From: Balneola sp. | GTDB lineage: Bacteria > Bacteroidota > Rhodothermia > Balneolales > Balneolaceae | Assembly: GCA_002696035.1 (NCBI GenBank) | Contig: NZQV01000010.1 | Span: 682,001 to 746,000, forward strand | Length of the DNA: 64,000 bases | Direction of reading: 5' to 3' | Shown here: positions 1-64,000 of the stretch, piece by piece | Layout of the letters: each line of letters starts with the position of its first letter | Numbering within the stretch: position 1 is the stretch's first letter | Position numbers and translations under genes: made by a program | The notes under the pieces: model-generated | Database searches by the model: none | What the model was told of the DNA's origin: nothing | What the model saw: the letters and a program-made list of their open reading frames with translations, nothing else

Positions 1-45
1 ATTGATTTCATCGAGTTCTTCGTATAGGACGTATCTTCCACACAT
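1..45 (-). CDS. SRAP domain protein (YedK/HMCES-like), N-terminus only
   Basis: Fifteen codons on the minus strand run off the left edge. They read MCGRYVLYEELDEIN. A Cys at residue 2 followed by GRY/GRF is the hallmark of SRAP (SOS response-associated peptidase) proteins, whose processed Cys2 forms a covalent crosslink to abasic sites in single-stranded DNA. Only this stretch is visible, so the rest of the active site (Asn and Glu/His residues) cannot be checked. The gene is divergent from the small gene starting at 117, with 71 bp between the two starts. The family call rests on the N-terminal signature alone. Confidence 0.7.
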   Translation of the reverse strand, partial: MCGRYVLYEELDEIN

Positions 46-116
46 AGCTTTCTTCTTTTCTTTCCATTTAGTAACTACAACCTGAAAGTATGATTTCTTA
101 CCGAGATTTATAATCC

Positions 117-386
117 ATGCCTGAAAAAGAAAAGTTTGCCCATATTGAACGTTATCTGCAGCTGGGAATGGTACATCTGGAAGAACCTCGGGTTATTTAT
201 TGGTACGGTTCAGGCTTTGGAGATTTTCATGTAGAGTGGATAGATAAACCAGCTGTTTGGGAGGGTACTCAGATACTTCATGATATAGAACAAAAGACCT
301 TGGAGTTACAGCGCGATGGAACTAAAGATTTTCCTTATTTGGATTACTTTGAGTATATGGAGCGAATTGGGGTGCCGCCAATTTGA
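117..386 (+). CDS. hypothetical protein, 89 aa, divergent from SRAP gene
   Basis: I do not recognise this protein. It is small, acidic and rich in aromatic residues (a YWYGSGFGDFHVEW stretch near residues 29-42), with no signal peptide and no membrane segment. The ATG follows a 71-bp gap shared with the divergent SRAP gene, so the two may share a control region. Downstream, reading on in nearby frames to about 570 gives short broken peptides, which could be a decayed neighbour. Coding is supported by an amino-acid composition unlike random translation, but no family evidence is available. Confidence 0.5.
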   Translation: MPEKEKFAHIERYLQLGMVHLEEPRVIYWYGSGFGDFHVEWIDKPAVWEGTQILHDIEQKTLELQRDGTKDFPYLDYFEYMERIGVPPI

Positions 387-707
387 AAGTAATATCGATT
401 AATCCTCCTCATTCGGTTAAACTATATTGATTTGAGCATCTTAAGGAAGAGAAAGCAAAAGAATTAGAACAACATCAAATCTCTACTTACCAGAAGTACT
501 CAACCCTGTCTATTTCGATAAGTAAAGCCGACACTAGCAATAAAAATACTGATACTGAAAATTGAAATTGATGTATACCGATCATCATTATACCAACGCT
601 TTTTTAAATTTTGACAATTTAATTTTTTTAGGTTTATCACATATTTAGCCTAAATAATAATTTTGCATTATCTCAATTTTCGCAAAATTCGGACTACCTG
701 CTGAAAA
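387..707. other. gene-free AT-rich stretch
   Basis: No convincing gene is visible. A short plus-strand reading near 434-565 has a charged, helix-like composition (a KEEKAKELEQHQ segment) but no start and in-frame stops on both sides. It may be a gene remnant. No terminator hairpin was seen after the 386 stop. Confidence 0.4.
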
Positions 708-1002
708 ATGTTTCATTGGTGATTTAGGGCCTGATTTAGGGCTTTGCAGGCTTTAAAGAAGGATTTCTTTGAAACATTTGAATGTTTCATGATGTTTCAT
801 AGGTTTTTAGGTAATTACTTAAATTGTTTATTATCAATATATTAATTGAATTTCAATTTGAAACATTTATGAAACATGAATGTTACCGTTTTTGGGTAAA
901 ATGTTTCATACTGTTTCATAAATGTTTCAAAAAATGTTTCATAAATATAGGTGTTTAATGGTGCTTAAAGATTGAATATTCGACTTTGAAACATTGAAAC
1001 AT
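708..1002. repeat. iteron-like cluster of 12 TGTTTCAT/ATGAAACA words
   Basis: Twelve copies of the 8-bp word TGTTTCA(T) lie in 295 bp. Seven are in the plus orientation (starting near 708, 782, 792, 901, 911, 922 and 934; two have one mismatch at an edge) and five are inverted (near 770, 859, 869, 987 and 995). Several lie 8-12 bp apart, about one helical turn. The surrounding DNA is very AT-rich. Clustered short words in both orientations next to a replication-like winged-helix gene resemble an iteron origin, a partition site or a multi-site operator. I cannot tell which. Confidence 0.6.
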
Positions 1003-1629
1003 TTATTATGGTCATTTCTAAAAACCGAAATAGCCTCTTAAATTATTTAGGTTAAAATTTTAACTTATAGGTATGTTCCTATCAATTTACTGAACATCCA
1101 GCTTACACAAATCTAAACTGTGTTAAGGCATGAATCTATTTAGTTTACTAACGTAGTGTTACCTCTTTTTCTGGAAGGTCAAGACATGAAAGACATTAGA
1201 TAGTATTCTGTTGAAGTTAAAATAATTTGCCTTGTAACAAATATTGCTTCTAAGAGCCTCAAATCATCATATCCAATGGTAAGATCCAAAAATGAGCCAC
1301 TTCCAGGTTATTATGCTGGAGAAAACTTGAAAAGAAATAAGACTTCCATTTTAATATTGAAGAGATGTAATGATGGTCTGATTCTTTGATGCTATTAAAA
1401 ATTACCTGTGGGTGCTGGGTCCGACAAAATTACTTTAGATACTTTCCTAATTCAGGATATCCGAATTAGTGTTATTAATTATTAAGAAGTGCTTCATTCA
1501 GCTCATATTACAAAACTGAGTAACATTATTGACCTTCCAATACTTTACCACTGTTCTTTTTTTGAACTTAAATGGTCCCTTTATGATAGATTTGTATAGG
1601 TGAGTGTTTTATTGGAATATATAGAAACA
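1003..1629. other. gene-free AT-rich stretch
   Basis: No open reading frame with coding character is visible on either strand. Composition is AT-rich and similar to the flanking accessory genes. Apart from the repeat cluster to the left and the dyad at 1630 to the right, I see no organised structure here. Confidence 0.4.
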
Positions 1630-1663
1630 GAAATGCTCTTTAATAACCATTAAAGAGCATTTC
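1630..1663. terminator. perfect 15-bp inverted repeat after the winged-helix gene
   Basis: GAAATGCTCTTTAAT at 1630-1644 pairs perfectly with 1649-1663 across a 4-nt AACC loop. It lies 42 bp beyond the stop of the minus-strand gene ending at 1706, where a terminator is expected. There is no long U-tract on either side, so it could instead be a binding dyad or a replication structure. Confidence 0.5.
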
Positions 1664-1705
1664 TGAATTACTGCCGTATTTGAAAACCATCCCATATGGT
1701 TAAAA

Positions 1706-2104
1706 TTAAGTAAAAAGAATATCCTCAAATTCCTGTTTAGGAGTATGTTTAAATGCTATGTGACATTTTTGAACGGCCATTTCTGAACCTTCAGATCTAT
1801 GAAAGAACATTGTGTTTAAAGCATAAGTAAACACTTTTGTATGGGTATATTTAATAATATAATCCAGCTCAGTTAGTGAGTCGAGACCTCGTATGACCGT
1901 ATTTTTTGCTAGGCCTGAATACTGGACAAATTCCTTTAAAGAAATTTGAGCTTCTTGCAAGCACCTACCATATGTTAATTGATAGATTAATAGTAATAAC
2001 TTGAATTCGCTACCCTGCAGATGGCGCATTTTTTGCGTAACAAAAAAGTGTACCAACTTATCGGGATCAATTGATATATAATTTATTGAATCATCCATTG
2101 TCAT
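1706..2104 (-). CDS. winged-helix protein, possible replication initiator or regulator
   Basis: This 132-aa protein has a central helix-turn-helix of winged type: the stretch FKLLLLIYQLTYG (about residues 34-46) is followed by ISLKEFVQYSGLAKNTVIRG (about 54-73), which resembles the N-terminal DNA-binding fold of plasmid and phage replication proteins (RepA/DnaD/phage O type). The C-terminal third is not recognisable. ATG codons at residues 1 and 3 are both possible starts. It is the last of three minus-strand accessory genes and reads toward the TGTTTCAT repeat cluster about 700 bp away, which would fit a replication or partition role. That role is inference. A generic transcriptional regulator is the main alternative. 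Confidence 0.55.
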   Translation of the reverse strand: MTMDDSINYISIDPDKLVHFFVTQKMRHLQGSEFKLLLLIYQLTYGRCLQEAQISLKEFVQYSGLAKNTVIRGLDSLTELDYIIKYTHTKVFTYALNTMFFHRSEGSEMAVQKCHIAFKHTPKQEFEDILFT

Positions 2105-2126
2105 GTAAATTTAAAATTTGAGGTGA

Positions 2127-2375
2127 TTAGTCTTGTTCTATTAAAGACCGTTGGTCTGTGAGTACGGGGCGTTTAGCTCGACGTATACGCAAGGCCTTAG
2201 CAGCCTCTTTTAATTTCTCATGAGACCAAACTCGTCTACCTCCTATTTTATCCGGAGATTCAATTGCCCCGGAACGAATGAGATTATCCAGGTCGTAATA
2301 TTTTACTTTTTGCTCAAGCTGTTGGGTAAGATATTCGGCCGCTTCGCCGGTTGTGAGATAGTGTTTGATATCCAT
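2127..2375 (-). CDS. MerR-like/excisionase-like helix-turn-helix protein
   Basis: This 82-aa protein reads as one small DNA-binding domain. LTTGEAAEYL near the N-terminus is the usual start of a MerR/excisionase HTH (a TGEAAEYLG-like helix), followed by a linker (IRSGAIESPDKIGGRRVW) typical of the recognition wing. There is no effector domain. In mobile elements such proteins act as recombination directionality factors or small regulators. It lies 22 bp upstream of the winged-helix gene and 105 bp downstream of the 484-aa gene on the same strand, so all three may be co-transcribed. No integrase gene was found in the window to serve as partner. Confidence 0.7.
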   Translation of the reverse strand: MDIKHYLTTGEAAEYLTQQLEQKVKYYDLDNLIRSGAIESPDKIGGRRVWSHEKLKEAAKALRIRRAKRPVLTDQRSLIEQD

Positions 2376-2480
2376 AATTCAGAATTTAATTGCGGTTGAT
2401 GAGCACAACTACTGCGTTGCTCACAATTAAAGTCTGGGTGTCAGGATTTCCGGTTGTAGGAATTAAAATTATTTTAATTC

Positions 2481-3935
2481 CTATTTGTTAGTTAGAGCAT
2501 TTTCGATTCTTTTACTGTTAATAAAATTATCTTCTAATATTCTCCTCTGATAGTAATTCTTTAGAGTAATCTCGATAATTGACTTGATCTCTTCAGGTTC
2601 CAATTTACCTTTTACTCCCGATTTATTAGAATACCTATAAACTTTATCCTGCAAAATATTTAAGTCATTAATTTTTAATGTCTTTTTTAAGCCACTTTTA
2701 AATAAATACCCTGATAATGTTTTACTTACATCTTCTAAATCAATAGAGTCTTCTTGATAATCTATATCCCCTAAATTTTTAGACCCAGAAATAATAAATC
2801 TTGTTTCATTTATAAGATAATTTATTGAATCTTCAACCAAAGCTTTAAAAGCAATGTGTTCTAGGTAAGTAAAGATTAGAAGAGCGTGAATAATTGGATC
2901 CCTAGACTCAATTCCAAAATTATAGTCCTTGAAAAATTCTAAAATTTCATATCGGTTTTTAAAAGCCCATTTTTCTTTTAAATCAACACCCTTGATTATT
3001 TTTTCACCATTACCCAAAGTATTTTTAAAGCTTTTGAAATCTTCACTGTACTCCATGTACTCAGTTACGCTGAAATCTTTATAGTATGGAATGAGATATG
3101 CATTGCTTTTTTCATTGACTTTAAAATCTTCATATAAATTAATAGCTGTACTAAAAAAGTCATCCAATATTTTTGGAAATTGTATAAGTCTATCGTTTTC
3201 ATAGAAGCTGTCATATCTCTCTGTTCGTATAATACCTGATAATAGGCTCTTACCACTATTAAAGAACTTATCATAAAACGGAAATGAGAATAACAGTAAA
3301 GGGAGCTTTCCTAGATCTTTTACATGTTTAAAATTCCAATTGAGATAATTGAAATCAATAGTTTTGGCAGCATAAAAATCAGATAAATTGTATTTATATT
3401 CATGTATATATTCATTTATAGTATTCAGCATATATTCTGGATACCTATTCAAAAAATTACCAATATAACATGAACCTCTAATAACGCAATTATCCAAATC
3501 AGATGAGTTAGCTTTATTCTTATTTCCAAAATTTAATTGTGCTAAAGCTGATTCAGCATCTCTAATCCCAAAAGGATTATCCAATTTTAACGAGTTTTTT
3601 CCATCATCCACTCTTCCATCTCCAGCCAAATAAAAAGTAATTCCTTCAATAATTTTTAAATCTTCTACTATCCGGTCCTTATAAGAATGTTTTTTTCGTA
3701 GTGGCCAGTCTAGAAAAATTTCTTTAATCTCATTTTCTGAAAGGTTCATTGGATCCTCAGAAAGAAGGCTACGAATAGAAGGGTTACCATCATTTTGATT
3801 AGATGTGTAAACGAATTTAGCTCCTCCCTCTTTTTTAAGTTCTATAGTTGCACTATGTTTCTCTAGATACCGAACAAATAGAGATAACCTTTTCTGATCA
3901 ATATTGTGTATCTGATCCTTTTTTTTAGGAGCCAT
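2481..3935 (-). CDS. unrecognised 484-aa accessory protein
   Basis: I do not recognise this protein. It starts at an ATG after a lysine-rich MAPKKKDQ sequence, has no signal peptide or transmembrane segment, and is rich in Asp, Asn, Lys, Tyr and Phe, as expected from its very AT-rich DNA. I see no Walker, HNH, PD-(D/E)XK or recombinase motif. Repeated amphipathic stretches suggest a mostly helical soluble protein. It heads a minus-strand trio with two DNA-binding proteins and lies about 270 bp from tRNA-Leu. Position and composition indicate mobile-element cargo or a replication/defence protein. The specific function is unknown. Confidence 0.7.
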   Translation of the reverse strand: MAPKKKDQIHNIDQKRLSLFVRYLEKHSATIELKKEGGAKFVYTSNQNDGNPSIRSLLSEDPMNLSENEIKEIFLDWPLRKKHSYKDRIVEDLKIIEGITFYLAGDGRVDDGKNSLKLDNPFGIRDAESALAQLNFGNKNKANSSDLDNCVIRGSCYIGNFLNRYPEYMLNTINEYIHEYKYNLSDFYAAKTIDFNYLNWNFKHVKDLGKLPLLLFSFPFYDKFFNSGKSLLSGIIRTERYDSFYENDRLIQFPKILDDFFSTAINLYEDFKVNEKSNAYLIPYYKDFSVTEYMEYSEDFKSFKNTLGNGEKIIKGVDLKEKWAFKNRYEILEFFKDYNFGIESRDPIIHALLIFTYLEHIAFKALVEDSINYLINETRFIISGSKNLGDIDYQEDSIDLEDVSKTLSGYLFKSGLKKTLKINDLNILQDKVYRYSNKSGVKGKLEPEEIKSIIEITLKNYYQRRILEDNFINSKRIENALTNK

Positions 3936-4201
3936 TTTTTTATTTACAATTCATTAGTTAGCTATAATAAAAGCAAAATAACTGGAAAGAACTTTGTAGA
4001 AGTAATTCCTAAAGCCTTATATTTGGTTCTCTCTGAAAAGAGAAGTTCTTTAACAATACTGGAAAGTAACTTTATTTCGTTTTGTCACCAAAGTGTTACT
4101 AAACTTGGGGCGAAATTGGCCATAATTAGTACGTTTTATGTAGTAGTTCATTTTTACAATTACTACTTTAAACTGCTTAATTATAGACACTTAAGGAATT
4201 A

Positions 4202-4283
4202 GCCAAAGTGGCGGAATTGGTAGACGCGCGCGACTCAAAATCGCGTTTCTTCGGAAGTGAGGGTTCGAGTCCCTCCTTTGGTA
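4202..4283 (+). tRNA. tRNA-Leu (anticodon CAA)
   Basis: The acceptor stem GCCAAAG pairs with CTTTGGT (one G-U), followed by discriminator A. The D arm is GCGGAATTGGTAGACGC, the anticodon stem-loop CGCGA-CTCAAAA-TCGCG gives anticodon CAA, a long variable arm with a TTC-TTCG-GAA hairpin marks a class II tRNA, and the T arm GAGGG-TTCGAGT-CCCTC is intact. CCA is not encoded. The 3' half is repeated twice downstream, the classic outcome of integration into a tRNA gene. Confidence 0.95.
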
Positions 4284-4287
4284 CTAA
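4233..4287 (+). repeat. attachment-site copy 1 (inside tRNA-Leu)
   Basis: This 55-bp segment runs from the anticodon stem/loop through the 3' end of tRNA-Leu plus four bases. It is identical to 4631-4685, and a diverged copy starts at 4966. Anticodon-loop-to-3'-end identity is the usual crossover segment for tyrosine recombinases at tRNA genes. Confidence 0.85.
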
Positions 4288-4296
4288 CACAAAATC

Positions 4297-4338
4297 AAGC
4301 CTAATAAGCGCTGTAACAGCGTTTTTGGGCTTTTTTTT
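4297..4338 (+). terminator. terminator after tRNA-Leu
   Basis: An outer stem AAGCC/GGCTT encloses an inner stem CGCTG-TAA-CAGCG and is followed by eight T residues. It ends tRNA-Leu transcription. Its sequence differs from the terminators behind att copies 2 and 3, which suggests it arrived with an inserted segment. Confidence 0.75.
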
Positions 4339-4410
4339 ATGTACGATTTTTTTGCAGTGAGAGCTATTTTTTTTCATAGATACGGCAAATTTCCCACATT
4401 TTCCAAAAAG

Positions 4411-4579
4411 GTGGGTACACAAGTGGGTACAAAAAAATATTGGCAAGCATTAAAAAAGGACAAGAAATACTATGTTTGTCTGTTAAAACTTTGGACGGTC
4501 AGCGCCAGTAAAAATCTATTGACTAAGGAACAGAAATATTCCCAAATATTCCCAAAAGGTGGGTACAAATCTGGGTACA
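4411..4579 (+). repeat. two pairs of 9-bp GTGGGTACA repeats, candidate recombinase arm sites
   Basis: GTGGGTACA occurs at 4411-4419 and 4423-4431, and again at 4559-4567 with CTGGGTACA at 4571-4579. Each pair has a 12-bp period, and both pairs are preceded by similar TTCCAAAAAG/TTCCCAAAAG sequence. They lie between att copies 1 and 2. Paired short direct repeats beside a core att site are typical arm-type integrase binding sites. No integrase gene is present, so this would be the surviving attP arm of a lost element. Confidence 0.6.
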
Positions 4580-4630
4580 TGAGTTTCAATAACATGCCTT
4601 TAAAGCACTTATACATACGTTTTGAACACT

Positions 4631-4685
4631 ACTCAAAATCGCGTTTCTTCGGAAGTGAGGGTTCGAGTCCCTCCTTTGGTACTAA
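4631..4685 (+). repeat. attachment-site copy 2 (55-bp exact tRNA-Leu 3' duplicate)
   Basis: It is identical over 55 bp to 4233-4287. There is no tRNA 5' half upstream, so it cannot make a tRNA. It bounds a 400-bp segment holding the GTGGGTACA repeats on its left and the GIY-YIG unit on its right. Confidence 0.9.
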
Positions 4686-4717
4686 AAGCCTTGCAGATTT
4701 CTGTAAGGCTTTTTTTA
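4686..4717 (+). terminator. terminator after att copy 2
   Basis: AAGCCTTGCAG pairs with CTGTAAGGCTT across a short loop and is followed by seven T residues. It is similar in sequence to the terminator behind att copy 3, so the duplicated unit includes the tRNA terminator. Confidence 0.75.
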
Positions 4718-4724
4718 TTCAAGT

Positions 4725-4964
4725 ATGTTTTATGTGTATGCCATATCTAGTATTGATCGCAATTATATCTACGTCGGATTAACAAGTAATCTTGAGCAGA
4801 GAGTTAGCTATCATCCAAAGGGCTATGAAAAAACCACTAAGCCTTATGCGCCTTTTCATCTCATTTACTCAGAAACTTTCCAAACCAGAAAAGAGGCTAG
4901 GAATAAAGAAAAGTATTTGAAATCCGGGTCTGGTAAAGAATTTCTCAAGTCATTAGAAGATTAG
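4725..4964 (+). CDS. GIY-YIG endonuclease domain protein (79 aa)
   Basis: This is a single-domain GIY-YIG nuclease of the small UvrC-N-like type. The N-terminus FYVYAISS and IYVGLTSNLEQRV carry the two catalytic-region tyrosines and the conserved Arg. YHPKGYEKTTK and PFHLIYSE follow, and RKEARNKEKYLKS carries the metal-binding Glu. Length is normal for the family (about 80-100 aa). The ATG lies just past the terminator of att copy 2, and the stop codon ends one base before att copy 3, so the gene fills the gap between two tRNA-Leu 3' copies almost exactly. Proteins of this fold include homing endonucleases. Cleavage of the tRNA gene by this protein is inference. Confidence 0.88.
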   Translation: MFYVYAISSIDRNYIYVGLTSNLEQRVSYHPKGYEKTTKPYAPFHLIYSETFQTRKEARNKEKYLKSGSGKEFLKSLED

Positions 4965-4965
4965 A

Positions 4966-5039
4966 CAAAATCGCGTTCCTTCGGGAGTTCGGGCCTGCCT
5001 GCCGGCAAAGGCAGGTTCGAGTCCCTCCTTTGGTACTAA
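4966..5039 (+). repeat. attachment-site copy 3, diverged and interrupted
   Basis: It begins in the anticodon loop (CAAAATCGCG) and runs to the tRNA 3' end. The variable arm differs from copies 1 and 2, and 22 bp (4994-5015, CCTGCCTGCCGGCAAAGGCAGG) interrupt the T arm exactly between GGG and TTCGAGT. The likely reading is the outermost, oldest chromosomal end of the original tRNA gene, later hit by a palindromic repeat. Confidence 0.8.
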
Positions 5040-5076
5040 AAGCCTTGTAAATCAATGATTTGCAAGGCTTTTTTAT
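5040..5076 (+). terminator. terminator after att copy 3
   Basis: A near-perfect hairpin AAGCCTTGTAAATCA/TGATTTGCAAGGCTT (one G-U) is followed by six T residues. It is the strongest of the three tRNA-Leu terminators and probably the original one. Confidence 0.8.
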
Positions 5077-5115
5077 TTTTCGGTTGTCCCATTGCAGAAC
5101 AAGTGTACACGTAAC

Positions 5116-5133
5116 GCGACTCTCCAGAGTCGC
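5116..5133. repeat. short palindrome GCGACTCT-CC-AGAGTCGC
   Basis: A perfect 8-bp inverted repeat with a 2-nt centre lies between the tRNA-Leu region and the next gene. There is no U-tract. It resembles the small extragenic palindromes seen elsewhere in this window (15567-15580). Confidence 0.45.
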
Positions 5134-5232
5134 AAGTAGGGTGCATTCATTTTAGTTTGAAGCGGAGCCTCTATATCCAAGTTATGTAGCTCAGGCTGTG
5201 TAACCCCTTCCCGAGCCAAACATCCGTGCGTT

Positions 5233-5260
5233 GAAATAAGATTACCTGCAATCTTATTTC
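5233..5260 (-). terminator. hairpin overlapping the stop of the secreted protein gene
   Basis: GAAATAAGATT and AATCTTATTTC form a perfect 11-bp stem with a 6-nt loop that includes the TAA stop of the minus-strand gene ending at 5254. It has no long U-tract. It may act as a weak terminator or protect the 3' end of the message. Confidence 0.45.
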
Positions 5261-8136
5261 ACCAAGATCATTCTTTTGGTTTGCTGGAAGCTTTCTGTCT
5301 TCAAATGGTAGATATACATACCTGAGGTCAGCTCGGAAGCATCAAAAGTAACCCGGTAGGTCCCAGGTGCTTTTTTCCCATCAACCAGGGTGGCGATCTT
5401 TCTGCCTAACATGTCGTAGACCTCTAAGCGGACTTTGGTTGCCTTGAGGATGTCATAAGGTATTATTGTAGAAGGGTTGAATGGATTAGGATAGTTCTGT
5501 TTCAAACTGAATTCTGTGATCTCATCCGGCCTTTCTTCGGTGTTTGTGTCTACTTCTTCTGAAGAGCCCTGCGTATATATTTTGATGCTGTCAATGGCTA
5601 CCACCGCATTATTTGTACCATAATAAGAAAGCATGATGAAGCCTTCATTACCAAGATATTCTGAGATAAATTCTTCTTCATCAAGCCCAACAGATACCTT
5701 ATTCCAGCCATCCTCCAGCGAATTATCACCAAAATAACTCCAGAAAGAAGACGCACTGCCCCCACTGCCAAGGTAGATCCCAAAATGAGATGACTCTGAT
5801 GAAAAATTATCCGCATCATCTATATACGCCCAAAACTGGAATACCGCATTGGAATCGGGGATCATAAAGTAATCGGACTGCATGTACATGGATTCTCCCA
5901 AATCTGACTGAACAAATGCAGAGTTTTGGTTCTCCGGGTCAATCGTGCTAAATGAAGTAGCTGGGTTCCCCAAACCCCATCCGGTGGAATCGCTAACGCC
6001 CCATCTGGAGTTATCCAGCGTATTATAATCGAAATGCTCTTCGAAATACGTTACGGGACCTGAATCATCTGGATCACTTTCGCTGTTAACTGTAATGTAG
6101 TCTTCTTTTAACAGCGTATCGGCATCGGTTTCATTACTCGTGATCAGTTGTACGTCGTACGTTCCTGGCTCTTCATACGATATCACAGGATTCTGGCCAT
6201 TCGAGAATTCCGGATCTCCACCTTCAAAGGTCCAGCTCCAGCTTGCCGGTTCGCCCTCTGACTGATCCGTAAATGAAATTTCTTCCCCTACTGAAATTAC
6301 GATGGGATTTGCGGTGAAGTCCGTTACAACCGGTTCAGAATCACCGCCTCCGTTACCTGTTGATGAGGAATCAACCGGCTCACCGTTGATCTCAATTATG
6401 AACAGGTCTTTTAGCATATAATCTTCCGTATAGATAGCTTTGGCCAGTTCCGGGGATACATACTCTACAAAATCCATAGAATCCTGATCATAAAAAGCGA
6501 AGACGCCATCCCAGTTTGGACTGCCTGACACATCAAAACCATAGCCTTCACCCGGCCCTGCAAACGAGCCTTCCTCCCAGCTGACATACACCGGTTTTCC
6601 ACCGATCAGGTATTGCTCCTCATCTTCGTTGACCACCGCAGCGCCCCAAAACACATCCGATATGGATCCTTCTCCTTCCCATTTAAAAGCTGCAGATCGG
6701 ATCGGCTCACCAAAAAAAGCACTCATTTCATACAGTAAAGTCAGAGATTCCACTTTCAGATCTCCGTTTTGATAGGTGCATTCAACATTCAGCTCTCCCT
6801 CAGAACCGTATTCATCATCTATTCCGCCTGTAAAACTAACGGGACTACACAAATTGTCGATGGGATATTCGACCGGCCCTGTTGACAATGAACCGTCTCC
6901 TCCTCCCTCAGCATCTGTAACTGTTCCATGAGTGATATAAATCTTCGCATCAGATTCACTTGCTGTAACCATAGAAACAAACCCATTGTGATAATGCAAG
7001 GCCTTTTTTCCGTAACTGCCGCCGATATTATCAAATTCAATTTCCTGAAAGGTCCCTTCTGTATCCTCATAAATAAATGAAGTGGTTGAGGAAAAAGTAT
7101 GAAATACCCAGCCTACAAGCCTCCCAGTAGTCACGTCTACCGCCGTGTATTGATGATGTCCTCCCAGACCTTCATCAAAATCGTAACTTCTTATTTCCTC
7201 AACCTCAGTGCCATTAATGATAGCATGAACCAATTGATCTATATCATTGGCATCGGAATGCCAACTAAGATGAACTTTATCATCTGTGGCTGTTTCAAAA
7301 GTCATATTTCTATTCGCTGTACCCACGCCTTCAAATCCATCTACTTTATGAACCTCCCATGCACTTCCATTATTAGTAAGATAAAATGGATCGTCATCTC
7401 CCCACCCATGTACATAGTTACTATTCATTCTAGAAGGAAAGTTCATTCCACTGCCACCAGCCGGACCAAAATCCGGGAGATCATCCAATATATATTCTTG
7501 CGTCAGATCCCAGCCCGAGCCTGACTTTCGTGCAAATATATAGTAATCATCATAATTGGTTTCGGAGTTCGAATTTGCACTGTACCCAATAAGAATATTT
7601 GAACCTTCAAGAGTTATTTGTGGCCGCATAGAAGCAGATGATGTTGCATCATATATATTATCTGAAGAATACTGAGATGGATCATCTTCATTTTCAGATA
7701 CCTGAGAAACCTCAAATGAGCCATTTCCATCCGAATCTCCAGCGTAATACACCGCACTATTACCGGGGTTTGATACATTATAATTTTGATCCCTCTGTAC
7801 TGAAAAAACAATATGAGGTCTTTCATTATCATCAAGAATAATACTTGGGGCCATTAAGTCTGCATCAAGGCCATAATAAAATACTTCTTTGTTAGTAACA
7901 TTTTCCCCATCTACTACTGAGTACATCAATCTGCGTTCAATTGATTCATCCGAATTTTCCTGATGAGAAATCCAGGCAATGTGAGTTCTTTGCTGACTAT
8001 CAATAGTTGAACTTAGTTCAGCATCAACCAAAATGTGATCTACGACCTCCGCATCAAATTCTACGGTCTGCAATTGGGCCTGAGCCCCCGAAATTAATAG
8101 CAATTGAATTGATAAAAATAGTAGTCCCCTAAGCAT
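5254..8136 (-). CDS. secreted PKD-domain protein with Por-type C-terminal sorting tail
   Basis: This 960-aa protein has a signal peptide (MLRGLLFLSIQLLLISGAQA, cut before Q). Residues to about 410 form repeated beta strands resembling a propeller or sialidase-like fold. A PKD domain lies near 600-690 (FTANPIVISVGEEISFTD, then WSWTFEGGDP). A jelly-roll segment (FEEHFDYNTLDNSRWG, near 700-850) follows. The last 85 residues are a Por-secretion/FlgD-like tail with NYPNPFNPST and a basic end. It is probably exported across the outer membrane or surface-anchored; whether a type IX system exists here cannot be seen. GGAGGA before the ATG is a strong ribosome site. It is single, with no operon partner. 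Confidence 0.85.
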   Translation of the reverse strand: MLRGLLFLSIQLLLISGAQAQLQTVEFDAEVVDHILVDAELSSTIDSQQRTHIAWISHQENSDESIERRLMYSVVDGENVTNKEVFYYGLDADLMAPSIILDDNERPHIVFSVQRDQNYNVSNPGNSAVYYAGDSDGNGSFEVSQVSENEDDPSQYSSDNIYDATSSASMRPQITLEGSNILIGYSANSNSETNYDDYYIFARKSGSGWDLTQEYILDDLPDFGPAGGSGMNFPSRMNSNYVHGWGDDDPFYLTNNGSAWEVHKVDGFEGVGTANRNMTFETATDDKVHLSWHSDANDIDQLVHAIINGTEVEEIRSYDFDEGLGGHHQYTAVDVTTGRLVGWVFHTFSSTTSFIYEDTEGTFQEIEFDNIGGSYGKKALHYHNGFVSMVTASESDAKIYITHGTVTDAEGGGDGSLSTGPVEYPIDNLCSPVSFTGGIDDEYGSEGELNVECTYQNGDLKVESLTLLYEMSAFFGEPIRSAAFKWEGEGSISDVFWGAAVVNEDEEQYLIGGKPVYVSWEEGSFAGPGEGYGFDVSGSPNWDGVFAFYDQDSMDFVEYVSPELAKAIYTEDYMLKDLFIIEINGEPVDSSSTGNGGGDSEPVVTDFTANPIVISVGEEISFTDQSEGEPASWSWTFEGGDPEFSNGQNPVISYEEPGTYDVQLITSNETDADTLLKEDYITVNSESDPDDSGPVTYFEEHFDYNTLDNSRWGVSDSTGWGLGNPATSFSTIDPENQNSAFVQSDLGESMYMQSDYFMIPDSNAVFQFWAYIDDADNFSSESSHFGIYLGSGGSASSFWSYFGDNSLEDGWNKVSVGLDEEEFISEYLGNEGFIMLSYYGTNNAVVAIDSIKIYTQGSSEEVDTNTEERPDEITEFSLKQNYPNPFNPSTIIPYDILKATKVRLEVYDMLGRKIATLVDGKKAPGTYRVTFDASELTSGMYIYHLKTESFQQTKRMILVK

Positions 8137-8342
8137 GTTGTCCTCCGATTATTTATCACTTGCTTATAAAATAGAAACAAGTTTGAATGAGGCAACACAT
8201 ATTTATGCAGTTCTTAAAACTACTTTAAAGGGGCAGTATCTGCAGGATTCCATTATGAAGATGGATCTTAGCAACGACAAAATGGAACACGGATAAAACG
8301 GATTGGACAGATAGTCGCTGACTTAATTGATTTATGTCCTGC

Positions 8343-8552
8343 TTACACCCGGTCTGTTTCCATGTATGATAGATCAGCTTTGAAGGTCATGGTTCGTTTG
8401 TTGTCAAGTCCGACCTTGTCTACATCATCGATGTTGGGGATATCGGTGTGACGCACATTGCATTCCACATCTTCATCAAGGTATTCGCTCACACTTTTTG
8501 AAATGAGGGTTTCAAGCTGAGACTTCGAAAGCGTCATTAATTGATTGCTCAT
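8343..8552 (-). CDS. hypothetical protein, 69 aa
   Basis: I do not recognise this protein. It starts at an ATG (MSNQLMTLSKSQLETLISKSV), giving a helix followed by a polar, acidic C-terminal half ending in a predicted strand (RTMTFKADLSYMET). There is no signal peptide or membrane segment. It stands alone between two larger minus-strand genes with about 200 bp on each side, so it has its own transcription unit. The clean helix-then-strand layout and good codon use suggest a real gene. Confidence 0.6.
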   Translation of the reverse strand: MSNQLMTLSKSQLETLISKSVSEYLDEDVECNVRHTDIPNIDDVDKVGLDNKRTMTFKADLSYMETDRV

Positions 8553-8756
8553 AACTTTGCTATTTCTTTTGAATTAATTGAGTTAATAGTCTTTAACAGA
8601 TTTGAAGGATTCAGCGTTTTGAAGGTTTAAAATAGAGTTCTTATTCAGCTACTAAGCACCAACATATAACACCGGACTTTTGCAAAAATTCCAAGATGGA
8701 CAGGGTTAGAATGCAATAACTTGAAATCCTTCAAAATCTGATCTTTTAAAACTGCC

Positions 8757-10712
8757 CTACCTATCTTCCGGTAAAGGATCCTGATACAACAAATAATTCT
8801 GCTGGTGACTCCGAAAGAGATGTAAAATGAAATTCATACGGTCACCAAGGTTTACCCAGTCTCCGGCACCACTGCCTTCAACCGAATGCCGGTTTTTGGT
8901 ATAAGTTTCAAATAATTCGGTCAAAGCAGGTTCTTCCAGATATTGAAGGGTGTCAGGATAAAAATTACGATCATCTAAAACAGGCACATCGTCTCCAAGC
9001 ATGAGCTTTTTGCCCGGTATGTGTAAGCTCATCATCTCTTTGGTGATTATCTTTCGCACCAACGCAGATACCTGTTCTTTGAGGCTTTTTTCAACCCGTG
9101 ATGCCGTATGGTTCAATCGTTTTTGCAATATCGGCGGGAAGAATTTCGTGTAACTCCTCATCGACCTGCTCAATTCATCCCCCACATGATTTTTGAGCGG
9201 AGCCCCCAGCGCTTGCTCCAGATCGGGTTGAATGCGTATTTGCTCGTGTAAGCCCATACGAGCATTTCCAAGAAGCATCAGTTCACTCTTACGTTTGGGA
9301 TCTTCTTCTTGTGAGGCATCATACCAGGCCAATAAAGCTAGCCCCAGCAGATCTTGTCCGTCTTCTTCACTTTTTCCCGGTTTCAGGGTTTCCAGGAAGT
9401 CGTACATCTTGGATCTGTCGGTCGCATCATCGGTTCGCATGAACTCTATAAACCGGACGATAACCGGAGCCATATCCCCAAAGATCCTCAGATTGCCATC
9501 CGATATAGAATCACTGACCCATTCTACAACATCTTCCATGAATCGGATCAATTTCTCGGGAGCCCATTTCAGCCCTCCAAATTTAAGGAACCAATGCCCC
9601 TCTTGCATTCCCCGCAGCTCTTCTTTGCGGATGGTAAAGCCAGCTGAATTGGAAGCGTGTGCCCCAAATGCGGGCCAGTTCACATCTTTCTCTCCAAGTA
9701 CATTTGCGAGGTCCAGCGCCAGCCGGTAATAGCCATCTGTGATCTTATAATTTCTGGAGATCAGATCTTCTGTTCTCAGCACTTCTTCACAATAAGCGAG
9801 TGTCAGAGAACCCTCATCTTGTTCATCCTCGGCTATTTTGCGAATCAGTCGCTCCCCCTGAGATACCCGTCGTTCCATCAGATCCCGAAATTCCTTTTTC
9901 AGCACCTGATGCCGATCCACTAATTCCCGGATGTCCGGATTTCTGAATTTGAGCAACTTGCTGGATCCCACCGCTTGTACATTTGCAGTATTCGTTCCAC
10001 CGGAAAATACGGTCATCTCGCCGATCATTTGTCCATCCGATATGAGGCCTATAAAAGCCTCTTCACCATTTCTTGCCTTGGTGACCCGAAGCTGTCCGTC
10101 TATAACGATGTAAAACGCATCCCCTTCCTCTTTTTCTCTGAGCAGATACTCTCCCCGTGGACACCAGACCCATTCTACCTCCCTGCTCAAAAGCTCTACA
10201 ATCTCTTTTTTGGGGTGATGTAAAAAATCGGCGATCATCTCTTTTATGACTGAAATTGCCGGAGGTATAGGTTCGCCGCCTTCAGCCTTTCTTCTGTCAA
10301 GCACTTCCATGATCTCATCCTCAACTGCTGGGTTTCTCTTAAAAAAAGAAATCAGATCACTTCTTGAGATCTTGAAAAGCATGGAGGGACTCACTGCCTT
10401 CACAGTTGCCGTTCGCTTTACGGATTCCATCAGGGCAAACTCCCCGAAAAAGCCCCCTTTGTGGATCATTCCGAGATTCATTGATCCTCTGTCCGTTTTA
10501 CGGGTTACCCGGAGCAAGCCATAGGCAAGAATGTAGAGAGCATCCCCTTGCTCGCCTTCTTGCACGATTATCTCTCCGGGAGAAAAGTGAACCGGCATTG
10601 ATACTTCAGCCATCTTTCTCAGAACAGCAGGCGCCAGATCTCTGAAAAGCTGAGTATTCCGTAGCCGGGCTATGATCTCTTTTCTATCTGAAGGATGATC
10701 GTTCAAGTACAC
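8757..10712 (-). CDS. protein with two cyclic nucleotide-binding domains
   Basis: This 651-aa protein has two CAP/cNMP domains: residues about 18-135 (FSPGEIIVQEGEQGDALYIL, then FGEFALMESVKRTATV) and about 165-290 (GEYLLREKEEGDAFYIV, then IGEMTVFSGGTNTANV). The first phosphate-binding cassette keeps the Arg. The second has Asn/Thr in its place and may not bind a nucleotide. The remaining 360 residues are helical and unrecognised, without an HTH, kinase or cyclase motif. It starts at GTG (MYLNDHPS). It is probably cytoplasmic and a sensor or scaffold. Intergenic DNA on both sides suggests a lone transcription unit. Confidence 0.8.
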   Translation of the reverse strand: MYLNDHPSDRKEIIARLRNTQLFRDLAPAVLRKMAEVSMPVHFSPGEIIVQEGEQGDALYILAYGLLRVTRKTDRGSMNLGMIHKGGFFGEFALMESVKRTATVKAVSPSMLFKISRSDLISFFKRNPAVEDEIMEVLDRRKAEGGEPIPPAISVIKEMIADFLHHPKKEIVELLSREVEWVWCPRGEYLLREKEEGDAFYIVIDGQLRVTKARNGEEAFIGLISDGQMIGEMTVFSGGTNTANVQAVGSSKLLKFRNPDIRELVDRHQVLKKEFRDLMERRVSQGERLIRKIAEDEQDEGSLTLAYCEEVLRTEDLISRNYKITDGYYRLALDLANVLGEKDVNWPAFGAHASNSAGFTIRKEELRGMQEGHWFLKFGGLKWAPEKLIRFMEDVVEWVSDSISDGNLRIFGDMAPVIVRFIEFMRTDDATDRSKMYDFLETLKPGKSEEDGQDLLGLALLAWYDASQEEDPKRKSELMLLGNARMGLHEQIRIQPDLEQALGAPLKNHVGDELSRSMRSYTKFFPPILQKRLNHTASRVEKSLKEQVSALVRKIITKEMMSLHIPGKKLMLGDDVPVLDDRNFYPDTLQYLEEPALTELFETYTKNRHSVEGSGAGDWVNLGDRMNFILHLFRSHQQNYLLYQDPLPEDR

Positions 10713-10992
10713 GTTTATTTAGGTGTTACTGTGGTCGTTAAACCATGAGTTCATTAAGCTCAATGATAACTATTTTCCAAGAACAAGCAATTAGCCGTAG
10801 TTCTCAATTTTCAAACATGGTGCCCCGACTGGGGCACGTACATAAAACCTAACCTGCTCCATAGGAGCAATATGTTTGTACAAAAAAGAGCTCATTACCG
10901 GCCTGCGCCGTAGGTGCAGTATGTTGCGTGGATCATGGCTCCCTGCCATATCAGCCTCTTATATCAGAACATCCTCGTCCAAAGTTCAAGCC
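10713..10992. other. intergenic DNA with palindromic repeat modules
   Basis: No gene is visible. Three hairpins are listed separately as the repeat group at 10820-10935. The rest is unremarkable. Confidence 0.4.
10820..10935. repeat. REP-like repeat group, two related modules plus a hairpin
   Basis: GTGCCCC-GACT-GGGGCAC (10820-10837) is followed by two directly repeated modules: TGCTCC-ATA-GGAGCA then ATATGTTTGTAC (10855-10881), and TGCGCC-GTA-GGTGCA then GTATGTTGCGTG (10904-10930). A small hairpin followed by ATATGTTTG resembles dispersed extragenic repeats I associate with Bacteroidota genomes. That association is from memory and unverified. Confidence 0.55.
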
Positions 10993-11029
10993 AACAAAAA
11001 ACCCCGAACAAGTTAATGTCCGGGGTTTG
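10993..11029 (-). terminator. terminator of the amidohydrolase operon
   Basis: Read on the minus strand, CAAACCCCG and CGGGGTTT form a stem around a 13-nt loop followed by six U residues. It lies 41 bp past the stop of the last amidohydrolase gene. Confidence 0.8.
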
Positions 11030-11069
11030 AATGTTCATTCTAAAGGATCAGATCCTAAAAAAATATCAC

Positions 11070-12386
11070 TTACTTGTTAACAGCGTCTCTATCCAAAAAC
11101 TCCTCATAGAGCTGAATGTGACGACTGTCCATAGGGATCTTATATCCCTTGATGAACACTTGTTCGATCTTCGTCATCGGTTGAAGCGGATTTCCATCGG
11201 AGATGAATAAATTGGCCTGTTTGCCCGCTTCCAGCGATCCGATCTTATCATCCACACCAAAGATCTCGGCAGGATTGATGGTCAGAGCCTTGATAGCCTC
11301 TTCCTGTCCCAGTCCATATGCAGCGGCATAACCGGCTTCAAATGGAGCGTTGCGGGAGTTCTCGGTATCGTCAGAAACAATAGCAACCTTTACGCCTGCT
11401 TCAGCCATCAAACCCGGATTTTGGTACGGACGCTGATAGTTGTCGTAATCGCGGCTTGGGGTGTAAAGTGTGGTTGTAAGCACCGGAAGACCTGCTTCTG
11501 CAATTTCCTCAGCTACGCGCCAACCTTCCTCGGCTCCAACCAGGAAGAACTCCATGCCTTCGTGAGATTTAGTCCATTCGATGGCATCCAAGATCTCCTG
11601 CTCGCGGCTGACTTCAATGGCTATGGGTACTTCACCAGCTAACACTTCGCGCATTGCTTCCATCCTTGGATCGAAGTCGGGCTTGGTTTTCCCGGAAGGA
11701 TCTGCTTCGTAAGCTTTTACCATACGATCGTAGAATCGAGCTTTTTCAAAGAATTCATTGATCTCATCGATCTCTTGCTGATACTCTTCTTTGATCTCTT
11801 TCTCGCTGCGGTCATCCCACCAGCCTCCGCCGGTAGAAGATGGAAGCTCCATGACCAGTGCCCCGCTTTTCTTAACGGACATGGAATCCGGAGAATATCC
11901 CCACAGATCCATAACCGCTGCTTTGCCGGCAATGATGCCGGAACTTGGAGCAGAGAGAACCGTGGTCACTCCACTAACTCGGGTGACAGGCACGGATGCA
12001 CTATGTGGGTTAAAGGCAGTAAATGCATACATATGCGGATTGAAATCGCCTAATTCAGCATTATCAACCGTTACAGCAACTGCGGATATCTCGACGATTC
12101 CAAGCGAAGTCCAGCCATCAATAAATCCCGGATATACATGTTTACCGGATGCATCGATGCGGGTATATTCGTTGGTGATCTTTGCGTTGTTCCCAACATA
12201 CTCGATCTCGTTTCCATCAATCAAGATGACTCCACCTTCAATAGTACCGTTGGTTACGGTATGGATGGTAGCTCCCGTAATGGCAAACTTACCAAATTCG
12301 GGTTTCTCTGTGATCTGTGCTTCTGTCGTGGCATTCAACCCAAACAGCAGCGCAGCTATGACAACAAAAATATTCAGTTTCTTCAT
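11070..12386 (-). CDS. secreted amidohydrolase-like protein, HxH motif lost
   Basis: This 438-aa protein has a signal peptide (MKKLNIFVVIAALLFGLNAT, to about residue 24). The composite beta domain and TIM barrel of the amidohydrolase superfamily are recognisable (YPGFID at 85-90, and GSLEAGKQANLFI near the C-terminus). The canonical metal-binding HxH after FID is replaced: residues 91-95 read GWTSL. The barrel histidines are also missing (AIEVSREQE, FLVGAEEGW), although an Asp in VSDD remains. It is probably catalytically dead or altered. It is third in a minus-strand operon with two paralogues, 15 bp after the previous stop. AGGAGA lies 8 bp before the ATG. Confidence 0.85.
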   Translation of the reverse strand: MKKLNIFVVIAALLFGLNATTEAQITEKPEFGKFAITGATIHTVTNGTIEGGVILIDGNEIEYVGNNAKITNEYTRIDASGKHVYPGFIDGWTSLGIVEISAVAVTVDNAELGDFNPHMYAFTAFNPHSASVPVTRVSGVTTVLSAPSSGIIAGKAAVMDLWGYSPDSMSVKKSGALVMELPSSTGGGWWDDRSEKEIKEEYQQEIDEINEFFEKARFYDRMVKAYEADPSGKTKPDFDPRMEAMREVLAGEVPIAIEVSREQEILDAIEWTKSHEGMEFFLVGAEEGWRVAEEIAEAGLPVLTTTLYTPSRDYDNYQRPYQNPGLMAEAGVKVAIVSDDTENSRNAPFEAGYAAAYGLGQEEAIKALTINPAEIFGVDDKIGSLEAGKQANLFISDGNPLQPMTKIEQVFIKGYKIPMDSRHIQLYEEFLDRDAVNK

Positions 12387-12401
12387 GATTCTGTCTCCTG
12401 T

Positions 12402-13799
12402 TTAGTTATGGTTATGGGCTGATTGCTCGCCTAAAAGAATAAAAGTATCCTGCAGGCAGGCGTCTTCCTCTCGATTATCAACAATGCGTCGGAAATTAGA
12501 TCCGTCCTCAAATTCCGTTCCCGGGTTGATGTGGATCCGCATGTCGTCGGCATCGTTTGCAAGGTCAAAGTATTTGGTCCCATCGACGAAGGTCATCTCG
12601 GCTTTGCTGTAGATATCGAACGGATGTCCGCTCCAGATCACTACATCGCCATCTTTGCCTTCTTCAATGCTGCCCACACGATCATCAATGCCCAACTGAA
12701 TTGCGGGGTGAAGTGTGATCATCTTTAGTGCATCGTTTACCGATGTATTTCCATACCGAACCACTTTAGCCGCTTCGTGATTAAGTGTTCTCAGCAACTG
12801 ATCGTTATCACTGTTGATAGAGTTGACCACCCCATTGGCATTTAGAATGGAAGCGTTGTAAGCGGTTGAGTAGTACACTTCGAACTTATAAGCCCACCAA
12901 TCCGAAAATACGGACGTATGTGCTCCATTTTTAGCTAATTCAGGGGCTACTTTGAACGCTTCATTGGCATGCTGAAAGGTGTAGTTCTCAACACCGTAAT
13001 CATTAAACACACGCATGAGCATCAGGATCTCATCAGCACGATACGAGTGACAGTGCACCAGGATCTCTCCTTCAATGATGTCATTCAACACTTCATACCG
13101 AAGGTTTTTTGCCACAGGAACCGGAGGTGTTCCCCGTCCTCTGCGGTCGAATTCTGCTTTCGCTTCCAGATATGCTTCACGTTTACGTTTGTAATCCAGC
13201 GCTTCATCAAAATGACCGCGAACAACCTGTTCAACACCCATTCGTGTTCGGGGCTGAACACCGTTTCCTTGTCCGTGTACACGGGTTGGATTTTCCCCAA
13301 GAGCAAATTTAATAGTACGCGAAGCATCTTCAAACTTCATCTCTTCCTGTGAAACTCCGTATCGCAGTTTCAGCGTTTCGCCCTGACCGCCAATTACGTT
13401 GGCAGAACCGTGCATCAGGTGGATGGTAGTTGCTCCTCCCGCCAGTGCATGATAGATTCCCACTTCGTTGGGATCCACCGATTCTTCCATAGTCACTTCA
13501 GCAGTAACCGGGTTTCGGGCCTCGTTGATATCCACACCGTTCAGGTGAGAATGTGCATCAATGATCCCGGGCATAACAAATTTTCCGGAAGCATCCACTG
13601 TTTCAACGCCACGCGGGGCGCGCAGGTCTTTTCCTATTTCTTCGATGATGCCATCTCGGATCAGAACATCTGTATCCTCAAGGTCACCATTCGTGACAGT
13701 AATTACCGTTGCATTTTGGATCAGAACAGAGCCTTTTTCCTGTGCTTGAACTGTGAATCCAAAGGCAACAAGAATAAATAATGTGATCAATTTCTTCAT
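12402..13799 (-). CDS. secreted amidohydrolase, intact active site
   Basis: An upstream in-frame ATG at 13925 would add 42 residues before a clear signal peptide (MKKLITLFILVAFGFTVQAQ). The start at 13799, preceded by GAGGG and one base past the previous stop, is preferred. That gives 465 aa. Metal ligands of the amidohydrolase superfamily are present: HSH at residues 83-85 (IIDAHSHLNG), VHCHSYR, FQHANEA and an Asp in INSDND. It is probably a periplasmic or secreted imidazolonepropionase-like hydrolase; the substrate is unknown. It sits between two paralogues that lack these residues and is likely the only active member. The C-terminus contains a CCTGCAGGCAGG segment resembling the palindromic repeat at 4994. 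Confidence 0.87.
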   Translation of the reverse strand: MKKLITLFILVAFGFTVQAQEKGSVLIQNATVITVTNGDLEDTDVLIRDGIIEEIGKDLRAPRGVETVDASGKFVMPGIIDAHSHLNGVDINEARNPVTAEVTMEESVDPNEVGIYHALAGGATTIHLMHGSANVIGGQGETLKLRYGVSQEEMKFEDASRTIKFALGENPTRVHGQGNGVQPRTRMGVEQVVRGHFDEALDYKRKREAYLEAKAEFDRRGRGTPPVPVAKNLRYEVLNDIIEGEILVHCHSYRADEILMLMRVFNDYGVENYTFQHANEAFKVAPELAKNGAHTSVFSDWWAYKFEVYYSTAYNASILNANGVVNSINSDNDQLLRTLNHEAAKVVRYGNTSVNDALKMITLHPAIQLGIDDRVGSIEEGKDGDVVIWSGHPFDIYSKAEMTFVDGTKYFDLANDADDMRIHINPGTEFEDGSNFRRIVDNREEDACLQDTFILLGEQSAHNHN

Positions 13800-13800
13800 T

Positions 13801-15153
13801 TTATTTTCCCTCAAATTCATGAATAGTTCCGTTTGAAATACTGTGAAGTACTTTGGCTTTCTCTTCCGACATAACTTTGTTGAATACTGAGAAGCTTGCA
13901 TTCTTGCCTTTTTCCAGAGAACCATGTGTTTTATTGATCCCGAGAATATTTGCAGTGTTAACCGTCATCAGCTTCACCACATCCGATTCTGAAAGTCCGC
14001 CTTCATCCAGCAGAATTTCCAGCTTACCGGAAAGATCTTTCAGTTCCATGCCCGCAGAAGCATATCCGACAGACACGTTGGCATCCATCAGCTTTTTGAT
14101 GTTGGTGACTTCCGCTTTCCAGGCTTCCAGCTGTTTCTCGCGATAATTTTGTTCTTCATCGCTGATCTCTTCTTCAGGTGCGTCTTCTTCTTTTTTATCA
14201 GATTCTTCCGCTTCCTTCTGCTTTTTATACCATTCCGGAATATCGGTAAAATCGATATTTGCCAGAACCGGGATGTTACGTTTTTTCAGCTCATCCGCTT
14301 TGGCATAAGCCTCACGGCCAGATACGATCACAGCATCAAAACCAAACTCATCCTGAAGCTTGAACAATCGTTCAATGTGCTCTTTTTGATCCACTTCGAA
14401 ATACAGCGGCTTCTCCTGATTCACCAAAGGAAACAGCGCTTCAAGCACCTGATCTCTGTCAGGAGCCGGCATTTCAGGGTTTTGAGCGTAATACTTCATA
14501 TGCTGCTGAAGTGCCGTGGCATCAAACATCACCTGTCTGAATTGCGCCATCACGCCCATCATGGTTGATGGATACGCACCACTTCCCCATCCACCGGGGG
14601 CTTCATCAAAGGAACCGGCAAGGCCAAAACTTTCTTTCAGCAGTTCAACGTCTTCGCTTTCATTTGACAGATAAAAAGCTTCTACTTGTCCAGGAAGCAT
14701 ATACCCATTCGGATACAGTCCTGCGGTTGTGAACCCGGCCTTCATAGCAGCTTCAAAAGCTTTGTCCTCTTTCAGTATCTCCGATGGTTTGCGTTCGGGT
14801 TGAATGCCGGCACGGTCGTATGGTGGGTTTCCGGGTTCTTCCAAACGAGGCAGATCCTGAGATCTGGGCAAATCGGGACTTCCCCAGATCGCAAGTCCGT
14901 CGATGAAGCCGGGATATACGTGAAGACTGTCTCCACCATCCATCTCGTAGGCATCAAAAGGAATATTCGCGTTGGTTCCGATGGCCTCGATCACTCCGTT
15001 TCGCCAAACAATGGTGGCGGATTCGGTAGTGGATCCATCGGCATTATGAATAGTAACATTGGTAAGTGCATGTGCGGGGGTAGTTTGAGCCTGCAATCCG
15101 GCAAAGCTCATTCCCACAAAAAACAGCACCAATAATGGTATATATTTTTTCAT
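13801..15153 (-). CDS. secreted amidohydrolase-like protein, HxH motif lost
   Basis: The start is placed at 15153, where MKKYIPLLVLFFVGMSFAGL begins a signal peptide; an upstream ATG at 15225 would mask it. This gives 450 aa. The amidohydrolase fold is recognisable from YPGFID (80-85) and GSLEKGKNASFSV near the end. Residues 86-90 are GLAIW, so both histidines of HxH are gone, and the barrel metal ligands are not found. A Lys/Glu-rich insertion (KKQKEAEESDKKEEDAPEEE) interrupts the second half. It is first in the three-gene operon, one base from the active paralogue. A structural partner or binding protein is a reasonable inference. Confidence 0.84.
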   Translation of the reverse strand: MKKYIPLLVLFFVGMSFAGLQAQTTPAHALTNVTIHNADGSTTESATIVWRNGVIEAIGTNANIPFDAYEMDGGDSLHVYPGFIDGLAIWGSPDLPRSQDLPRLEEPGNPPYDRAGIQPERKPSEILKEDKAFEAAMKAGFTTAGLYPNGYMLPGQVEAFYLSNESEDVELLKESFGLAGSFDEAPGGWGSGAYPSTMMGVMAQFRQVMFDATALQQHMKYYAQNPEMPAPDRDQVLEALFPLVNQEKPLYFEVDQKEHIERLFKLQDEFGFDAVIVSGREAYAKADELKKRNIPVLANIDFTDIPEWYKKQKEAEESDKKEEDAPEEEISDEEQNYREKQLEAWKAEVTNIKKLMDANVSVGYASAGMELKDLSGKLEILLDEGGLSESDVVKLMTVNTANILGINKTHGSLEKGKNASFSVFNKVMSEEKAKVLHSISNGTIHEFEGK

Positions 15154-15589
15154 AGTACCTGTTCTGATTATAATTTTAGCTGCCGAAATAACCGCATTAA
15201 TTTCCTCGAAATAAAGGCGGGCCAATCTAAATTATGTAAATGTTGTTGGTTTAAGAGAAAGGTATTTTTCCGGCTAAACTTTGAACTTATCATCTATGGA
15301 GCCAAATTTTTAATTCGTTTGGCACAAATTGGATCCCTGTCTTCACGGGTTGACCATGATTCGGTGTTTCTAACATGTTGAATTGGAAGTTCTATAAACC
15401 AGGGCAGCGAATTATCGCAAATGTAGGACGTATAGCTTATCCGTCCATATTTAATTCGAGTGAGATAGAGAGAAATGAATGCTGCCGGTTAATGACCTGT
15501 CAGGTTTAATCAAAATGCCTCCATAGATGAATAAAGTCAGAAAAACCTGACAGGTCTAGAGGCATAGGAGTCTTGACTCCACACCAACC
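15154..15589. other. intergenic region, 436 bp
   Basis: No gene is visible. It should hold the promoter of the amidohydrolase operon (near the 15153 end) and the 3' end of the lipoprotein operon (near 15589). Palindromic repeats occupy 15494-15580 and are listed separately. Confidence 0.4.
15494..15580. repeat. nested palindromes after the degP-lipoprotein operon
   Basis: GACCTGTCAGGTTT (15494-15507) and AAACCTGACAGGTC (15543-15556) are perfect 14-bp inverted repeats, each itself nearly palindromic, spaced by 35 bp. A separate palindrome GGAGTC-TT-GACTCC follows at 15567-15580, nine bases from the lipoprotein stop. They could form a terminator-like or message-stabilising structure, or be a small REP/MITE-type element. 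Confidence 0.6.
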
Positions 15590-16129
15590 TTAATTTACCA
15601 AATTCCGGAAGGCAGCAGATTCAAGAAAAGCTGATTTATATGCATTCTTTCCGCTAAAACCGGAATTCATGAGTGAGCGGAAATCTACTTTTGAAATGGA
15701 CACCCGAGAATACCCCAGATAATGTCCTTCTTTTTGGACTGCTTTACCGTTGGAACCGGAAGCTTGCTCTTCTACTTGCTGATGTGCATTCCGCAGCGTG
15801 AGAATGAAATCAGTTTGAGTAACGGTAGAATTACCTCCTTCTCCAAGTTCTTCACGAATCTCCTCCAACTGTTTTGCTAAAGCCGTTTCTAGCGTTGCTT
15901 TGGCTTGAAGGCGGGCATTGGCAATGGCTATCACCGAGTCGGCTTCAATCGCAGTGGCATATCCATGAAATGCTAGAGAATCTGAACTGAAGCCTGAGGA
16001 TATAAACCATGCCGGCACATCAGACGCCGGGGCAGCTGACTTAGAAGTGGCTTCTTCTGTGGCTGCACATGATGAAACTAGAATAGCTATACACGAACCG
16101 ACAAATAAAATTTTTAAAAAATGTGGCAT
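15590..16129 (-). CDS. LPP20-type lipoprotein
   Basis: This 179-aa protein has a lipoprotein signal with VSSC at the lipobox (Cys 21). The mature part carries a PAWFISSGFSSDSLAFHGYATA segment followed by helix-forming ARLQAKATLETALAKQLEE, the pattern of the LPP20/LPP40 lipoprotein family. The start overlaps the degP stop by one base (TAATG), indicating translational coupling with the protease. Role unknown; an outer-membrane-associated envelope protein is likely. Confidence 0.75.
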   Translation of the reverse strand: MPHFLKILFVGSCIAILVSSCAATEEATSKSAAPASDVPAWFISSGFSSDSLAFHGYATAIEADSVIAIANARLQAKATLETALAKQLEEIREELGEGGNSTVTQTDFILTLRNAHQQVEEQASGSNGKAVQKEGHYLGYSRVSISKVDFRSLMNSGFSGKNAYKSAFLESAAFRNLVN

Positions 16130-17664
16130 TAATTTCTTTTTAATTCGATGAATCCTTTTATGTCGTCACTATTTCTGATCTCTATGATAACCGATCCATC
16201 GTCATTTAAATTACGGCGCATAAGTTCTTCTAAAGTTGTTAGATCTTCAACCTTTTCTTCGCCTATTTTTACGATCTGCTGATCTTCTCTCAACCCCCGG
16301 TTCCATGCTTCCGTATATTTATAGACGCGGTCCACATAGATATCAAATTTCTCATGATCCTCAGGTTTTGCAATAGCCACTACTCTGAATCCAAGGTCAA
16401 ATTCACTATACATCACCCCTTCTTTTTCTTCGGGGATCTCTTCCATTTCAAATGATTCTTCATTGGCAGCTACTTCCGGAATTTCACGAGGTTCTAACAA
16501 TTTCAGAACCACATTCTTTTGAAGCTCATCACCATTGCGCAAAATGGTAAGCTCCACCACCTCCCCCGGATTCAATACAGCTACCTGCTGCTGCAACTCG
16601 TTGGCTTCATTGACATTTACACCATTTACCTGAAGGACTACATCGCCTGGTTCAACTCCGGCTTCATTAGCGGCACCATCAGGCGAAACCGACATGATCT
16701 CAACCCCACGAACGGTTTCCATTCCTTTTTCTAAAGCTCGTTCGTAGTCAACGCCGGCAATACTTACGCCCAGCAAAGCACGTCGCACTTCCCCAAATTC
16801 GATCAGATCTCGGGCCACTTTTATGGCGAGATTGCTCGGGACGGCAAATCCATATCCCTGATACGTACCGGACTGAGAAGCAATGGCCGTGTTGATCCCG
16901 ATCAGCTGTCCGCTTGTGTTCACCAACGCACCACCACTGTTTCCTTTATTGATGGCCGCATCGGTTTGTATGAAGCTCTCGATGCGCATTTGGTCGTCAA
17001 TGATCTGTACATCCCGGCTTAGGGCACTTACAATTCCAGCGGTTACCGTTGAGCGTAATCTAAATGGATTCCCGATCGCCAGCACCCACTCACCTACATC
17101 AAGGTTCTCAGAATTTCCGATGGTTGCATGCGGAAGATCGGTTCCATTGATCTTTATAACGGCCAGATCTGTGCTTGAATCGAACCCAACTACCTTGGCT
17201 TGATATTCCCTTTTGTCGCTTAACACAACCCGCAATCCCTGGTCTACAGCCTCTTCAATTACATGATTATTGGTGAGAATGTATCCGTCTTTGGTAATAA
17301 GAACTCCGGAGCCAACAGTGCGCGCTCTTCTGGGGATGAGCTGATCCCAAATGCTTTCATCTTCTTCATCAAATTCGTGCAACTCATCGTTGGGCATACT
17401 CCCTTCAATAGGAACGATCGCTTCTATGTAAACAACGGTTGGTGTGACTTCCTCTGCTACTTTTTTGAAAAGAAAACGGGCATCAGCTCCTTCCAACTGT
17501 TCATCAGACAAATAGGGCTCTTCGCTTCGGGTGATCTCGGTTGTACGGACTTCAGCAAGTGGTGCCAATTCCTCGTTGATGGTATATAAAGCGATTAGTG
17601 TACCGGCTGTGATACCGATCATCAGCAGCAAAACGGCGGTTAAAATTAGGTCTTTTCTTTTCAT
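16129..17664 (-). CDS. DegP/HtrA-family periplasmic serine protease
   Basis: This 511-aa protein has an N-terminal membrane anchor (residues 5-28), a trypsin-like S1C domain with catalytic His134 (TNNHVI), Asp166 (SSTDLAVI) and Ser243 (GNSGGAL), and two PDZ domains (about 300-395 and 430-505) separated by a Glu-rich linker. Envelope quality control is the family role. An acidic insertion before the protease core (NDELHEFDEEDES) replaces the usual LA-loop region. The ATG overlaps the recO stop by four bases, and the stop overlaps the lipoprotein start by one, so recO-degP-lipoprotein form one operon. Confidence 0.92.
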   Translation of the reverse strand: MKRKDLILTAVLLLMIGITAGTLIALYTINEELAPLAEVRTTEITRSEEPYLSDEQLEGADARFLFKKVAEEVTPTVVYIEAIVPIEGSMPNDELHEFDEEDESIWDQLIPRRARTVGSGVLITKDGYILTNNHVIEEAVDQGLRVVLSDKREYQAKVVGFDSSTDLAVIKINGTDLPHATIGNSENLDVGEWVLAIGNPFRLRSTVTAGIVSALSRDVQIIDDQMRIESFIQTDAAINKGNSGGALVNTSGQLIGINTAIASQSGTYQGYGFAVPSNLAIKVARDLIEFGEVRRALLGVSIAGVDYERALEKGMETVRGVEIMSVSPDGAANEAGVEPGDVVLQVNGVNVNEANELQQQVAVLNPGEVVELTILRNGDELQKNVVLKLLEPREIPEVAANEESFEMEEIPEEKEGVMYSEFDLGFRVVAIAKPEDHEKFDIYVDRVYKYTEAWNRGLREDQQIVKIGEEKVEDLTTLEELMRRNLNDDGSVIIEIRNSDDIKGFIELKRN

Positions 17665-18401
17665 GGATGCACCTGTAACATCTGTTCAAAAATGGAATCT
17701 GATTTTCGTTCTCTGTAGCCTTCAATGTGATATTTGAAGTATAAGTCTAAATGTTGAACAAGTTGCTTTAGTTCAGCATTCTCTAAGTCAACATTAAAAA
17801 TGGAAGAACTTCTGTAATGCAGGGCTAACGTGACAAACAGCGTTTGATTCTCTGTTAGTTTATATGAAGCCTCTCCTTCAGATCGAGCAGAGATACTCCC
17901 GCTTTCGATATTTAGGTATGCACGTTGCTCTTCCGTGTCACGACTATCCACCAAGCCAATTCCTGAGATCTCTGCCAGACGAATCTGCGCATAAGGGAAG
18001 ATCTGAGGTTTTGCATCGTCAGCCTCTCCCAGCCATTGAATAAAATTATTGGCGAAAGCGAAAATTGGCGTGTTTACTTCATTGTCATGAACCAGCTGCC
18101 CCAATAATTCCAAAACGGCATATAAAACGGCCGCCCGGTCAAAGTGTTTGCGGAATACATCGGCAGAGTATTCTATGGAGGCTTCTGTTAGGGTTTGTAC
18201 GCTGCGGGTGTTTTTGTAGTAATAGACCACATCCAGAATTGAACCGGTCTGAAGAATACCGGAAAGCTTATTCTTAGGACGTTTAGCGCCCTTGGCGATC
18301 AGTGCGATCTTGCCGTGTTCTTCAGAAAGTACGGTAAGAATGTAGCTCGAGTCCTGATAGTCGACCATCCGCAATATGATAACTTTCGTGTGTGTGATCA
18401 T
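17661..18401 (-). CDS. recO: DNA repair protein RecO
   Basis: This 246-aa protein has the RecO N-terminal OB fold (ITHTKVIILRMVDYQDSSYILTV, then GKIALIAKGAKRPKNKL) and a helical C-terminal domain. RecO loads RecA with RecR and anneals single strands. The zinc-finger cysteines of many RecO proteins are absent; I see no Cys in the sequence. Length is normal. It is first in the operon with degP. Confidence 0.9.
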   Translation of the reverse strand: MITHTKVIILRMVDYQDSSYILTVLSEEHGKIALIAKGAKRPKNKLSGILQTGSILDVVYYYKNTRSVQTLTEASIEYSADVFRKHFDRAAVLYAVLELLGQLVHDNEVNTPIFAFANNFIQWLGEADDAKPQIFPYAQIRLAEISGIGLVDSRDTEEQRAYLNIESGSISARSEGEASYKLTENQTLFVTLALHYRSSSIFNVDLENAELKQLVQHLDLYFKYHIEGYRERKSDSIFEQMLQVHP

Positions 18402-18547
18402 TCCAACAATATATAAGCTTTCGTTGATTTATTTGGTATGACCAAAGCTCAAAATCACATAAAAGAATAAGATCGGTTGGTCTTCCCAAGGTTCTCATCC
18501 CCATAACTACCGGTACTCATATGAGTTACAGTTTAATACCCGTGCTT

Positions 18548-19048
18548 TTATTCAAATTCAGCTTCCAGAAATTCTACTCTGAACTTGAAATAGATATCCA
18601 GCATTTCTTTCATTTCTGTGTAGAGTTCGTATAGCTCATTCAGCTCCTCTTCCTCATTCTTGCTTATCTGTATGAATTCATTTTCTGTAGCAATATCGAG
18701 GCTGAACCACTCCTTGGGCTTCATCCCTTTACTGAAAAGTGCCTGACCACTGTCATGATTCGAAAGAAGGATCTCATTCACATCACCAAAGCCAATCGTG
18801 CGCAATTTCACTCTGAAATACCTGAAAAAACGGTAGTATTTGGTAATGGTATATTCGTCACGGTCGAACACAATCTCGTAGCGGGAAAATATCTTCAAGA
18901 GTACCGCAACAGCAAAGATCAGGAAGAACATGGCAAACACAAATCCCAGCACAAAACTGAAAAAAAACAGAATAAAGTCTATGAGCGTGAAACTGGCTTC
19001 CACTCCCACAAAGATCAGATCGCGTTGTTTGTGAAGATCGTAGTTCAA
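18548..19048 (-). CDS. hypothetical membrane protein, 166 aa
   Basis: I do not recognise this protein. One long hydrophobic hairpin (about residues 18-53, FTLIDFILFFFSFVLGFVF then AMFFLIFAVAVLLKIF) gives two adjacent membrane segments. A cytoplasmic domain follows with strands resembling a PH-like fold (YEIVFDRDEYTITKYYRFF) and an acidic helical tail. The only available start is TTG. It lies alone between recO and the carboxyltransferase gene, on the same strand. Confidence 0.6.
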   Translation of the reverse strand: MNYDLHKQRDLIFVGVEASFTLIDFILFFFSFVLGFVFAMFFLIFAVAVLLKIFSRYEIVFDRDEYTITKYYRFFRYFRVKLRTIGFGDVNEILLSNHDSGQALFSKGMKPKEWFSLDIATENEFIQISKNEEEELNELYELYTEMKEMLDIYFKFRVEFLEAEFE

Positions 19049-19074
19049 ATGCAGCTTTTTAAAAGATATTGGAA

Positions 19075-19100
19075 CACAAAAGGACGCAATTTCTGCGCCC
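19075..19100 (-). terminator. terminator after the carboxyltransferase gene
   Basis: On the minus strand GGGCGCA and TGCGTCC pair (one G-U) around a short GAAAT loop and are followed by TTTT. It lies 48 bp past the stop of the gene ending at 19148. Confidence 0.6.
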
Positions 19101-19147
19101 TTTCAGTATAACAATTATGTCGGAGTTTTGGTCTATAGGTATTGATC

Positions 19148-20779
19148 TTACGTTTGCATCACTCCGGTTTTGAATTCCGGGATCTCCGGATTCAGGTTGG
19201 CGCAGTCGATGGCTTTTGAAATACGCTCCCGGGTATCAAGTGGATTAATGATTCCATCAACCCATAGTCGGGATGCAGCATATCGCACATCGGTTTGCTT
19301 ATCATAGCGATCGCTGATCTTTTTCATAATTCTTTGCTGATCTTCTTCGCTCACCTCTTTTCCCTTTTTCTTCATGCCTGCGACCTGAATTTGCATCAGC
19401 GTTTTGGAGGCCGATGCCCCACTCATTACAGCGATCTTTGCGGTGGGCCAGGCATACATAAAGCGGGGGTCGTAAGCACGTCCGCACATGGCGTAATTGC
19501 CGGCTCCATAACTATTTCCAACAACGATGGTGATCTTAGGTACTGTACTGTTGCTCATGGCATTAACCATTTTAGCTCCGTCTTTAATGATACCACCGTG
19601 CTCACTTCTCTTCCCGATCATAAATCCGCTCACATCCTGGAAAAAAATGAGGGGAATTTTCTTTTGGTTACAGTTCATAATGAAGCGTGCTGCTTTGTCG
19701 GCACTATCGGAATAGATCACCCCGCCGATCTGCATTTCTCCATTCTTGGTGCGGCTTACCGTTCGCTGATTGGCTACAATACCAACGCTCCATCCATCGA
19801 TCCTCGCAAAGCCGGTGATGAGCGTTTGTCCATATCCCTTTTTGAATTCAGTGAAACTGTCTTCATCAATAATGCAGTCCAGCACTTCATTCATGTCATA
19901 GGGACTAGTGCGAGATTCCGGCATGATCTCAAAAATATCACTGGCCGGACGCTTGGGTTCTTTGCTTTCCTTCCGGTTGAAGCCGGCGGTATCAAAAGGC
20001 CCAAATTTATCGACCAGGTCCCTAATGGTCTCAAGAGCCTCCTCATCGTTCTCCATTTTATAATCTGTGACTCCAGAGATCTCAGTGTGTGTAGTTGCAC
20101 CGCCGAGGGTTTCATTGTCAACATCTTCTCCAATGGCTGCTTTTACCAGGTAACTTCCGGCCAAAAACACGCTTCCGGTTCCGTCTACGATCAGTGCTTC
20201 GTCACTCATTATAGGCAAATACGCCCCACCGGCTACGCAACTTCCCATAATAGCAGCGATCTGTGGAATACCTTTGGCTGAGATGACCGCATTGTTGCGG
20301 AACATACGCCCAAAATGATCTTTATCCGGGAAGATCTCATCCTGCATGGGAAGGAAAACTCCAGCTGAATCCACCAAATAAATGAGTGGAATATGATTCT
20401 CAATGGCGATTTCCTGTGCGCGTAAATTCTTTTTTGCGGTAATCGGAAACCATGCTCCTGCTTTTACCGTGGCGTCGTTAGCGACGATCATGCACTTACG
20501 TCCACTCACTTCTCCAATTCCGGTCACCACTCCTCCGGAAGGACATCCACCCTGCTCTTCATACATTTCGTATCCGGCCCAAAGCCCAAGTTCATGAAAG
20601 GCAGAATCCGGGTCGATAAGCTTTTCAACCCGCTCACGGGCTGTTAGCTTGCCCTTTCCATGCTCTTTATCGATACGTTTTTGCCCGCCTCCTTTCTTGA
20701 TCTCTGCCTCGGTTTTACCAAATTCTTCGATGATGTTATGCAACCAATGCTTGGTAGCGCTTCCAGCGTTTGTGCTCAT
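19148..20779 (-). CDS. acyl-CoA carboxylase, carboxyltransferase subunit
   Basis: An ATG at 20779 (MSTNAGSATKHW) is preferred to the in-frame TTG nine bases upstream, giving 543 aa. The double crotonase-fold carboxyltransferase of the propionyl/methylcrotonyl-CoA carboxylase beta type is clear: GGCPSGGVVTGIGEVSGR, LVDSAGVFLPMQ, GSCVAGGAYLP in the first half, and QDVSGFMIG, NSYGAGNYAMCGRAYDPRF in the second. It transfers CO2 from carboxybiotin to an acyl-CoA. The closest family resemblance is the methylcrotonoyl-CoA carboxylase beta subunit, but substrate is not proven. A biotin carboxylase is encoded at 61 kb, far from it, and no biotin carrier protein is seen. Confidence 0.9.
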   Translation of the reverse strand: MSTNAGSATKHWLHNIIEEFGKTEAEIKKGGGQKRIDKEHGKGKLTARERVEKLIDPDSAFHELGLWAGYEMYEEQGGCPSGGVVTGIGEVSGRKCMIVANDATVKAGAWFPITAKKNLRAQEIAIENHIPLIYLVDSAGVFLPMQDEIFPDKDHFGRMFRNNAVISAKGIPQIAAIMGSCVAGGAYLPIMSDEALIVDGTGSVFLAGSYLVKAAIGEDVDNETLGGATTHTEISGVTDYKMENDEEALETIRDLVDKFGPFDTAGFNRKESKEPKRPASDIFEIMPESRTSPYDMNEVLDCIIDEDSFTEFKKGYGQTLITGFARIDGWSVGIVANQRTVSRTKNGEMQIGGVIYSDSADKAARFIMNCNQKKIPLIFFQDVSGFMIGKRSEHGGIIKDGAKMVNAMSNSTVPKITIVVGNSYGAGNYAMCGRAYDPRFMYAWPTAKIAVMSGASASKTLMQIQVAGMKKKGKEVSEEDQQRIMKKISDRYDKQTDVRYAASRLWVDGIINPLDTRERISKAIDCANLNPEIPEFKTGVMQT

Positions 20780-20894
20780 ATTTTGCAATGTTTTTAGTTC
20801 TTATAATGTTCGTTCGAAAGGTGCGTTGAAAATAGGGATTATATTTAATCATTAAACCCCGATATTCATCATAATCATTCAAAAATTTAGTTTT

Positions 20895-22271
20895 ATGAGA
20901 AAACTCGTTCTCTCCTTGATCATATTATTCACTTTTGCCGGCAGTCTTCTTGCTCAGCGTGTCACTTATCCTCAATTGGTCTTCAGGAGTCAAACTCCGG
21001 AGATCTTTATTGATGAACTTATCCTTCCCGCAGAAGATGGCAAAACCACGCTCGCCTTCCTCTTTCGTTTCAACAACGATTTCATTCCCTATAAAAAGAT
21101 TCCGATGAACAACGAGTTTAATGCTCCGGAAGATGCTGAATTCTACTCCACCGTTCGGCTTAGCACGGAGATCTACGAAGGAGAATTAAAACGCCGGCAG
21201 GACCCTTCTGCAAATTCCGTTACTAGAGATTTTTGGTCGGATACATTGTTCGCAGCTTCTTTCGAAGAAACCCGGTCAAACGAAAATTTTGCAGCCGGAT
21301 ACCTCGAGACTCAGATCACACCTGGAACGTATAATTTCATTCTGCAGCTTTCTATGATGCAGGAGATCAACGAACGAAATACCCAACGCCGAGAGATCAA
21401 TATCCCTAACCTTCAGGAAGCAAAAAAAGGGGAAATATATTTCACAAGAAATAGGTCTGAAGTAAATGGCTTGCAGCAACTTGAGCTAATGAACTTAGAA
21501 GACAATGTGCCTTACGGCAAAGACTTTTACGCGGCTATTCGCATTCCCGATTATGATGAATCAGCAAGCTATTCAGTATCTGTAAACGAGGCACGTATAT
21601 CCAGAAATGACACGACTTCACAGGAAGAAGTGCTAACTGCTGAGCTCTCCAAAGCTGACATCTTCACCAATGCATTTTTAAAGCTGAAAAGAGCCAAGGC
21701 GCCACTCCTGGAGCTAACCCAGGGCAATGGTGATTTTACTTACGCAGTGACCAAAATACCGGCCGCAAAGTTTGAGAATGCCGGTTATATCCTCACCCTC
21801 AATAAGGATGGACAAGAGTCTCCTCTGGCCCTTTCCTTTTTTCGATCGTACTGGGCCAATATGCCGGCAAGTTTGTATAACCTTGAGATCGCTATCCGGC
21901 ACTTGAAATACATTGTTCCCGAGAAGGAAGTAGAGCGCATCAATAAAGGAAATATGCAGGAACGGGAGAAGAAATTCCGTGAATTCTGGGAACAACGAGA
22001 CCCCACACCCAACACGGTTTATAATGAACTTATGGCCGAATATTACCGCCGTATCGACTATGCCTTTAATGAATATGGCTCTCAGGAAAACCCTATGGGA
22101 CATGAAAATGATCAGGGGGAGGTTTATATCAAATTTGGTCCACCGGATAGTACTGAGCGACGTTTCCCGGAAAGGGGCAGAACGATCGAGATCTGGGAAT
22201 ATCCCAACCGCACCTTTGTGTTTGAATCCACTACCGGTTTCGGTGATTTCAAACTTGTGGGTACCAAATAG
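20895..22271 (+). CDS. GWxTD domain secreted protein
   Basis: This 458-aa protein has a signal peptide (MRKLVLSLIILFTFAGSLLA). The C-terminal 110 residues match the GWxTD-domain pattern: FREFWEQRDPTPNT, YYRRIDYAFNEYG, then GEVYIKFGPPDS and IEIWEYPN. The Gly-Trp at the name motif is replaced by EFW. The N-terminal part is beta-rich. Function is unknown in the family; it is common in Bacteroidota-like bacteria. It starts a four-gene operon, two bases before pdxA. Confidence 0.82.
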   Translation: MRKLVLSLIILFTFAGSLLAQRVTYPQLVFRSQTPEIFIDELILPAEDGKTTLAFLFRFNNDFIPYKKIPMNNEFNAPEDAEFYSTVRLSTEIYEGELKRRQDPSANSVTRDFWSDTLFAASFEETRSNENFAAGYLETQITPGTYNFILQLSMMQEINERNTQRREINIPNLQEAKKGEIYFTRNRSEVNGLQQLELMNLEDNVPYGKDFYAAIRIPDYDESASYSVSVNEARISRNDTTSQEEVLTAELSKADIFTNAFLKLKRAKAPLLELTQGNGDFTYAVTKIPAAKFENAGYILTLNKDGQESPLALSFFRSYWANMPASLYNLEIAIRHLKYIVPEKEVERINKGNMQEREKKFREFWEQRDPTPNTVYNELMAEYYRRIDYAFNEYGSQENPMGHENDQGEVYIKFGPPDSTERRFPERGRTIEIWEYPNRTFVFESTTGFGDFKLVGTK

Positions 22272-22273
22272 AA

Positions 22274-23287
22274 ATGACTGATCCCAAACCGCGCATTGTA
22301 ATTTCTATTGGTGATTTCAACGGAATTGGTCCGGAGATCATCCTGAAATCGCTAACGGAAGACTTTATCGGTACTTCAACTCCGGTAATACTCTCCCCTC
22401 CGGGTGTTATTGATTTTTACTGCGGAAATTTGGGCTTTGAGAACCCTATACACTCCATAGACAATATCGACCAGGCAGAACCCGGAAAGATCAATGTATT
22501 GGATCCTTTAAAGAATGAGAAAACTATATCCGTAACTCCCGGCTATCAAACTGAGAAAAGTGGATTGGTGGCTATGAAAGCCATCGAAATGGGAATTGAG
22601 CTTTGCACAAGCGGAAGTGCACAAGCTCTTGTTACCGCCCCCATATCAAAGGAAGCCGTGAATTTAGCAGGCTATAATATTCCGGGGCATACTGAATTTC
22701 TTGCCACCCAGACAGGCACTCAGGAAGTACTCATGATGCTGGTGAGCGGAGACTTACGGGTGAGTTTAGTGACCACCCACATTCCGATCAGAGAAGTCGC
22801 TCAGAAAATTTCAGCAGCTTTGATTGAGCGGAAGCTTGAGATCCTCTCCCAAAGCCTGAAAGAAGACTTCGGAATTGAAAAACCAAAAATTGCTGTTTTT
22901 GGGCTCAACCCCCATGCCGGTGATGGCGGCGTGATAGGTCGCGAGGAAATGGATCTGATCACTCCCCTGCTCAAGAAACTTCAGCCAAACATTCATAATA
23001 CCATAATTAGTGGCCCCTTTCCCGCTGATGGTTTTTTCGGACAACAGCTTCACAAAGAATTTGATGCCATACTCGCTATGTATCACGATCAGGGACTGGC
23101 TCCCTTCAAACTTCTCTCTTTTGGAAAAGGCGTGAATTTTACCGCCGGGCTCCCTATCATTCGTACTTCTCCGGATCATGGCACAGCCTTCGATATTGCC
23201 GGTAAAGGGATGGGCAATCCATCCTCTTTCAAGGAAGCCTATTCATTAGCCGTTCAACTTGCAAAACAGAGATTCAGTGACATCTGA
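22274..23287 (+). CDS. pdxA: 4-hydroxythreonine-4-phosphate dehydrogenase PdxA
   Basis: This 337-aa protein is of usual length. GDFNGIGPEII near the N-terminus, the metal-site HTEFLA, FGLNPHAGDGG, MYHDQGLAPFKLL and IIRTSPDHGTAFDIAGKG are family signatures. It oxidises 4-phosphohydroxy-L-threonine in pyridoxal phosphate synthesis. It is translationally close to the GWxTD gene and overlaps the downstream methyltransferase gene. Confidence 0.95.
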   Translation: MTDPKPRIVISIGDFNGIGPEIILKSLTEDFIGTSTPVILSPPGVIDFYCGNLGFENPIHSIDNIDQAEPGKINVLDPLKNEKTISVTPGYQTEKSGLVAMKAIEMGIELCTSGSAQALVTAPISKEAVNLAGYNIPGHTEFLATQTGTQEVLMMLVSGDLRVSLVTTHIPIREVAQKISAALIERKLEILSQSLKEDFGIEKPKIAVFGLNPHAGDGGVIGREEMDLITPLLKKLQPNIHNTIISGPFPADGFFGQQLHKEFDAILAMYHDQGLAPFKLLSFGKGVNFTAGLPIIRTSPDHGTAFDIAGKGMGNPSSFKEAYSLAVQLAKQRFSDI

Positions 23288-24059
23288 TAATACTCAAATT
23301 TATTCTGCATTAGCCCCGCTATACGACACGTTGATGAGTGACGTTGACTACGAAATGTGGGCCGATTTTATTGACGAAGTCATCCAAACTCACCACCCCG
23401 ACCCGGTAGATGTGCTGGAAATGGCTTGTGGAACCGGTGCTGTCAGTCTTCACCTGTCTACTTTTGATGAGTACAATGTATTTGCTACAGATCTGTCGCC
23501 CGCAATGATCGAAAAAGCCCGGCAAAAAGCAGCTGAACTTGAAGCTGAGGTTCAATTTGATACCATGGATTTCACAGACATCAAAAGTGAGAAACAATTT
23601 GATATCATTTTTTCTGTGTTTGACAGCGTGAACTACCTTCACACCGAAGAGGATATACTTAAAATGCTGCGCGGATGTTATGAGATACTGAAACCAGGCG
23701 GTTTGCTGATCTATGATTTCTCCACCCCGCAAAACTCACTGGAAGCCGTAGATTACCTCAATAATGAAGAAGGCAGCTTTGATAATTACCGGTATTTTCG
23801 GGAAAGTCGATATGAACCTTCAGAACAATTTCATTACAACGAATTTGAAATAGAGGAAATGGCCGAAGATGGTAAATCGGTAATTCAGAGGTTCAAAGAA
23901 ATTCATAAACAGCGTATCTACTCCCTTCAGGAAATGCTGTCAATTTTGGAACAAACACCCTATCATCGGGTAGCCAAATATGAGGGTTTTGATTTGGTGG
24001 ATGCAGACGAAAACAGTACACGCATAACAATGGTTCTTCAATGTCAGAAACAGCAGTAA
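23277..24059 (+). CDS. class I SAM-dependent methyltransferase
   Basis: The reading frame opens with a TTG at 23259. A GTG at 23277 overlaps the pdxA stop by 11 bases and is preferred, giving 260 aa. The SAM-binding motif VLEMACGTGAVSLHL lies near residues 45-59, followed by FATDLSPAMIEKAR and post-I motifs (FDIIFSVFDSVNYL). Substrate unknown. It overlaps ftsE by 19 bases, so it belongs to the same operon. Confidence 0.88.
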   Translation: MTSDNTQIYSALAPLYDTLMSDVDYEMWADFIDEVIQTHHPDPVDVLEMACGTGAVSLHLSTFDEYNVFATDLSPAMIEKARQKAAELEAEVQFDTMDFTDIKSEKQFDIIFSVFDSVNYLHTEEDILKMLRGCYEILKPGGLLIYDFSTPQNSLEAVDYLNNEEGSFDNYRYFRESRYEPSEQFHYNEFEIEEMAEDGKSVIQRFKEIHKQRIYSLQEMLSILEQTPYHRVAKYEGFDLVDADENSTRITMVLQCQKQQ

Positions 24060-24745
24060 TTGAACTTAAAAACGTATCCCTGAGATTCGATCAGCATGTG
24101 GTGTTGAACGATGTGAATTTCAAACTCCACAATGGTGAATTTGCATATCTGATAGGCCCTACCGGCATTGGAAAGAGTTCCTTCCTGAAATTGTTATATC
24201 GCGATCTGGTTCCCGACTCTGGTGTAGTCAGGGTCACAGATTATCCTGTGAATAAAATAAGCGAACGGGAAGTTCCTATGTTACGCCGTCGGTTGGGCAT
24301 TGTATTTCAGGATTTTCAACTTTTGGAAGATCGCAATGTACACGACAACGTGGCTTTTGCCCTTCAAGTAACAGGAGAGAAACCGAAGTTCATCAAACAG
24401 CGTGTGCTGGAAGTGTTGACCATGGTTGGGCTTAGTCACCGCCGTAAACACATGCCCCGCGATCTTTCGGGTGGTGAGCAACAGCGTGTGGTTATTGCAC
24501 GTGCACTGGCCAACGAGCCCCGAATTTTACTTGCCGACGAGCCCACCGGAAATCTCGATCCCAAAGCCACCAAGGATATCATGGATCTGCTGCGTACCAT
24601 CAACAACCGTGGCATGGCCGTTCTGATGATCACACACGATTATGCTGTGGTGAAAAAATATCGTGCACGAACTATCCGCATGGTAAATGGAAAAACTCAG
24701 AACCTTATATGGAAAGGTGAGAAACTGGTCCCGGAAAAGTCTTAA
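24041..24745 (+). CDS. ftsE: cell-division ABC ATPase FtsE
   Basis: This 234-aa protein has Walker A (GPTGIGKSS, about residues 39-47), the ABC signature LSGGEQQR, Walker B ILLADEPTGN and a switch His (ITHDY). The KISEREVPMLRRRLGIVFQDFQLL region is FtsE-like. With FtsX it controls peptidoglycan hydrolases at the septum. No ftsX follows here, which is common when the genes are separate. A LolD-type ATPase is the alternative. Confidence 0.87.
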   Translation: MSETAVIELKNVSLRFDQHVVLNDVNFKLHNGEFAYLIGPTGIGKSSFLKLLYRDLVPDSGVVRVTDYPVNKISEREVPMLRRRLGIVFQDFQLLEDRNVHDNVAFALQVTGEKPKFIKQRVLEVLTMVGLSHRRKHMPRDLSGGEQQRVVIARALANEPRILLADEPTGNLDPKATKDIMDLLRTINNRGMAVLMITHDYAVVKKYRARTIRMVNGKTQNLIWKGEKLVPEKS

Positions 24746-24881
24746 GCTAAGTTGCACACTCGCAACAACTCAGTTTTTACCTGATCAATATTTCATTATT
24801 GTCTTTTTCGAAGCGCTACCAATTTTACCTTAAGCGCTCAAAATCAATGACTTGGGAATTATTTAACTCAAAGGTTTACTT

Positions 24882-24889
24882 TATAATTG
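24882..24889 (+). promoter_or_regulatory. candidate -7 element of the thr operon
   Basis: TATAATTG differs by one base from the Bacteroidota -7 consensus TAnnTTTG and lies 21 bp before the leader-peptide ATG. No clear -33 TTTG is spaced correctly, so support is modest. Confidence 0.4.
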
Positions 24890-24910
24890 AAATGAAATAG
24901 ACTTAGAGCA

Positions 24911-25024
24911 ATGAAATTCTTTGATCAACATAGCCCGAATGTTTCCGTAGAACTCCCCTCTGCCCGGATTGCTATGACTATGATCACCACTACTACAATT
25001 ACGACGATCATTACAACCCCTTAG
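24911..25024 (+). CDS. thrL: threonine-operon leader peptide, 37 aa
   Basis: An ATG opens a 37-codon frame whose last 16 residues read MTMITTTTITTIITTP. Nine of the 37 residues are Thr and five are Ile, concentrated in codons 20-36, just before the stop. The frame ends 83 bp before thrA. This composition matches ribosome-mediated attenuation leaders of threonine operons (Escherichia coli ThrL also has runs of Thr and Ile). Translation may also begin at the internal ATG of codon 22. A short TTAGAGC sequence lies before the first ATG. Confidence 0.85.
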   Translation: MKFFDQHSPNVSVELPSARIAMTMITTTTITTIITTP

Positions 25025-25067
25025 GGGGTCTAATCTTCATATCGCCATACCGGCATCCTGCCGATAT
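25016..25067 (+). promoter_or_regulatory. attenuator-like hairpins of the thr operon
   Basis: ACCCC-TTAG-GGGGT (25016-25029) overlaps the last Thr codons and the stop of the leader peptide, so a stalled ribosome would prevent it. A second stem CGGCA-TCC-TGCCG (25051-25063), or the competing ATATC/GATAT pairing (25039-25067), follows. No U-tract is present after either stem, so termination may be Rho-dependent or control may act on translation of thrA. Confidence 0.55.
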
Positions 25068-25107
25068 CATTCACTCATTAAGTCGTTAATTTCATTTAAT
25101 AAAAGCT

Positions 25108-27558
25108 ATGATCGTATTAAAATTTGGCGGAAGCTCTGTCGCCACATCAGAAAGTCTTGAAAAAGTACAGCATATTGTTCAGCATCAATCCCAAAAAGAT
25201 AATTTGGTGGTTGTGGTCTCCGCACTTGGAGGAATCACCAATCAGCTGCAGGAAGTATCTAAACGAGCTGCTGACGGGGACGAGTCTTACAAAGAGCTCC
25301 TCACAAAAATTGAACAGCGGCACCTCGAAGTTTGTAACGCACTCTTCCCGGTAAATGACCGCAGCGAGGTTCTCACCAAAACAAAACTACTGCTTAACGA
25401 CCTAGAAGATATTTGTAGGGGCGTATATCTGATCCGGGAACTATCACCCCGTTCTCTTGACCATATTTTAAGTTATGGTGAAGTGCTCTCCTCCTCTATT
25501 ATCTCTGCCTATTTCAAAAAATCAGGATTAGACTCGGTCCTATTTGATTCAAAATCCTTCATCAAAACCGACAGCCGTTTTGGTCGGGCCGCTGTTGATA
25601 GCGACGCAACTTTTAAAGCCATCCAAGATCATTTCAAAGAATCCCCAAAAGTTTCTGTGTGCCCTGGTTTTGTGGCTTCATCAAAAGAGAACGGCCATAT
25701 AACCACCCTTGGACGCGGAGGCTCAGATTACACCGCCGCACTGATCGCTGCGGCCCTTCAGGCTAAGGAATTGCAGGTGTGGACCGACGTAAACGGAATG
25801 ATGACTTCCGATCCCCGGCTGGTATCAAATGCACACTCCATCGAACATCTTTCTTATGAGGAAGCGATGGAGCTATCACACTTTGGTGCCAAGGTCATTT
25901 ATCCACCAACCATTCAGCCTGTATTGGATGCTGATATCCCGGTTCACATCAAAAATACTTTTGACCCTGATCATAACGGGACATTGATCTCTAAAGAAGG
26001 TTCTTCAAACGGACAGGTTGTAAAAGGAACATCCTGCATTGACGAGATCGCCTTATGCACATTAACCGGAAGCGGGATGATCGCCGTACCCAATATTTCT
26101 TACCGGCTTTTTCGCTCTTTGAGTCAAAAGCATGTAAATGTGATCATGATCACTCAGGCTTCTTCTGAACATTCCATTACTGTGGGTATCGCGCTTAGTG
26201 ATGTGGAAAAAGCTAAACAGGCTATCTCTGATGAATTTGCTTACGAGATCGATCACCATAAGATCAATCCGCTTGAAGTAGAAACCGGGCTTTCTATTAT
26301 CGCTCTGGTGGGTTCGCAAATGAAACAGCAAGTGGGTGTAAGTGCCAAGCTATTTGATACGCTAAGTCACAATGGTGTGAATGTCCGCGCTATTGCACAG
26401 GGTTCAACAGAACTGAATATCTCGGTGGTGATCCGTAAAAAAGATCTGAAAAAATCCCTGAATAGTATCCATGAATCCTTCTTCCTTTCCGATAAAAAGA
26501 AGCTTCACTTGTTTATGATCGGGGTCGGAAATGTCGGCAAAGTGTTTATTGAACAGGTGAAAGCACAGCAAGAATACCTGGCCAAAAAACACCATCTCGA
26601 TGTATTCATTGCCGGACTTGCCAACTCCCGCAAAATGCTCTTCAATGAGGACGGCATCGATCTTGATAACTGGGAAGAACTGCTTGATGCAAACGGGGAA
26701 AAAATGAGTCAGGATCTGTTTCTTGAAACCATGAGGGAGCTCAATCTACGAAATACGGTATTTATCGATTCCACCGCTTCAGAAGATGTGGCCAAACTTT
26801 ATCAGGATGTTTTGGAAAGCAGTATCTCGGTAGTAACACCAAATAAAATTGCGTGCTCATCGAATTATCAGACCTTCAAAAAACTGACGGATTCTGCCCT
26901 AAAGTATAAATCAAAATTTCTTTATGAAACCAATGTGGGTGCTGGTCTTCCGGTCATATCTACCCTCAACGACCTCATTAAAAGTGGTGATCAGATCCAT
27001 AAAATTCAGGCAGTGTTATCTGGTACGCTGAATTTTATATTCAATAATTATGATGGAACGGAAAAATTCAGCAATGTGGTGAAAGAAGCCAAAGCTGCCG
27101 GCTTCACCGAACCAGATCCCCGCATAGACCTCAGCGGCGTGGATGTAATGCGAAAGATCCTCATATTAGCCCGTGTAAGCGGTTATCAGCTCGAGTTGGA
27201 TGACATTACCAATAACGGCTTTGTGCCCGAGGAATGCATGAATACAGACGCTCTGGATGAATTCTATACCAAGCTGGATGAGCACGAAGAAGTATTTCAG
27301 GATCTGTACAAGAAAGCAACGGAACAAGGAAAACGGCTTAAATACGTAGCCACTTTCGAGGATGGTTCCTCTCAAACGGGCTTAGAGTCTTTTGGATCAG
27401 ACCATCCTTTTTTCAACCTTGGAGGAAAGGATAACATCGTACTTTTTTATACCAACCGTTATAACGAACAGCCGCTTGTGGTAAAAGGAGCCGGAGCTGG
27501 TGCAGCGGTAACTGCCTCAGGAATTTTTGCGGACGTAATGAAAATTGCATCTGCATAA
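25108..27558 (+). CDS. thrA: bifunctional aspartate kinase / homoserine dehydrogenase
   Basis: This 816-aa protein is the length of ThrA-type fusions. The aspartate kinase domain spans about 1-290 (VLKFGGSSVAT at the start, GRGGSDYTAALIAAAL), two ACT regions about 310-455, and the homoserine dehydrogenase domain from about 465 (LFMIGVGNVGKVF, then GTLNFIFN and EPDPRIDLSGVDVMRKILILAR). It catalyses the first and third steps from aspartate to homoserine. It is first structural gene of thrABC, behind a Thr/Ile leader peptide, so threonine and isoleucine supply probably set expression. Confidence 0.96.
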   Translation: MIVLKFGGSSVATSESLEKVQHIVQHQSQKDNLVVVVSALGGITNQLQEVSKRAADGDESYKELLTKIEQRHLEVCNALFPVNDRSEVLTKTKLLLNDLEDICRGVYLIRELSPRSLDHILSYGEVLSSSIISAYFKKSGLDSVLFDSKSFIKTDSRFGRAAVDSDATFKAIQDHFKESPKVSVCPGFVASSKENGHITTLGRGGSDYTAALIAAALQAKELQVWTDVNGMMTSDPRLVSNAHSIEHLSYEEAMELSHFGAKVIYPPTIQPVLDADIPVHIKNTFDPDHNGTLISKEGSSNGQVVKGTSCIDEIALCTLTGSGMIAVPNISYRLFRSLSQKHVNVIMITQASSEHSITVGIALSDVEKAKQAISDEFAYEIDHHKINPLEVETGLSIIALVGSQMKQQVGVSAKLFDTLSHNGVNVRAIAQGSTELNISVVIRKKDLKKSLNSIHESFFLSDKKKLHLFMIGVGNVGKVFIEQVKAQQEYLAKKHHLDVFIAGLANSRKMLFNEDGIDLDNWEELLDANGEKMSQDLFLETMRELNLRNTVFIDSTASEDVAKLYQDVLESSISVVTPNKIACSSNYQTFKKLTDSALKYKSKFLYETNVGAGLPVISTLNDLIKSGDQIHKIQAVLSGTLNFIFNNYDGTEKFSNVVKEAKAAGFTEPDPRIDLSGVDVMRKILILARVSGYQLELDDITNNGFVPEECMNTDALDEFYTKLDEHEEVFQDLYKKATEQGKRLKYVATFEDGSSQTGLESFGSDHPFFNLGGKDNIVLFYTNRYNEQPLVVKGAGAGAAVTASGIFADVMKIASA

Positions 27559-27574
27559 CCAAACCAATCAGAAC

Positions 27575-28504
27575 ATGGATTCGATCAAAGTTTTTGCCCC
27601 TGCCACCGTGGCCAATGTAGCCTGTGGATACGATGTTCTCGGTTTCGCCCTTCAGGAGATCGGAGATGAACTCATTATCCGTAAAACTTCCGGGCCGGGA
27701 CTCACTATCACCGAAATTCACGGAAGCGATGAGCTTTCAAAAGATGCGGACCAAAATGTAGTTACTGTTGCCACACAAGATATGCTGAATGCATTGGGTA
27801 AGCCGGGACTAGGTTTTGAGTTCGAACTCACGAAGAAAGTAAAACCCGGAAGCGGCCTTGGCTCCAGCGCCTCAAGTTCGGCTGCAGCTGTTTTTGGGGT
27901 GAACCGATTGCTGGATGAACCTTTCACCAAAAAAGAATTGGTGCAATTCGCAATGGAAGGTGAGAAATTAGCTTCTGGCGTCCCCCATGCTGACAATGTT
28001 GCCCCTTCTTTACTCGGGGGATTCACCTTCATCCGAAGCTACAATCCTCTTGATGTGCTCCAGCTCGATTACCCTCAGGAATTATGTGCAACCGTGGTTC
28101 ATCCACAGATCGAGATCAAAACCTCGGATGCCAAACGAATGCTGAAACAGCAAATTGAGCTTCGGGATGCAATCGTACAATGGGGAAACCTGGGGGGACT
28201 TATTCATGGTTTATCCAAAGGTGATTTTGATCTCATCGGACGGTCATTAAATGATGTGATCGCTGAACCCATTCGGGGAATCCTGATCCCGGGATTTCAG
28301 GAAGCTAAAGTCAGATCCAAACAAAACGGTGCTTTGGGTTGCAGTATTTCCGGTTCAGGTCCTTCCATTTTTGCACTTTCCCGCGGAATGAAAAAAGCAC
28401 AGATCGTGGCAGAAACTTTCCGCAGTTTGTTTGAGGAGATCGGGTTGGAGAGTTACGTACATGTATCTCCCATCAACCCCAAAGGTGCAGAGGTATTGAA
28501 ATGA
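27575..28504 (+). CDS. thrB: homoserine kinase
   Basis: An ATG at 27575 (MDSIKVFAPATVANVACGYD) matches the conserved GHMP kinase start and is preferred to the ATG at 27545, which overlaps thrA. That gives 309 aa. The ATP-binding motif VKPGSGLGSSASSSAAAV lies near residues 88-105. It phosphorylates homoserine. It is 16 bp after thrA and overlaps thrC by four bases. Confidence 0.94.
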   Translation: MDSIKVFAPATVANVACGYDVLGFALQEIGDELIIRKTSGPGLTITEIHGSDELSKDADQNVVTVATQDMLNALGKPGLGFEFELTKKVKPGSGLGSSASSSAAAVFGVNRLLDEPFTKKELVQFAMEGEKLASGVPHADNVAPSLLGGFTFIRSYNPLDVLQLDYPQELCATVVHPQIEIKTSDAKRMLKQQIELRDAIVQWGNLGGLIHGLSKGDFDLIGRSLNDVIAEPIRGILIPGFQEAKVRSKQNGALGCSISGSGPSIFALSRGMKKAQIVAETFRSLFEEIGLESYVHVSPINPKGAEVLK

Positions 28505-29790
28505 ACTATTACAGTACAAATGGAAATGCGAAGAAGGTCTCTTTTCAGGAAGCTGTTTTTAAAGGCTTACCGGAAGATAATGGATTGTATATGCCGGAGA
28601 CCATCCCGACTCTGCCCTCTTCTTTCTTCAGCAACCTGGACCAACTTTCACTATCTGAGATCGGCTTTAAGGTGATGCAAATCTTTGTTGGAAATGAAAT
28701 TCCTGACAAGAAATTACATCAGATCATAGACGAAACTTTGAGATTAGAAATTCCCCTGAAAAAAGTACAGGATGATGTATTTACTTTGGAATTATTCCAT
28801 GGCCCCACTTTTGCGTTCAAAGATGTGGGCGCTCGGTTTTTGGCCAGATGTCTGAGTTACTTCAGCAGGCAATCCAATAAGAAACTCACCGTTCTGGTAG
28901 CCACTTCCGGCGATACGGGCAGTGCAGTAGCACAGGGCTTTTATGGCGTTCCCAATATCGATGTGGTGATCTTGTATCCCTCCGGAAAGATCAGCCGGTT
29001 CCAGGAGCAACAGATGACCACACTTGGTAAGAACATCACTGCCCTGGAAGTTGACGGTGTTTTTGACGACTGTCAGCGGTTGGTAAAGTCTGCTTTTCTG
29101 GATGATGAACTTAATGAGGAGTTAAACCTGACTTCAGCCAACTCCATTAATATCGCTCGTATGCTTCCGCAAAGTATCTACTACTTTTATGGATTCGCCC
29201 AACTGCCAGCTGAGAAAAGGAAAAATTTGGTACTTTCGGTGCCAAGTGGAAATTATGGAAACCTCACAGCCGGACTGATCGCTCAAAAAATGGGATTACC
29301 CATTAAGCACTTTCTGGCCTGCTCTAATTCCAACGATACCGTTCCAAAGTACCTGAAAACGGGTGAATACGAAGCAAAACCAAGTATTTCCACTATATCT
29401 AACGCGATGGATGTGGGTGATCCAAGTAACTTTGCCCGGATGCTGGATCTGTATTCCGGTTCACACCAAAAAATGAAAGAGAATATTTCCGGGGATTCTT
29501 ACTCTGATGAAGAGACACGAAGTGCCATTAAAAAAGTATATGAATCTACCGGCTACATTTTAGATCCACATGGAGCCGTAGGCTGGCTTGGACTTAAAAA
29601 ATATCTGAAGTCCACCTCAGCAACCGGATTATTTCTGGAAACAGCACATCCTTATAAATTTAAAGATACTGTAGAACCGGAGATCGGGAAAAAACTTACG
29701 CCTGTTTTGGAATTCAAAGATCAGGAAAAAAGATCTGTTCCCCTAGAAAATAACTTTCAGGTTTTTAAGCAATTCCTGATGGATGCCTAA
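28501..29790 (+). CDS. thrC: threonine synthase
   Basis: This 429-aa protein is PLP-dependent. FKDVGARFLARCLSYF carries the PLP lysine (Lys of FKD), and ATSGDTGSAVAQGF is the phosphate loop. It converts phosphohomoserine to threonine. ATGA overlap with thrB shows coupling. It ends seven bases from the convergent DedA gene, with no terminator seen between. Confidence 0.95.
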   Translation: MNYYSTNGNAKKVSFQEAVFKGLPEDNGLYMPETIPTLPSSFFSNLDQLSLSEIGFKVMQIFVGNEIPDKKLHQIIDETLRLEIPLKKVQDDVFTLELFHGPTFAFKDVGARFLARCLSYFSRQSNKKLTVLVATSGDTGSAVAQGFYGVPNIDVVILYPSGKISRFQEQQMTTLGKNITALEVDGVFDDCQRLVKSAFLDDELNEELNLTSANSINIARMLPQSIYYFYGFAQLPAEKRKNLVLSVPSGNYGNLTAGLIAQKMGLPIKHFLACSNSNDTVPKYLKTGEYEAKPSISTISNAMDVGDPSNFARMLDLYSGSHQKMKENISGDSYSDEETRSAIKKVYESTGYILDPHGAVGWLGLKKYLKSTSATGLFLETAHPYKFKDTVEPEIGKKLTPVLEFKDQEKRSVPLENNFQVFKQFLMDA

Positions 29791-29797
29791 TTAAAGC

Positions 29798-30622
29798 TTA
29801 GCGGTTTAACATTGATTGTAATTTTTCCCAGGCAATTCTGCGTCCACGGGCAGTTAGCAGCGGAAGCAGATATTTGAACAATACAAATAGCAGAATACCG
29901 GCTACAAGCATGATCCAGACGGCATAATCGTCGTACTTGTTGTAGTAACTGAGGATCTCGTTTCCGGCAAAAACGGAGAGCCACACAAATATCGGGGTCC
30001 ATAGCAAGGCTGTTAGACCAAAGTACAGAGAGAATTTCCAGAAGCTTGTTTTCAAAAGCCCCGCACTCAGATACACCGGAAGTCGACTACCGGGAATAAA
30101 GCGGCTTATCACTAAAATTGTGGGGCCTTTATGGTCGAACCATTTCTCCGCATCACGGATGATCTCCTTTTTGAGGAACCATTTGAAAGGTGCTATATCG
30201 AAGACTCTGCTTCCAAGAATGCGACCGGCAAAGTAAAGTGAAAAATCTCCCACAAAGATACCGAGAATAGCCCCAGAAGCAGCCGGCCAAAATTCAAGTA
30301 ACCCCTGAGCCACCATCAATCCTGCTCCTATACAGGCAAGGTCTTCACTAACCAAACTTGAAAGAGCTATTGCAATAATGATGAGATAGGGAAATCCGGA
30401 TGCTGAAGTTCGGTTCTTTACATCATCGAGATACGGAACCAATTTCTCGAGGCTGTCTTCAGGTATATTCGTGGTATCGGGTTCTGGTGGACTCAGGATG
30501 GATGTTGCCGCAGTATCCTGATCTTGTAATAAAAGGCTATCAGAAGCCCTTGCTGCATCTATTGCCGCGAACAACATCAACCCGATAAAAACTACTGCGA
30601 CTATGAAGCTACCTGATCTCAA
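29798..30622 (-). CDS. DedA/SNARE-associated family membrane protein
   Basis: This 274-aa protein has an N-terminal hydrophobic or signal segment (about 5-27), a polar stretch, then the DedA core. Family motifs are GIFVGDFSLYFAGRILGSR and SRFIPGSRLPVYLSAG, with several transmembrane helices following. DedA proteins are undecaprenyl-phosphate or phospholipid-related membrane transporters. The start codon is TTG, 10 bp downstream of the acyltransferase stop on the same strand. The extra N-terminal segment is longer than in most DedA proteins. Confidence 0.85.
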   Translation of the reverse strand: MRSGSFIVAVVFIGLMLFAAIDAARASDSLLLQDQDTAATSILSPPEPDTTNIPEDSLEKLVPYLDDVKNRTSASGFPYLIIIAIALSSLVSEDLACIGAGLMVAQGLLEFWPAASGAILGIFVGDFSLYFAGRILGSRVFDIAPFKWFLKKEIIRDAEKWFDHKGPTILVISRFIPGSRLPVYLSAGLLKTSFWKFSLYFGLTALLWTPIFVWLSVFAGNEILSYYNKYDDYAVWIMLVAGILLFVLFKYLLPLLTARGRRIAWEKLQSMLNR

Positions 30623-30632
30623 TACGTTGCAA

Positions 30633-31439
30633 TTATATGGTTAGCGGCTGGAACTTATCATGTTTTTCTACGAACTCATCTTTCTCAATTACAGGTTCAA
30701 ACTGAGAGCTCATTTTATGATGAATTTGTTGTGCCAGTTCTTTACGATCCCGACATTCTATAGGATGCGTACCAAAATGAATTTTAGCAATGCTATTCTT
30801 CTCCTGCAAGAAACGGAGGAAATGGGATACAAAAGAATCATCTCCCCACCAGCACATGGATTGATAGGCCGGTGTTTGAGTTTCAGGTGCCGAATATGAA
30901 ATTGTAGCATACGATACCGGAATATCCATGGCAACTGCATTTTTCAGCAACGAGGTTTTAAACGGAAGGATATCGTATCCCGGGGAAGTCGTTCCTTCAG
31001 GGAAAATTATGATGCCTTGTTCAGGTGTGATATTCTCAGAAATGAGATCATTGACCCTCGTAATATCTCTTTTGCGGTTTCGGTCGATGAATAAAATACC
31101 ACACGTTCGAATGATGAAACCCACCAACGGCCAGGTCTGAACATCACTTTTTGCTACAAATAAAGTTCTGAGTTGTGAAAACAGCACAAACACATCCAGA
31201 TAACTTAAATGATTGGACAGGAGAATGAATGGTGGTTTTGGGACCTCTCCTTTTACTTCCACCCTGAGCCCCAATACGAAACAGGAACATTTTCCCCAAA
31301 AGCGCAGCAAGTGTGTTCTGCATTTTGGGTAGTTGACTCCTAAAATGCTCCCAGCCAGGCAAACCATTATGAGGCTGTAGAGAAACAGAGTAACTGCTAA
31401 AAATAAGATCAGTTTGATAAACGCCCGTAGAAATCTCAT
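30633..31439 (-). CDS. lysophospholipid acyltransferase (PlsC family)
   Basis: This 268-aa protein has an N-terminal membrane helix (about 6-34) and the glycerophospholipid acyltransferase motifs: NHLSYLD (HX4D, about 97-103), FIDRNRKRD, FPEGTTSPG. It transfers an acyl group to lysophosphatidic acid or a related lipid. It probably shares a transcript with the DedA gene 10 bp downstream. A second PlsC-type gene is at 58230. Specific substrate cannot be told. Confidence 0.87.
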   Translation of the reverse strand: MRFLRAFIKLILFLAVTLFLYSLIMVCLAGSILGVNYPKCRTHLLRFWGKCSCFVLGLRVEVKGEVPKPPFILLSNHLSYLDVFVLFSQLRTLFVAKSDVQTWPLVGFIIRTCGILFIDRNRKRDITRVNDLISENITPEQGIIIFPEGTTSPGYDILPFKTSLLKNAVAMDIPVSYATISYSAPETQTPAYQSMCWWGDDSFVSHFLRFLQEKNSIAKIHFGTHPIECRDRKELAQQIHHKMSSQFEPVIEKDEFVEKHDKFQPLTI

Positions 31440-31605
31440 GCGCAGAAATTAACAATTTTTATATGAAAAACAGGGTTTTTGTTTGCTTTATAAGTACCTG
31501 ATGTCACACATTGAGTCTAAGTTGCAATCAGCGCTTTTAGAATCACACTTTGTGTAGCTCAGAAAAGCTCGTAACCTTTTATTAATCCGCTTTTAGTTAT
31601 TATTG

Positions 31606-31613
31606 TATCTTTG
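31606..31613 (+). promoter_or_regulatory. candidate -7 promoter element before the hydrolase gene
   Basis: TATCTTTG matches the Bacteroidota -7 consensus TAnnTTTG exactly and lies 59 bp before the ATG at 31673. A matching -33 TTTG is not evident. Confidence 0.45.
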
Positions 31614-31672
31614 TATGATTATTTTGAGCGAAGACTATTTACTCATATCTAAATTATTGATAATCTTTCAGT

Positions 31673-32455
31673 ATGCTTTATTACAAAAAATATGAATCCC
31701 CTGAAAAGAGAGAATGGGTCGTTTTTGTCCACGGTGCAGGTGGCAGCTCCTCTATCTGGTTCAATCAGTTAAGGGATTTTAAAAAGCACTTTAATGTCTT
31801 GATGGTAGATCTTCGCGGGCATGGAAAGTCCAAAGATCTGTTACAAAAATATTATGAAGAGGATTACTCCTTTGAATTCATCAGTCAGGATATTCTCGAT
31901 GTGTTAGATCATCTTGAGATCGATAAGGCCCATTTTATCGGAGTCTCGCTCGGCACTATCATCATCCGGACGATAGCTGAAATTGCCCCCGAACGGGTGA
32001 AGTCATCCATTTTATGCGGAGCCATTACCCGGCTTAATGTGCGTTCAAGAATTCTGGTTTTTATGGGCCATATGTTTAAGCGGTTCATCCCATATATGTG
32101 GTTATATAAGCTTTTTGCGTGGATCATAATGCCCCGTAAACGGCATGCCAAATCACGGAACCTTTTCATTCGTGAAGCAAAAAAACTGTACCAGAAAGAG
32201 TTTTTACGCTGGTTTAAAATGACGAATGAGGTAAATCCCTTACTTCGATATTTTAAGGAAAAGGAAGTGAAGTCGCCCATGCTTTATGTTATGGGAAGTG
32301 AGGATCATATGTTCTTGCCCCCTGTAAGAAACATTGTAGAAAAGCATGCAAATTCCACACTAAAGGTCATCGAAAGCTGCGGGCATGTATGCAATGTAGA
32401 ACGGCCGAATGTGTTCAACCGCATCTCCATTGAATACATCAAATCTCATATCTGA
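31673..32455 (+). CDS. alpha/beta hydrolase
   Basis: This 260-aa protein has the oxyanion region VFVHGAGGSSSIW (about 17-29), the nucleophile elbow GVSLGT (about 91-96), an acid in GSEDHMFLPP and the catalytic His in CGHVCNVERP. The fold is the usual alpha/beta hydrolase with a basic cap segment (RKRHAKSRNLF). Substrate unknown. The gene is monocistronic and convergent with the secretin gene, whose stop is adjacent. Confidence 0.9.
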   Translation: MLYYKKYESPEKREWVVFVHGAGGSSSIWFNQLRDFKKHFNVLMVDLRGHGKSKDLLQKYYEEDYSFEFISQDILDVLDHLEIDKAHFIGVSLGTIIIRTIAEIAPERVKSSILCGAITRLNVRSRILVFMGHMFKRFIPYMWLYKLFAWIIMPRKRHAKSRNLFIREAKKLYQKEFLRWFKMTNEVNPLLRYFKEKEVKSPMLYVMGSEDHMFLPPVRNIVEKHANSTLKVIESCGHVCNVERPNVFNRISIEYIKSHI

Positions 32456-34324
32456 TTAATTTTCGCCATTCCGGAGCGTAAATAACCAGGCTTCATTATT
32501 GATATTTTTTCTCACTTCCAGCGTTCGTTCTACTGCTTTCTGGAAATTTGAGAACCCTTCGTATGCTACATAATTGAAGCGCGTTTCAGGGTGGAAAAGG
32601 ATTCGGGTGTTATAGCCTCGATCGTCCAGCATTTTCTTAAAATTATCTGCATTTCTCGGTACCAGGAATGAACCGCCAATTACAAAATATTTGAGGTCTC
32701 CATTTTGCTCGGCCATGGTCTCAACCTGTTCTTCATCCTGCTGATATTCCAAATACTGATCTAAGTTAAAAGCCTTTGGTACAACTACCATTAACTCCGG
32801 TTTTTCAACAGGCATTGTCAATTCTTCAGCTAATTCTTGTTGCTCGTCTGTAAGCGGCTCTTCTTCTGCCTCAACCTCCACATATACAGTATCCACACGT
32901 TGAACAGGCTCTTCCACCATTTCAACCGTATCTTCCGGCATTGGCTCTGGTTCTTCCTCAACTGGTTCTGTCTCTTCTTCGGGAATTTGTTCAAACTGAT
33001 TCTCGAAAACTTTGTCGAGGTCGGCACGCATGTTGTCACGTGTACTGTTCAGGACTTCCCTCTTGCTGCGTATTCGGTCTTTGATACGTTCTGAAACCGG
33101 TTCAACCAACTCGGCCTGAACGATGATGATCAGCTCATTTTCGGATTGATCCTTGGAATTATACCCGAATAAATAGCGCAAGCCAAAGAACCATCCGGGG
33201 AGATCCTTTAAAATAGGCACGCCTCTTCTAACCGTAGACTCCTCGGTTCTGTACAATCCGGCTACGTGGGTAGCCTCTCCATCTAACAGGATAGCAGATG
33301 TGGTAGCTTCCTGCTTGTTGATGATGGTACTTACAACATCGGGCTGCACCGTTGAACGCTCAACCTGCAGATCCAGGTAAATAAATGAAGTATCACCGTG
33401 CGTTATGATCTCTGGTGTAACAGTCAGAATGGTACCTGTACTTTGGAAATTATCGGTCACATTACCGGCAATATCCCGCTGCTTGATAGAGAAATCCTGA
33501 CCTACCTGAATATTACCTTCCTGTCCATCAACAACTTTAATTGAGGGAGTTGCTAAAATTGTACCGAGGTTATCAGCTTCAAAAGCACTGAACAAGGCCT
33601 GAACACTTATTCCAGGGCCAAATTCACCCAAATTAACCAAAGCATTGAATGCGTTCTGTGACACACTTGCAGCATTATAGGAATTCACCGATACAAATTG
33701 ATCATTGAAATCGCTGGATGGGATCGACTCGTTTCCTTCAGCCCCAACAAAATCACCCAAAGATTCAGGAATATTACTTGTTAATGTTGACCAATCAATT
33801 CCTATCTCCTGCAGGGCTCTTTTATTTCCTTCAAAAAAGGTAGCGTTGATACGTACTTCGCGGGTATGTGTGTCGGCTTTAGGTAAGTTGGCCTGTGCAC
33901 CTGCTGCTGCTCCGCCTCCCGTGTTAGCCTGAGTAGCTACAGCTTGATTGGCCGTAGTTTGTTTTCGGGTGATCTCATAGTAATCTCCAAAATCGGTGTA
34001 TTCTAAATTCTGGAACCTCATGATATATTCAAGCGCATCTTTCCAGTGCATGGCTGGCAAATTAACGCCAATGGGACCATTATAACCGGAATTATCTACA
34101 ATGAATTTATTCTCATATTCCTGAGCAAAGGTATCAATGATCTCTATTGCTTCCTGATAGGTCGTTCCTTTGTTAAAAGTCACAATTTCATCTGGATTCG
34201 TATACTCTCTCAGCGGATCAACAATTTGACCGTGTACCTGCCCGGGTAGTGCAAAACACACCAGGATGGTAATAATTGGAATCAAAAGTCCCGTTTTAAA
34301 TGTAGCTGCTTTTAAATTTCTCAT
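32456..34324 (-). CDS. secretin (PilQ/GspD-like) with C-terminal SPOR domain
   Basis: This 622-aa protein has a signal peptide (about 1-32), an STN-like N-domain (YQEAIEIIDTFAQEYE, about 52-120), then the secretin core (about 150-405), with TGTILTVTPEIITHGD and VPILKDLPGWFFGLRYLFG as family motifs. A Glu/Pro/Thr-rich linker (about 440-520) follows, and the last 80 residues look like a SPOR domain (KYFVIGGSFLVPRNADNF, FNYVAYEGFS). It should be the outer-membrane pore of a type IV filament system, with SPOR anchoring it to denuded septal glycan. It overlaps the upstream gene by four bases (ATGA), as last gene of the operon. Confidence 0.85.
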   Translation of the reverse strand: MRNLKAATFKTGLLIPIITILVCFALPGQVHGQIVDPLREYTNPDEIVTFNKGTTYQEAIEIIDTFAQEYENKFIVDNSGYNGPIGVNLPAMHWKDALEYIMRFQNLEYTDFGDYYEITRKQTTANQAVATQANTGGGAAAGAQANLPKADTHTREVRINATFFEGNKRALQEIGIDWSTLTSNIPESLGDFVGAEGNESIPSSDFNDQFVSVNSYNAASVSQNAFNALVNLGEFGPGISVQALFSAFEADNLGTILATPSIKVVDGQEGNIQVGQDFSIKQRDIAGNVTDNFQSTGTILTVTPEIITHGDTSFIYLDLQVERSTVQPDVVSTIINKQEATTSAILLDGEATHVAGLYRTEESTVRRGVPILKDLPGWFFGLRYLFGYNSKDQSENELIIIVQAELVEPVSERIKDRIRSKREVLNSTRDNMRADLDKVFENQFEQIPEEETEPVEEEPEPMPEDTVEMVEEPVQRVDTVYVEVEAEEEPLTDEQQELAEELTMPVEKPELMVVVPKAFNLDQYLEYQQDEEQVETMAEQNGDLKYFVIGGSFLVPRNADNFKKMLDDRGYNTRILFHPETRFNYVAYEGFSNFQKAVERTLEVRKNINNEAWLFTLRNGEN

Positions 34325-35190
34325 TGCTCTATCTCCAAGGTAACCAATTCCGTGATACCACCTTTATTTAAGTTAAAAGTAGCTGTTTCGTTGTTTAGAT
34401 CTATAGATGATAATTCCCCCAAGTAAATCCTATCTCCTTTCCGAAGCGATGTTACATCCCCATTTTGATCAACTATGAAAACCCGTGAGCTTGTAAGGCC
34501 AATAAGCCTGCTTTGCTCAATGTTAACTAAATTATCTTCATTGGCAGGAATAACTTGCTGTATAAGCGGATAAAAAGGATTGTAGGTAGATATGCTTTCA
34601 TTTAAGGTCAGCATGCCTGTACGCTCCACATTTTCCTGAATGGGAATTCTTTGATAATAACTTTGCAGGGTAAAAGAAAAATTAACATCGTCATATTCCC
34701 CAGAGTTGGCTGAAGGTGGGGTAAGTGTTAATCCGGTGATCTTGTTCAGAAGCTGACTGTTCTCAATTTTATTTATGAAATTTACTGTTTGCCTGTACGT
34801 GCTATAACCGGTTATCTCTGCTCTTACAATTCCATATTGGTCCTGAGCGCTTGAGTCTACAAACACAAAATTAAAATACACCTTAGAATTAGACGAACTG
34901 TTGCTAATTCTGTTTAGATAATCATAAATCAGCTCGGGATCCGGTTTTGGGAACAGAGATTTATCGGCTCCTTCAATAATCGAAACCGCCTGTTGATAGG
35001 TTGCATTGAGTTCAGGAAAAGCATCACTCGTAGCTCTTTTGGTGTTGTAGTCCTGCCTTTTCTGCTCCAGGGTATCCTCTAATTGTTCCAACTCGGGTAC
35101 TTGAAAAAACTGTATATAGGAGTATGCAGCCCCCACAAAAAGTGAGAGTGTTACTAACAGAATAATGGTATTTCTTACAGCGTACGACAA
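34321..35190 (-). CDS. PilO/PilP-like inner-membrane assembly protein
   Basis: This 289-aa protein has a short N-terminus, one membrane segment (about 8-28), a coiled coil (about 33-60) and a ferredoxin-like domain typical of PilO (FVDSSAQDQYGIVRAEITGYS, YYQRIP). A C-terminal tail (LIGLTSSRVFIVDQNGDVTSLRKGDRI) is PilP/GspC-like. It may be a PilO-PilP fusion. The start is TTG at 35190, supported by TAGGAG at a proper distance; the preceding gene stops 13 bp earlier. It would link the cytoplasmic PilM/N part to the secretin. Confidence 0.72.
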   Translation of the reverse strand: MSYAVRNTIILLVTLSLFVGAAYSYIQFFQVPELEQLEDTLEQKRQDYNTKRATSDAFPELNATYQQAVSIIEGADKSLFPKPDPELIYDYLNRISNSSSNSKVYFNFVFVDSSAQDQYGIVRAEITGYSTYRQTVNFINKIENSQLLNKITGLTLTPPSANSGEYDDVNFSFTLQSYYQRIPIQENVERTGMLTLNESISTYNPFYPLIQQVIPANEDNLVNIEQSRLIGLTSSRVFIVDQNGDVTSLRKGDRIYLGELSSIDLNNETATFNLNKGGITELVTLEIEQ

Positions 35191-35202
35191 ATTAAATGAC
35201 TC

Positions 35203-36948
35203 CTAATTCTGAATTATTTGCTCAATGCCCTGCACACTTTCAGGGGTGTAGACACTTTCATCGTCAAAGAAATCCCTGACTATATAATTGAATTCGTAGA
35301 CTTCTCTTTCACGAATTTCATCTGAACTTACATTCAAGAGTGTAGCGCGGGAAAAAATATTGGCTAGTTCCGGTATTCGTTCTCGGTACATAGAATATCC
35401 CTGCAGCTGCACTGAACCATCGTCATTCGTGTTCATCGATGTAAGCCAAATGGAATTAACATCCTCAACTCCACTATTTAGTTTCCCGAGATTTTCTGAC
35501 CACCTAAGCGTTCCTTTATTCAACTCTGCTAAAAGTGCAAGTTTGGCTTGAATTTGTTCGAGTTGAGAGCTAATCTCATTGTAGCGTTGAACGGTGGGTT
35601 CAAGGTATTGTATCTGAGCATTCAGGGAATTGACTTCCCCTCTTACCCTTTCAATTTCAGCAGCATTCTGAGTATAAAAATGGTTTGAGACGATCGGAGT
35701 GATCAAAATTAAAAACAACAACAGAAAACCATGCCACTGTAGTTTGAATATCTTTTGACGATCCAATATATAACTTGGCAGAAAAGAAATATCCGGGAAC
35801 TTCTCTTTTTCAAATCCGGAAGCTGCCCATGCCGCCCCTATTGCGGTTGTAAATGAAGGAAGAGATGCCTCATTTATTTCACCGGTATCAAATACTTCAT
35901 CAGAAAAATCAAATTCTGAGATATCAAGATCCTGAAAACGATCCTCAAAAAACTCGATGGATTTCTGGCCAAGTGAATTGTTACACAAGATCAGCCGATC
36001 CAGATTTGGGACTTCTCCGGTATCGAGCTGAAAGAGTATTTTACTGAAGATAGTATTCAGAAAACGGGGATCTTTAACTCCTTCTTTGATAATGGGTGAT
36101 ACGATCCAAAGCTGATCTCCTTTAAGGAAAAGTACGCGACTTGCATTCTCTCCGAACTGAATGACTCCGGTGATGGAATTTGCCTCAAAATCGTAATTAG
36201 CCCGAACGAGGCCTAAAAGTAATACCTCATCAGGCAGCACTTCATTAACAAATAGTTTGCCCCGATAAATGTCCCTGGCTCGGTTTACCAGCTCCAAAAG
36301 ATCGGGTTCATCATCAATGGAAGTGAGCATCAGCGCTCCATCATCACGTACCGTATACGAATAATGATCGTCCGACTTGGCAATCCCGTGCATAGATTCC
36401 AACCGGTCATCAACAATAACTTTAAGGTCTTTCCTTTTGGTTTCAGAAAAATCAACATCCCGCAGTATCTGAAAGATCGTTTGCCCGGCAGGTATGCCAA
36501 TACCAATATCCACACGTTTGGAATCGATGGAGCTTAACAGGTTGTATAGCAACAATTCGTTTGAGGCAGGAACTCCGGTTTCATCCACCATATCGCTGTC
36601 AACAACATCATCGGCTTCATCCAGATCATCAAAATCGAGATCATCTATCTCTTCATCAAAATTCTCAAGATCCAATTCTCCAATCTCATCTTCGGCTGTA
36701 TCGTCTTCTTCCTCTAAGCCAAAAATGATATCTTCGTCTTCAAAGCTTTCGTCGATACCGCCAAAAACATCTTCGTTGGATTCTTTTGTCTCTTCAGATA
36801 TGCTTTGAGGTTTTTTGCGCAGACGTTCGACAAGACGAATTTTATCAATACTAAGTAAGGTGAGCTTTTTCCCATCAGCTCGAACTTTGGCCACTTTCAG
36901 CCATTCATCGTCAACAACAATACCGGTATAGATCTTATTTCCTATCAT
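35203..36948 (-). CDS. PilM-PilN-like fusion with acidic insertion
   Basis: This 581-aa protein starts with actin-like strands (YTGIVVDDEWLKVAKVRADG). A very acidic segment (about 55-130, dense in D and E) interrupts it, and a PilM-like region continues (IGIGIPAGQTIFQIL; GENASRVLFLKGDQLWIV). A membrane helix near 400-425 (FLLLFLILITPIVSNHFYTQ) is followed by a coiled coil (about 430-480) and a PilN-like domain (WLTSMNTNDDGSVQLQGYS, then RIPELANIFSRATLLNVSSDE). Normally PilM and PilN are separate proteins. The cytoplasmic part should contact the assembly ATPase. It is 12 bp downstream of the PilT-like gene. Confidence 0.78.
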   Translation of the reverse strand: MIGNKIYTGIVVDDEWLKVAKVRADGKKLTLLSIDKIRLVERLRKKPQSISEETKESNEDVFGGIDESFEDEDIIFGLEEEDDTAEDEIGELDLENFDEEIDDLDFDDLDEADDVVDSDMVDETGVPASNELLLYNLLSSIDSKRVDIGIGIPAGQTIFQILRDVDFSETKRKDLKVIVDDRLESMHGIAKSDDHYSYTVRDDGALMLTSIDDEPDLLELVNRARDIYRGKLFVNEVLPDEVLLLGLVRANYDFEANSITGVIQFGENASRVLFLKGDQLWIVSPIIKEGVKDPRFLNTIFSKILFQLDTGEVPNLDRLILCNNSLGQKSIEFFEDRFQDLDISEFDFSDEVFDTGEINEASLPSFTTAIGAAWAASGFEKEKFPDISFLPSYILDRQKIFKLQWHGFLLLFLILITPIVSNHFYTQNAAEIERVRGEVNSLNAQIQYLEPTVQRYNEISSQLEQIQAKLALLAELNKGTLRWSENLGKLNSGVEDVNSIWLTSMNTNDDGSVQLQGYSMYRERIPELANIFSRATLLNVSSDEIREREVYEFNYIVRDFFDDESVYTPESVQGIEQIIQN

Positions 36949-36960
36949 CTATGAACTTAA

Positions 36961-38205
36961 TTAATAATTCAGCTCGCTTAAAAGCTGCATTATTTTGGTT
37001 TTGTTGTTAGCATTATTGACGGCTTCTTCCTTCGAAATTACTCCTTCTGTATACAGCCGCTTGAGATCTTGCTCCATCGTATTCATTCCTTTATCACTGC
37101 CTTCCATCAACATTTGGTAGATCTCACCAACATTATTATTTCTGATGGCGGCCTTCACTGAATTATTCACAAGGAGTACTTCTTTTGCCAACACACGTTT
37201 TCCGTCTAAACTAGGAATTAGTTTCTGACTGATAACACACGTCAAAACATCAGCCAGACGTGTTCTCACCCGGTTCTGTTCCTCAGAAGGAACTTCACCC
37301 AAAATACGTTCAATACTTTCCATGGCAGATGAGGTGTGAAGGGTTCCAAATGTTTTGTGGCCAGAGTCTGTGATCTCCAACGCCGTCATTATAGTCTCCG
37401 GATCTCTAAGCTCACCAATTACAATGATGTCAGGATCTTGCCGTAATGCCTGAATGGCGCCCTCCTTAAAAGATTCAACATCCCGGCCTACCTCACGGTG
37501 ACGCACCACAGATTTTACCGGCTTATGAATAAGTTCAACCGGCGAGGCAATGATCACGATGTGCGAGTCAACGGTGCGATTATTAGCGTCAATTATAGTA
37601 TCAAGTGTAGATGATTTACCCGACCCGGTAATACCGGTGATCAGTGTCAATCCGTATTTAAAATATTTTAAGCTGAGTGCTTTCGCTACTTCGGTCTGAA
37701 CTCCAAGGCTCTTAAAAGGACGAATTGTATTATCGATCTTCCGCATATTTAATGCCAGATGCTCCAGATCAAAATACATGTCTGCCCTAAAGCGTTGATT
37801 CTTATCCTCATTGAGGGGAATGGAGTAGGAGAAATCGAGATTCTTATCTTCTATAAGTTTTTTCCTTTGTGTAGGGAGGATCGCATTGTGCAGAAGCACA
37901 TCTGTTTCGTTCAGAGAAAGTTTTTCGGGGGTCTTGGCGGGAGTCTTATCACCAAAAATGCGATACCATACTTTTCCATCACAACCAGGGCCTCCAAGGT
38001 CAATATCCGAAGCTTCATTCTTAAGCATACGTTTCAGGTACCCTTCCAGGATCTGAGACAAAGCCTCACGATGATCATCACTCAGCGTTTCAACGACTTT
38101 ACCCAAGTGAACATGACGGTCTATACCTCTGGTAGAACGCGGTATTTGGGCAATAACCGGCTCTACTAAGTTTGAAATATCCTTTTTTGTTGTTGCCGCC
38201 TCCAT
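36961..38205 (-). CDS. PilT/PilU-like type IV filament ATPase, altered Asp box
   Basis: This 414-aa protein has Walker A GITGSGKSS (residues 191-199), Walker B (IIVIGELRDPETI, about 260-272) and the His box (GHKTFGTLH, about 282-290). The Asp box, usually EDPIE, reads ASPVE (220-224), so its first two acidic residues are gone. It is otherwise a PilT-type retraction ATPase with an N-terminal PAS-like domain. Retraction activity may be altered. It lies 131 bp after the cyclic nucleotide-domain gene. Confidence 0.88.
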   Translation of the reverse strand: MEAATTKKDISNLVEPVIAQIPRSTRGIDRHVHLGKVVETLSDDHREALSQILEGYLKRMLKNEASDIDLGGPGCDGKVWYRIFGDKTPAKTPEKLSLNETDVLLHNAILPTQRKKLIEDKNLDFSYSIPLNEDKNQRFRADMYFDLEHLALNMRKIDNTIRPFKSLGVQTEVAKALSLKYFKYGLTLITGITGSGKSSTLDTIIDANNRTVDSHIVIIASPVELIHKPVKSVVRHREVGRDVESFKEGAIQALRQDPDIIVIGELRDPETIMTALEITDSGHKTFGTLHTSSAMESIERILGEVPSEEQNRVRTRLADVLTCVISQKLIPSLDGKRVLAKEVLLVNNSVKAAIRNNNVGEIYQMLMEGSDKGMNTMEQDLKRLYTEGVISKEEAVNNANNKTKIMQLLSELNY

Positions 38206-38336
38206 AATTACAAAGCTACTTTTTTAATAGATAACAGATAATAGATGATTGTGCCGACGATTTGTTACAAGAAAATTAAAAAAAATTAATATTTGTGATA
38301 ATTTAAGTATCTGGAGCGTCAATTCACACTTAAAAT

Positions 38337-38843
38337 TCACCAGTTCGTATCGTTGAGTAACCTTTTCTTTAAGTTCAACAACTGAACATTCATATTACTG
38401 ATCTTACGTTGTTGTATTTCTATAATATTCTTGGTGAAGATATTGAAGAGCTTTTCAGGTTTCTTGCGGAAGAAATTTAAAGCATCGTATCGCTCATAGC
38501 GTAACAGTATACAATCGCTGTCGGCTGTAACTTTGGCCATTCTGTTATTTTTGCTAAACAGAAAGGTTTCCCCCAAAAAATTCCCCTCCCCCAAGGTGGC
38601 TAACTGAATGTTGTCCTTCCAGATACAAACTTTACCTTCGGCAACTAAATATGCTGAATTCACATACTCTGATTCATTCAGAATGATCTCATCAGCCATA
38701 AAACGTTCTTCTTTCCCTAACTGAAGAAATTCCAACACGTCTTCATAATGAAAATTCTTGAGCAGCAAAGGAGGCTCTTTCAAAAATTTCTTTATGTAAT
38801 CTGTCATTAGTTCGTCACTGGAATTTGTGCTATCGCTACTCAT
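38337..38843 (-). CDS. single cyclic nucleotide-binding domain protein in the filament operon
   Basis: This 168-aa protein has one cNMP/CAP domain (about 35-140): ILNESEYVNSAYLVAEGKV, then LGEGNFLGETFLFSKNNRMAKV, the phosphate-binding cassette, with Arg near its expected place. There is no HTH, so it is not a CRP-type transcription factor. It lies between the PilB and PilT-like genes on the same strand, so a nucleotide may regulate the motors. AGGGG lies before the ATG. The bound ligand is unknown. Confidence 0.84.
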   Translation of the reverse strand: MSSDSTNSSDELMTDYIKKFLKEPPLLLKNFHYEDVLEFLQLGKEERFMADEIILNESEYVNSAYLVAEGKVCIWKDNIQLATLGEGNFLGETFLFSKNNRMAKVTADSDCILLRYERYDALNFFRKKPEKLFNIFTKNIIEIQQRKISNMNVQLLNLKKRLLNDTNW

Positions 38844-38923
38844 TTTAAACCCCTGTATGGTTACTCATGATAGAAAAATTAATATGCACCAAGTTAATAG
38901 TTAATTTCAAGTTTTACCTCTTA

Positions 38924-40699
38924 TTAATCTTCGATGGTTACGGCTACGATCTCTTCGATGGATGTGACACCTTCTTTAACGCGTTCGCGCCCGGAACCAC
39001 GCAAAGTCAACATTCCCTGCTTCATAGCCAGGTCTTTGATTGCGCCTTCATCGATATCACCACCGGCATCTAGGATCATTTGTTTTATTTCTTTAGAAAA
39101 ATATAATGCTTCATGGATACCGGCTCGTCCCTTATATCCTGTATCGTTACATTTATCGCATCCTACTGGTTTGTAGAATGTGGTTTCTTCGATCTCCTCA
39201 TCCGTAAAGCCAATACCTTTAGGTGTTTCGGGATGAGGTTCATAGACTTCTTTACAGTTTTTGCACAAAGTTCTTATCAAACGCTGAGCTACTACAAGAT
39301 TTACCGCATTTGCGATCAAAAACGGTTCAACCCCCATTTTAAATAATCGGGATACCGCACTTGGTGCATCATTGGTGTGAAGCGTTGAAAATGTTAAGTG
39401 ACCGGTATTGGCCAGCTTGATGGCAATTTCTGCTGTTTTCAAGTCACGGATCTCACCTACAAGCACAATGTCAGGGTCATGCCGCAAAATTCCGCGCATC
39501 GACTGATCAAAGCTCATATGATGACTGATCTTCAGCTGCCTTGCTCCTTCAATAATGTACTCAACCGGTTCCTCTACAGTAAGTACATTTTTTGTAGGAT
39601 CGATCACATAATACAATGCTGCCACAAGGGTTGTGGATTTACCACTTCCCGTAGGCCCTGTTATAATTACGATACCGGAAGGCTTTTGGATTGATTTCAC
39701 GAAATTCTCTTTCGCTACTTTCTGTAACCCCAGTTTATCAAGATCCCGAATTACGTTTCGGTCATCGAGTACACGAATTACTACAGATTCAAACTTCCGG
39801 TCGAATTGCTTACCAACTATCGGCATAATGGAAACGCGATACCGGATTCCAACGCCATCAATCTGCCGTTGTATAAATCCATCCTGAGAGGCATCACGCT
39901 CAAACCGGTCTACATTCCTTGTCTTATCTTTGATGACCGCAGAGATGGCTTCCGGCTTTACATTTTTCTGTTGATACCAAAGCTGCAGCTTTCCATCGAT
40001 CCTAAAGCGGATATCGGTGGTAGTTGGCGAACTTGGTACTATGTGCATATCACTTACCCCTTGCCGAACAGATTCTACGAGCATTCCCTCAATAAGGGAG
40101 TTAAGCATACTCTGGTTGATCTCCGCATCGATCTCCTCTTCATCGATCTCCTCCTGGTTTTGATCGAGTTCAGGCTCTTCATATTCGATCTCCTCCAGCA
40201 GGTCCAGAAATTCATTCTTTTGCTCATAGACCTTTGATAAGATATCCTCAACTACCTCATATTTACAGTACACCAATTCTGTCTGCTTGAAACTGACGTT
40301 ATTTAGAATACTCTGAATATTCGGATCAGACGGATCTGCTGCCGCAATAATGATTGAGTTCTTGGTCTTCTGGAACGGAATGGCCTTGTGGTGAACCAGT
40401 TCATCAACAATGTCTTTGGGAAGCTCTTCAATATTTTCTTTTATATGTTCTAAAAGCTCGGCCGGAATATCTTCTGCGTTCTTCAGAACTTCACGGAAAG
40501 CATAGATATTGGCAATTTCCTTCATGATCATATGGCGGTTCAAGCCAAGATCCTGAAACAGAATTTGCCCAAGCCTTCGGTTACTCTCCTTAGGCTCTTC
40601 GCCAAGGATCTCTAACCCCTTTTGAAGTTGTTCTTCAGTGATCACCCCCTTGTTGACAAGGATATCACCAATATGTCTGCGAATATTAATTTTGCCCAT
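38924..40699 (-). CDS. pilB: PilB/GspE-type assembly ATPase
   Basis: This 591-aa protein has two N-terminal domains (MshEN-like, about 1-155), an acidic linker (DQNQEEIDEEEIDAE, about 179-193) and the ATPase core: Walker A GPTGSGKST (348-356), Asp box TVEEPVEY, Walker B DIVLVGEIRD and a His box (GHLTFSTLH). A four-cysteine zinc site (CKNC and CDKC) lies near 460-510. It powers filament extension. It is 16 bp downstream of the PilC gene. Confidence 0.93.
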   Translation of the reverse strand: MGKINIRRHIGDILVNKGVITEEQLQKGLEILGEEPKESNRRLGQILFQDLGLNRHMIMKEIANIYAFREVLKNAEDIPAELLEHIKENIEELPKDIVDELVHHKAIPFQKTKNSIIIAAADPSDPNIQSILNNVSFKQTELVYCKYEVVEDILSKVYEQKNEFLDLLEEIEYEEPELDQNQEEIDEEEIDAEINQSMLNSLIEGMLVESVRQGVSDMHIVPSSPTTTDIRFRIDGKLQLWYQQKNVKPEAISAVIKDKTRNVDRFERDASQDGFIQRQIDGVGIRYRVSIMPIVGKQFDRKFESVVIRVLDDRNVIRDLDKLGLQKVAKENFVKSIQKPSGIVIITGPTGSGKSTTLVAALYYVIDPTKNVLTVEEPVEYIIEGARQLKISHHMSFDQSMRGILRHDPDIVLVGEIRDLKTAEIAIKLANTGHLTFSTLHTNDAPSAVSRLFKMGVEPFLIANAVNLVVAQRLIRTLCKNCKEVYEPHPETPKGIGFTDEEIEETTFYKPVGCDKCNDTGYKGRAGIHEALYFSKEIKQMILDAGGDIDEGAIKDLAMKQGMLTLRGSGRERVKEGVTSIEEIVAVTIED

Positions 40700-40715
40700 C
40701 TACTAACTAAATTTC

Positions 40716-42062
40716 TTACATCCCTGTATTAGGTTTGATAACTGCCGACTCAGAAGAAACAACAGTTATGGCAATCAATGCAACCATAATAAATAAATTG
40801 ATAAACAGGTTGATCATATCAATAACTGACTGCATTCTGTAGGTCGTCTGAATTTCATAATACTCTGCAAGCTGTTTGGCATTTTCACGTAAAGCACCAG
40901 ACTCGGCACCAAGCCTGAATCTACTTAAGGCTGTATTGGTGAACACTCCGGTATTCTCCAGAGATTCAATGAGTCCGGCCCCATCCTTAAGCATGCTTCG
41001 TATAGCCACTTCCTTGATCTGCTTTTCCATGTACTTATTCCGGCATGCTTCTGCAGATACTTTAATTACCTCAATATTTTGGCCGGAACCACTATATAAT
41101 GTGTAGAACACCCGGGCAAATATCTCGATACTGGTTTTATGCAAAAGGTCGCCCATTACAGGTAAATGAATGATGTATTTATCTAACATTAGCTTTCCCT
41201 TGGGCGTTTTAATGAAATAGACAAATGCTGCGATCGGGATAACGAATGAAAGAAGAATTAGCACCCAGTTAGCTTGCAGCCAATATGCAAGATTAAGTGT
41301 CCATGCCGTCATAGGTGCCTGGGCTTCGAGGTCTACCCCAATATCCAGAAACACCTCGGCTGTTGCCGGAAAAATATAGCCTACATAGAAAAGTACTACA
41401 CCAATAACTGCCAATACCGTAACCATGGGCATCATAAGAGCACGGCGAAGATTCTTTTTAAAATCAGCATCCCGCTCCATGAACTTTGCCGTACTTTCAA
41501 ACACCAATGACATATTACCCGACGTTGAAGCCACACTCAACATATAAGCTGCAAACTTTCCAAACACGTCCTCATGCTTGCCATATACTTCTGTACCCTC
41601 TTTACCATCCTTTAAATCTTTCTGAATGGTTTTAATTACCTCTTTCATCCGCTTATTCTGAGTATCCTCATACAAAAGGTTCAGGATCTCATCATAAGGC
41701 AACTGTTGTTTCAGAAGATCAGCCGACAATCGAATAAAGGTTACAACCTCCTGCTGTGGAACTCCCCCTTTGAAGTCAAATAGCTTTTTATTGATGCTTT
41801 TAACTTTATAGCCAAGTTTCACCAAAGCCTTTTCAAGCTCTTCTTTACTGTAGGCTTCTTGTTCTCCTTTTACAACTTGCTTTCCCGACCGCTGTACTTT
41901 GTACATGTACATTTTCTTTTCATCCAAAGACTTGACCTTTAAACCATTGGTCTTGGATAAACGGTCAACTTTATTCTGAGCTTCTTTTTTACTATCTGCC
42001 TCAAACTCGGTCTGTACCAGCTTCCCTTTTTGAGAAATCGCCTTTAACCTAAACTGTGCCAT
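40716..42062 (-). CDS. pilC: PilC/GspF-type inner-membrane platform protein
   Basis: This 448-aa protein has an N-terminal pair of short basic beta-rich domains (about 1-95, extra relative to a minimal GspF), then two T2SSF repeats with the motif FIRLSADLLKQQLPYDEIL (about 110) and later FARVFYTLYSGSGQNIEVI. Three membrane regions are visible (about 205-225, 255-280 and 415-440). It anchors the assembly motors. It heads the seven-gene minus-strand operon through to the secretin. Confidence 0.93.
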   Translation of the reverse strand: MAQFRLKAISQKGKLVQTEFEADSKKEAQNKVDRLSKTNGLKVKSLDEKKMYMYKVQRSGKQVVKGEQEAYSKEELEKALVKLGYKVKSINKKLFDFKGGVPQQEVVTFIRLSADLLKQQLPYDEILNLLYEDTQNKRMKEVIKTIQKDLKDGKEGTEVYGKHEDVFGKFAAYMLSVASTSGNMSLVFESTAKFMERDADFKKNLRRALMMPMVTVLAVIGVVLFYVGYIFPATAEVFLDIGVDLEAQAPMTAWTLNLAYWLQANWVLILLSFVIPIAAFVYFIKTPKGKLMLDKYIIHLPVMGDLLHKTSIEIFARVFYTLYSGSGQNIEVIKVSAEACRNKYMEKQIKEVAIRSMLKDGAGLIESLENTGVFTNTALSRFRLGAESGALRENAKQLAEYYEIQTTYRMQSVIDMINLFINLFIMVALIAITVVSSESAVIKPNTGM

Positions 42063-42384
42063 TTTTCTGCTATTTAATTCTTGCCTGAAAAGCTTTTTAA
42101 AGTTGCCTGTATGATGATATACCTCAATTATAATTGATGTATAAAGTAAAATTCAACTTGCTTGATTTATTGTTTTACAATGACAGGACATTTCAAACAC
42201 ACAAATGTTACAATAAAGTATTTTTTTGATAGAAATGAGAATTATTCCAAAAGAATTGGATAATCATTTTTGCATCCGGATAGTTTTCTGTTTCAGGAAT
42301 TTTATGGTAAAGATCACGCTTTACACTAGCAATTATTTACGGTTTTTTAACTGCATCCCTTCTATCTTCAACAAAAATTTTTAG
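42063..42384. other. divergent promoter region, filament operon and MFS gene
   Basis: This AT-rich stretch lies between divergent genes and must hold both promoters. An imperfect dyad ATTATTCCAA/TTGGATAAT (42241-42264) could be an operator. No exact TAnnTTTG element was found on either strand. Confidence 0.4.
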
Positions 42385-43587
42385 ATGACTAGAAAACAAG
42401 AAGGTAACCCTTACGTAATTATTTTTGCACTATGGCTGCTGCTGTTTGCTGCAAGTAGCCAGGTTATGATCATCTCTCCTATCCTGCCCCGAATTAGTGA
42501 GCAATTGGGTACGCCTCTCGAAATATTGGGAAACCTTGTTACGGTATATGCTGTCATGGTTGGCTTTTTTGCCATAATCATGGGGCCTTTATCCGACAAG
42601 ATCGGGAGGCGTAAGATACTCTTAATAGGTACAGGATTTATTTCCCTCTTTTTATTCCTTCACTTTTTTGTTGAAAATTTCTGGGAGTTATTAATTGTAC
42701 GTGCTTTGGCGGGTATGGCCGGTGGCGTTTTAAGTGGATCTGCTGTTGCTTACGTAGGCGATTACTTTCCTTACGAAAAACGAGGCTGGGCGAATGGCTG
42801 GATCATGAGCGGAATGGCAATGGGACAAATACTGGGTATACCCATTGGCACGTACCTGGCTGACCTTCTGGGGTTCAGAGTGCCCTTTCTGATATTCGGT
42901 GCTATTATGGCTTTGACCTTCCTGCTCATTTTCTTCAAAGTACCCCAGCCCAATGTAGACCTTTCAAAAGACCGTGTTACACTCAAAGGCTCCCTTCAAA
43001 AATATTACACGTTGTTACTGCGCAGCGAAGTGCGTGCCGTTGCTTTAGCTTATGTATTCATGTTTTTGAGTATTTCTATTTACGTAGTGTATTTACCAAC
43101 CTGGCTCGAAAGCACCTTTAAGGTAAGTGGTAAAGCTATTGCTTCCCTGTTTTTTGTGGGGGGAATTGCAAATGTTATCACCGGCCCAATAGCCGGAAAA
43201 CTTTCCGATAAAATTGGACGCCGCAAGATCATCATCATATCCTGCCTGGGATTATCTGTTGTGATGCTTGCCACTACCTTTGTGGTCAAAGAATTTTGGA
43301 TGTCCTACATCCTCTTTTTTATTGTAATGGTTTTAATAGCCATGCGCATTAGCCCTTTTCAGGCCCTTTCAACCGAACTTATCAAATCAGATAACAGAGG
43401 TTCTTTGATGAGTTTATTAGTAGCTATTGGTCAGGTAGGCTACGGTTTGGGAGGTTCCGTTGCAGGTCCCTTTTATGTGCATAGTGGATATGTAAGTAAT
43501 ACCATCATCGGAATGATCACCATTTTGGTGATGGCTTATATTGTGTGGAAACATGTTCCGGAGCCGGATCTGAATACTGAAGATTAA
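42385..43587 (+). CDS. MFS transporter, probably drug efflux
   Basis: This 400-aa protein has twelve predicted membrane segments. The loop between segments 2 and 3 is GPLSDKIGRRKI, and the matching loop in the second half is GKLSDKIGRRKI, both major-facilitator signatures. Segment 5 has the GMAMGQILGIPIGTYL motif C typical of drug:proton antiporters. Substrate unknown. It is monocistronic; no regulator lies beside it. Confidence 0.9.
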   Translation: MTRKQEGNPYVIIFALWLLLFAASSQVMIISPILPRISEQLGTPLEILGNLVTVYAVMVGFFAIIMGPLSDKIGRRKILLIGTGFISLFLFLHFFVENFWELLIVRALAGMAGGVLSGSAVAYVGDYFPYEKRGWANGWIMSGMAMGQILGIPIGTYLADLLGFRVPFLIFGAIMALTFLLIFFKVPQPNVDLSKDRVTLKGSLQKYYTLLLRSEVRAVALAYVFMFLSISIYVVYLPTWLESTFKVSGKAIASLFFVGGIANVITGPIAGKLSDKIGRRKIIIISCLGLSVVMLATTFVVKEFWMSYILFFIVMVLIAMRISPFQALSTELIKSDNRGSLMSLLVAIGQVGYGLGGSVAGPFYVHSGYVSNTIIGMITILVMAYIVWKHVPEPDLNTED

Positions 43588-43637
43588 TTATTAACTTTTT
43601 TTAATATTTGAATTCTTCGTTACTTTCCACACATCTG

Positions 43638-43671
43638 TTTTGATCATCTACTAAATTTTATTGTAACATTG
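43638..43671 (+). promoter_or_regulatory. candidate promoter of the Ig-like lipoprotein gene
   Basis: TTTTG at 43638-43642 and TAACATTG at 43664-43671 (one mismatch to TAnnTTTG) are separated by 21 bp, the layout of Bacteroidota promoters, and lie 32 bp before the ATG at 43704. Confidence 0.5.
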
Positions 43672-43703
43672 TACCAGGTCATCACTCATTAATAGAAAAT
43701 GCT

Positions 43704-45149
43704 ATGAAGAAGATTTCTCTTTTTTCAATTTTACTTTTTTCGACAGTACTATTTTTTGGATGTACAGCGGAGGATAACTTTGTTGTAATCCAAGGAAATA
43801 TCTCAGATGCCCAAACAGGAGATGCCATTTCTGAGGCTACTGTAATAATTAGTTCCCCTGCAGAATTCAGCAACATTTTTACACGATCTGATGAAGAGGG
43901 AAATTATGTTCTTGGCGATATTGATATTAATGAAGTTACTGATATTACCATTTTAGCAGCTGCTACCGGCTATATTGAACAAGAAAGGACATTGAAAATA
44001 GCACCTCAGGACAATATAACAGGTTTCGATTTTGAACTTGAAGAAGAAGGAACTGATGACGGCGATGACAGTGACGACGATGAAGGAACGGAAGTAGGTG
44101 GAGAATCTGGCGGACCTGCTCAAATTCAATTAACTAATGTAACCAGTCCGGCCATTAATGTTGCTGAAACAGGTGGAATTACAAGTACTACTTTCACCTT
44201 CCAGGTTCAGGATTCAGCAGGAAGAACGGTAGATCGTGGATATGAAGTTGAATTCAATATAATAAGAGGGCCTGAGGGAGGAGAATATGTAACCCCTGAA
44301 GTTGGTGAAACCGACAACAATGGGCAGGTCACATCAAATTTAGTGAGTGGAGATTCTTCCGGTACCGTTCGAATGGAGGCCGTAGTCAACCGGTCTGACC
44401 TTGGAATTGTTATAAGATCATCTCCTGTAATTGTTTCTATAAGCAGTGGTTTCCCCCACCCTGATAATTTCAATGTAGGGCCAAGTGTTCACAATTTTGA
44501 TGCGTATGGCCTTATTGATGAATCTCACAACAATAACATTACTGCAAGTGTTGGCGATCTTAAAGGGAATCCTGTGAAAGAAGGTACTGCTGTATACTTT
44601 TCATCAAAATATGGAGGCCTTGTAAACGGAAGTGCAACAACAAATGAGAACGGGTATGCCACCGTTAATCTTTCAGCAAACGGGAGCACACCACAAAACC
44701 ACCCTGACGGAATAGGATATATAGAAGTTGAAGCACAAACGGTAGACAGGAGTAACAACTATATTTATCAAACTATGAAAATGTTACTCACTACTCCTCA
44801 AGCTGTTATTTCTGTTGAACCGGATGTAATGGATATTTCTAATGCAGGAAGTCAAAATTTTGATGTAACCATTACTGATCTAAATGGATATCCAATGGCA
44901 GCAAATACACAAATTTCCGTAACTCCTGGAACGGGTTTAACAGCCAGTGGCGATATAGTAAGCCTTCAACTCGGTGATTATTTTGAACCGGGCCCGGGCA
45001 GAACAGAATTTTCTGTTAACATCTCAGATGCTCAACCAGATGAATCACTCAATACTGATGGGAGTTTTACCATAACTGTAACTACCCCTTCTGGTGCCGT
45101 AACAACCAAGACCATTAAGGGGACACGGCAAAAAGGAAATAACAACTGA
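43704..45149 (+). CDS. lipoprotein with carboxypeptidase-regulatory and Ig-like domains
   Basis: This 481-aa protein has a lipoprotein signal with FFGC (Cys 22). A CarboxypepD_reg-like domain follows (about 30-110, VIQGNISDAQTGDAISEATV then DEEGNYVLGDID). An acidic Asp/Glu linker (about 112-135) leads to Big_1-like Ig domains (about 145-340; VTSPAINVAETGGITSTTF, VTDNNGQVTSNLVSG-like turns) and a final strand-rich domain. It is probably surface-exposed and adhesive or structural. It ends at a strong terminator. Confidence 0.8.
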   Translation: MKKISLFSILLFSTVLFFGCTAEDNFVVIQGNISDAQTGDAISEATVIISSPAEFSNIFTRSDEEGNYVLGDIDINEVTDITILAAATGYIEQERTLKIAPQDNITGFDFELEEEGTDDGDDSDDDEGTEVGGESGGPAQIQLTNVTSPAINVAETGGITSTTFTFQVQDSAGRTVDRGYEVEFNIIRGPEGGEYVTPEVGETDNNGQVTSNLVSGDSSGTVRMEAVVNRSDLGIVIRSSPVIVSISSGFPHPDNFNVGPSVHNFDAYGLIDESHNNNITASVGDLKGNPVKEGTAVYFSSKYGGLVNGSATTNENGYATVNLSANGSTPQNHPDGIGYIEVEAQTVDRSNNYIYQTMKMLLTTPQAVISVEPDVMDISNAGSQNFDVTITDLNGYPMAANTQISVTPGTGLTASGDIVSLQLGDYFEPGPGRTEFSVNISDAQPDESLNTDGSFTITVTTPSGAVTTKTIKGTRQKGNNN

Positions 45150-45173
45150 GATAGTTATAACAGATAATATTCC

Positions 45174-45203
45174 AAAGCCTGCCCCACTGGCAGGCTTTTT
45201 TTA
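45174..45203 (+). terminator. terminator after the Ig-like lipoprotein gene
   Basis: AAGCCTGCC and GGCAGGCTT pair perfectly (9 bp) across a 5-nt loop and are followed by seven T residues, 25 bp past the stop codon. Confidence 0.9.
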
Positions 45204-45276
45204 TTTTATCCCTTTCTTACAATTCCTTTAAACCATACCTTTACTGCTCATCCAAATCAGTGATCTAGAATTAGTT

Positions 45277-45837
45277 ATGAAAGCAGAAAATACGTTTCAA
45301 TACAACAGCCCGAAGTACAAAGATCTTTTGAAAGAATTTCGTCAGAATGACGGCTCCAAACATATGCTGATTGTGTTTGCAGGTGCTTTTGATAGCAATA
45401 GGAATGCAGCTGTTGATGAATTGAAAAGAGAGATCATTGGTGAGCCTGTAGAAATAGATCTTACTGAAATTGTGACTCCTTACGAAGAAGAAAGCTACGC
45501 GCAAATTGATGCCCACCTGAACGACATACCCTCAGATTCTTCTCTTGTTATTTTCCGCAATGCAGAGCAGCTTAACGGTGTATACACTGCTTTTTCAGCC
45601 TCTATAACAAAATACGCTACCCCCCAGGAAAAATATTTGCTCAACAAAATTAAAGACATTAACTGTCCTGTTTTACTGGAATTTAATGATCTGGATCAAC
45701 TGGACCGGACGGTGACTCGTACTGCTGATTCCGTTGTGCTTTTTAATCCTCCTTCTTCCCTGCTGGAGAGCATTGCCTGGAAGATCAAGAACTTGCATGT
45801 CCACGGATCACGTTTCTTATCTCCACGCCCACACTGA
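45277..45837 (+). CDS. hypothetical protein with degenerate AAA-like core, 186 aa
   Basis: I do not recognise a family. The order of segments resembles one AAA+ ATPase lobe: LIVFAGAFDSNRNAAVDEL where a Walker A loop would be, DSSLVIFRNAEQLNG at the Walker B place, CPVLLEFNDLDQLDRTV at sensor 1. The P-loop Gly-Lys-Ser/Thr is absent and no Glu follows the B strand, so any nucleotide hydrolysis is unlikely. There is no membrane segment. The resemblance is by eye and could be coincidental. Confidence 0.55.
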   Translation: MKAENTFQYNSPKYKDLLKEFRQNDGSKHMLIVFAGAFDSNRNAAVDELKREIIGEPVEIDLTEIVTPYEEESYAQIDAHLNDIPSDSSLVIFRNAEQLNGVYTAFSASITKYATPQEKYLLNKIKDINCPVLLEFNDLDQLDRTVTRTADSVVLFNPPSSLLESIAWKIKNLHVHGSRFLSPRPH

Positions 45838-45954
45838 TCGCGTATTATTTTTTTTTTAAGTAAAGGGATAGATACTTCTGCTTTTGCACAATGATCTGGA
45901 CTGCTGAAGCTATTTCACAGGTTTAATATAAATTCAACCCAAAAAGAGCTCATT

Positions 45955-46179
45955 ATGAAAGTAAACGTAAAAATGGAAACCGCCGGACGCAAAGGAAAAC
46001 AAGTATCCGTGATCCGGGGAATTACCCATAACCCTACAGTGATCGAAAAACTGGAAAAAAAGCTAAAGACCCAGTTAGGAACCGGTGGAACCATCAAAGG
46101 AAAAACCATCGAAATACAAGGCGATCATGTTGACCGTATAAAAGAAATCCTCGAAAAAGAAGGATATGAGGTGAGTTAG
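45955..46179 (+). CDS. SUI1/eIF1-domain protein (YciH-like)
   Basis: This 74-aa protein is almost entirely one SUI1 domain: GRKGKQVSVIRGITHNPTVI, LEKKLKTQLGTGGTIKG and IEIQGDHVDRIKEILEKEGYEV match eIF1/YciH. Bacterial members act in translation initiation fidelity or stress. The bacterial YciH is usually about 108 aa; the N-terminal extension is absent here. It is monocistronic. Confidence 0.88.
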   Translation: MKVNVKMETAGRKGKQVSVIRGITHNPTVIEKLEKKLKTQLGTGGTIKGKTIEIQGDHVDRIKEILEKEGYEVS

Positions 46180-46205
46180 GTTTTTAGGTTCAAGTTTTTA
46201 GGTAT

Positions 46206-46707
46206 TAGGTGTTAGATTTGAGAGTTTAGGTTTTAGATAAGGCTTGAATACGCATTCTGCTTCATTTAAATATTTGCTGTAAGGATTCTGTTTTTCATCG
46301 CTCTTACTCATTAGTCACACTAACTAATTTTATAAGCTGATGAAAAATTTCAAAAAGCTAATTGTATGGCAGCGAAGTATGCAACTTGCCTCAGAAACAA
46401 ATAAGATTGTTTCAAAACTTCCACAAGAAGAACGGTTTACCTATAGAGATCAAATAATACGATCTTCAATATCTATACCCTCAAATATAGCAGAAGGAAG
46501 TAGTCGGGATAGTAGAAAAGATTTCAAGCGATTTCTCAGAATTTCACCCGGTTCTTGTTTTGAACTTGAAACCCAACTATTGTTGTTGGGCCAAAATGAA
46601 ATAGTTGCTCCTGGACTTCTTAAAATTGCAGCTGGTTACAATGATGAAGTCCAAAAAATGCTCCATACATTGCTAAAGAAAACCTAAAACCTAGCTACTA
46701 ACACCTA
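46206..46707. mobile_element. candidate four-helix-bundle cassette with nested inverted repeats
   Basis: TAGGTGTTAG (46206-46215) and TAGGTTTTAG (46227-46236) lie upstream of the four-helix-bundle gene. CTAAAACCTA (46684-46693) and CTAACACCTA (46698-46707) lie just after its stop in mirrored order. The two 10-bp pairs match perfectly as inverted repeats, so the gene sits in a 502-bp unit with nested ends. Upstream DNA holds further TTTTTAGG words. No transposase is encoded. Movement in trans is inference. Confidence 0.6.
46340..46687 (+). CDS. four helix bundle protein (bS23/IVP family)
   Basis: This 115-aa protein begins MKNFKKLIVWQRSMQLA and contains RSSISIPSNIAEGSSR, both strong signatures of the four helix bundle family first found in 23S rRNA intervening sequences. 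Length is normal. It is not in an rRNA operon here but in a chromosomal gap, enclosed by nested inverted repeats. The molecular role of the free-standing family is unknown. The stop codon overlaps the right-hand repeat. Confidence 0.88.
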   Translation: MKNFKKLIVWQRSMQLASETNKIVSKLPQEERFTYRDQIIRSSISIPSNIAEGSSRDSRKDFKRFLRISPGSCFELETQLLLLGQNEIVAPGLLKIAAGYNDEVQKMLHTLLKKT

Positions 46708-46723
46708 GAACCTTGCATCTACC

Positions 46724-47215
46724 TTACAACTTCACCTTACTTTCCTGCCGTGGATCAAGATCATAAAGCGAAGAAGCCGTGGCCTGAATGGTCTTATACC
46801 ACTCGTTACCAAATTTGTCGTTAATGGTATAGAAATCGGCAAAATCTGGTTTTCGAAGCGTCATTTTCCATTCCTGCGTTTTGGTCTTAAAGGTAGGATC
46901 TACGTGCAATAGCTCGTGATACAGCATCATCTCTTTGGTATCATTATCCAGCATATCCCAAAGTTCTCCTGAGATCTCAATAAGATAATCGTTGCCCGAA
47001 TAGTGTTTCACTTCCCTACTTGCCTTCATACATTTGGCTGCACGCTGCTTCGAGAGGTTTGGATATACCAAAAAATATCCAATTTCAGCAGGACCAAATT
47101 CCATCTTATGTTTCTCAATAACTGTTTTTGCGATCGTCTCCACTTCCGGAGATTCCATGAGTTGTTTAGTAGAATGAACCGTCGCTTCTGCTTTTAAATA
47201 GTCGTTCTCTGGCAT
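46724..47215 (-). CDS. putative metallopeptidase (phage-type HELLH)
   Basis: This 163-aa protein has MMLYHELLHVDPT (HExxH-type zinc site near residue 100) preceded by an LWDMLDNDTKE helix. The small single-domain layout resembles the putative phage metallopeptidase family (PF18894). No phage genes are around it. There is no signal peptide, so it acts in the cytoplasm. The role is unknown. It lies 37 bp from the four-helix-bundle gene, convergent to it. Confidence 0.75.
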   Translation of the reverse strand: MPENDYLKAEATVHSTKQLMESPEVETIAKTVIEKHKMEFGPAEIGYFLVYPNLSKQRAAKCMKASREVKHYSGNDYLIEISGELWDMLDNDTKEMMLYHELLHVDPTFKTKTQEWKMTLRKPDFADFYTINDKFGNEWYKTIQATASSLYDLDPRQESKVKL

Positions 47216-47269
47216 GAATTATAGTCGTTTTATTGGTATTAAAATTTGAGGGAATAATGAATTAAAAAT

Positions 47270-47761
47270 CTATGATTTTGGCACTTTAACCGAAGTAGCT
47301 ACAATAGAGTATTCTTTTTGCGGGCCTTCAATAGCATCCGGATCCTTACCGGCATCTTCCGCATAATGCTTGGCCTGCTCTTCGGTGAGCTCCTTCACTT
47401 CAAACGTTCCCACTAAAGTAACCTTCTTTCCTTTGGAATCGGTTGGGATAAAGAATCCGTAATCCTTAAATGTGATACGGGCAGAATAACCAGCTTCATT
47501 GGCTACAAAAAAGCATCCCTTTTTTTCACATACTTCAGCAACTTCTGTTTCAAGAGATACTTCTTTTCCTGAAAGTTCTTTTTCATTCTGGATGATGCTT
47601 TTCAAAGAAGAAACTCCTCCCCAAGACTCAACTTCAGCTCCAAATACTTCGTGCGTTTCTGTGACTTCAACAGGCTCTGACAAACGCACCACATCCGTTT
47701 CCTGAGCAAAAACAGAGGTCGAAAAACCGACCATTAAAGCTAACAATACAATTTTCTTCAT
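47270..47761 (-). CDS. DUF4920 periplasmic protein
   Basis: This 163-aa protein has a signal peptide (MKKIVLLALMVGFSTSVFA). The mature part matches the DUF4920 pattern: a beta-barrel-like domain with VSLETEVAEVCEKKGCFFV (two Cys separated by three residues) and RITFKDYGFFIPTDSKGKKV. The EVC-x3-C segment may bind metal or form a disulfide. Function unknown. Confidence 0.85.
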   Translation of the reverse strand: MKKIVLLALMVGFSTSVFAQETDVVRLSEPVEVTETHEVFGAEVESWGGVSSLKSIIQNEKELSGKEVSLETEVAEVCEKKGCFFVANEAGYSARITFKDYGFFIPTDSKGKKVTLVGTFEVKELTEEQAKHYAEDAGKDPDAIEGPQKEYSIVATSVKVPKS

Positions 47762-47833
47762 AGATCAATGATTGGATTAAAAGGAGTCCAAACATACAAA
47801 TATCTAATCCAATATTTCATCCGATTCTACCAA

Positions 47834-48661
47834 TTAATCAACACTTTTTTGGCGATGCTCGCAGTAGTAGATCTTTCGCCCACCGGTCTTCATTTCTTTG
47901 ATCTCCCTTCCACATTTATAGCAAGGCTTGCCGGTTCTCTTGTAGGCATAAAACCTGGAGTTCTTTCTTGAAGCCCCTTCCCTTTCCAACGCTTCCTTAA
48001 GCTCAGGTTCTATAATTATTCCGCCTGTTTTATACGAGCGACGCGAAAGCTCCAGGGAATAATGCGCCAGGTCTTCCAGCTGCTCCTCAGTACAGTCTTT
48101 TGGACGCCAATCAGGATCTACCTTCGCACAAAACATGATCTCGCTTCGCAGGTAATTTCCAACACCACTCAGAAATCCCTGATCTAGCAAAAGGGTAGCC
48201 AGTTTCCGGTTCTTGAAATTCTCATCCTGATATCGAGCTAAAACTTCTTCATAGGACGTCTCGGGGTGAACCACATCCGGTCCCAGCTTTTTGATGTAAT
48301 CATGCGATTCAACTTCATCCGCCTCAAGCATTTCGATCTCTGAAGCCGAATACAAAAATGCAGCGCCATCATTGGTTTTTATAGCCACCCGAAGTGAACG
48401 ATTGGTATCCGGCTGCATTCCGTTCTCCGACATCATCCACTTGCCATACAGCTGATTATGAGAATATAAATTCAGCCCATTATCAAAAGCGTTGATAATG
48501 GCTTTCCCCCTTGGCGTGACCGAGATAATTTTACTACCCACCAGCTCTTTCTCGAACTCTTTAAGCTCATCGAATGCAAAAAATAATTCCTTGATCTCTT
48601 TATTGGCGATTGTATTGCTTATTTCGTCTGCGGCTCTCCAAATTTCAGGTCCTTCGGGCAT
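47834..48661 (-). CDS. nei: endonuclease VIII-like DNA glycosylase (Nei family)
   Basis: This 275-aa protein begins MPEGPEIWRAADE, the Nei start with catalytic Pro2 and Glu3. RGKAII holds the Lys that binds the phosphate, and a helix-two-turn-helix lies near GFLSGVGNYLRSEIMF. The C-terminal zinc finger is CYKCG followed by YYCEHRQ. The last ligand is not the usual Cys at +3; a His at +2 may substitute. It removes oxidised pyrimidines. An Fpg-type (MutM) assignment is less likely given the start sequence. Confidence 0.88.
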   Translation of the reverse strand: MPEGPEIWRAADEISNTIANKEIKELFFAFDELKEFEKELVGSKIISVTPRGKAIINAFDNGLNLYSHNQLYGKWMMSENGMQPDTNRSLRVAIKTNDGAAFLYSASEIEMLEADEVESHDYIKKLGPDVVHPETSYEEVLARYQDENFKNRKLATLLLDQGFLSGVGNYLRSEIMFCAKVDPDWRPKDCTEEQLEDLAHYSLELSRRSYKTGGIIIEPELKEALEREGASRKNSRFYAYKRTGKPCYKCGREIKEMKTGGRKIYYCEHRQKSVD

Positions 48662-48732
48662 ATTTAACTATGGTTATTGATTAATTGTTAATAGTTTAGC
48701 TCTCACTACAAAAGGCATATAAAATACGTTCA

Positions 48733-49125
48733 ATGAAAGCCATCATCACCCTTATTTCCGGATTTTTTGGGATTCTCTTTTTTGAGGGATTTGCCCGACT
48801 GATCATCACCTTCTACCACCGCATTGAATTTAGCTTCTACGGCATCTCACACCTTCCATCCGATGTTTGGGTGTATGTGATCTTTGCCTCCGTTATAACG
48901 AGCACCTGGCTGACTACCATGCTCGTACTCACCATATTAAAAACGAACAGTAAACGTTACGCACTTCTCTTTGGCGGGATTATCATGCTTTGGCGCCTCT
49001 TCGAAATTGCGAATTCCCATCAATCAGAACCAGTGTATTATTTTTCTGGGGTGATTTCACTTCATCTTTTGGGCGTATATTTGGCATATTTAGCCTATTC
49101 CCGGCAAGAGATTTCAACTGACTAA
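48733..49125 (+). CDS. hypothetical membrane protein, 130 aa
   Basis: I do not recognise this protein. It has four predicted membrane segments (about 5-25, 38-65, 75-95 and 100-122) with short loops, the first followed by a HRIEF turn. No signature motif. It is divergent from nei and monocistronic. Confidence 0.6.
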   Translation: MKAIITLISGFFGILFFEGFARLIITFYHRIEFSFYGISHLPSDVWVYVIFASVITSTWLTTMLVLTILKTNSKRYALLFGGIIMLWRLFEIANSHQSEPVYYFSGVISLHLLGVYLAYLAYSRQEISTD

Positions 49126-49473
49126 TTGCAAAGAGGCATTATTTCATTCCTTTGTCTTTTATGCCCAGTTCATCGTCAGACGACTCAAAGCTCGTCCGAC
49201 GATTGAATGCCAGCCAGATTGTTTCTACAACCTCGAAAATAACGTTCCTCTCGCCATTCGGCGGACCACTTCTTGGTTAAGCAACCAAATTGGGTGGTGG
49301 AAATGATAAAGTAATAGCAAAAAACTTGAGCCTTTCAGTGGTCGGACGAGAACTATGACTTTTAAAACTACCCCGAAACGCCACTTAGCTACTACACCGA
49401 GCATTTCTTCCTAAACAAAAAAGATTTACCTATTTTAAGCTTCATCATTTCAATTTTGATCTTTTTTTCACAC
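49126..49473. other. gene-free stretch with a 160-bp inverted-repeat element
   Basis: No gene is visible. A 10-bp perfect inverted repeat bounds 49191-49350 and is listed separately. The sequence just before the next start is T-rich. Confidence 0.4.
49191..49350. repeat. MITE-like element, 160 bp
   Basis: CTCGTCCGAC (49191-49200) and GTCGGACGAG (49341-49350) form perfect terminal inverted repeats around 140 bp with no open reading frame. A further CAGACGACT lies just outside the left end. No target-site duplication could be identified with confidence. Non-autonomous transposon or REP-type element is the likely nature. Confidence 0.5.
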
Positions 49474-50673
49474 ATGAAAATCACTTCTCTGATAAGCCTT
49501 TTACTTCTAATCCTTCTTGCCTCTTGTAATCTGAACAATCAGCCAAACATCAATGAAATCCCTTCTCCCTCCATCGATAACAGCATGTATCCCCGGTTAT
49601 TTACAGATAATACAGGCACCGTATTTATGAGCTGGATGGAGCGAAAAGGCGACCTGACCTCCCTGAAATATTCTTCTTTCAATGAAGGAAAATGGGATGC
49701 GCCGATTGAAATTTCCTCCGATTCGGGCTGGTTTATCAACTGGGCTGATTTTCCTTCCATCATCGCTCAAAATGGACAACCCGTGGCGGCCCATTGGTTA
49801 AATAAAATGGAAGGCGGAACCTATGCTTATGCGATCAATATGTCTGTTTTCGATAATACATGGAGTTCTGCTTTTAAACCTCACGAAGATAATACTGCTA
49901 CCGAGCATGGCTTTGTCAGTATGGTTCCTGCCTCAGATTCCACATTCATGGCTGTATGGCTTGATGGCAGAGAAACAGCACATCGAGCAGATGACGAATA
50001 TGGAGATCTTCAAAAAGCAATGACCTTACGCGGGGCTTTGATCAGTCACTCAGGTCAAGTTCTGGAAACATATCTGCTGGATGAGTCGGTTTGTGATTGC
50101 TGTAATACCTCAATCACTAAAACAGATTCTGGCTTTATAGTGGCTTACCGAAACCGCACTGAAGATGAAGTTCGGGATATTTATACGGTAACCATCAAAG
50201 ATGGCATCGTTACAAAACCTAAACCAGTTCACTCCGATCATTGGGAAATTGCGGCTTGTCCGGTAAACGGGCCTGCGATTTCCTACCATCAGAATACGAT
50301 CGCGCTAAGTTGGTTTACAGCAGACGAAGGAAAAGCAAAAGTAAAGCTTGCCCTTTCTGCCAACGGCGGAAACCAATTTTCATCCCCAATAATACTTGAT
50401 GAGGAAAACCCCACGGGACGTGTGGACCTGGAAATGAATGAAGAAACCATTTGGGTAAGCTGGCTCACTTCAGAGAATGAAAAAGATCTGTTGAAAGTTG
50501 CGTCCTATTCCATTCAGGGAGAGAAAAAAAGAGAATATGAAATTGGAGGAATTTCAAAAGACCGAAATGCAGGTTTTCCTCAAATCACGGCTTACAAAGA
50601 TGGGTTGATGATCGCAACTACACATATAGAAAATGACCAAAGCAGAATAGTAACAAAGTATTTGGCAGATTGA
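49474..50673 (+). CDS. lipoprotein with sialidase-like propeller
   Basis: The ATG at 49474 (MKITSLISLLLLILLASC) is preferred to the TTG six codons upstream; the lipobox is LASC. That gives 399 aa. The mature part has repeated propeller blades (TGTVFMSWMERKGDLTSLKY, FMAVWLDGRET, IALSWFTADEGKAKVKLA), the exo-sialidase/BNR-like fold, with a CDCC cluster (SVCDCCNTS) that may bind metal. I cannot tell whether it is enzymatic. It is likely envelope-associated. Confidence 0.75.
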   Translation: MKITSLISLLLLILLASCNLNNQPNINEIPSPSIDNSMYPRLFTDNTGTVFMSWMERKGDLTSLKYSSFNEGKWDAPIEISSDSGWFINWADFPSIIAQNGQPVAAHWLNKMEGGTYAYAINMSVFDNTWSSAFKPHEDNTATEHGFVSMVPASDSTFMAVWLDGRETAHRADDEYGDLQKAMTLRGALISHSGQVLETYLLDESVCDCCNTSITKTDSGFIVAYRNRTEDEVRDIYTVTIKDGIVTKPKPVHSDHWEIAACPVNGPAISYHQNTIALSWFTADEGKAKVKLALSANGGNQFSSPIILDEENPTGRVDLEMNEETIWVSWLTSENEKDLLKVASYSIQGEKKREYEIGGISKDRNAGFPQITAYKDGLMIATTHIENDQSRIVTKYLAD

Positions 50674-50678
50674 TCCTA

Positions 50679-50720
50679 CTCACTGCTCACTACTCACTGC
50701 TCACTACTCACTACTCACTG
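50679..50720. repeat. six tandem 7-bp CTCACTR units
   Basis: Six perfect-length units alternate CTCACTG and CTCACTA between a plus-strand stop at 50673 and the minus-strand pilin stop at 50728. Slippage-prone simple repeat; no function evident. Confidence 0.8.
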
Positions 50721-50727
50721 AAAGACC

Positions 50728-51111
50728 CTACTCTTCATCCTCCGCATTCACAAACTCAATACGATCTCTGTAGATAACCCCAACAATATTATCCCCGCCC
50801 GAGGCTGGAATGGCGGTTAGTGTGAAAGAATCTGTGCCTTCTTCAGAAATACTAAACTGACCTAGCTGATTATCCTCACTGATATTTAAATGCTCTAGAG
50901 AGATATTCTGGAAAGAATTTCCTCCTCCTCCCAAAGCTTTAATCTTAGAGTGATACATTGCAGCCAAACCCTGAGATTCAATCATCTTCACCTTGATCGA
51001 CTCATGATTAGAATTCATCCGAGTGTTTTCAAAAGTTGTAATTGCTACAACTGTTGCAATACCAACAACTATGGTCACTAACAAAATTAATAAAATTTGT
51101 TGCTGTCCCAT
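50728..51111 (-). CDS. pilin-like protein with MGQQQ start, second gene
   Basis: This 127-aa protein begins MGQQQILLILLVTIVVGIATVVAITTF. A 20-residue hydrophobic helix starts right after the N-terminal QQQ, as in type IV pilin-like subunits, and no longer leader is present. If cut, the likely site is after Gly2, leaving Gln at +1. Glu at +5 is absent. The mature region has a charged helix then LGGGGNSFQNISL and short strands, and an FTLTAIPASG stretch. It shares MGQQQ, the helix and LGGGG(N/K)SF with its upstream paralogue. A role as filament subunit for the operon at 32-42 kb is inference. Confidence 0.7.
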   Translation of the reverse strand: MGQQQILLILLVTIVVGIATVVAITTFENTRMNSNHESIKVKMIESQGLAAMYHSKIKALGGGGNSFQNISLEHLNISEDNQLGQFSISEEGTDSFTLTAIPASGGDNIVGVIYRDRIEFVNAEDEE

Positions 51112-51133
51112 ATGTACAAAATTTGAATTATAA

Positions 51134-51164
51134 GAAAAAAGCCTCTCTATGGTAGAGAGGCTTT
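51134..51164 (-). terminator. terminator between the two pilin-like genes
   Basis: On the minus strand AAAGCCTCTCTA pairs perfectly with TAGAGAGGCTTT (12 bp) across a 3-nt loop, followed by six U residues. It ends most transcripts of the upstream pilin-like gene, so the first gene should be expressed more than the second. Confidence 0.9.
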
Positions 51165-51194
51165 AAAATATACTTATAGATTAGATAGTATTAA

Positions 51195-51638
51195 TTAATC
51201 TACTGTACCGTCTTGGTCTCTATCGATACCATCTTTTCGCACATCCACTGCAAAAGAATTTGAAGCAGCACCTGTACTACCTTCTGTGTAACCATCACCA
51301 CTTGATGGATCAGCTGTTACGGTAAATGATGAATCACCTTTTGCGCTTAACTGGTAAGTACCATTTTCGTTGTAAGCAATGTCTCCACCACTTGTAATGG
51401 TTCCACCAAATGCCATGTCATTAAAGGTAATTCCTGTAAAAGATTTACCTCCTCCTCCAAGCATTCCTGGTTTCATATAGTATCCTTGCGCAGAAGATGC
51501 GATACTAGCTAAGTCATTGTTAACAGCATCCATGTTTGCCGATTCTGAAGCAGCTCCAAATGTGTTAATTGCCACAACCGTCGCAATACCTACGATGATT
51601 GTTACTAAAATTACGAGTAATAATTGTTGTTGACCCAT
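51195..51638 (-). CDS. pilin-like protein with MGQQQ start, major candidate
   Basis: This 147-aa protein starts MGQQQLLLVILVTIIVGIATVVAINTF, giving a long hydrophobic helix directly after Gln. The mature domain has a polar helix, LGGGGKSFTGITF, and strand-rich Gly/Ser/Thr sequence (GTYQLSAKGDSSFTV), with Asp-rich DRDQDGTVD at the end. TAGGAGATCA before the ATG is a strong ribosome site, unusual for this genome and consistent with high expression. It is first of two, with a terminator before the second gene. No prepilin peptidase is seen in the window. Confidence 0.75.
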   Translation of the reverse strand: MGQQQLLLVILVTIIVGIATVVAINTFGAASESANMDAVNNDLASIASSAQGYYMKPGMLGGGGKSFTGITFNDMAFGGTITSGGDIAYNENGTYQLSAKGDSSFTVTADPSSGDGYTEGSTGAASNSFAVDVRKDGIDRDQDGTVD

Positions 51639-51915
51639 GATGATCTCCTAGTTGTTGTGTTTTGTTTGTTTGTTAAACTGTTTGAATTTATTTCGATATC
51701 AATTTTGACAATTAATCTATCAAAATAAATTAGATTTTATTTAGTGTTTCTTCTTTGTCTGTCACGTTTACAAGAGTGACTGCATCCGTATTTGTTACAA
51801 AATTAACTTAATTAAAATTTTTTAATATTTGCAAGATGATTTTGTAAAACTAAAAACTCTAATGTTCTGAAGTATACGCATCAAACAGGAAAATGGATTT
51901 CTTTTCCTAAATTCT

Positions 51916-52629
51916 TCACATCGGTTCTACTTCCCCTCCCTTTGGCATCAGAATAATTTCTTCTGCTACACTTCTGCTGCTTAGCTGGGTGAGTGAAATA
52001 ATGAGCTTCCCAACGTCTTCCGGATCGATAAGCTTTTCAGGATCAATATCTACGCCTTCCCAGGAAGTGGAGTATGTTTGCCCCAGATTGATGGCTGTAA
52101 CGGCAATATTGGTTCCCATTAGTTCTTTTCGGAGTGAGCGGGTATATCCCAACAGTGCATGTTTTGACATAGAATATGCACCGCTATCTCCCAGTCCTTT
52201 TAAAGCTCCCATCGAAGAAATATTCACTATAAAACCCCGATCCTGATTTTTTAAGAAGGGTATAATGGCTTTTGTGAGATTAAAGGCTCCGAGGGCATTC
52301 ACTTTAAACTGGGACTCAAATTCCTCAATACTGGTTTCTTCTAAGGTTTTAAATAAAAATGATCCGGCATTATTAATGAGCATTGTGGGTGCATACTCTG
52401 CAAAGTCGAGAGCAGCAATTTGCTCCTCATCCGTTATATCTGCAGAGAGGGTCTCCACTTTTTTTGCTCCTTCTTTGAGACATACTTCTTTCGCATTCTT
52501 AAGTTCATCTTCATTCCGGGCCATCAAAACCAAGGAATGATCGGTTTCGCGGGCAAATACTTTTGCTATGGATAACCCAATGCCTTTACTGCCTCCGGTT
52601 ATGATCACAGCTCCTTTCTCAAATTTCAT
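51916..52629 (-). CDS. SDR-family oxidoreductase
   Basis: This 237-aa protein has the Rossmann motif TGGSKGIGLSIA (about 11-22), NNAGSFL, a catalytic Ser in ISSMGALKG and the active-site YSMSKHA. NADP or NAD-dependent reduction of a small carbonyl is the class function; substrate unknown. Its start overlaps the queE stop by one base (TAATG), so it is the third gene of the queD-queE operon. A link to pteridine metabolism is possible (sepiapterin reductase-like), but unproved. Confidence 0.87.
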   Translation of the reverse strand: MKFEKGAVIITGGSKGIGLSIAKVFARETDHSLVLMARNEDELKNAKEVCLKEGAKKVETLSADITDEEQIAALDFAEYAPTMLINNAGSFLFKTLEETSIEEFESQFKVNALGAFNLTKAIIPFLKNQDRGFIVNISSMGALKGLGDSGAYSMSKHALLGYTRSLRKELMGTNIAVTAINLGQTYSTSWEGVDIDPEKLIDPEDVGKLIISLTQLSSRSVAEEIILMPKGGEVEPM

Positions 52630-53276
52630 TACGGCACCTTCAAAAATTTATGTGTTTGCAGGCTAATTCCCCATTCAGGATTTTCCTTCACATAGTCCAC
52701 TATCAGGTCTACGGACTTTGGCGTTTCCCATTCGGGTTGAAGTAATAAACGGGTTCCCTCAGGACATTTTGCTGCATTTTCTTCTGCCCATTTCAGATCT
52801 TTGTTCGTCAGCACCACCACCTTTAATTCATCCACATAGGCAAACACTTCTTCTGTGGGTTTTTTAAATCGTTTTGGGGATAGCGTGATCCAATCCAGTT
52901 GTCCTGAGAGCGGAGAGGATCCACTAGTTTCGATGTGTGTTTGAAGTCCTGCTGACTTCAGTCCAAGCGTGAGCGGCAGCAGATCATGAAGCAACGGTTC
53001 GCCCCCGGTGATCACAACAAATGGGGCTTTACTCTGTTTTGCAGCATCCACTAATTCTCTTACCGTCAGTTTAGGATGGCCTTCTTCTTCCCAGCTATCC
53101 TTCACATCACACCACCAGCAATTTACATCACACCCCGCTGTTCTTATAAAATAGGATGATCGACCGGTATGAGCACCTTCCCCCTGAATGGTATAAAAAT
53201 GCTCCATTACAGGATATTCCACTTCCCAGATATCATTTTCAGCAATTATGTCGTTCTTTTGATCGGTTTTAAACAT
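52629..53276 (-). CDS. queE: 7-carboxy-7-deazaguanine synthase QueE
   Basis: This 215-aa protein is a radical-SAM enzyme with CDVNCWWCD (C-x3-C-x2-C) holding the [4Fe-4S] cluster and FVVITGGEPLL as the SAM-binding motif. FYTIQGEGAHTGRSSYFIR before it is the QueE substrate region. It converts 6-carboxytetrahydropterin to CDG in queuosine or 7-deazaguanine synthesis. It overlaps queD by eight bases. Confidence 0.93.
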   Translation of the reverse strand: MFKTDQKNDIIAENDIWEVEYPVMEHFYTIQGEGAHTGRSSYFIRTAGCDVNCWWCDVKDSWEEEGHPKLTVRELVDAAKQSKAPFVVITGGEPLLHDLLPLTLGLKSAGLQTHIETSGSSPLSGQLDWITLSPKRFKKPTEEVFAYVDELKVVVLTNKDLKWAEENAAKCPEGTRLLLQPEWETPKSVDLIVDYVKENPEWGISLQTHKFLKVP

Positions 53277-53658
53277 CTTTATCAGTGTATTCTACCCAGC
53301 TTGTTTCTGTTTCCCAGACGGTTACGGTCAGCTCTATGCCATCAGGAATGCGGCTTTTTGTTTCTTTATGAATGAATTCTGCAATCCGCTCAGCGGTAGT
53401 ATTCTCAGGCATCAATTCGTTCAAAAACCCGTGATCGAAGCCTCCTTTTTCAGAATCTTTGGCCGCCCATTTCAGCTCTTTGAAATCGCATACCATATCC
53501 GGTGTTTCCAGATATTGGGATGGATTCAGCTTATTGGATTTTGCGGTCATCTTAACTCGGTACGAGTGTCCATGCATGCGGCCACATTTGCCGTCATAAC
53601 CATCAATGAAATGAGCAGCATCAAACTTAAACTCTGTATGTAATGTCCAGGTAGGCAT
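53269..53658 (-). CDS. queD: 6-carboxytetrahydropterin synthase QueD
   Basis: This 129-aa protein has the QueD signature CGRMHGHSYRV (zinc His and catalytic Cys), FDAAHFIDG with another zinc His, and VCDFKELK. It supplies QueE's substrate. It is first in the queD-queE-SDR operon. Confidence 0.93.
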   Translation of the reverse strand: MPTWTLHTEFKFDAAHFIDGYDGKCGRMHGHSYRVKMTAKSNKLNPSQYLETPDMVCDFKELKWAAKDSEKGGFDHGFLNELMPENTTAERIAEFIHKETKSRIPDGIELTVTVWETETSWVEYTDKDV

Positions 53659-53704
53659 TCGGAAATCGGGATTTTTAATATCTGGAATTTGAAACTTGTG
53701 TCAA

Positions 53705-53731
53705 TAAAAAAAGCCACGTTTGTGGCGTGGC
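53705..53731 (-). terminator. terminator after the thioredoxin-like gene
   Basis: On the minus strand GCCACG and CGTGGC pair around a 7-nt loop, followed by seven U residues. It lies between the thioredoxin-like gene and queD, so the two are transcribed separately. Confidence 0.85.
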
Positions 53732-53757
53732 TCTAAATTACGGGTTTTTAAGCAAAA

Positions 53758-54363
53758 TTACTCACTGCGCTTTATGCCACATCCAGAGAGCTTAGATTGT
53801 TGTATGGGAATGTCTTCCCCGTTGGCAATGGCATTCAGTGCATCTTCCAAAAAGTTTTTCTGGGTTGAATTTGCGTCGTCAGCATTGTCATCGATGGCAC
53901 CATGGTAAACCAGGATGCTATTTCCATCAAAAAGGAAAACTTCGGGCGTGCGCGTAGCTCCAAATGCATCAGCAATTATGTGGTCTTCATCTAATGCATA
54001 GGTGAAATTATATCCCTGTTTTTGAGCCCTTCTGCGCATGTCATCTAAGGATTCTCCCCTACTGCGGATCCTCTCGTTCGGATTCAATACAATCATTCCA
54101 ACATCATTTATATTGGCCAGGGTTGATATGAAATTATACCGATCTTCCCATTTAGCTACCCAGGGACAAGTATTGCTGCTGAAGATCACCAACAAGCCAT
54201 TAGTATCTTTTTTCTGTTCTAAGGTCCAGGTTCTCCCGGAAGTATCCTCAATTTCCTGACCTGCAGCTTGTAACTGAGCTCCAATTCTAAGAGCTGTTTG
54301 TGCCTGGACGGTAAGAGTTCCCAAAAGACAAATTAATACGGACAGCTGAATTTTTTTCATCAT
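53758..54363 (-). CDS. secreted thioredoxin-fold protein (AhpC/TSA type)
   Basis: An ATG at 54363 is preferred over a TTG at 54372. A signal peptide (MMKKIQLSVLICLLGTLTVQAQ) is followed by a thioredoxin fold with LLVIFSSNTCPWVAKWEDRY. Only one Cys lies at the CxxC site (T-C-P-W), and no CxxC partner, so simple disulfide exchange is unlikely. It resembles the periplasmic redoxin or thiol peroxidase-like proteins. Role unknown. Length is about 201 aa. Confidence 0.78.
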   Translation of the reverse strand: MMKKIQLSVLICLLGTLTVQAQTALRIGAQLQAAGQEIEDTSGRTWTLEQKKDTNGLLVIFSSNTCPWVAKWEDRYNFISTLANINDVGMIVLNPNERIRSRGESLDDMRRRAQKQGYNFTYALDEDHIIADAFGATRTPEVFLFDGNSILVYHGAIDDNADDANSTQKNFLEDALNAIANGEDIPIQQSKLSGCGIKRSE

Positions 54364-54456
54364 CTGAATCAAATATTGTACAAATTTTGTGTCGGTTTAA
54401 TTATACACAATGGAGCGGGTAAGTGCACTTCGGTTTTGGGGTGAACCAATTTGATC

Positions 54457-54798
54457 TCAATTATCCAATATGGATGGATCCCAAAAGTGTTTTTCCATGT
54501 CAACAGTATATTCTTCAGAAAATGTAACCCCTTCTTGGGTAAGACGTTCACGCATGGAATCGCCTTCAAAATAAGCGCGGCCTGTAAGTTGCCCCAACCT
54601 GTTTAAAACACGGTGTGCAGGAATTTCAAATCCCAGCTCCTCCGTTTGATAATTATTCAGGGCGTAACCGACCATCCGGGCTCCCGACTTCACCCCCAGA
54701 TATCCGGCAATAGCGCCATATGAAGTCACTTTCCCATAAGGGATCTCGGCAACCACATTATACACCCGGTCATAGAAATCTGCTGTGGAAGACTTCAT
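54457..54798 (-). CDS. alkyltransferase-like protein (ATL)
   Basis: This 113-aa protein matches the DNA-binding domain of O6-alkylguanine transferase: VAEIPYGKVTSYGAIAGYLG, RMVGYALNNY, then PAHRVLNRLGQLTG. The active-site Cys of PCHR is Ala, so it cannot accept alkyl groups. ATL proteins bind O6-alkylguanine and recruit nucleotide excision repair. The start overlaps the upstream stop by four bases. Confidence 0.88.
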   Translation of the reverse strand: MKSSTADFYDRVYNVVAEIPYGKVTSYGAIAGYLGVKSGARMVGYALNNYQTEELGFEIPAHRVLNRLGQLTGRAYFEGDSMRERLTQEGVTFSEEYTVDMEKHFWDPSILDN

Positions 54799-55655
54799 CT
54801 CGACAATAACTTTTTGATCTCATCATGAGCTGCAGTCCACTCATCCTTCCTTTTTACGATATCCAGGGCTCTGTATCCCAGCATTTTATAAATCCTGAGA
54901 ACCTCAGAATTTCCTTCAAGCTTTGCCATATGGTCACGAATGGTTTCCAAATCACCCCGTACAACAGGTCCGGTTAGAGCCTCTTCTGTGCCCAGCTCGC
55001 TGACATTATTAAGTGTATTTTGCATAAGCGATGAAAGCGCCTTTAGAGCTTTATCTTCTGGAATATTCCCCATTGCAGAAATAGTTGCAGCAAGATCAGC
55101 CAGCACAACCAGGTAATTTGAAGCCACCACTGCCGATACATGTAACAATGATTTCGCTTCCGGTTCAACCCGAAAAGTAAAACTTCCCAAAGTATCTGCT
55201 ATGTTCTCGAGCATTGCGACCACTGCCTCATCCCCTTCCACATCAAACCAAACCTCTTTAAGATCTTTTGTTTTTGGAGTGATGGATCTCATGGGATGAA
55301 AAGAGGCAACCTGAGCTCCTTTTTTCTGAAGTGGCTTCAAAATTTCAGAACTTAGCGTACCTGAGCAATGCACAAAGAATTTCCCTACAAAAGTAGATCT
55401 AATTTGAGCAAGATTTGCAGCGATCTCCGGAATAGCATCATCTGAAGAAGTAAGGAAGATAAGCTCCCCCAACGCCTCTTCATTCTGAGGAAGTCCGGTT
55501 TCAAATACCGTATTTGGGTATGACTTGCTAAAAGACTCTGACACTCCTGAACGATTGTATACGGAACGAACCGGATAATCCTGATCAACAAGAGCATTCA
55601 GAAAGGCTGTCCCCACACGTCCAAGTCCTATGATGGAAATACGGGGCTTTTTCAT
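54795..55655 (-). CDS. DUF2520/Rossmann oxidoreductase-like protein
   Basis: This 286-aa protein starts with an NAD(P)-binding motif ISIIGLGRVGTAFL and continues with FLTSSDDAIPEIA, FVHCSGTLSSEIL and ASFHPMRSITP, as in the DUF2520 family. A C-terminal helical domain (LLHVSAVVASNYLVVLADLA) follows. The architecture resembles pyrroline-5-carboxylate or ketopantoate reductase. Substrate unknown. It is coupled to the ATL gene. Confidence 0.84.
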   Translation of the reverse strand: MKKPRISIIGLGRVGTAFLNALVDQDYPVRSVYNRSGVSESFSKSYPNTVFETGLPQNEEALGELIFLTSSDDAIPEIAANLAQIRSTFVGKFFVHCSGTLSSEILKPLQKKGAQVASFHPMRSITPKTKDLKEVWFDVEGDEAVVAMLENIADTLGSFTFRVEPEAKSLLHVSAVVASNYLVVLADLAATISAMGNIPEDKALKALSSLMQNTLNNVSELGTEEALTGPVVRGDLETIRDHMAKLEGNSEVLRIYKMLGYRALDIVKRKDEWTAAHDEIKKLLSR

Positions 55656-55656
55656 C

Positions 55657-56409
55657 TCAAACTACCTGATGTTGTTTTTGAATGGCATACCCACAAATGT
55701 GCTTGGCCGATTCTATATGATCCAGAAATTCTACGTTGTATCCCCACGAACGGGCCACCATAATTCCACTCATAAAAGCCCGGGCGCCTTCCACCGTTTT
55801 CTCGTTGCTGTTGAGATAATGCAACAAACCGGATTCCTTGTTATCAAGGATAAGTGCCCGAAGTTTTTCAAGCTCCTCTGGACTGGATGCCGGCACATCA
55901 CAGCAAAAAACTATGAGTGCATTTTTATGAAGCAGAAGTTCATCAAGTGTGAAGGCTAGTTCGCGTACAATGGCGGGATCGTAATCTCCGATCTGCAGAC
56001 TTACCACATCAAAATCATCGAAGCAGGCCTGGAGAACCGGAAGCTGCGTATACAGGCTCATTTCCCTGCTGTACCCTTCATCGGCTATAAAAAAATCATC
56101 TTCTTCATCGCAAAACTCGTTGCGGAGGTAGTCGTTTACCGGAACCTCGCCAAAACGTGATTCAAAGGTGGTATTAGACGGCATGGCCAGTTTCTTTTGT
56201 AAATGCCCGGTGTAAGATTCGATCACCACCACCGTATCGAATGACTGGTTTATCACTGTTTTGTAGGCCGTGCAAACTTCCCCAAAGTTATTTTCGTCCA
56301 GATTGTTAGGCACAAAAAGCATGCGGACCTGGTCATCCAGCTTATTTAAATGCGGAGCCTGTTTAATGTGATCTTGAATCTCTTTTTTAGAAAGGTTTTG
56401 AACGTCCAT
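55657..56409 (-). CDS. Memo-like (AmmeMemoRadiSam B) protein lacking metal ligands
   Basis: The ATG at 56409 is preferred to a TTG at 56436, giving 250 aa. The order of segments matches the MEMO1/AmmeMemoRadiSam B fold: VVVIESYTGHL, TTFESRFGEVPVND, REMSLYTQLPVLQACF, and a C-terminal GARAFMSGIMVARSWGYN. The histidines expected after GPN, in EHSLE and in DFSHY are replaced, so the metal site is lost. Assignment is by eye. It is coupled to the DUF2520 gene (one-base gap). Confidence 0.6.
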   Translation of the reverse strand: MDVQNLSKKEIQDHIKQAPHLNKLDDQVRMLFVPNNLDENNFGEVCTAYKTVINQSFDTVVVIESYTGHLQKKLAMPSNTTFESRFGEVPVNDYLRNEFCDEEDDFFIADEGYSREMSLYTQLPVLQACFDDFDVVSLQIGDYDPAIVRELAFTLDELLLHKNALIVFCCDVPASSPEELEKLRALILDNKESGLLHYLNSNEKTVEGARAFMSGIMVARSWGYNVEFLDHIESAKHICGYAIQKQHQVV

Positions 56410-56515
56410 AATGCTGATCTGAAGATGATGATACAAATACTAAAAAAGCCCAAAGAAATCTTTCCTTATTCCCGTAGGAATGATTTCTCTGAGCTTTCGC
56501 GATATTGAATCAAAT

Positions 56516-57148
56516 TTATTTGCTTTGATAAGCTAATGCTATCTGATGATTTAGTTGCCTGAAACTACAAATTTCAAATAAATATTCATTGTTAAATCTT
56601 ACAGAAAAGCGGTTTTTTTCTTTTTTGTGGATTTGAACCTCATTAAGATTTGTCCGCAGTCCCGTACCCAGGCATTTAACCGCGGCTTCTTTTATAGTCC
56701 ATAATTTTACAGGCTCCTCTTTGCTGAGTTGAGCTTGTTCCTGTGTACTTAATATCCGCTTAAGAACTTTTGGGTTGACCTCCCTTTGAACCTGTTCTGC
56801 ATCAATACCAAGATCCAGGCTTTCTGATATAGCACAAAAAACATGACTTGGTGTGTGCGAAAAGCTAACAAACGCCTGTTCCCCTGCTAGTTCAAAAAAT
56901 GGTTTCCCATCCTGATGCTTCAAGAGCTGAACCTGTGAAAGATCAAGCGCTGAACGATCGATCAAAAAATTAAATAAATACCTTGCTGTAAGGTATTCTG
57001 ATTTTCTTTTGGGGTGATGAAATGCCTGATATTTCTTGAGTTCTGCCTCACCAAGAAGATCATCAGAAAGGTCATCCTTGATGCGGGAACACCCAAGAAT
57101 GATCTCTTCAGGCCAAAATTCGATCTGTTGGGTATCTATAATCTGCAT
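56516..57148 (-). CDS. 4'-phosphopantetheinyl transferase (Sfp type)
   Basis: An ATG at 57148 (MQIIDTQQIEFW) is preferred to a TTG at 57163, giving 210 aa. Sfp motifs are KPFFELAGEQAFVSFSHT (FxxSHT), LGIDAEQVQRE (metal Asp/Glu) and WTIKEAAVKCLG (catalytic KEA). It attaches phosphopantetheine to carrier proteins. It is a single gene; carrier targets are not in the window. Confidence 0.9.
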   Translation of the reverse strand: MQIIDTQQIEFWPEEIILGCSRIKDDLSDDLLGEAELKKYQAFHHPKRKSEYLTARYLFNFLIDRSALDLSQVQLLKHQDGKPFFELAGEQAFVSFSHTPSHVFCAISESLDLGIDAEQVQREVNPKVLKRILSTQEQAQLSKEEPVKLWTIKEAAVKCLGTGLRTNLNEVQIHKKEKNRFSVRFNNEYLFEICSFRQLNHQIALAYQSK

Positions 57149-57342
57149 ACAGGAAGGTATCAATTTTAATCACAGAAGAGAAAGTGAGAATAGAGAAGCA
57201 AAAAATGGCGGAGAGAAGGATTTCCCGCAAAAGTGTCCTCTTTGTCTATTCGAGGTGAAAGCGGGACAAGCTTCTCATCCCTCCTTTCTTTTGTAAACAA
57301 AACACCAATCGGTTGATGAGCAGTAGTAGTTATTATTAAATG

Positions 57343-57431
57343 CGGAGAGGGAGGGATTCGAACCCTCGGTACCCCGTAAGGGGCACACTCGCTTTCCAGG
57401 CGAGCCCGTTCGACCGCTCTGGCACCTCTCC
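57343..57431 (-). tRNA. tRNA-Ser (anticodon GGA)
   Basis: On the minus strand GGAGAGG pairs with CCTCTCC, followed by discriminator G. The anticodon stem-loop CTCGC-CTGGAAA-GCGAG gives anticodon GGA, the long variable arm (GTGTGCCCCTTACGGGGTAC) marks a class II tRNA, and the T arm AGGG-TTCGAAT-CCCT is intact. CCA is not encoded. 89 nt. Confidence 0.95.
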
Positions 57432-57555
57432 GTTTAAAATGATGAATAGCCCGTCGAAGGGCGCCTAAGATAGAAGTATTTCAACCTTATATCAACGGCA
57501 TTTGAGTATTGATTTCAAATAAATGAATTTAATCAGATCAAGAGTAGAATAGTAT

Positions 57556-58233
57556 TCAAAAACCAATTCTAAATGTATTGACCACATAGGTTCTTACCGG
57601 TTTCCCATCATCTCTGGCAGGTGAAAATCTCCATTTTGAGGCTGCTTCTGTCACTGCCTGCATTAACCCAAACCCAATTTCATTTACTGTTTCGTAGGTT
57701 GCTCCATCATAAACACGAATTTCTGAGATAAAGAAGTCTTCCACATTTCCATTGGTGCCAACTAAAAATGTAACCTCAATGAGTGCTTTCACGTCTGCAC
57801 GCTTGGCTGCTGACGGAATAGTTGGCTCTACAATGCGTACCAAACCGGCCGGCTGCTGTGGACTTCCCACGATCTCTCCTTCTCCTTCAGTTTCCGCTGT
57901 CCCCTGTTCACCGGTGGCATCATAGCGGGTAAAAATTTCATCGAATTCGGGAAAGTCTATTTCTTCTTCAATGATCTCATCATTGGGAACGGGTACAGGC
58001 ACAATGGGTTTGGGCGGAGCCGCAGGAGCAGTGGTTTGTTTGGTGATGATGGCATTTTCAACGTAGGTGACTTCATCAGTAAAGGTATCCTCGTATTCTC
58101 TGTTGGGTTGAGGCTGTTCCGGCCATAATCTAACCACTCCGATCAAAAATAATTCCGCACAAATAAGACAAAGCATGATCCGATGTTCATGGTCAAGTTC
58201 ATCATAGTAGATATCACGGATCTTTTTGATCAA
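57556..58233 (-). CDS. TonB-like energy transducer
   Basis: This 225-aa protein has one N-terminal membrane helix (about 20-37), a Pro/Glu-rich periplasmic linker (PAAPPKPIVPVPVPN, about 70-85), and a C-terminal TonB domain (about 135-225; VKALIEVTFLVGTNGNVEDF, then AASKWRFSPARDDGKPVRT). It transmits proton-motive force to outer-membrane receptors. It starts at TTG, overlapping plsC by four bases (TTGA), and is last in the operon from crtB. No ExbB/ExbD genes are visible. Confidence 0.87.
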   Translation of the reverse strand: MIKKIRDIYYDELDHEHRIMLCLICAELFLIGVVRLWPEQPQPNREYEDTFTDEVTYVENAIITKQTTAPAAPPKPIVPVPVPNDEIIEEEIDFPEFDEIFTRYDATGEQGTAETEGEGEIVGSPQQPAGLVRIVEPTIPSAAKRADVKALIEVTFLVGTNGNVEDFFISEIRVYDGATYETVNEIGFGLMQAVTEAASKWRFSPARDDGKPVRTYVVNTFRIGF

Positions 58234-58958
58234 GTTTTTCTCAATTCTTTTAAATGGTGTTCCATAATGTCCCGGGTATGATCCTTTAGCTCTTTCATTC
58301 CATCGAAGTTGGAGGGATCAATGGGATCCAGCACCTTCAGCTTAAACTGTACATTTGGGTTTAGTTTGGAGGAAGATGGGGGCATGGCTTTGAAACCGCC
58401 ATCTATTACCATCGGTTGTAATGTGAAGCCATGTTCCTGTGCCAGAAGAAATGGTCCGTTCTTAAACGATTTCAGTTCCCCATCCATTGTGCGGGTTCCT
58501 TCAGGAAATATCATTACCGGAACAAGATCTTTTAATGGCTGCACCAGATTCTCAAGTTTTTTGAGAGCTGTCTTACTTTTTCGGTTGATGGTAAGGTGCC
58601 CGGTTAGCCATACCAACCATCCCATTACAGGAATGTAGGTAAGACTTCTTTTGGATACCCACTTCATTTTCCAGGGAAGATGATAGATCAGTACCATATC
58701 CAAAAAACTTTGATGGTTGGAGACAAAAACAGTTGGTTGTGAGGGATCAAACTTCTCTAAGCCTTCAAACTGTCTCTTCCAGCCAGGACTCGCCATCATC
58801 ATAAAACGAGCCATAATAGATAGTGTGAAATTTGGAGCTTTTCGATATCTGTCAAAGGGAAAAGTAATCAGAAAAACCAACGAGATGATCACAAAAAAGA
58901 CCAAGAACAGAAGTGAAAAATAAGTAAAAACAAAAATGCTAAATAAAGTGCGAACCAT
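58230..58958 (-). CDS. plsC: 1-acyl-sn-glycerol-3-phosphate acyltransferase
   Basis: This 242-aa protein has an N-terminal membrane helix (about 6-30), NHQSFLD (HX4D), INRKSKTALKKL, FPEGTRTMDGEL and a final PMVIDGG. Length and motif order are those of PlsC. It makes phosphatidic acid. Its start overlaps the murQ stop by one base. Confidence 0.92.
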   Translation of the reverse strand: MVRTLFSIFVFTYFSLLFLVFFVIISLVFLITFPFDRYRKAPNFTLSIMARFMMMASPGWKRQFEGLEKFDPSQPTVFVSNHQSFLDMVLIYHLPWKMKWVSKRSLTYIPVMGWLVWLTGHLTINRKSKTALKKLENLVQPLKDLVPVMIFPEGTRTMDGELKSFKNGPFLLAQEHGFTLQPMVIDGGFKAMPPSSSKLNPNVQFKLKVLDPIDPSNFDGMKELKDHTRDIMEHHLKELRKT

Positions 58959-59923
58959 TATTCTTTTAAGCTTAAGAGTGCTTTTCGTACAAATCCATTA
59001 TGCTCATTTAAATGCTTTCGGGCCTCCTGTGCTGAAAGATCTCCAAGCCCCATTACCAGTGCAGTTTTAACATGTCCGCCAGAGGCTTTCAATAACCGTT
59101 CAGCCTCATCATAGTCAACCTCCGAAAATATCATCAAAATTCTCTTGGACCGTTCTACCAGTTTCTTATTGGTAAGCATCAGATCTACCATTACATTTTC
59201 GTAAACCTTGCCCTGACGGATCATAGCTCCGGTCGTTATCATATTCAATACCATTTTCTGAGCTGTTCCACTCTTCATGCGGGTACTGCCCATGATCACT
59301 TCCGCGCCCACCGGTATATCGATCAAGTAATCCACTGTCAGATCAATTTGTTCACCCGGGACCGTTGTCACCATAATAGTTTTACAGCCGCGACGGGCAG
59401 CCTCTTTGATGGCTCCATGAACATACGGGGTTCGTCCACTGGCAGCCAAACCACAAACCACATCAGGCGGGGCAACATTCGCTTTTTTAACGTCTGCTGC
59501 TCCATTTTCTTCCAAGTCTTCGGCGCCTTCCTGGGCAACAAACATGGCTTCTTTTCCGCCAGCGATAAAACCTTGCACCTGTTCCGGAGACGTACCGAAT
59601 GTGGGAGGACATTCAGCTGCATCCAACACGCCAAGCCGACCGCTGGTTCCGGCTCCAAAATACAAAAGCCGACCTCCTACCTGAAAAGCATCGCTTACCA
59701 ATTCGATCACCTCGGCGATTACCTCATTCTTCTTTTCAACTTCCCTGGCAACCTTTTGGTCTTCAGAATTTATGATGGATGCGATCTCGGCTGCAGAAGC
59801 AAGATCGATCTCCATCGAAGCAGCATTTCTTTTTTCCGTAGCCAACTTTCCGAGTTTAGAAAAAAGCTCTTTACGGTCTTTATCAGAATCCACAACTACG
59901 AATTCCTGCGATTTTTCCACCAA
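58958..59923 (-). CDS. murQ: N-acetylmuramic acid 6-phosphate etherase MurQ
   Basis: This protein of about 321 aa has the SIS fold with LLYFGAGTSGRLGVLDAAECPPTFG, GGKEAMFVAQEGAEDLE and LAASGRTPYVHGA, all MurQ signatures, and GSTRMKSGTAQKMVLNM later. It converts MurNAc-6-P to GlcNAc-6-P and lactate in peptidoglycan recycling. The start is uncertain: TTG at 59923 or GTG at 59920, both overlapping accC by about 28 bases. Confidence 0.93.
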   Translation of the reverse strand: MVEKSQEFVVVDSDKDRKELFSKLGKLATEKRNAASMEIDLASAAEIASIINSEDQKVAREVEKKNEVIAEVIELVSDAFQVGGRLLYFGAGTSGRLGVLDAAECPPTFGTSPEQVQGFIAGGKEAMFVAQEGAEDLEENGAADVKKANVAPPDVVCGLAASGRTPYVHGAIKEAARRGCKTIMVTTVPGEQIDLTVDYLIDIPVGAEVIMGSTRMKSGTAQKMVLNMITTGAMIRQGKVYENVMVDLMLTNKKLVERSKRILMIFSEVDYDEAERLLKASGGHVKTALVMGLGDLSAQEARKHLNEHNGFVRKALLSLKE

Positions 59924-61392
59924 AGTGTGGTATCACCTGTTTCAGACATTACTTTAGGAGTATCGCCTTTTTCCTGAGCTCCATTTTTTAATAATGCTGC
60001 TGTCAGAGCAATATCTGCGATCGGTAATTCGGGCTGCATTTTTTCAGGAGTGAAGTGATCCGGCACAAAATGGGTATCGTATCTGGCTTCAATAAATGCG
60101 GGATGATTGAGCGTGAACTCACAAAATGGGATGGTCGTTTTACAACCTGCGATCTCATATTCATCCAGCGCACGCAGCATTCTTTTTCTGGCAGTTTCTC
60201 TATCCGGGCCGTGTACGCTTAGCTTAGATATCATGGGGTCGTAATTGATGGTGATCTGCTGCCCCTCTTCCACACCGGCATCCACACGAATACCTGATCC
60301 GGTTGGAACGCGATGTTTTATCAACAAACCTGTACTTGGCAGGAAATTGTCGGCAGGATCTTCGGCATAGATCCGACACTCAAAAGCATGTCCGTTTATG
60401 GAAAGATCTTCTTGTTTGAACGGAAGCTCCTTACCTTCTGCCACAAGGACCTGAAGTGCAACTAGATCTGTATTTGTGATCATTTCAGTTACAGGATGTT
60501 CAACCTGAAGTCGGGTATTCATTTCCAGGAAATAAAAATTCAGGTGTTTATCAACCAAAAACTCAATGGTTCCGGCACCCACATAATCACAAGCTTTAGC
60601 CGCTTTAATAGCTGCTTTCGACATCTCATCACGAAGCTCCGGAGTCAGTAAAGCACAAGGTGCTTCTTCAATTACCTTCTGGTGGCGACGCTGAATAGAG
60701 CATTCCCGGTCGTATACATGCAATACGTTTCCATGCGTATCTGCGATGATCTGAAATTCGACATGGCGGGGTTCTTCCAAATATTTTTCAATATAGATCC
60801 GGTCATCCCCAAATGCATTTCGAGCCTCCGATTTGGCTGCCTTGATGCTTGCTTCAAACTCTTCTTTTTTATGAACGATGCGCATCCCTTTTCCACCACC
60901 GCCGGCAGCAGCTTTCACCAAAATGGGATAGCCGATTTCGTCGGCCACTCTGCGGGCTTCTTCAATATCTTTGAGCTCGCTTTTCAATCCGGGAGGCGTG
61001 GGAATCTTGTGCTGACTCATCAACTCTCGAGCCTCGGTCTTATCTCCCATCAAACGGATGGCTTTTGGTCTTGGCCCTATAAAGATCACTCCTTCTTTAT
61101 CACAGCGTTCTGCAAAAGCTGCATTTTCACTCAAAAATCCATAACCGGGATGAATGGCATCTGCTCCGGTTTGCCTGGCCGCATCAATGATCTTATCCAT
61201 GACGAGATAACTTTCGGAGGAAGCAGCTTCACCAATAAAAACGGCTTCATCTGCGTGCAGCACGTGCGGAGAATGGGCATCCGGGCGAGAATAAACCGCA
61301 ACGGTTTTGATCCCTAACTCTTTACAGGTGTGAATAACTCTGAGGGCAATTTCTCCTCGGTTCGCGATTAGAATCTTCTTTATATGGGCCAT
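59896..61392 (-). CDS. accC: biotin carboxylase subunit of acyl/acetyl-CoA carboxylase
   Basis: This 498-aa protein has the biotin carboxylase order: KILIANRGEIALRVIHTCKELGI at the start, the ATP-grasp loop VKAAAGGGGKGMR, EKYLEEPRHVEFQ, YECSIQRRHQKVIEEAP-like, and FLEMNTRLQVEHPVTEM. There is no fused carrier domain; the extra C-terminus (about 445-498) is low-complexity. It carboxylates biotin for an acyl-CoA carboxylase. The carboxyltransferase at 19148 is a possible partner. A hairpin covers its ribosome site. Confidence 0.94.
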   Translation of the reverse strand: MAHIKKILIANRGEIALRVIHTCKELGIKTVAVYSRPDAHSPHVLHADEAVFIGEAASSESYLVMDKIIDAARQTGADAIHPGYGFLSENAAFAERCDKEGVIFIGPRPKAIRLMGDKTEARELMSQHKIPTPPGLKSELKDIEEARRVADEIGYPILVKAAAGGGGKGMRIVHKKEEFEASIKAAKSEARNAFGDDRIYIEKYLEEPRHVEFQIIADTHGNVLHVYDRECSIQRRHQKVIEEAPCALLTPELRDEMSKAAIKAAKACDYVGAGTIEFLVDKHLNFYFLEMNTRLQVEHPVTEMITNTDLVALQVLVAEGKELPFKQEDLSINGHAFECRIYAEDPADNFLPSTGLLIKHRVPTGSGIRVDAGVEEGQQITINYDPMISKLSVHGPDRETARKRMLRALDEYEIAGCKTTIPFCEFTLNHPAFIEARYDTHFVPDHFTPEKMQPELPIADIALTAALLKNGAQEKGDTPKVMSETGDTTLWWKNRRNS

Positions 61393-61440
61393 AAAGTCCT
61401 GTTTTAGTTTTTTCTAATAATAGGACTTTACGCAATGATT
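61392..61440 (-). promoter_or_regulatory. hairpin sequestering the accC ribosome-binding site
   Basis: On the minus strand TAAAGTCCT (61440-61432) is complementary over 9 bp to AGGACTTTA (61400-61392), which holds the AGGA ribosome site and the A of the accC ATG. The 31-nt loop is A/T-rich. The arrangement could regulate accC translation. Confidence 0.5.
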
Positions 61441-61459
61441 CTCCACGTAGAAAACGGGA

Positions 61460-62434
61460 TTAACTCGCTGATTTCATTTCCATGAAAACACGGGGAAGAA
61501 TGGACAATTTCTCGGTATAATTAAGATAAGCCCGGGTGTTAAAAACGTTGTAATCGTTTTCTTCTATCTTGGTAAGAATGCGGCTGTAATTATGCCGAGC
61601 AAGATAAACAGGTAACCTGCTATCACTTGAAAGTAATGAGATGCCCAGATCGGCCTTTTTATAATACTCCCGGGCACGCTCAATCTGGAATTTCATCAGT
61701 TCAATGAACTTTTCGCTCTTTTGGTTGGCAAATAATTCTTCTTCAGAAACACCAAACTTTTTGAGTTCATCTTGAGGAAGATAAATCCGGTTTCTTCGAA
61801 GGTCTTCTCCCACATCCCGCAAAATATTGGTGAGCTGCATAGCGATCCCAAGGTCAACGGCATAATCAAGTGCACGGGGATCAGTGTAGCCAAACACTTC
61901 GCTCGTCATCAGTCCCACTACAGAAGCAACTTTGTAGGAATAATCATATATCTCGTCGAAGCTCTGAAAGCGCGATTTGGTCAGATCAGTTTTCACGCCC
62001 TCCATCAACAAAAAAGGAAGATCTATGGAAATATCGTATTGGCGTAATGTGTCTGAAAAGGCCTCCAGTATAGGATCATTTACCTTTCTCCCATTGTACA
62101 CACTTATGAGCCTTTGTTTGAAGGAATATAGCTTCTCCTCCACTTCTTCAATGGTGATGGATTCATTCAGGATCAAGTCTTCGGCTTCATCAACCAGATC
62201 GTCCAGATAGCGGCACAATCCATAGATAGCAAAGATCCCCCGCTGCTTTTTATTTGGTAGAAACCGGGTAGCCATATAAAAAGTCTTCGCATGCTCTTTG
62301 GTGATGAAACGGCAATGCGAATAAGCTTGCCGCAGTTCACCATCCTGAAGGTCATCGATCACCGAACGGTGAAACGAAGTCTTCTCATAAAGAGGTCGAA
62401 AAAGTTGATATGGTATGCTTAGTAGATTCGTCAT
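61460..62434 (-). CDS. crtB: phytoene/squalene synthase family protein (CrtB)
   Basis: An ATG at 62434 is preferred to a TTG at 62464, giving 324 aa. The two Asp-rich prenyl-binding motifs are YLDDLVDEAED and LTNILRDVGEDLRRNRIYLP. It condenses two GGPP (or FPP) molecules to phytoene (or a squalene precursor). No crtI is nearby. It begins the crtB-accC-murQ-plsC-tonB series, but it is separated from accC by 67 bp and may be a distinct transcript. Confidence 0.93.
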   Translation of the reverse strand: MTNLLSIPYQLFRPLYEKTSFHRSVIDDLQDGELRQAYSHCRFITKEHAKTFYMATRFLPNKKQRGIFAIYGLCRYLDDLVDEAEDLILNESITIEEVEEKLYSFKQRLISVYNGRKVNDPILEAFSDTLRQYDISIDLPFLLMEGVKTDLTKSRFQSFDEIYDYSYKVASVVGLMTSEVFGYTDPRALDYAVDLGIAMQLTNILRDVGEDLRRNRIYLPQDELKKFGVSEEELFANQKSEKFIELMKFQIERAREYYKKADLGISLLSSDSRLPVYLARHNYSRILTKIEENDYNVFNTRAYLNYTEKLSILPRVFMEMKSAS

Positions 62435-62621
62435 AATCTTGATGTCTGTTTTGATAAAGCTCAAAAAGAATCAAAAAAGTTCCCGCCAGTAATAATTATT
62501 TGGTAATAACATTTTCAGGTGGATATGTTTATACTTGAATCTCGAAATGGTTATATTATTTACAATATATACCTTAACCTTATTAATCGATATACTAACT
62601 TACGCTAAATAATTAAGCCAA

Positions 62622-63641
62622 ATGAATAAAAAAGTAACAATCTATGAAGTTGCTAAAAAGGCTGAGGTCGCAATTTCCACCGTTTCGCGGGTACTGAACG
62701 GATCTGAGAACGTATCAGATAAGACAAAGGAAAAAGTTCAGGAAGCAATCAAGGAGCTGAGTTTTCGTCCACAGGTTAGTGCACGAAAGCTGGCAAGCAA
62801 AGAACCGCAGATGCTGGCTATAGCCGTGCCTTCTTTTACGACTCCTTATTTTAATGAAGTTTTGAAAGGTGTTAAAGATGAGATCAAGAAAATGGACCTT
62901 GATATTATTCTATATAATACTGGTTCCAAAGATCCTGAAGAAGGCGTTCAAAACTTTTTTGACCGTGGTACCGCCGATGCCGTGATCTTACTCTCCATCA
63001 ATGTGAGTGAGAAAGTACACGAACTCATACAAGCTACCCAGACGCCGGCTGTTCTGGTAAACTCATCGCACCCCTCCTACAACTATTTTATGCTGAATGA
63101 TTATCAGGGCGGATATTTAGCGGGTGAGCATTTAGTAAAGCAAGGCTTCGAGAAGCTCGGTATGATCACCAGTATCGTGGAGTCTCATACCTCAAAAGAG
63201 CGGATCCGTGGTTTTAAGGACGCTCTTAAGAATTACAAGATGGAGATCAACAAAGATTTCTTTATGAGTGGTGATACTACCAAGCACGGTGGCTTTACTG
63301 AAGAAGCAGGATTCGAGGCTATCTATAAATTCGATAAAAAAGGAACATTCCCTGAAGCCATTTTCTGCTCAAACGATACCCAGGCTGTGGGAGCAATTTA
63401 TGCGCTCTCAAAATTAGGAATTAAAGTTCCTGAGGATATCGCCATCATGGGTTATGACAACATCAAACTGAGTAAATATCTGGACCTTACTACCATCGAC
63501 CAGAAGATGTATACCATCGGAGTTCAGGCTACCAAAAGACTGGCTGAGATCATTGAAAAACCCGATGATGAACTTTATCAGACCACGATCAACCCCGTTA
63601 TGGTTGAGCGCGGTTCAACTAAAAACGTGAAAAAAGCATAG
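62622..63641 (+). CDS. LacI-family transcriptional regulator
   Basis: This 339-aa protein has a LacI HTH and hinge (MNKKVTIYEVAKKAEVAIST, then SRVLNGSENVSDKTKEKV), then a periplasmic-binding-like ligand domain (LAIAVPSFTTPYFNEVLKGV; RIRGFKDALKNY; PEDIAIMGYDN). The effector is unknown. It is immediately upstream of purC and could be co-transcribed, but regulation of purC by it is not shown. No convincing operator palindrome was seen upstream. Confidence 0.92.
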   Translation: MNKKVTIYEVAKKAEVAISTVSRVLNGSENVSDKTKEKVQEAIKELSFRPQVSARKLASKEPQMLAIAVPSFTTPYFNEVLKGVKDEIKKMDLDIILYNTGSKDPEEGVQNFFDRGTADAVILLSINVSEKVHELIQATQTPAVLVNSSHPSYNYFMLNDYQGGYLAGEHLVKQGFEKLGMITSIVESHTSKERIRGFKDALKNYKMEINKDFFMSGDTTKHGGFTEEAGFEAIYKFDKKGTFPEAIFCSNDTQAVGAIYALSKLGIKVPEDIAIMGYDNIKLSKYLDLTTIDQKMYTIGVQATKRLAEIIEKPDDELYQTTINPVMVERGSTKNVKKA

Positions 63642-63648
63642 ATTAGTA

Positions 63649-64000
63649 GTGAGCACCTCTTTTTCTGTTCAGGAAGCATTAGAACACTGCATCATTCAAA
63701 CGAACGTACCTGGTCTTCCGACTCCTTATAAAGGAAAAGTTCGTGAAGTATATGATCTGGGTCATGATAAAGTGGGAATTGTAGTTACAGATCGCATATC
63801 TGCTTTTGATTATATCATGAAGCAGGCTATTCCTTTCAAAGGACAAATTCTAAACCAGCTTGCGGCTTTTTCTTTTGAGAAGGTGAAGGATATAGTGGAT
63901 ACGCATATCATTGATGTGCCCCACCCTAACGTCACCATTGCCAAAAAATGTGATACAGTTCCTATAGAAGTCGTTGTCCGGGGATATCTGACAGGTCATG
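63649..64000 (+). CDS. purC: SAICAR synthetase PurC, N-terminal part
   Basis: A GTG at 63649, eight bases after the regulator stop, opens a frame that runs off the right edge after 117 complete codons. It reads YKGKVREVYDLG, VVTDRISAFDYIM and VPHPNV with VVVRGYLTGH at the edge, all SAICAR synthetase motifs. It ligates aspartate to CAIR in purine synthesis. The C-terminal part is outside the window. Confidence 0.93.
   Translation, partial: MSTSFSVQEALEHCIIQTNVPGLPTPYKGKVREVYDLGHDKVGIVVTDRISAFDYIMKQAIPFKGQILNQLAAFSFEKVKDIVDTHIIDVPHPNVTIAKKCDTVPIEVVVRGYLTGH

Follow-up and report, generated by a model that had tools for sequence, protein, structure and literature searches.

The stretch of DNA that we analyzed, hereafter the window, comprises 64,000 nucleotides of Balneola sp. 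(GCA_002696035.1, contig NZQV01000010.1, positions 682,001 to 746,000 of the forward strand) and is numbered from 1 to 64,000; the genome to which it belongs is designated G000. The locus of interest holds a leucine tRNA gene, two further tRNA-Leu 3' ends and a small nuclease gene, arranged as follows.

1-4201, no strand: right end of an approximately 40-kb integrase/BREX island, given for context only (whole island G000:C14:646433-686201).
4202-4284, plus strand: intact tRNA-Leu(CAA), identified by ARAGORN (copy 1), the tRNA to which the GIY-YIG unit is attached.
4285-4630, no strand: intervening segment of 346 bp with direct repeats resembling integrase arms (4382-4431 and 4530-4579).
4631-4685, plus strand: copy 2, an exact 55-bp tRNA-Leu 3' end forming the left border of the GIY-YIG unit.
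4684-4719, plus strand: terminator-like hairpin and T run, its core identical to the left terminator of the unit in genome G007.
4725-4964, plus strand: gene for a 79-aa GIY-YIG nuclease (PF01541, E 3e-17).
4966-5036, plus strand: copy 3, an altered tRNA-Leu 3' copy that spans the anticodon loop through the 3' end; it begins two bases past the stop codon of the ORF.
4994-5015, plus strand: 22-nt hairpin CCTGCCTGCCGGCAAAGGCAGG inside the T-arm of the altered copy, from reading of the sequence.
5036-5074, plus strand: second terminator, 3' of the altered copy, an inverted repeat.

The tRNA-Leu(CAA), the exact 55-bp copy, the diverged copy and the 79-aa ORF of the preliminary description were all confirmed, by ARAGORN, the repeats and the PF01541 match. 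By pattern search, the full-length tRNA-Leu(CAA) is single-copy in G000, the sole other occurrence being a truncated 5' copy at C14:646392. Copy 2, matching at 55 of 55 positions, is not attributable to chance, and the divergence of copy 3 is not random decay. The duplicated unit had been described as including a tRNA terminator; similar terminators follow copies 2 and 3, and that of copy 1 is different.

The three tRNA ends had also been described together, as a row, with tRNA 3' ends noted as tyrosine-recombinase sites. Our reading separates them: copies 1 and 2 lie outside the GIY-YIG unit, which includes no recombinase, and have the look of scars left by tyrosine-integrase elements. The segment between these copies carries repeated GTGGGTACA motifs resembling integrase arm sites and is missing at the homologous locus of G007, where the unit stands directly after the tRNA; it is probably the remnant of an integrative element outside the unit. 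The same tRNA-Leu(CAA) holds the approximately 40-kb island, which encodes a tyrosine integrase and the BREX genes PglZ, BrxL and PglX and repeats 42 bp of the tRNA 5' end at both of its ends, the right one just before position 4202. Because copies 1 and 2 flank arm-like repeats and this tRNA hosts an integrase/BREX island, the three ends in a row resolve into a GIY-YIG unit and separate integrase scars. Insertion of the island left a truncated 41-nt tRNA 5' end adjoining galE. In the related genome G007, the locus reads tRNA-Leu, terminator, GIY-YIG gene, altered 3' copy, terminator; since G007 has the unit alone and G000 has the same arrangement plus two insertions, copy 2 represents a duplication of integrase type, and the borders of the GIY-YIG unit are copies 2 and 3.

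That integrative elements made all three tRNA ends, with the GIY-YIG gene as passenger cargo, would suit the presence of both the island and an integrase-like remnant at this very tRNA, as well as the classical role of tRNA ends as att sites. This explanation accounts for copies 1 and 2 but not for copy 3, and it leaves aside units without an integrase in G007 and many other genomes, their hairpin-altered copies, the mirror 5' form and the isotype-matched subfamilies described below. Whereas a tyrosine-recombinase integrative element has its own integrase and direct att repeats, as the neighboring BREX island has its integrase, the GIY-YIG unit of G007 has none. Integrase scars as the entire explanation are ruled out by the integrase-free units in G007 and other genomes, and for the GIY-YIG unit the empty/filled pair G001/G007, without any integrase, refutes this reading, which we therefore regard as extremely improbable.

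The empty tRNA-Leu that the preliminary description had proposed for comparison is found at syntenic sites in genome G001 and in genus g50. The G001 locus consists of tRNA-Leu and a terminator only, and BLASTN comparison with the filled G007 locus over shared flanks puts the net insertion at 361 bp, with a direct repeat of 62 bp and an unchanged tRNA. Of about 24 tRNA-Leu(CAA) sites that are syntenic within genus g50, 3 are filled; in the window's genus, 5 of 9 genomes have a filled Met locus and 2 of 10 a filled Leu-CAA locus. The unit therefore displays the recurrent presence and absence at an allelic site, with a clean empty allele, that is characteristic of homing elements.

The nuclease has the GIY-YIG fold together with the two tyrosines, arginine, histidine and glutamate of the superfamily's active site: among 31 relatives, Y5, Y16, G18, H30 and E62 are invariant and R26 is nearly so. 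An AlphaFold model (pLDDT 92) matches Slx1, the I-TevI catalytic domain and UPF0213 BH0048, and consists of the catalytic fold alone, with no additional DNA-binding domain. BH0048 is also matched by phmmer (E 3e-4), and the window protein matched no NCBIfam family. The UPF0213/YhbQ and Slx1 proteins, likewise single-domain GIY-YIG, provide the best sequence and fold matches (1zg2; Slx1-Slx4 entries) but are only about 20-33% identical to the window protein; to our knowledge, theirs are resident genes with no tRNA linkage. A dN/dS of 0.11 for the window ORF against that of G007, and values of 0.04-0.16 across non-saturated pairs (with one exception, a pair too close to judge), point to purifying selection on the nuclease ORF.

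A scan of GTDB genomes with the window protein yielded 72 named loci, mostly in Bacteroidota, and a few on contigs labelled Ignavibacteria, Verrucomicrobia, Omnitrophota and Candidate Phyla, from bins that may be impure. In 57 of these 72 loci an intact tRNA gene lies on the same strand within about 250 bp (28 upstream, 28 downstream and 1 on both sides); the remaining 15 are largely contig ends, or carry altered tRNA halves or repeat units. The family is present in 89 of the 148 genomes of the phylum. When 90 clusters were read, 72 had an intact same-strand tRNA within 450 bp (54 of type I, 15 of type II and 3 of both), and the tRNAs adjoined in the 90 clusters belong to at least 12 isotypes: Leu, Ser, Met, Asp, Asn, Ala, Gly, Val, Cys, Pro, Arg and Gln. 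We estimate, from about 45 tRNA genes in 3.7 Mb, that a random gene would show such same-strand proximity in roughly 0.5% of cases. As a control, 38 matches to small GIY-YIG genes of other kinds were inspected in the same set of Balneolaceae genomes, and none had a tRNA in the flank read. The proposed unit of tRNA end and GIY-YIG gene is thus real, recurs beside many tRNA genes and keeps the tRNA intact, and homologues of this subfamily are not scattered at random positions without tRNA fragments.

Two mirror forms, equally common in the 72-locus set, were recognized: an intact tRNA followed by the GIY-YIG gene and an altered 3' copy, and an altered 5' copy followed by the GIY-YIG gene and an intact tRNA. 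In the upstream-tRNA form, an altered 3' copy follows the ORF as a rule, if not always. The unit inserts next to or within a tRNA gene of one particular isotype, leaving an intact tRNA at one end and the altered copy at the opposite end. A group I intron would splice out of its host tRNA; at loci with an adjacent tRNA, the tRNA beside the unit is intact and uninterrupted. At one further locus in G000 (L004, G000:C22:26558), a GIY-YIG gene lies after tRNA-Gly(GCC) and an altered, hairpin-bearing tRNA-Gly copy lies before it, the reverse of the order in the window.

The nuclease subfamilies are dedicated to particular tRNA isotypes. In a tree of 245 proteins, 141 of them with an assigned tRNA, which is poorly resolved with many open forks owing to the shortness of the sequences, the isotype changes 25 times, compared with 78.6 times (s.d. 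2.3, minimum 72) when labels are shuffled. The nearest neighbor at no more than 75% identity shares the isotype in 112 of 141 cases (chance 0.21). The mirror type changes 20 times on the tree, against 37.9 with shuffled labels; together, the two counts indicate that one lineage uses both arrangements and keeps its tRNA.

The altered tRNA copies share a distinctive architecture. In the first set, 52 of 58 carry inserts, and 60 of the 63 inserts of at least 12 nt fold as hairpins, with a mean folding energy of -9.1 kcal/mol compared with -3.8 kcal/mol for shuffled sequences. The inserts follow tRNA positions 8, 14-17 or 23 in 5' copies and mostly 62-69 in 3' copies. For the wider type I set, a 3' copy was recognizable in 72 of 93 loci, and 50 of these 72 contain a GC hairpin whose stem is 6 bp or longer, compared with 17 of 206 control windows. 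The hairpins vary between isotypes and recur within one: TCCGCC-N4-GGCGGA in Met, TCCCGAC..GTCGGGA in Asp, TCCCGA..TCGGGA in Ala, TGGCGC..GCGCCA in Pro and CCTGYCTRCC.. in Leu and Ser. The Met form is found again in an eight-unit array of a distant family (L259).

Within the altered copy, the 32-nt stretch GTTCCTTCGGGAGTTCGGGCCTGCCTGCCGGC, which is not tRNA sequence, is identical between G000 and G007 despite a synonymous distance (pS) of 0.60 in the adjoining ORF. For this reason we read the altered copy as being under purifying selection, on the basis of this one measured pair and the visible conservation of the Met copies, and the same identity disfavors a neutral relic. The altered copy is best understood from its sequence as a component of the unit, not debris. 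The duplicated tRNA 3' end of the preliminary description is therefore present, but as a hairpin-altered, conserved component instead of a plain copy, and the mirror form uses the 5' half. The underlying idea of a compact unit that targets a tRNA and restores it is partly supported: it was right in kind, but neither the integrase part nor the plain copy of a 3' end stands.

Two candidate generalizations were set aside. Insertion sharply at the anticodon loop is a tendency only, as the breakpoints are broadly distributed (positions 4-61 and 24-71). Similarly, the 20-mer CCTGYCTRCCGRCAGGYAGR is no unique hallmark of the element, since it is scattered over 26 of 148 genomes, for the most part not near tRNAs, and other isotypes have unrelated hairpins. 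This palindrome (L154-L181) has 0-30 matches per genome, compared with none for the reversed pattern, and often occupies the loop of another palindrome; 24 of the 26 genomes with CCTGYCTRCCGRCAGGYAGR also carry the tRNA-type GIY-YIG family, compared with 89 of 148 overall.

Related GIY-YIG ORFs also occur in other settings. Two lie directly 3' of a tmRNA gene (L250 and L301; Rfam RF00023 matches), and two others (L251 and L289, in G088 and G098) are found at the 5' part of the gene for RNase P RNA, between the near-perfect inverted repeats AGCACATAACGTTCATTGTTC / GAACAATGAACGTTATGTGCT. Short inverted repeats flank the GIY-YIG ORFs of L282, L276 and L307, the first of which interrupts a tyrosine-integrase-like gene. 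In addition, G000 contains a second small GIY-YIG subfamily, of VYTGVT type (L003, L005 and L006), situated between GTCATCC..GGGATGAC-like dispersed palindromes and not near tRNAs.

The units multiply locally and appear to have spread beyond the phylogeny of their hosts. Tandem arrays of 2-8 units were found in 20 of the 90 clusters, with adjacent units up to 100% identical and with decayed copies among them; one array (L259, G087:C34:6986-9752) comprises eight units, each about 365 bp long and carrying an altered 3' copy of tRNA-Met. The window nuclease shares 72% identity with a type II Leu protein from G065, while the ribosomal L2 proteins of the two hosts, which belong to different classes, are 62% identical, and this excess in a fast-evolving nuclease is hard to explain without horizontal transfer. 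The relatives on Candidate Phyla contigs likewise extend beyond host phylogeny, as is characteristic of homing elements. Between G000 and G007, pS is 0.60 for the GIY-YIG gene and 0.75 for the neighboring galE, a pair that alone is no proof of recent transfer. Searches of phage and plasmid collections gave no matches and so pointed to no vehicle; among viral contigs there were five matches, of which three or more lie in a tRNA context.

A gene useful to the host, encoding a resident enzyme that acts, for example, on tRNA genes, tRNA fragments or incoming integrative elements with tRNA ends, and that rides on tRNA promoters, would be expected to show the strong purifying selection seen here. 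It would also agree with the position of the Bacteroidota -7 box (TANNTTTG) in the mirror form, which precedes the altered half in 13 of 24 cases and the intact tRNA in 5 of 24 (empty sites, 16 of 19), so that the mirror-form tRNA may be transcribed through the nuclease gene. Patchy occupancy of syntenic sites, tandem amplification with decayed copies, isotype specificity and the occupation of nearly every isotype nevertheless fit a parasite better, and we consider a host-useful gene distinctly unlikely.

Taken together, these data make it probable, in our judgment, that the unit is a minimal selfish element dedicated to tRNA genes, composed of one GIY-YIG gene and a hairpin-altered partial copy of the target tRNA gene. 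In such an element, the nuclease would provoke recombination at its tRNA gene, in a homing-like repair of the break, and the tRNA parts on both sides would supply homology, such that the tRNA is always left whole. Nuclease-provoked recombination could likewise move the unit from lineage to lineage, and self-cutting or unequal exchange may give rise to the tandem arrays. Cleavage and mobility of the unit are inferred. A nuclease cutting inside a tRNA gene should attack its own host, and the classical protection of homing systems, in which the occupied allele carries an altered target, is not visible for a target within the tRNA gene, since filled G007 and empty G001 have the same tRNA sequence; some other limit on self-cutting must therefore exist. 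The same identity led us to reject the idea that the element supplies a protected (recoded) tRNA allele.

The main rival to a homing-like element is structure-guided transposition. RAYT/REP systems, in which a small nuclease gene of the HUH/Y1 superfamily lies between hairpins in bacterial chromosomes, offer the model: an Slx1-like nuclease would recognize folded single strands of the tRNA gene and the altered copy as ends, excise the unit and join it into another tRNA gene. The lack of a DNA-binding domain beyond the catalytic fold, the presence of Slx1 among the best fold matches, the retention of subfamily-typical hairpins in altered copies, the conservation of the altered copy in G000 and G007, and the location of some relatives within terminal inverted repeats in rnpB or an integrase gene are all in keeping with this route. 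However, the units have no target-site signature, the two mirror types share no defined ends, and altered-copy breakpoints are spread over positions 4-61 and 24-71. We judge this route unlikely. As systems, RAYT/REP and the GIY-YIG unit differ in nuclease superfamily, and the hairpins of the GIY-YIG unit sit in a copy of a tRNA gene.

Among known systems, fungal mitochondrial mobile endonuclease ORFs carry a replacement gene end, as at Allomyces atp6. They are similar in that the gene they interrupt is made whole again by an end that the element brings along, while the original end persists as a displaced remnant, but their hosts are protein-coding genes, and they are not known to have a hairpin-altered conserved copy or tRNA isotype specialization. 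We know of no homing system that includes a conserved hairpin-bearing tRNA copy. Nearest in kind is SegB of T-even phages, a free-standing GIY-YIG homing endonuclease that is often tRNA-linked and for which tandem amplification of a tRNA-nuclease segment via homologous recombination is described (PMC13096335; Brok-Volchanskaya 2008 as cited there). SegB and the unit share the GIY-YIG fold, the free-standing form, the association with tRNA genes, and recombination with tandem amplification, whereas SegB is phage-borne and not dedicated to one isotype, and it is not known to be accompanied by a hairpin-altered tRNA copy. The window protein further differs in its 79 aa without an added domain and in having no match in the phage collection. 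In the open-access literature on GIY-YIG proteins with tRNA genes and Bacteroidetes, REP elements, UPF0213 and the palindrome, we found nothing like the unit described in bacteria, and the family of minimal selfish elements is apparently undescribed.

A broader proposal, which we offer tentatively and with somewhat less than even confidence, is that these units form a hitherto undescribed class of tRNA-gene parasites extending throughout the phylum, whose elements consist wholly of a lone 75-80-aa GIY-YIG protein and a conserved hairpin-bearing tRNA-like copy, with one nuclease lineage per isotype. The copy would then be the cis-acting part, an end site or regulator, of a new recombination mechanism that possibly extends to tmRNA and RNase P RNA genes.

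Mobile DNA in bacteria lands in tRNA genes more often than at any other kind of site, but the users known so far are large integrase elements. The present unit, about 350 bp long, exploits tRNA genes across Bacteroidota, and its nucleases seem to have diversified along isotype lines. These natural nuclease-target pairs are a resource for understanding how a single-domain GIY-YIG enzyme chooses its site, and the hairpin-altered tRNA copies constitute a new kind of conserved tRNA-like element that can confuse tRNA and gene annotation.
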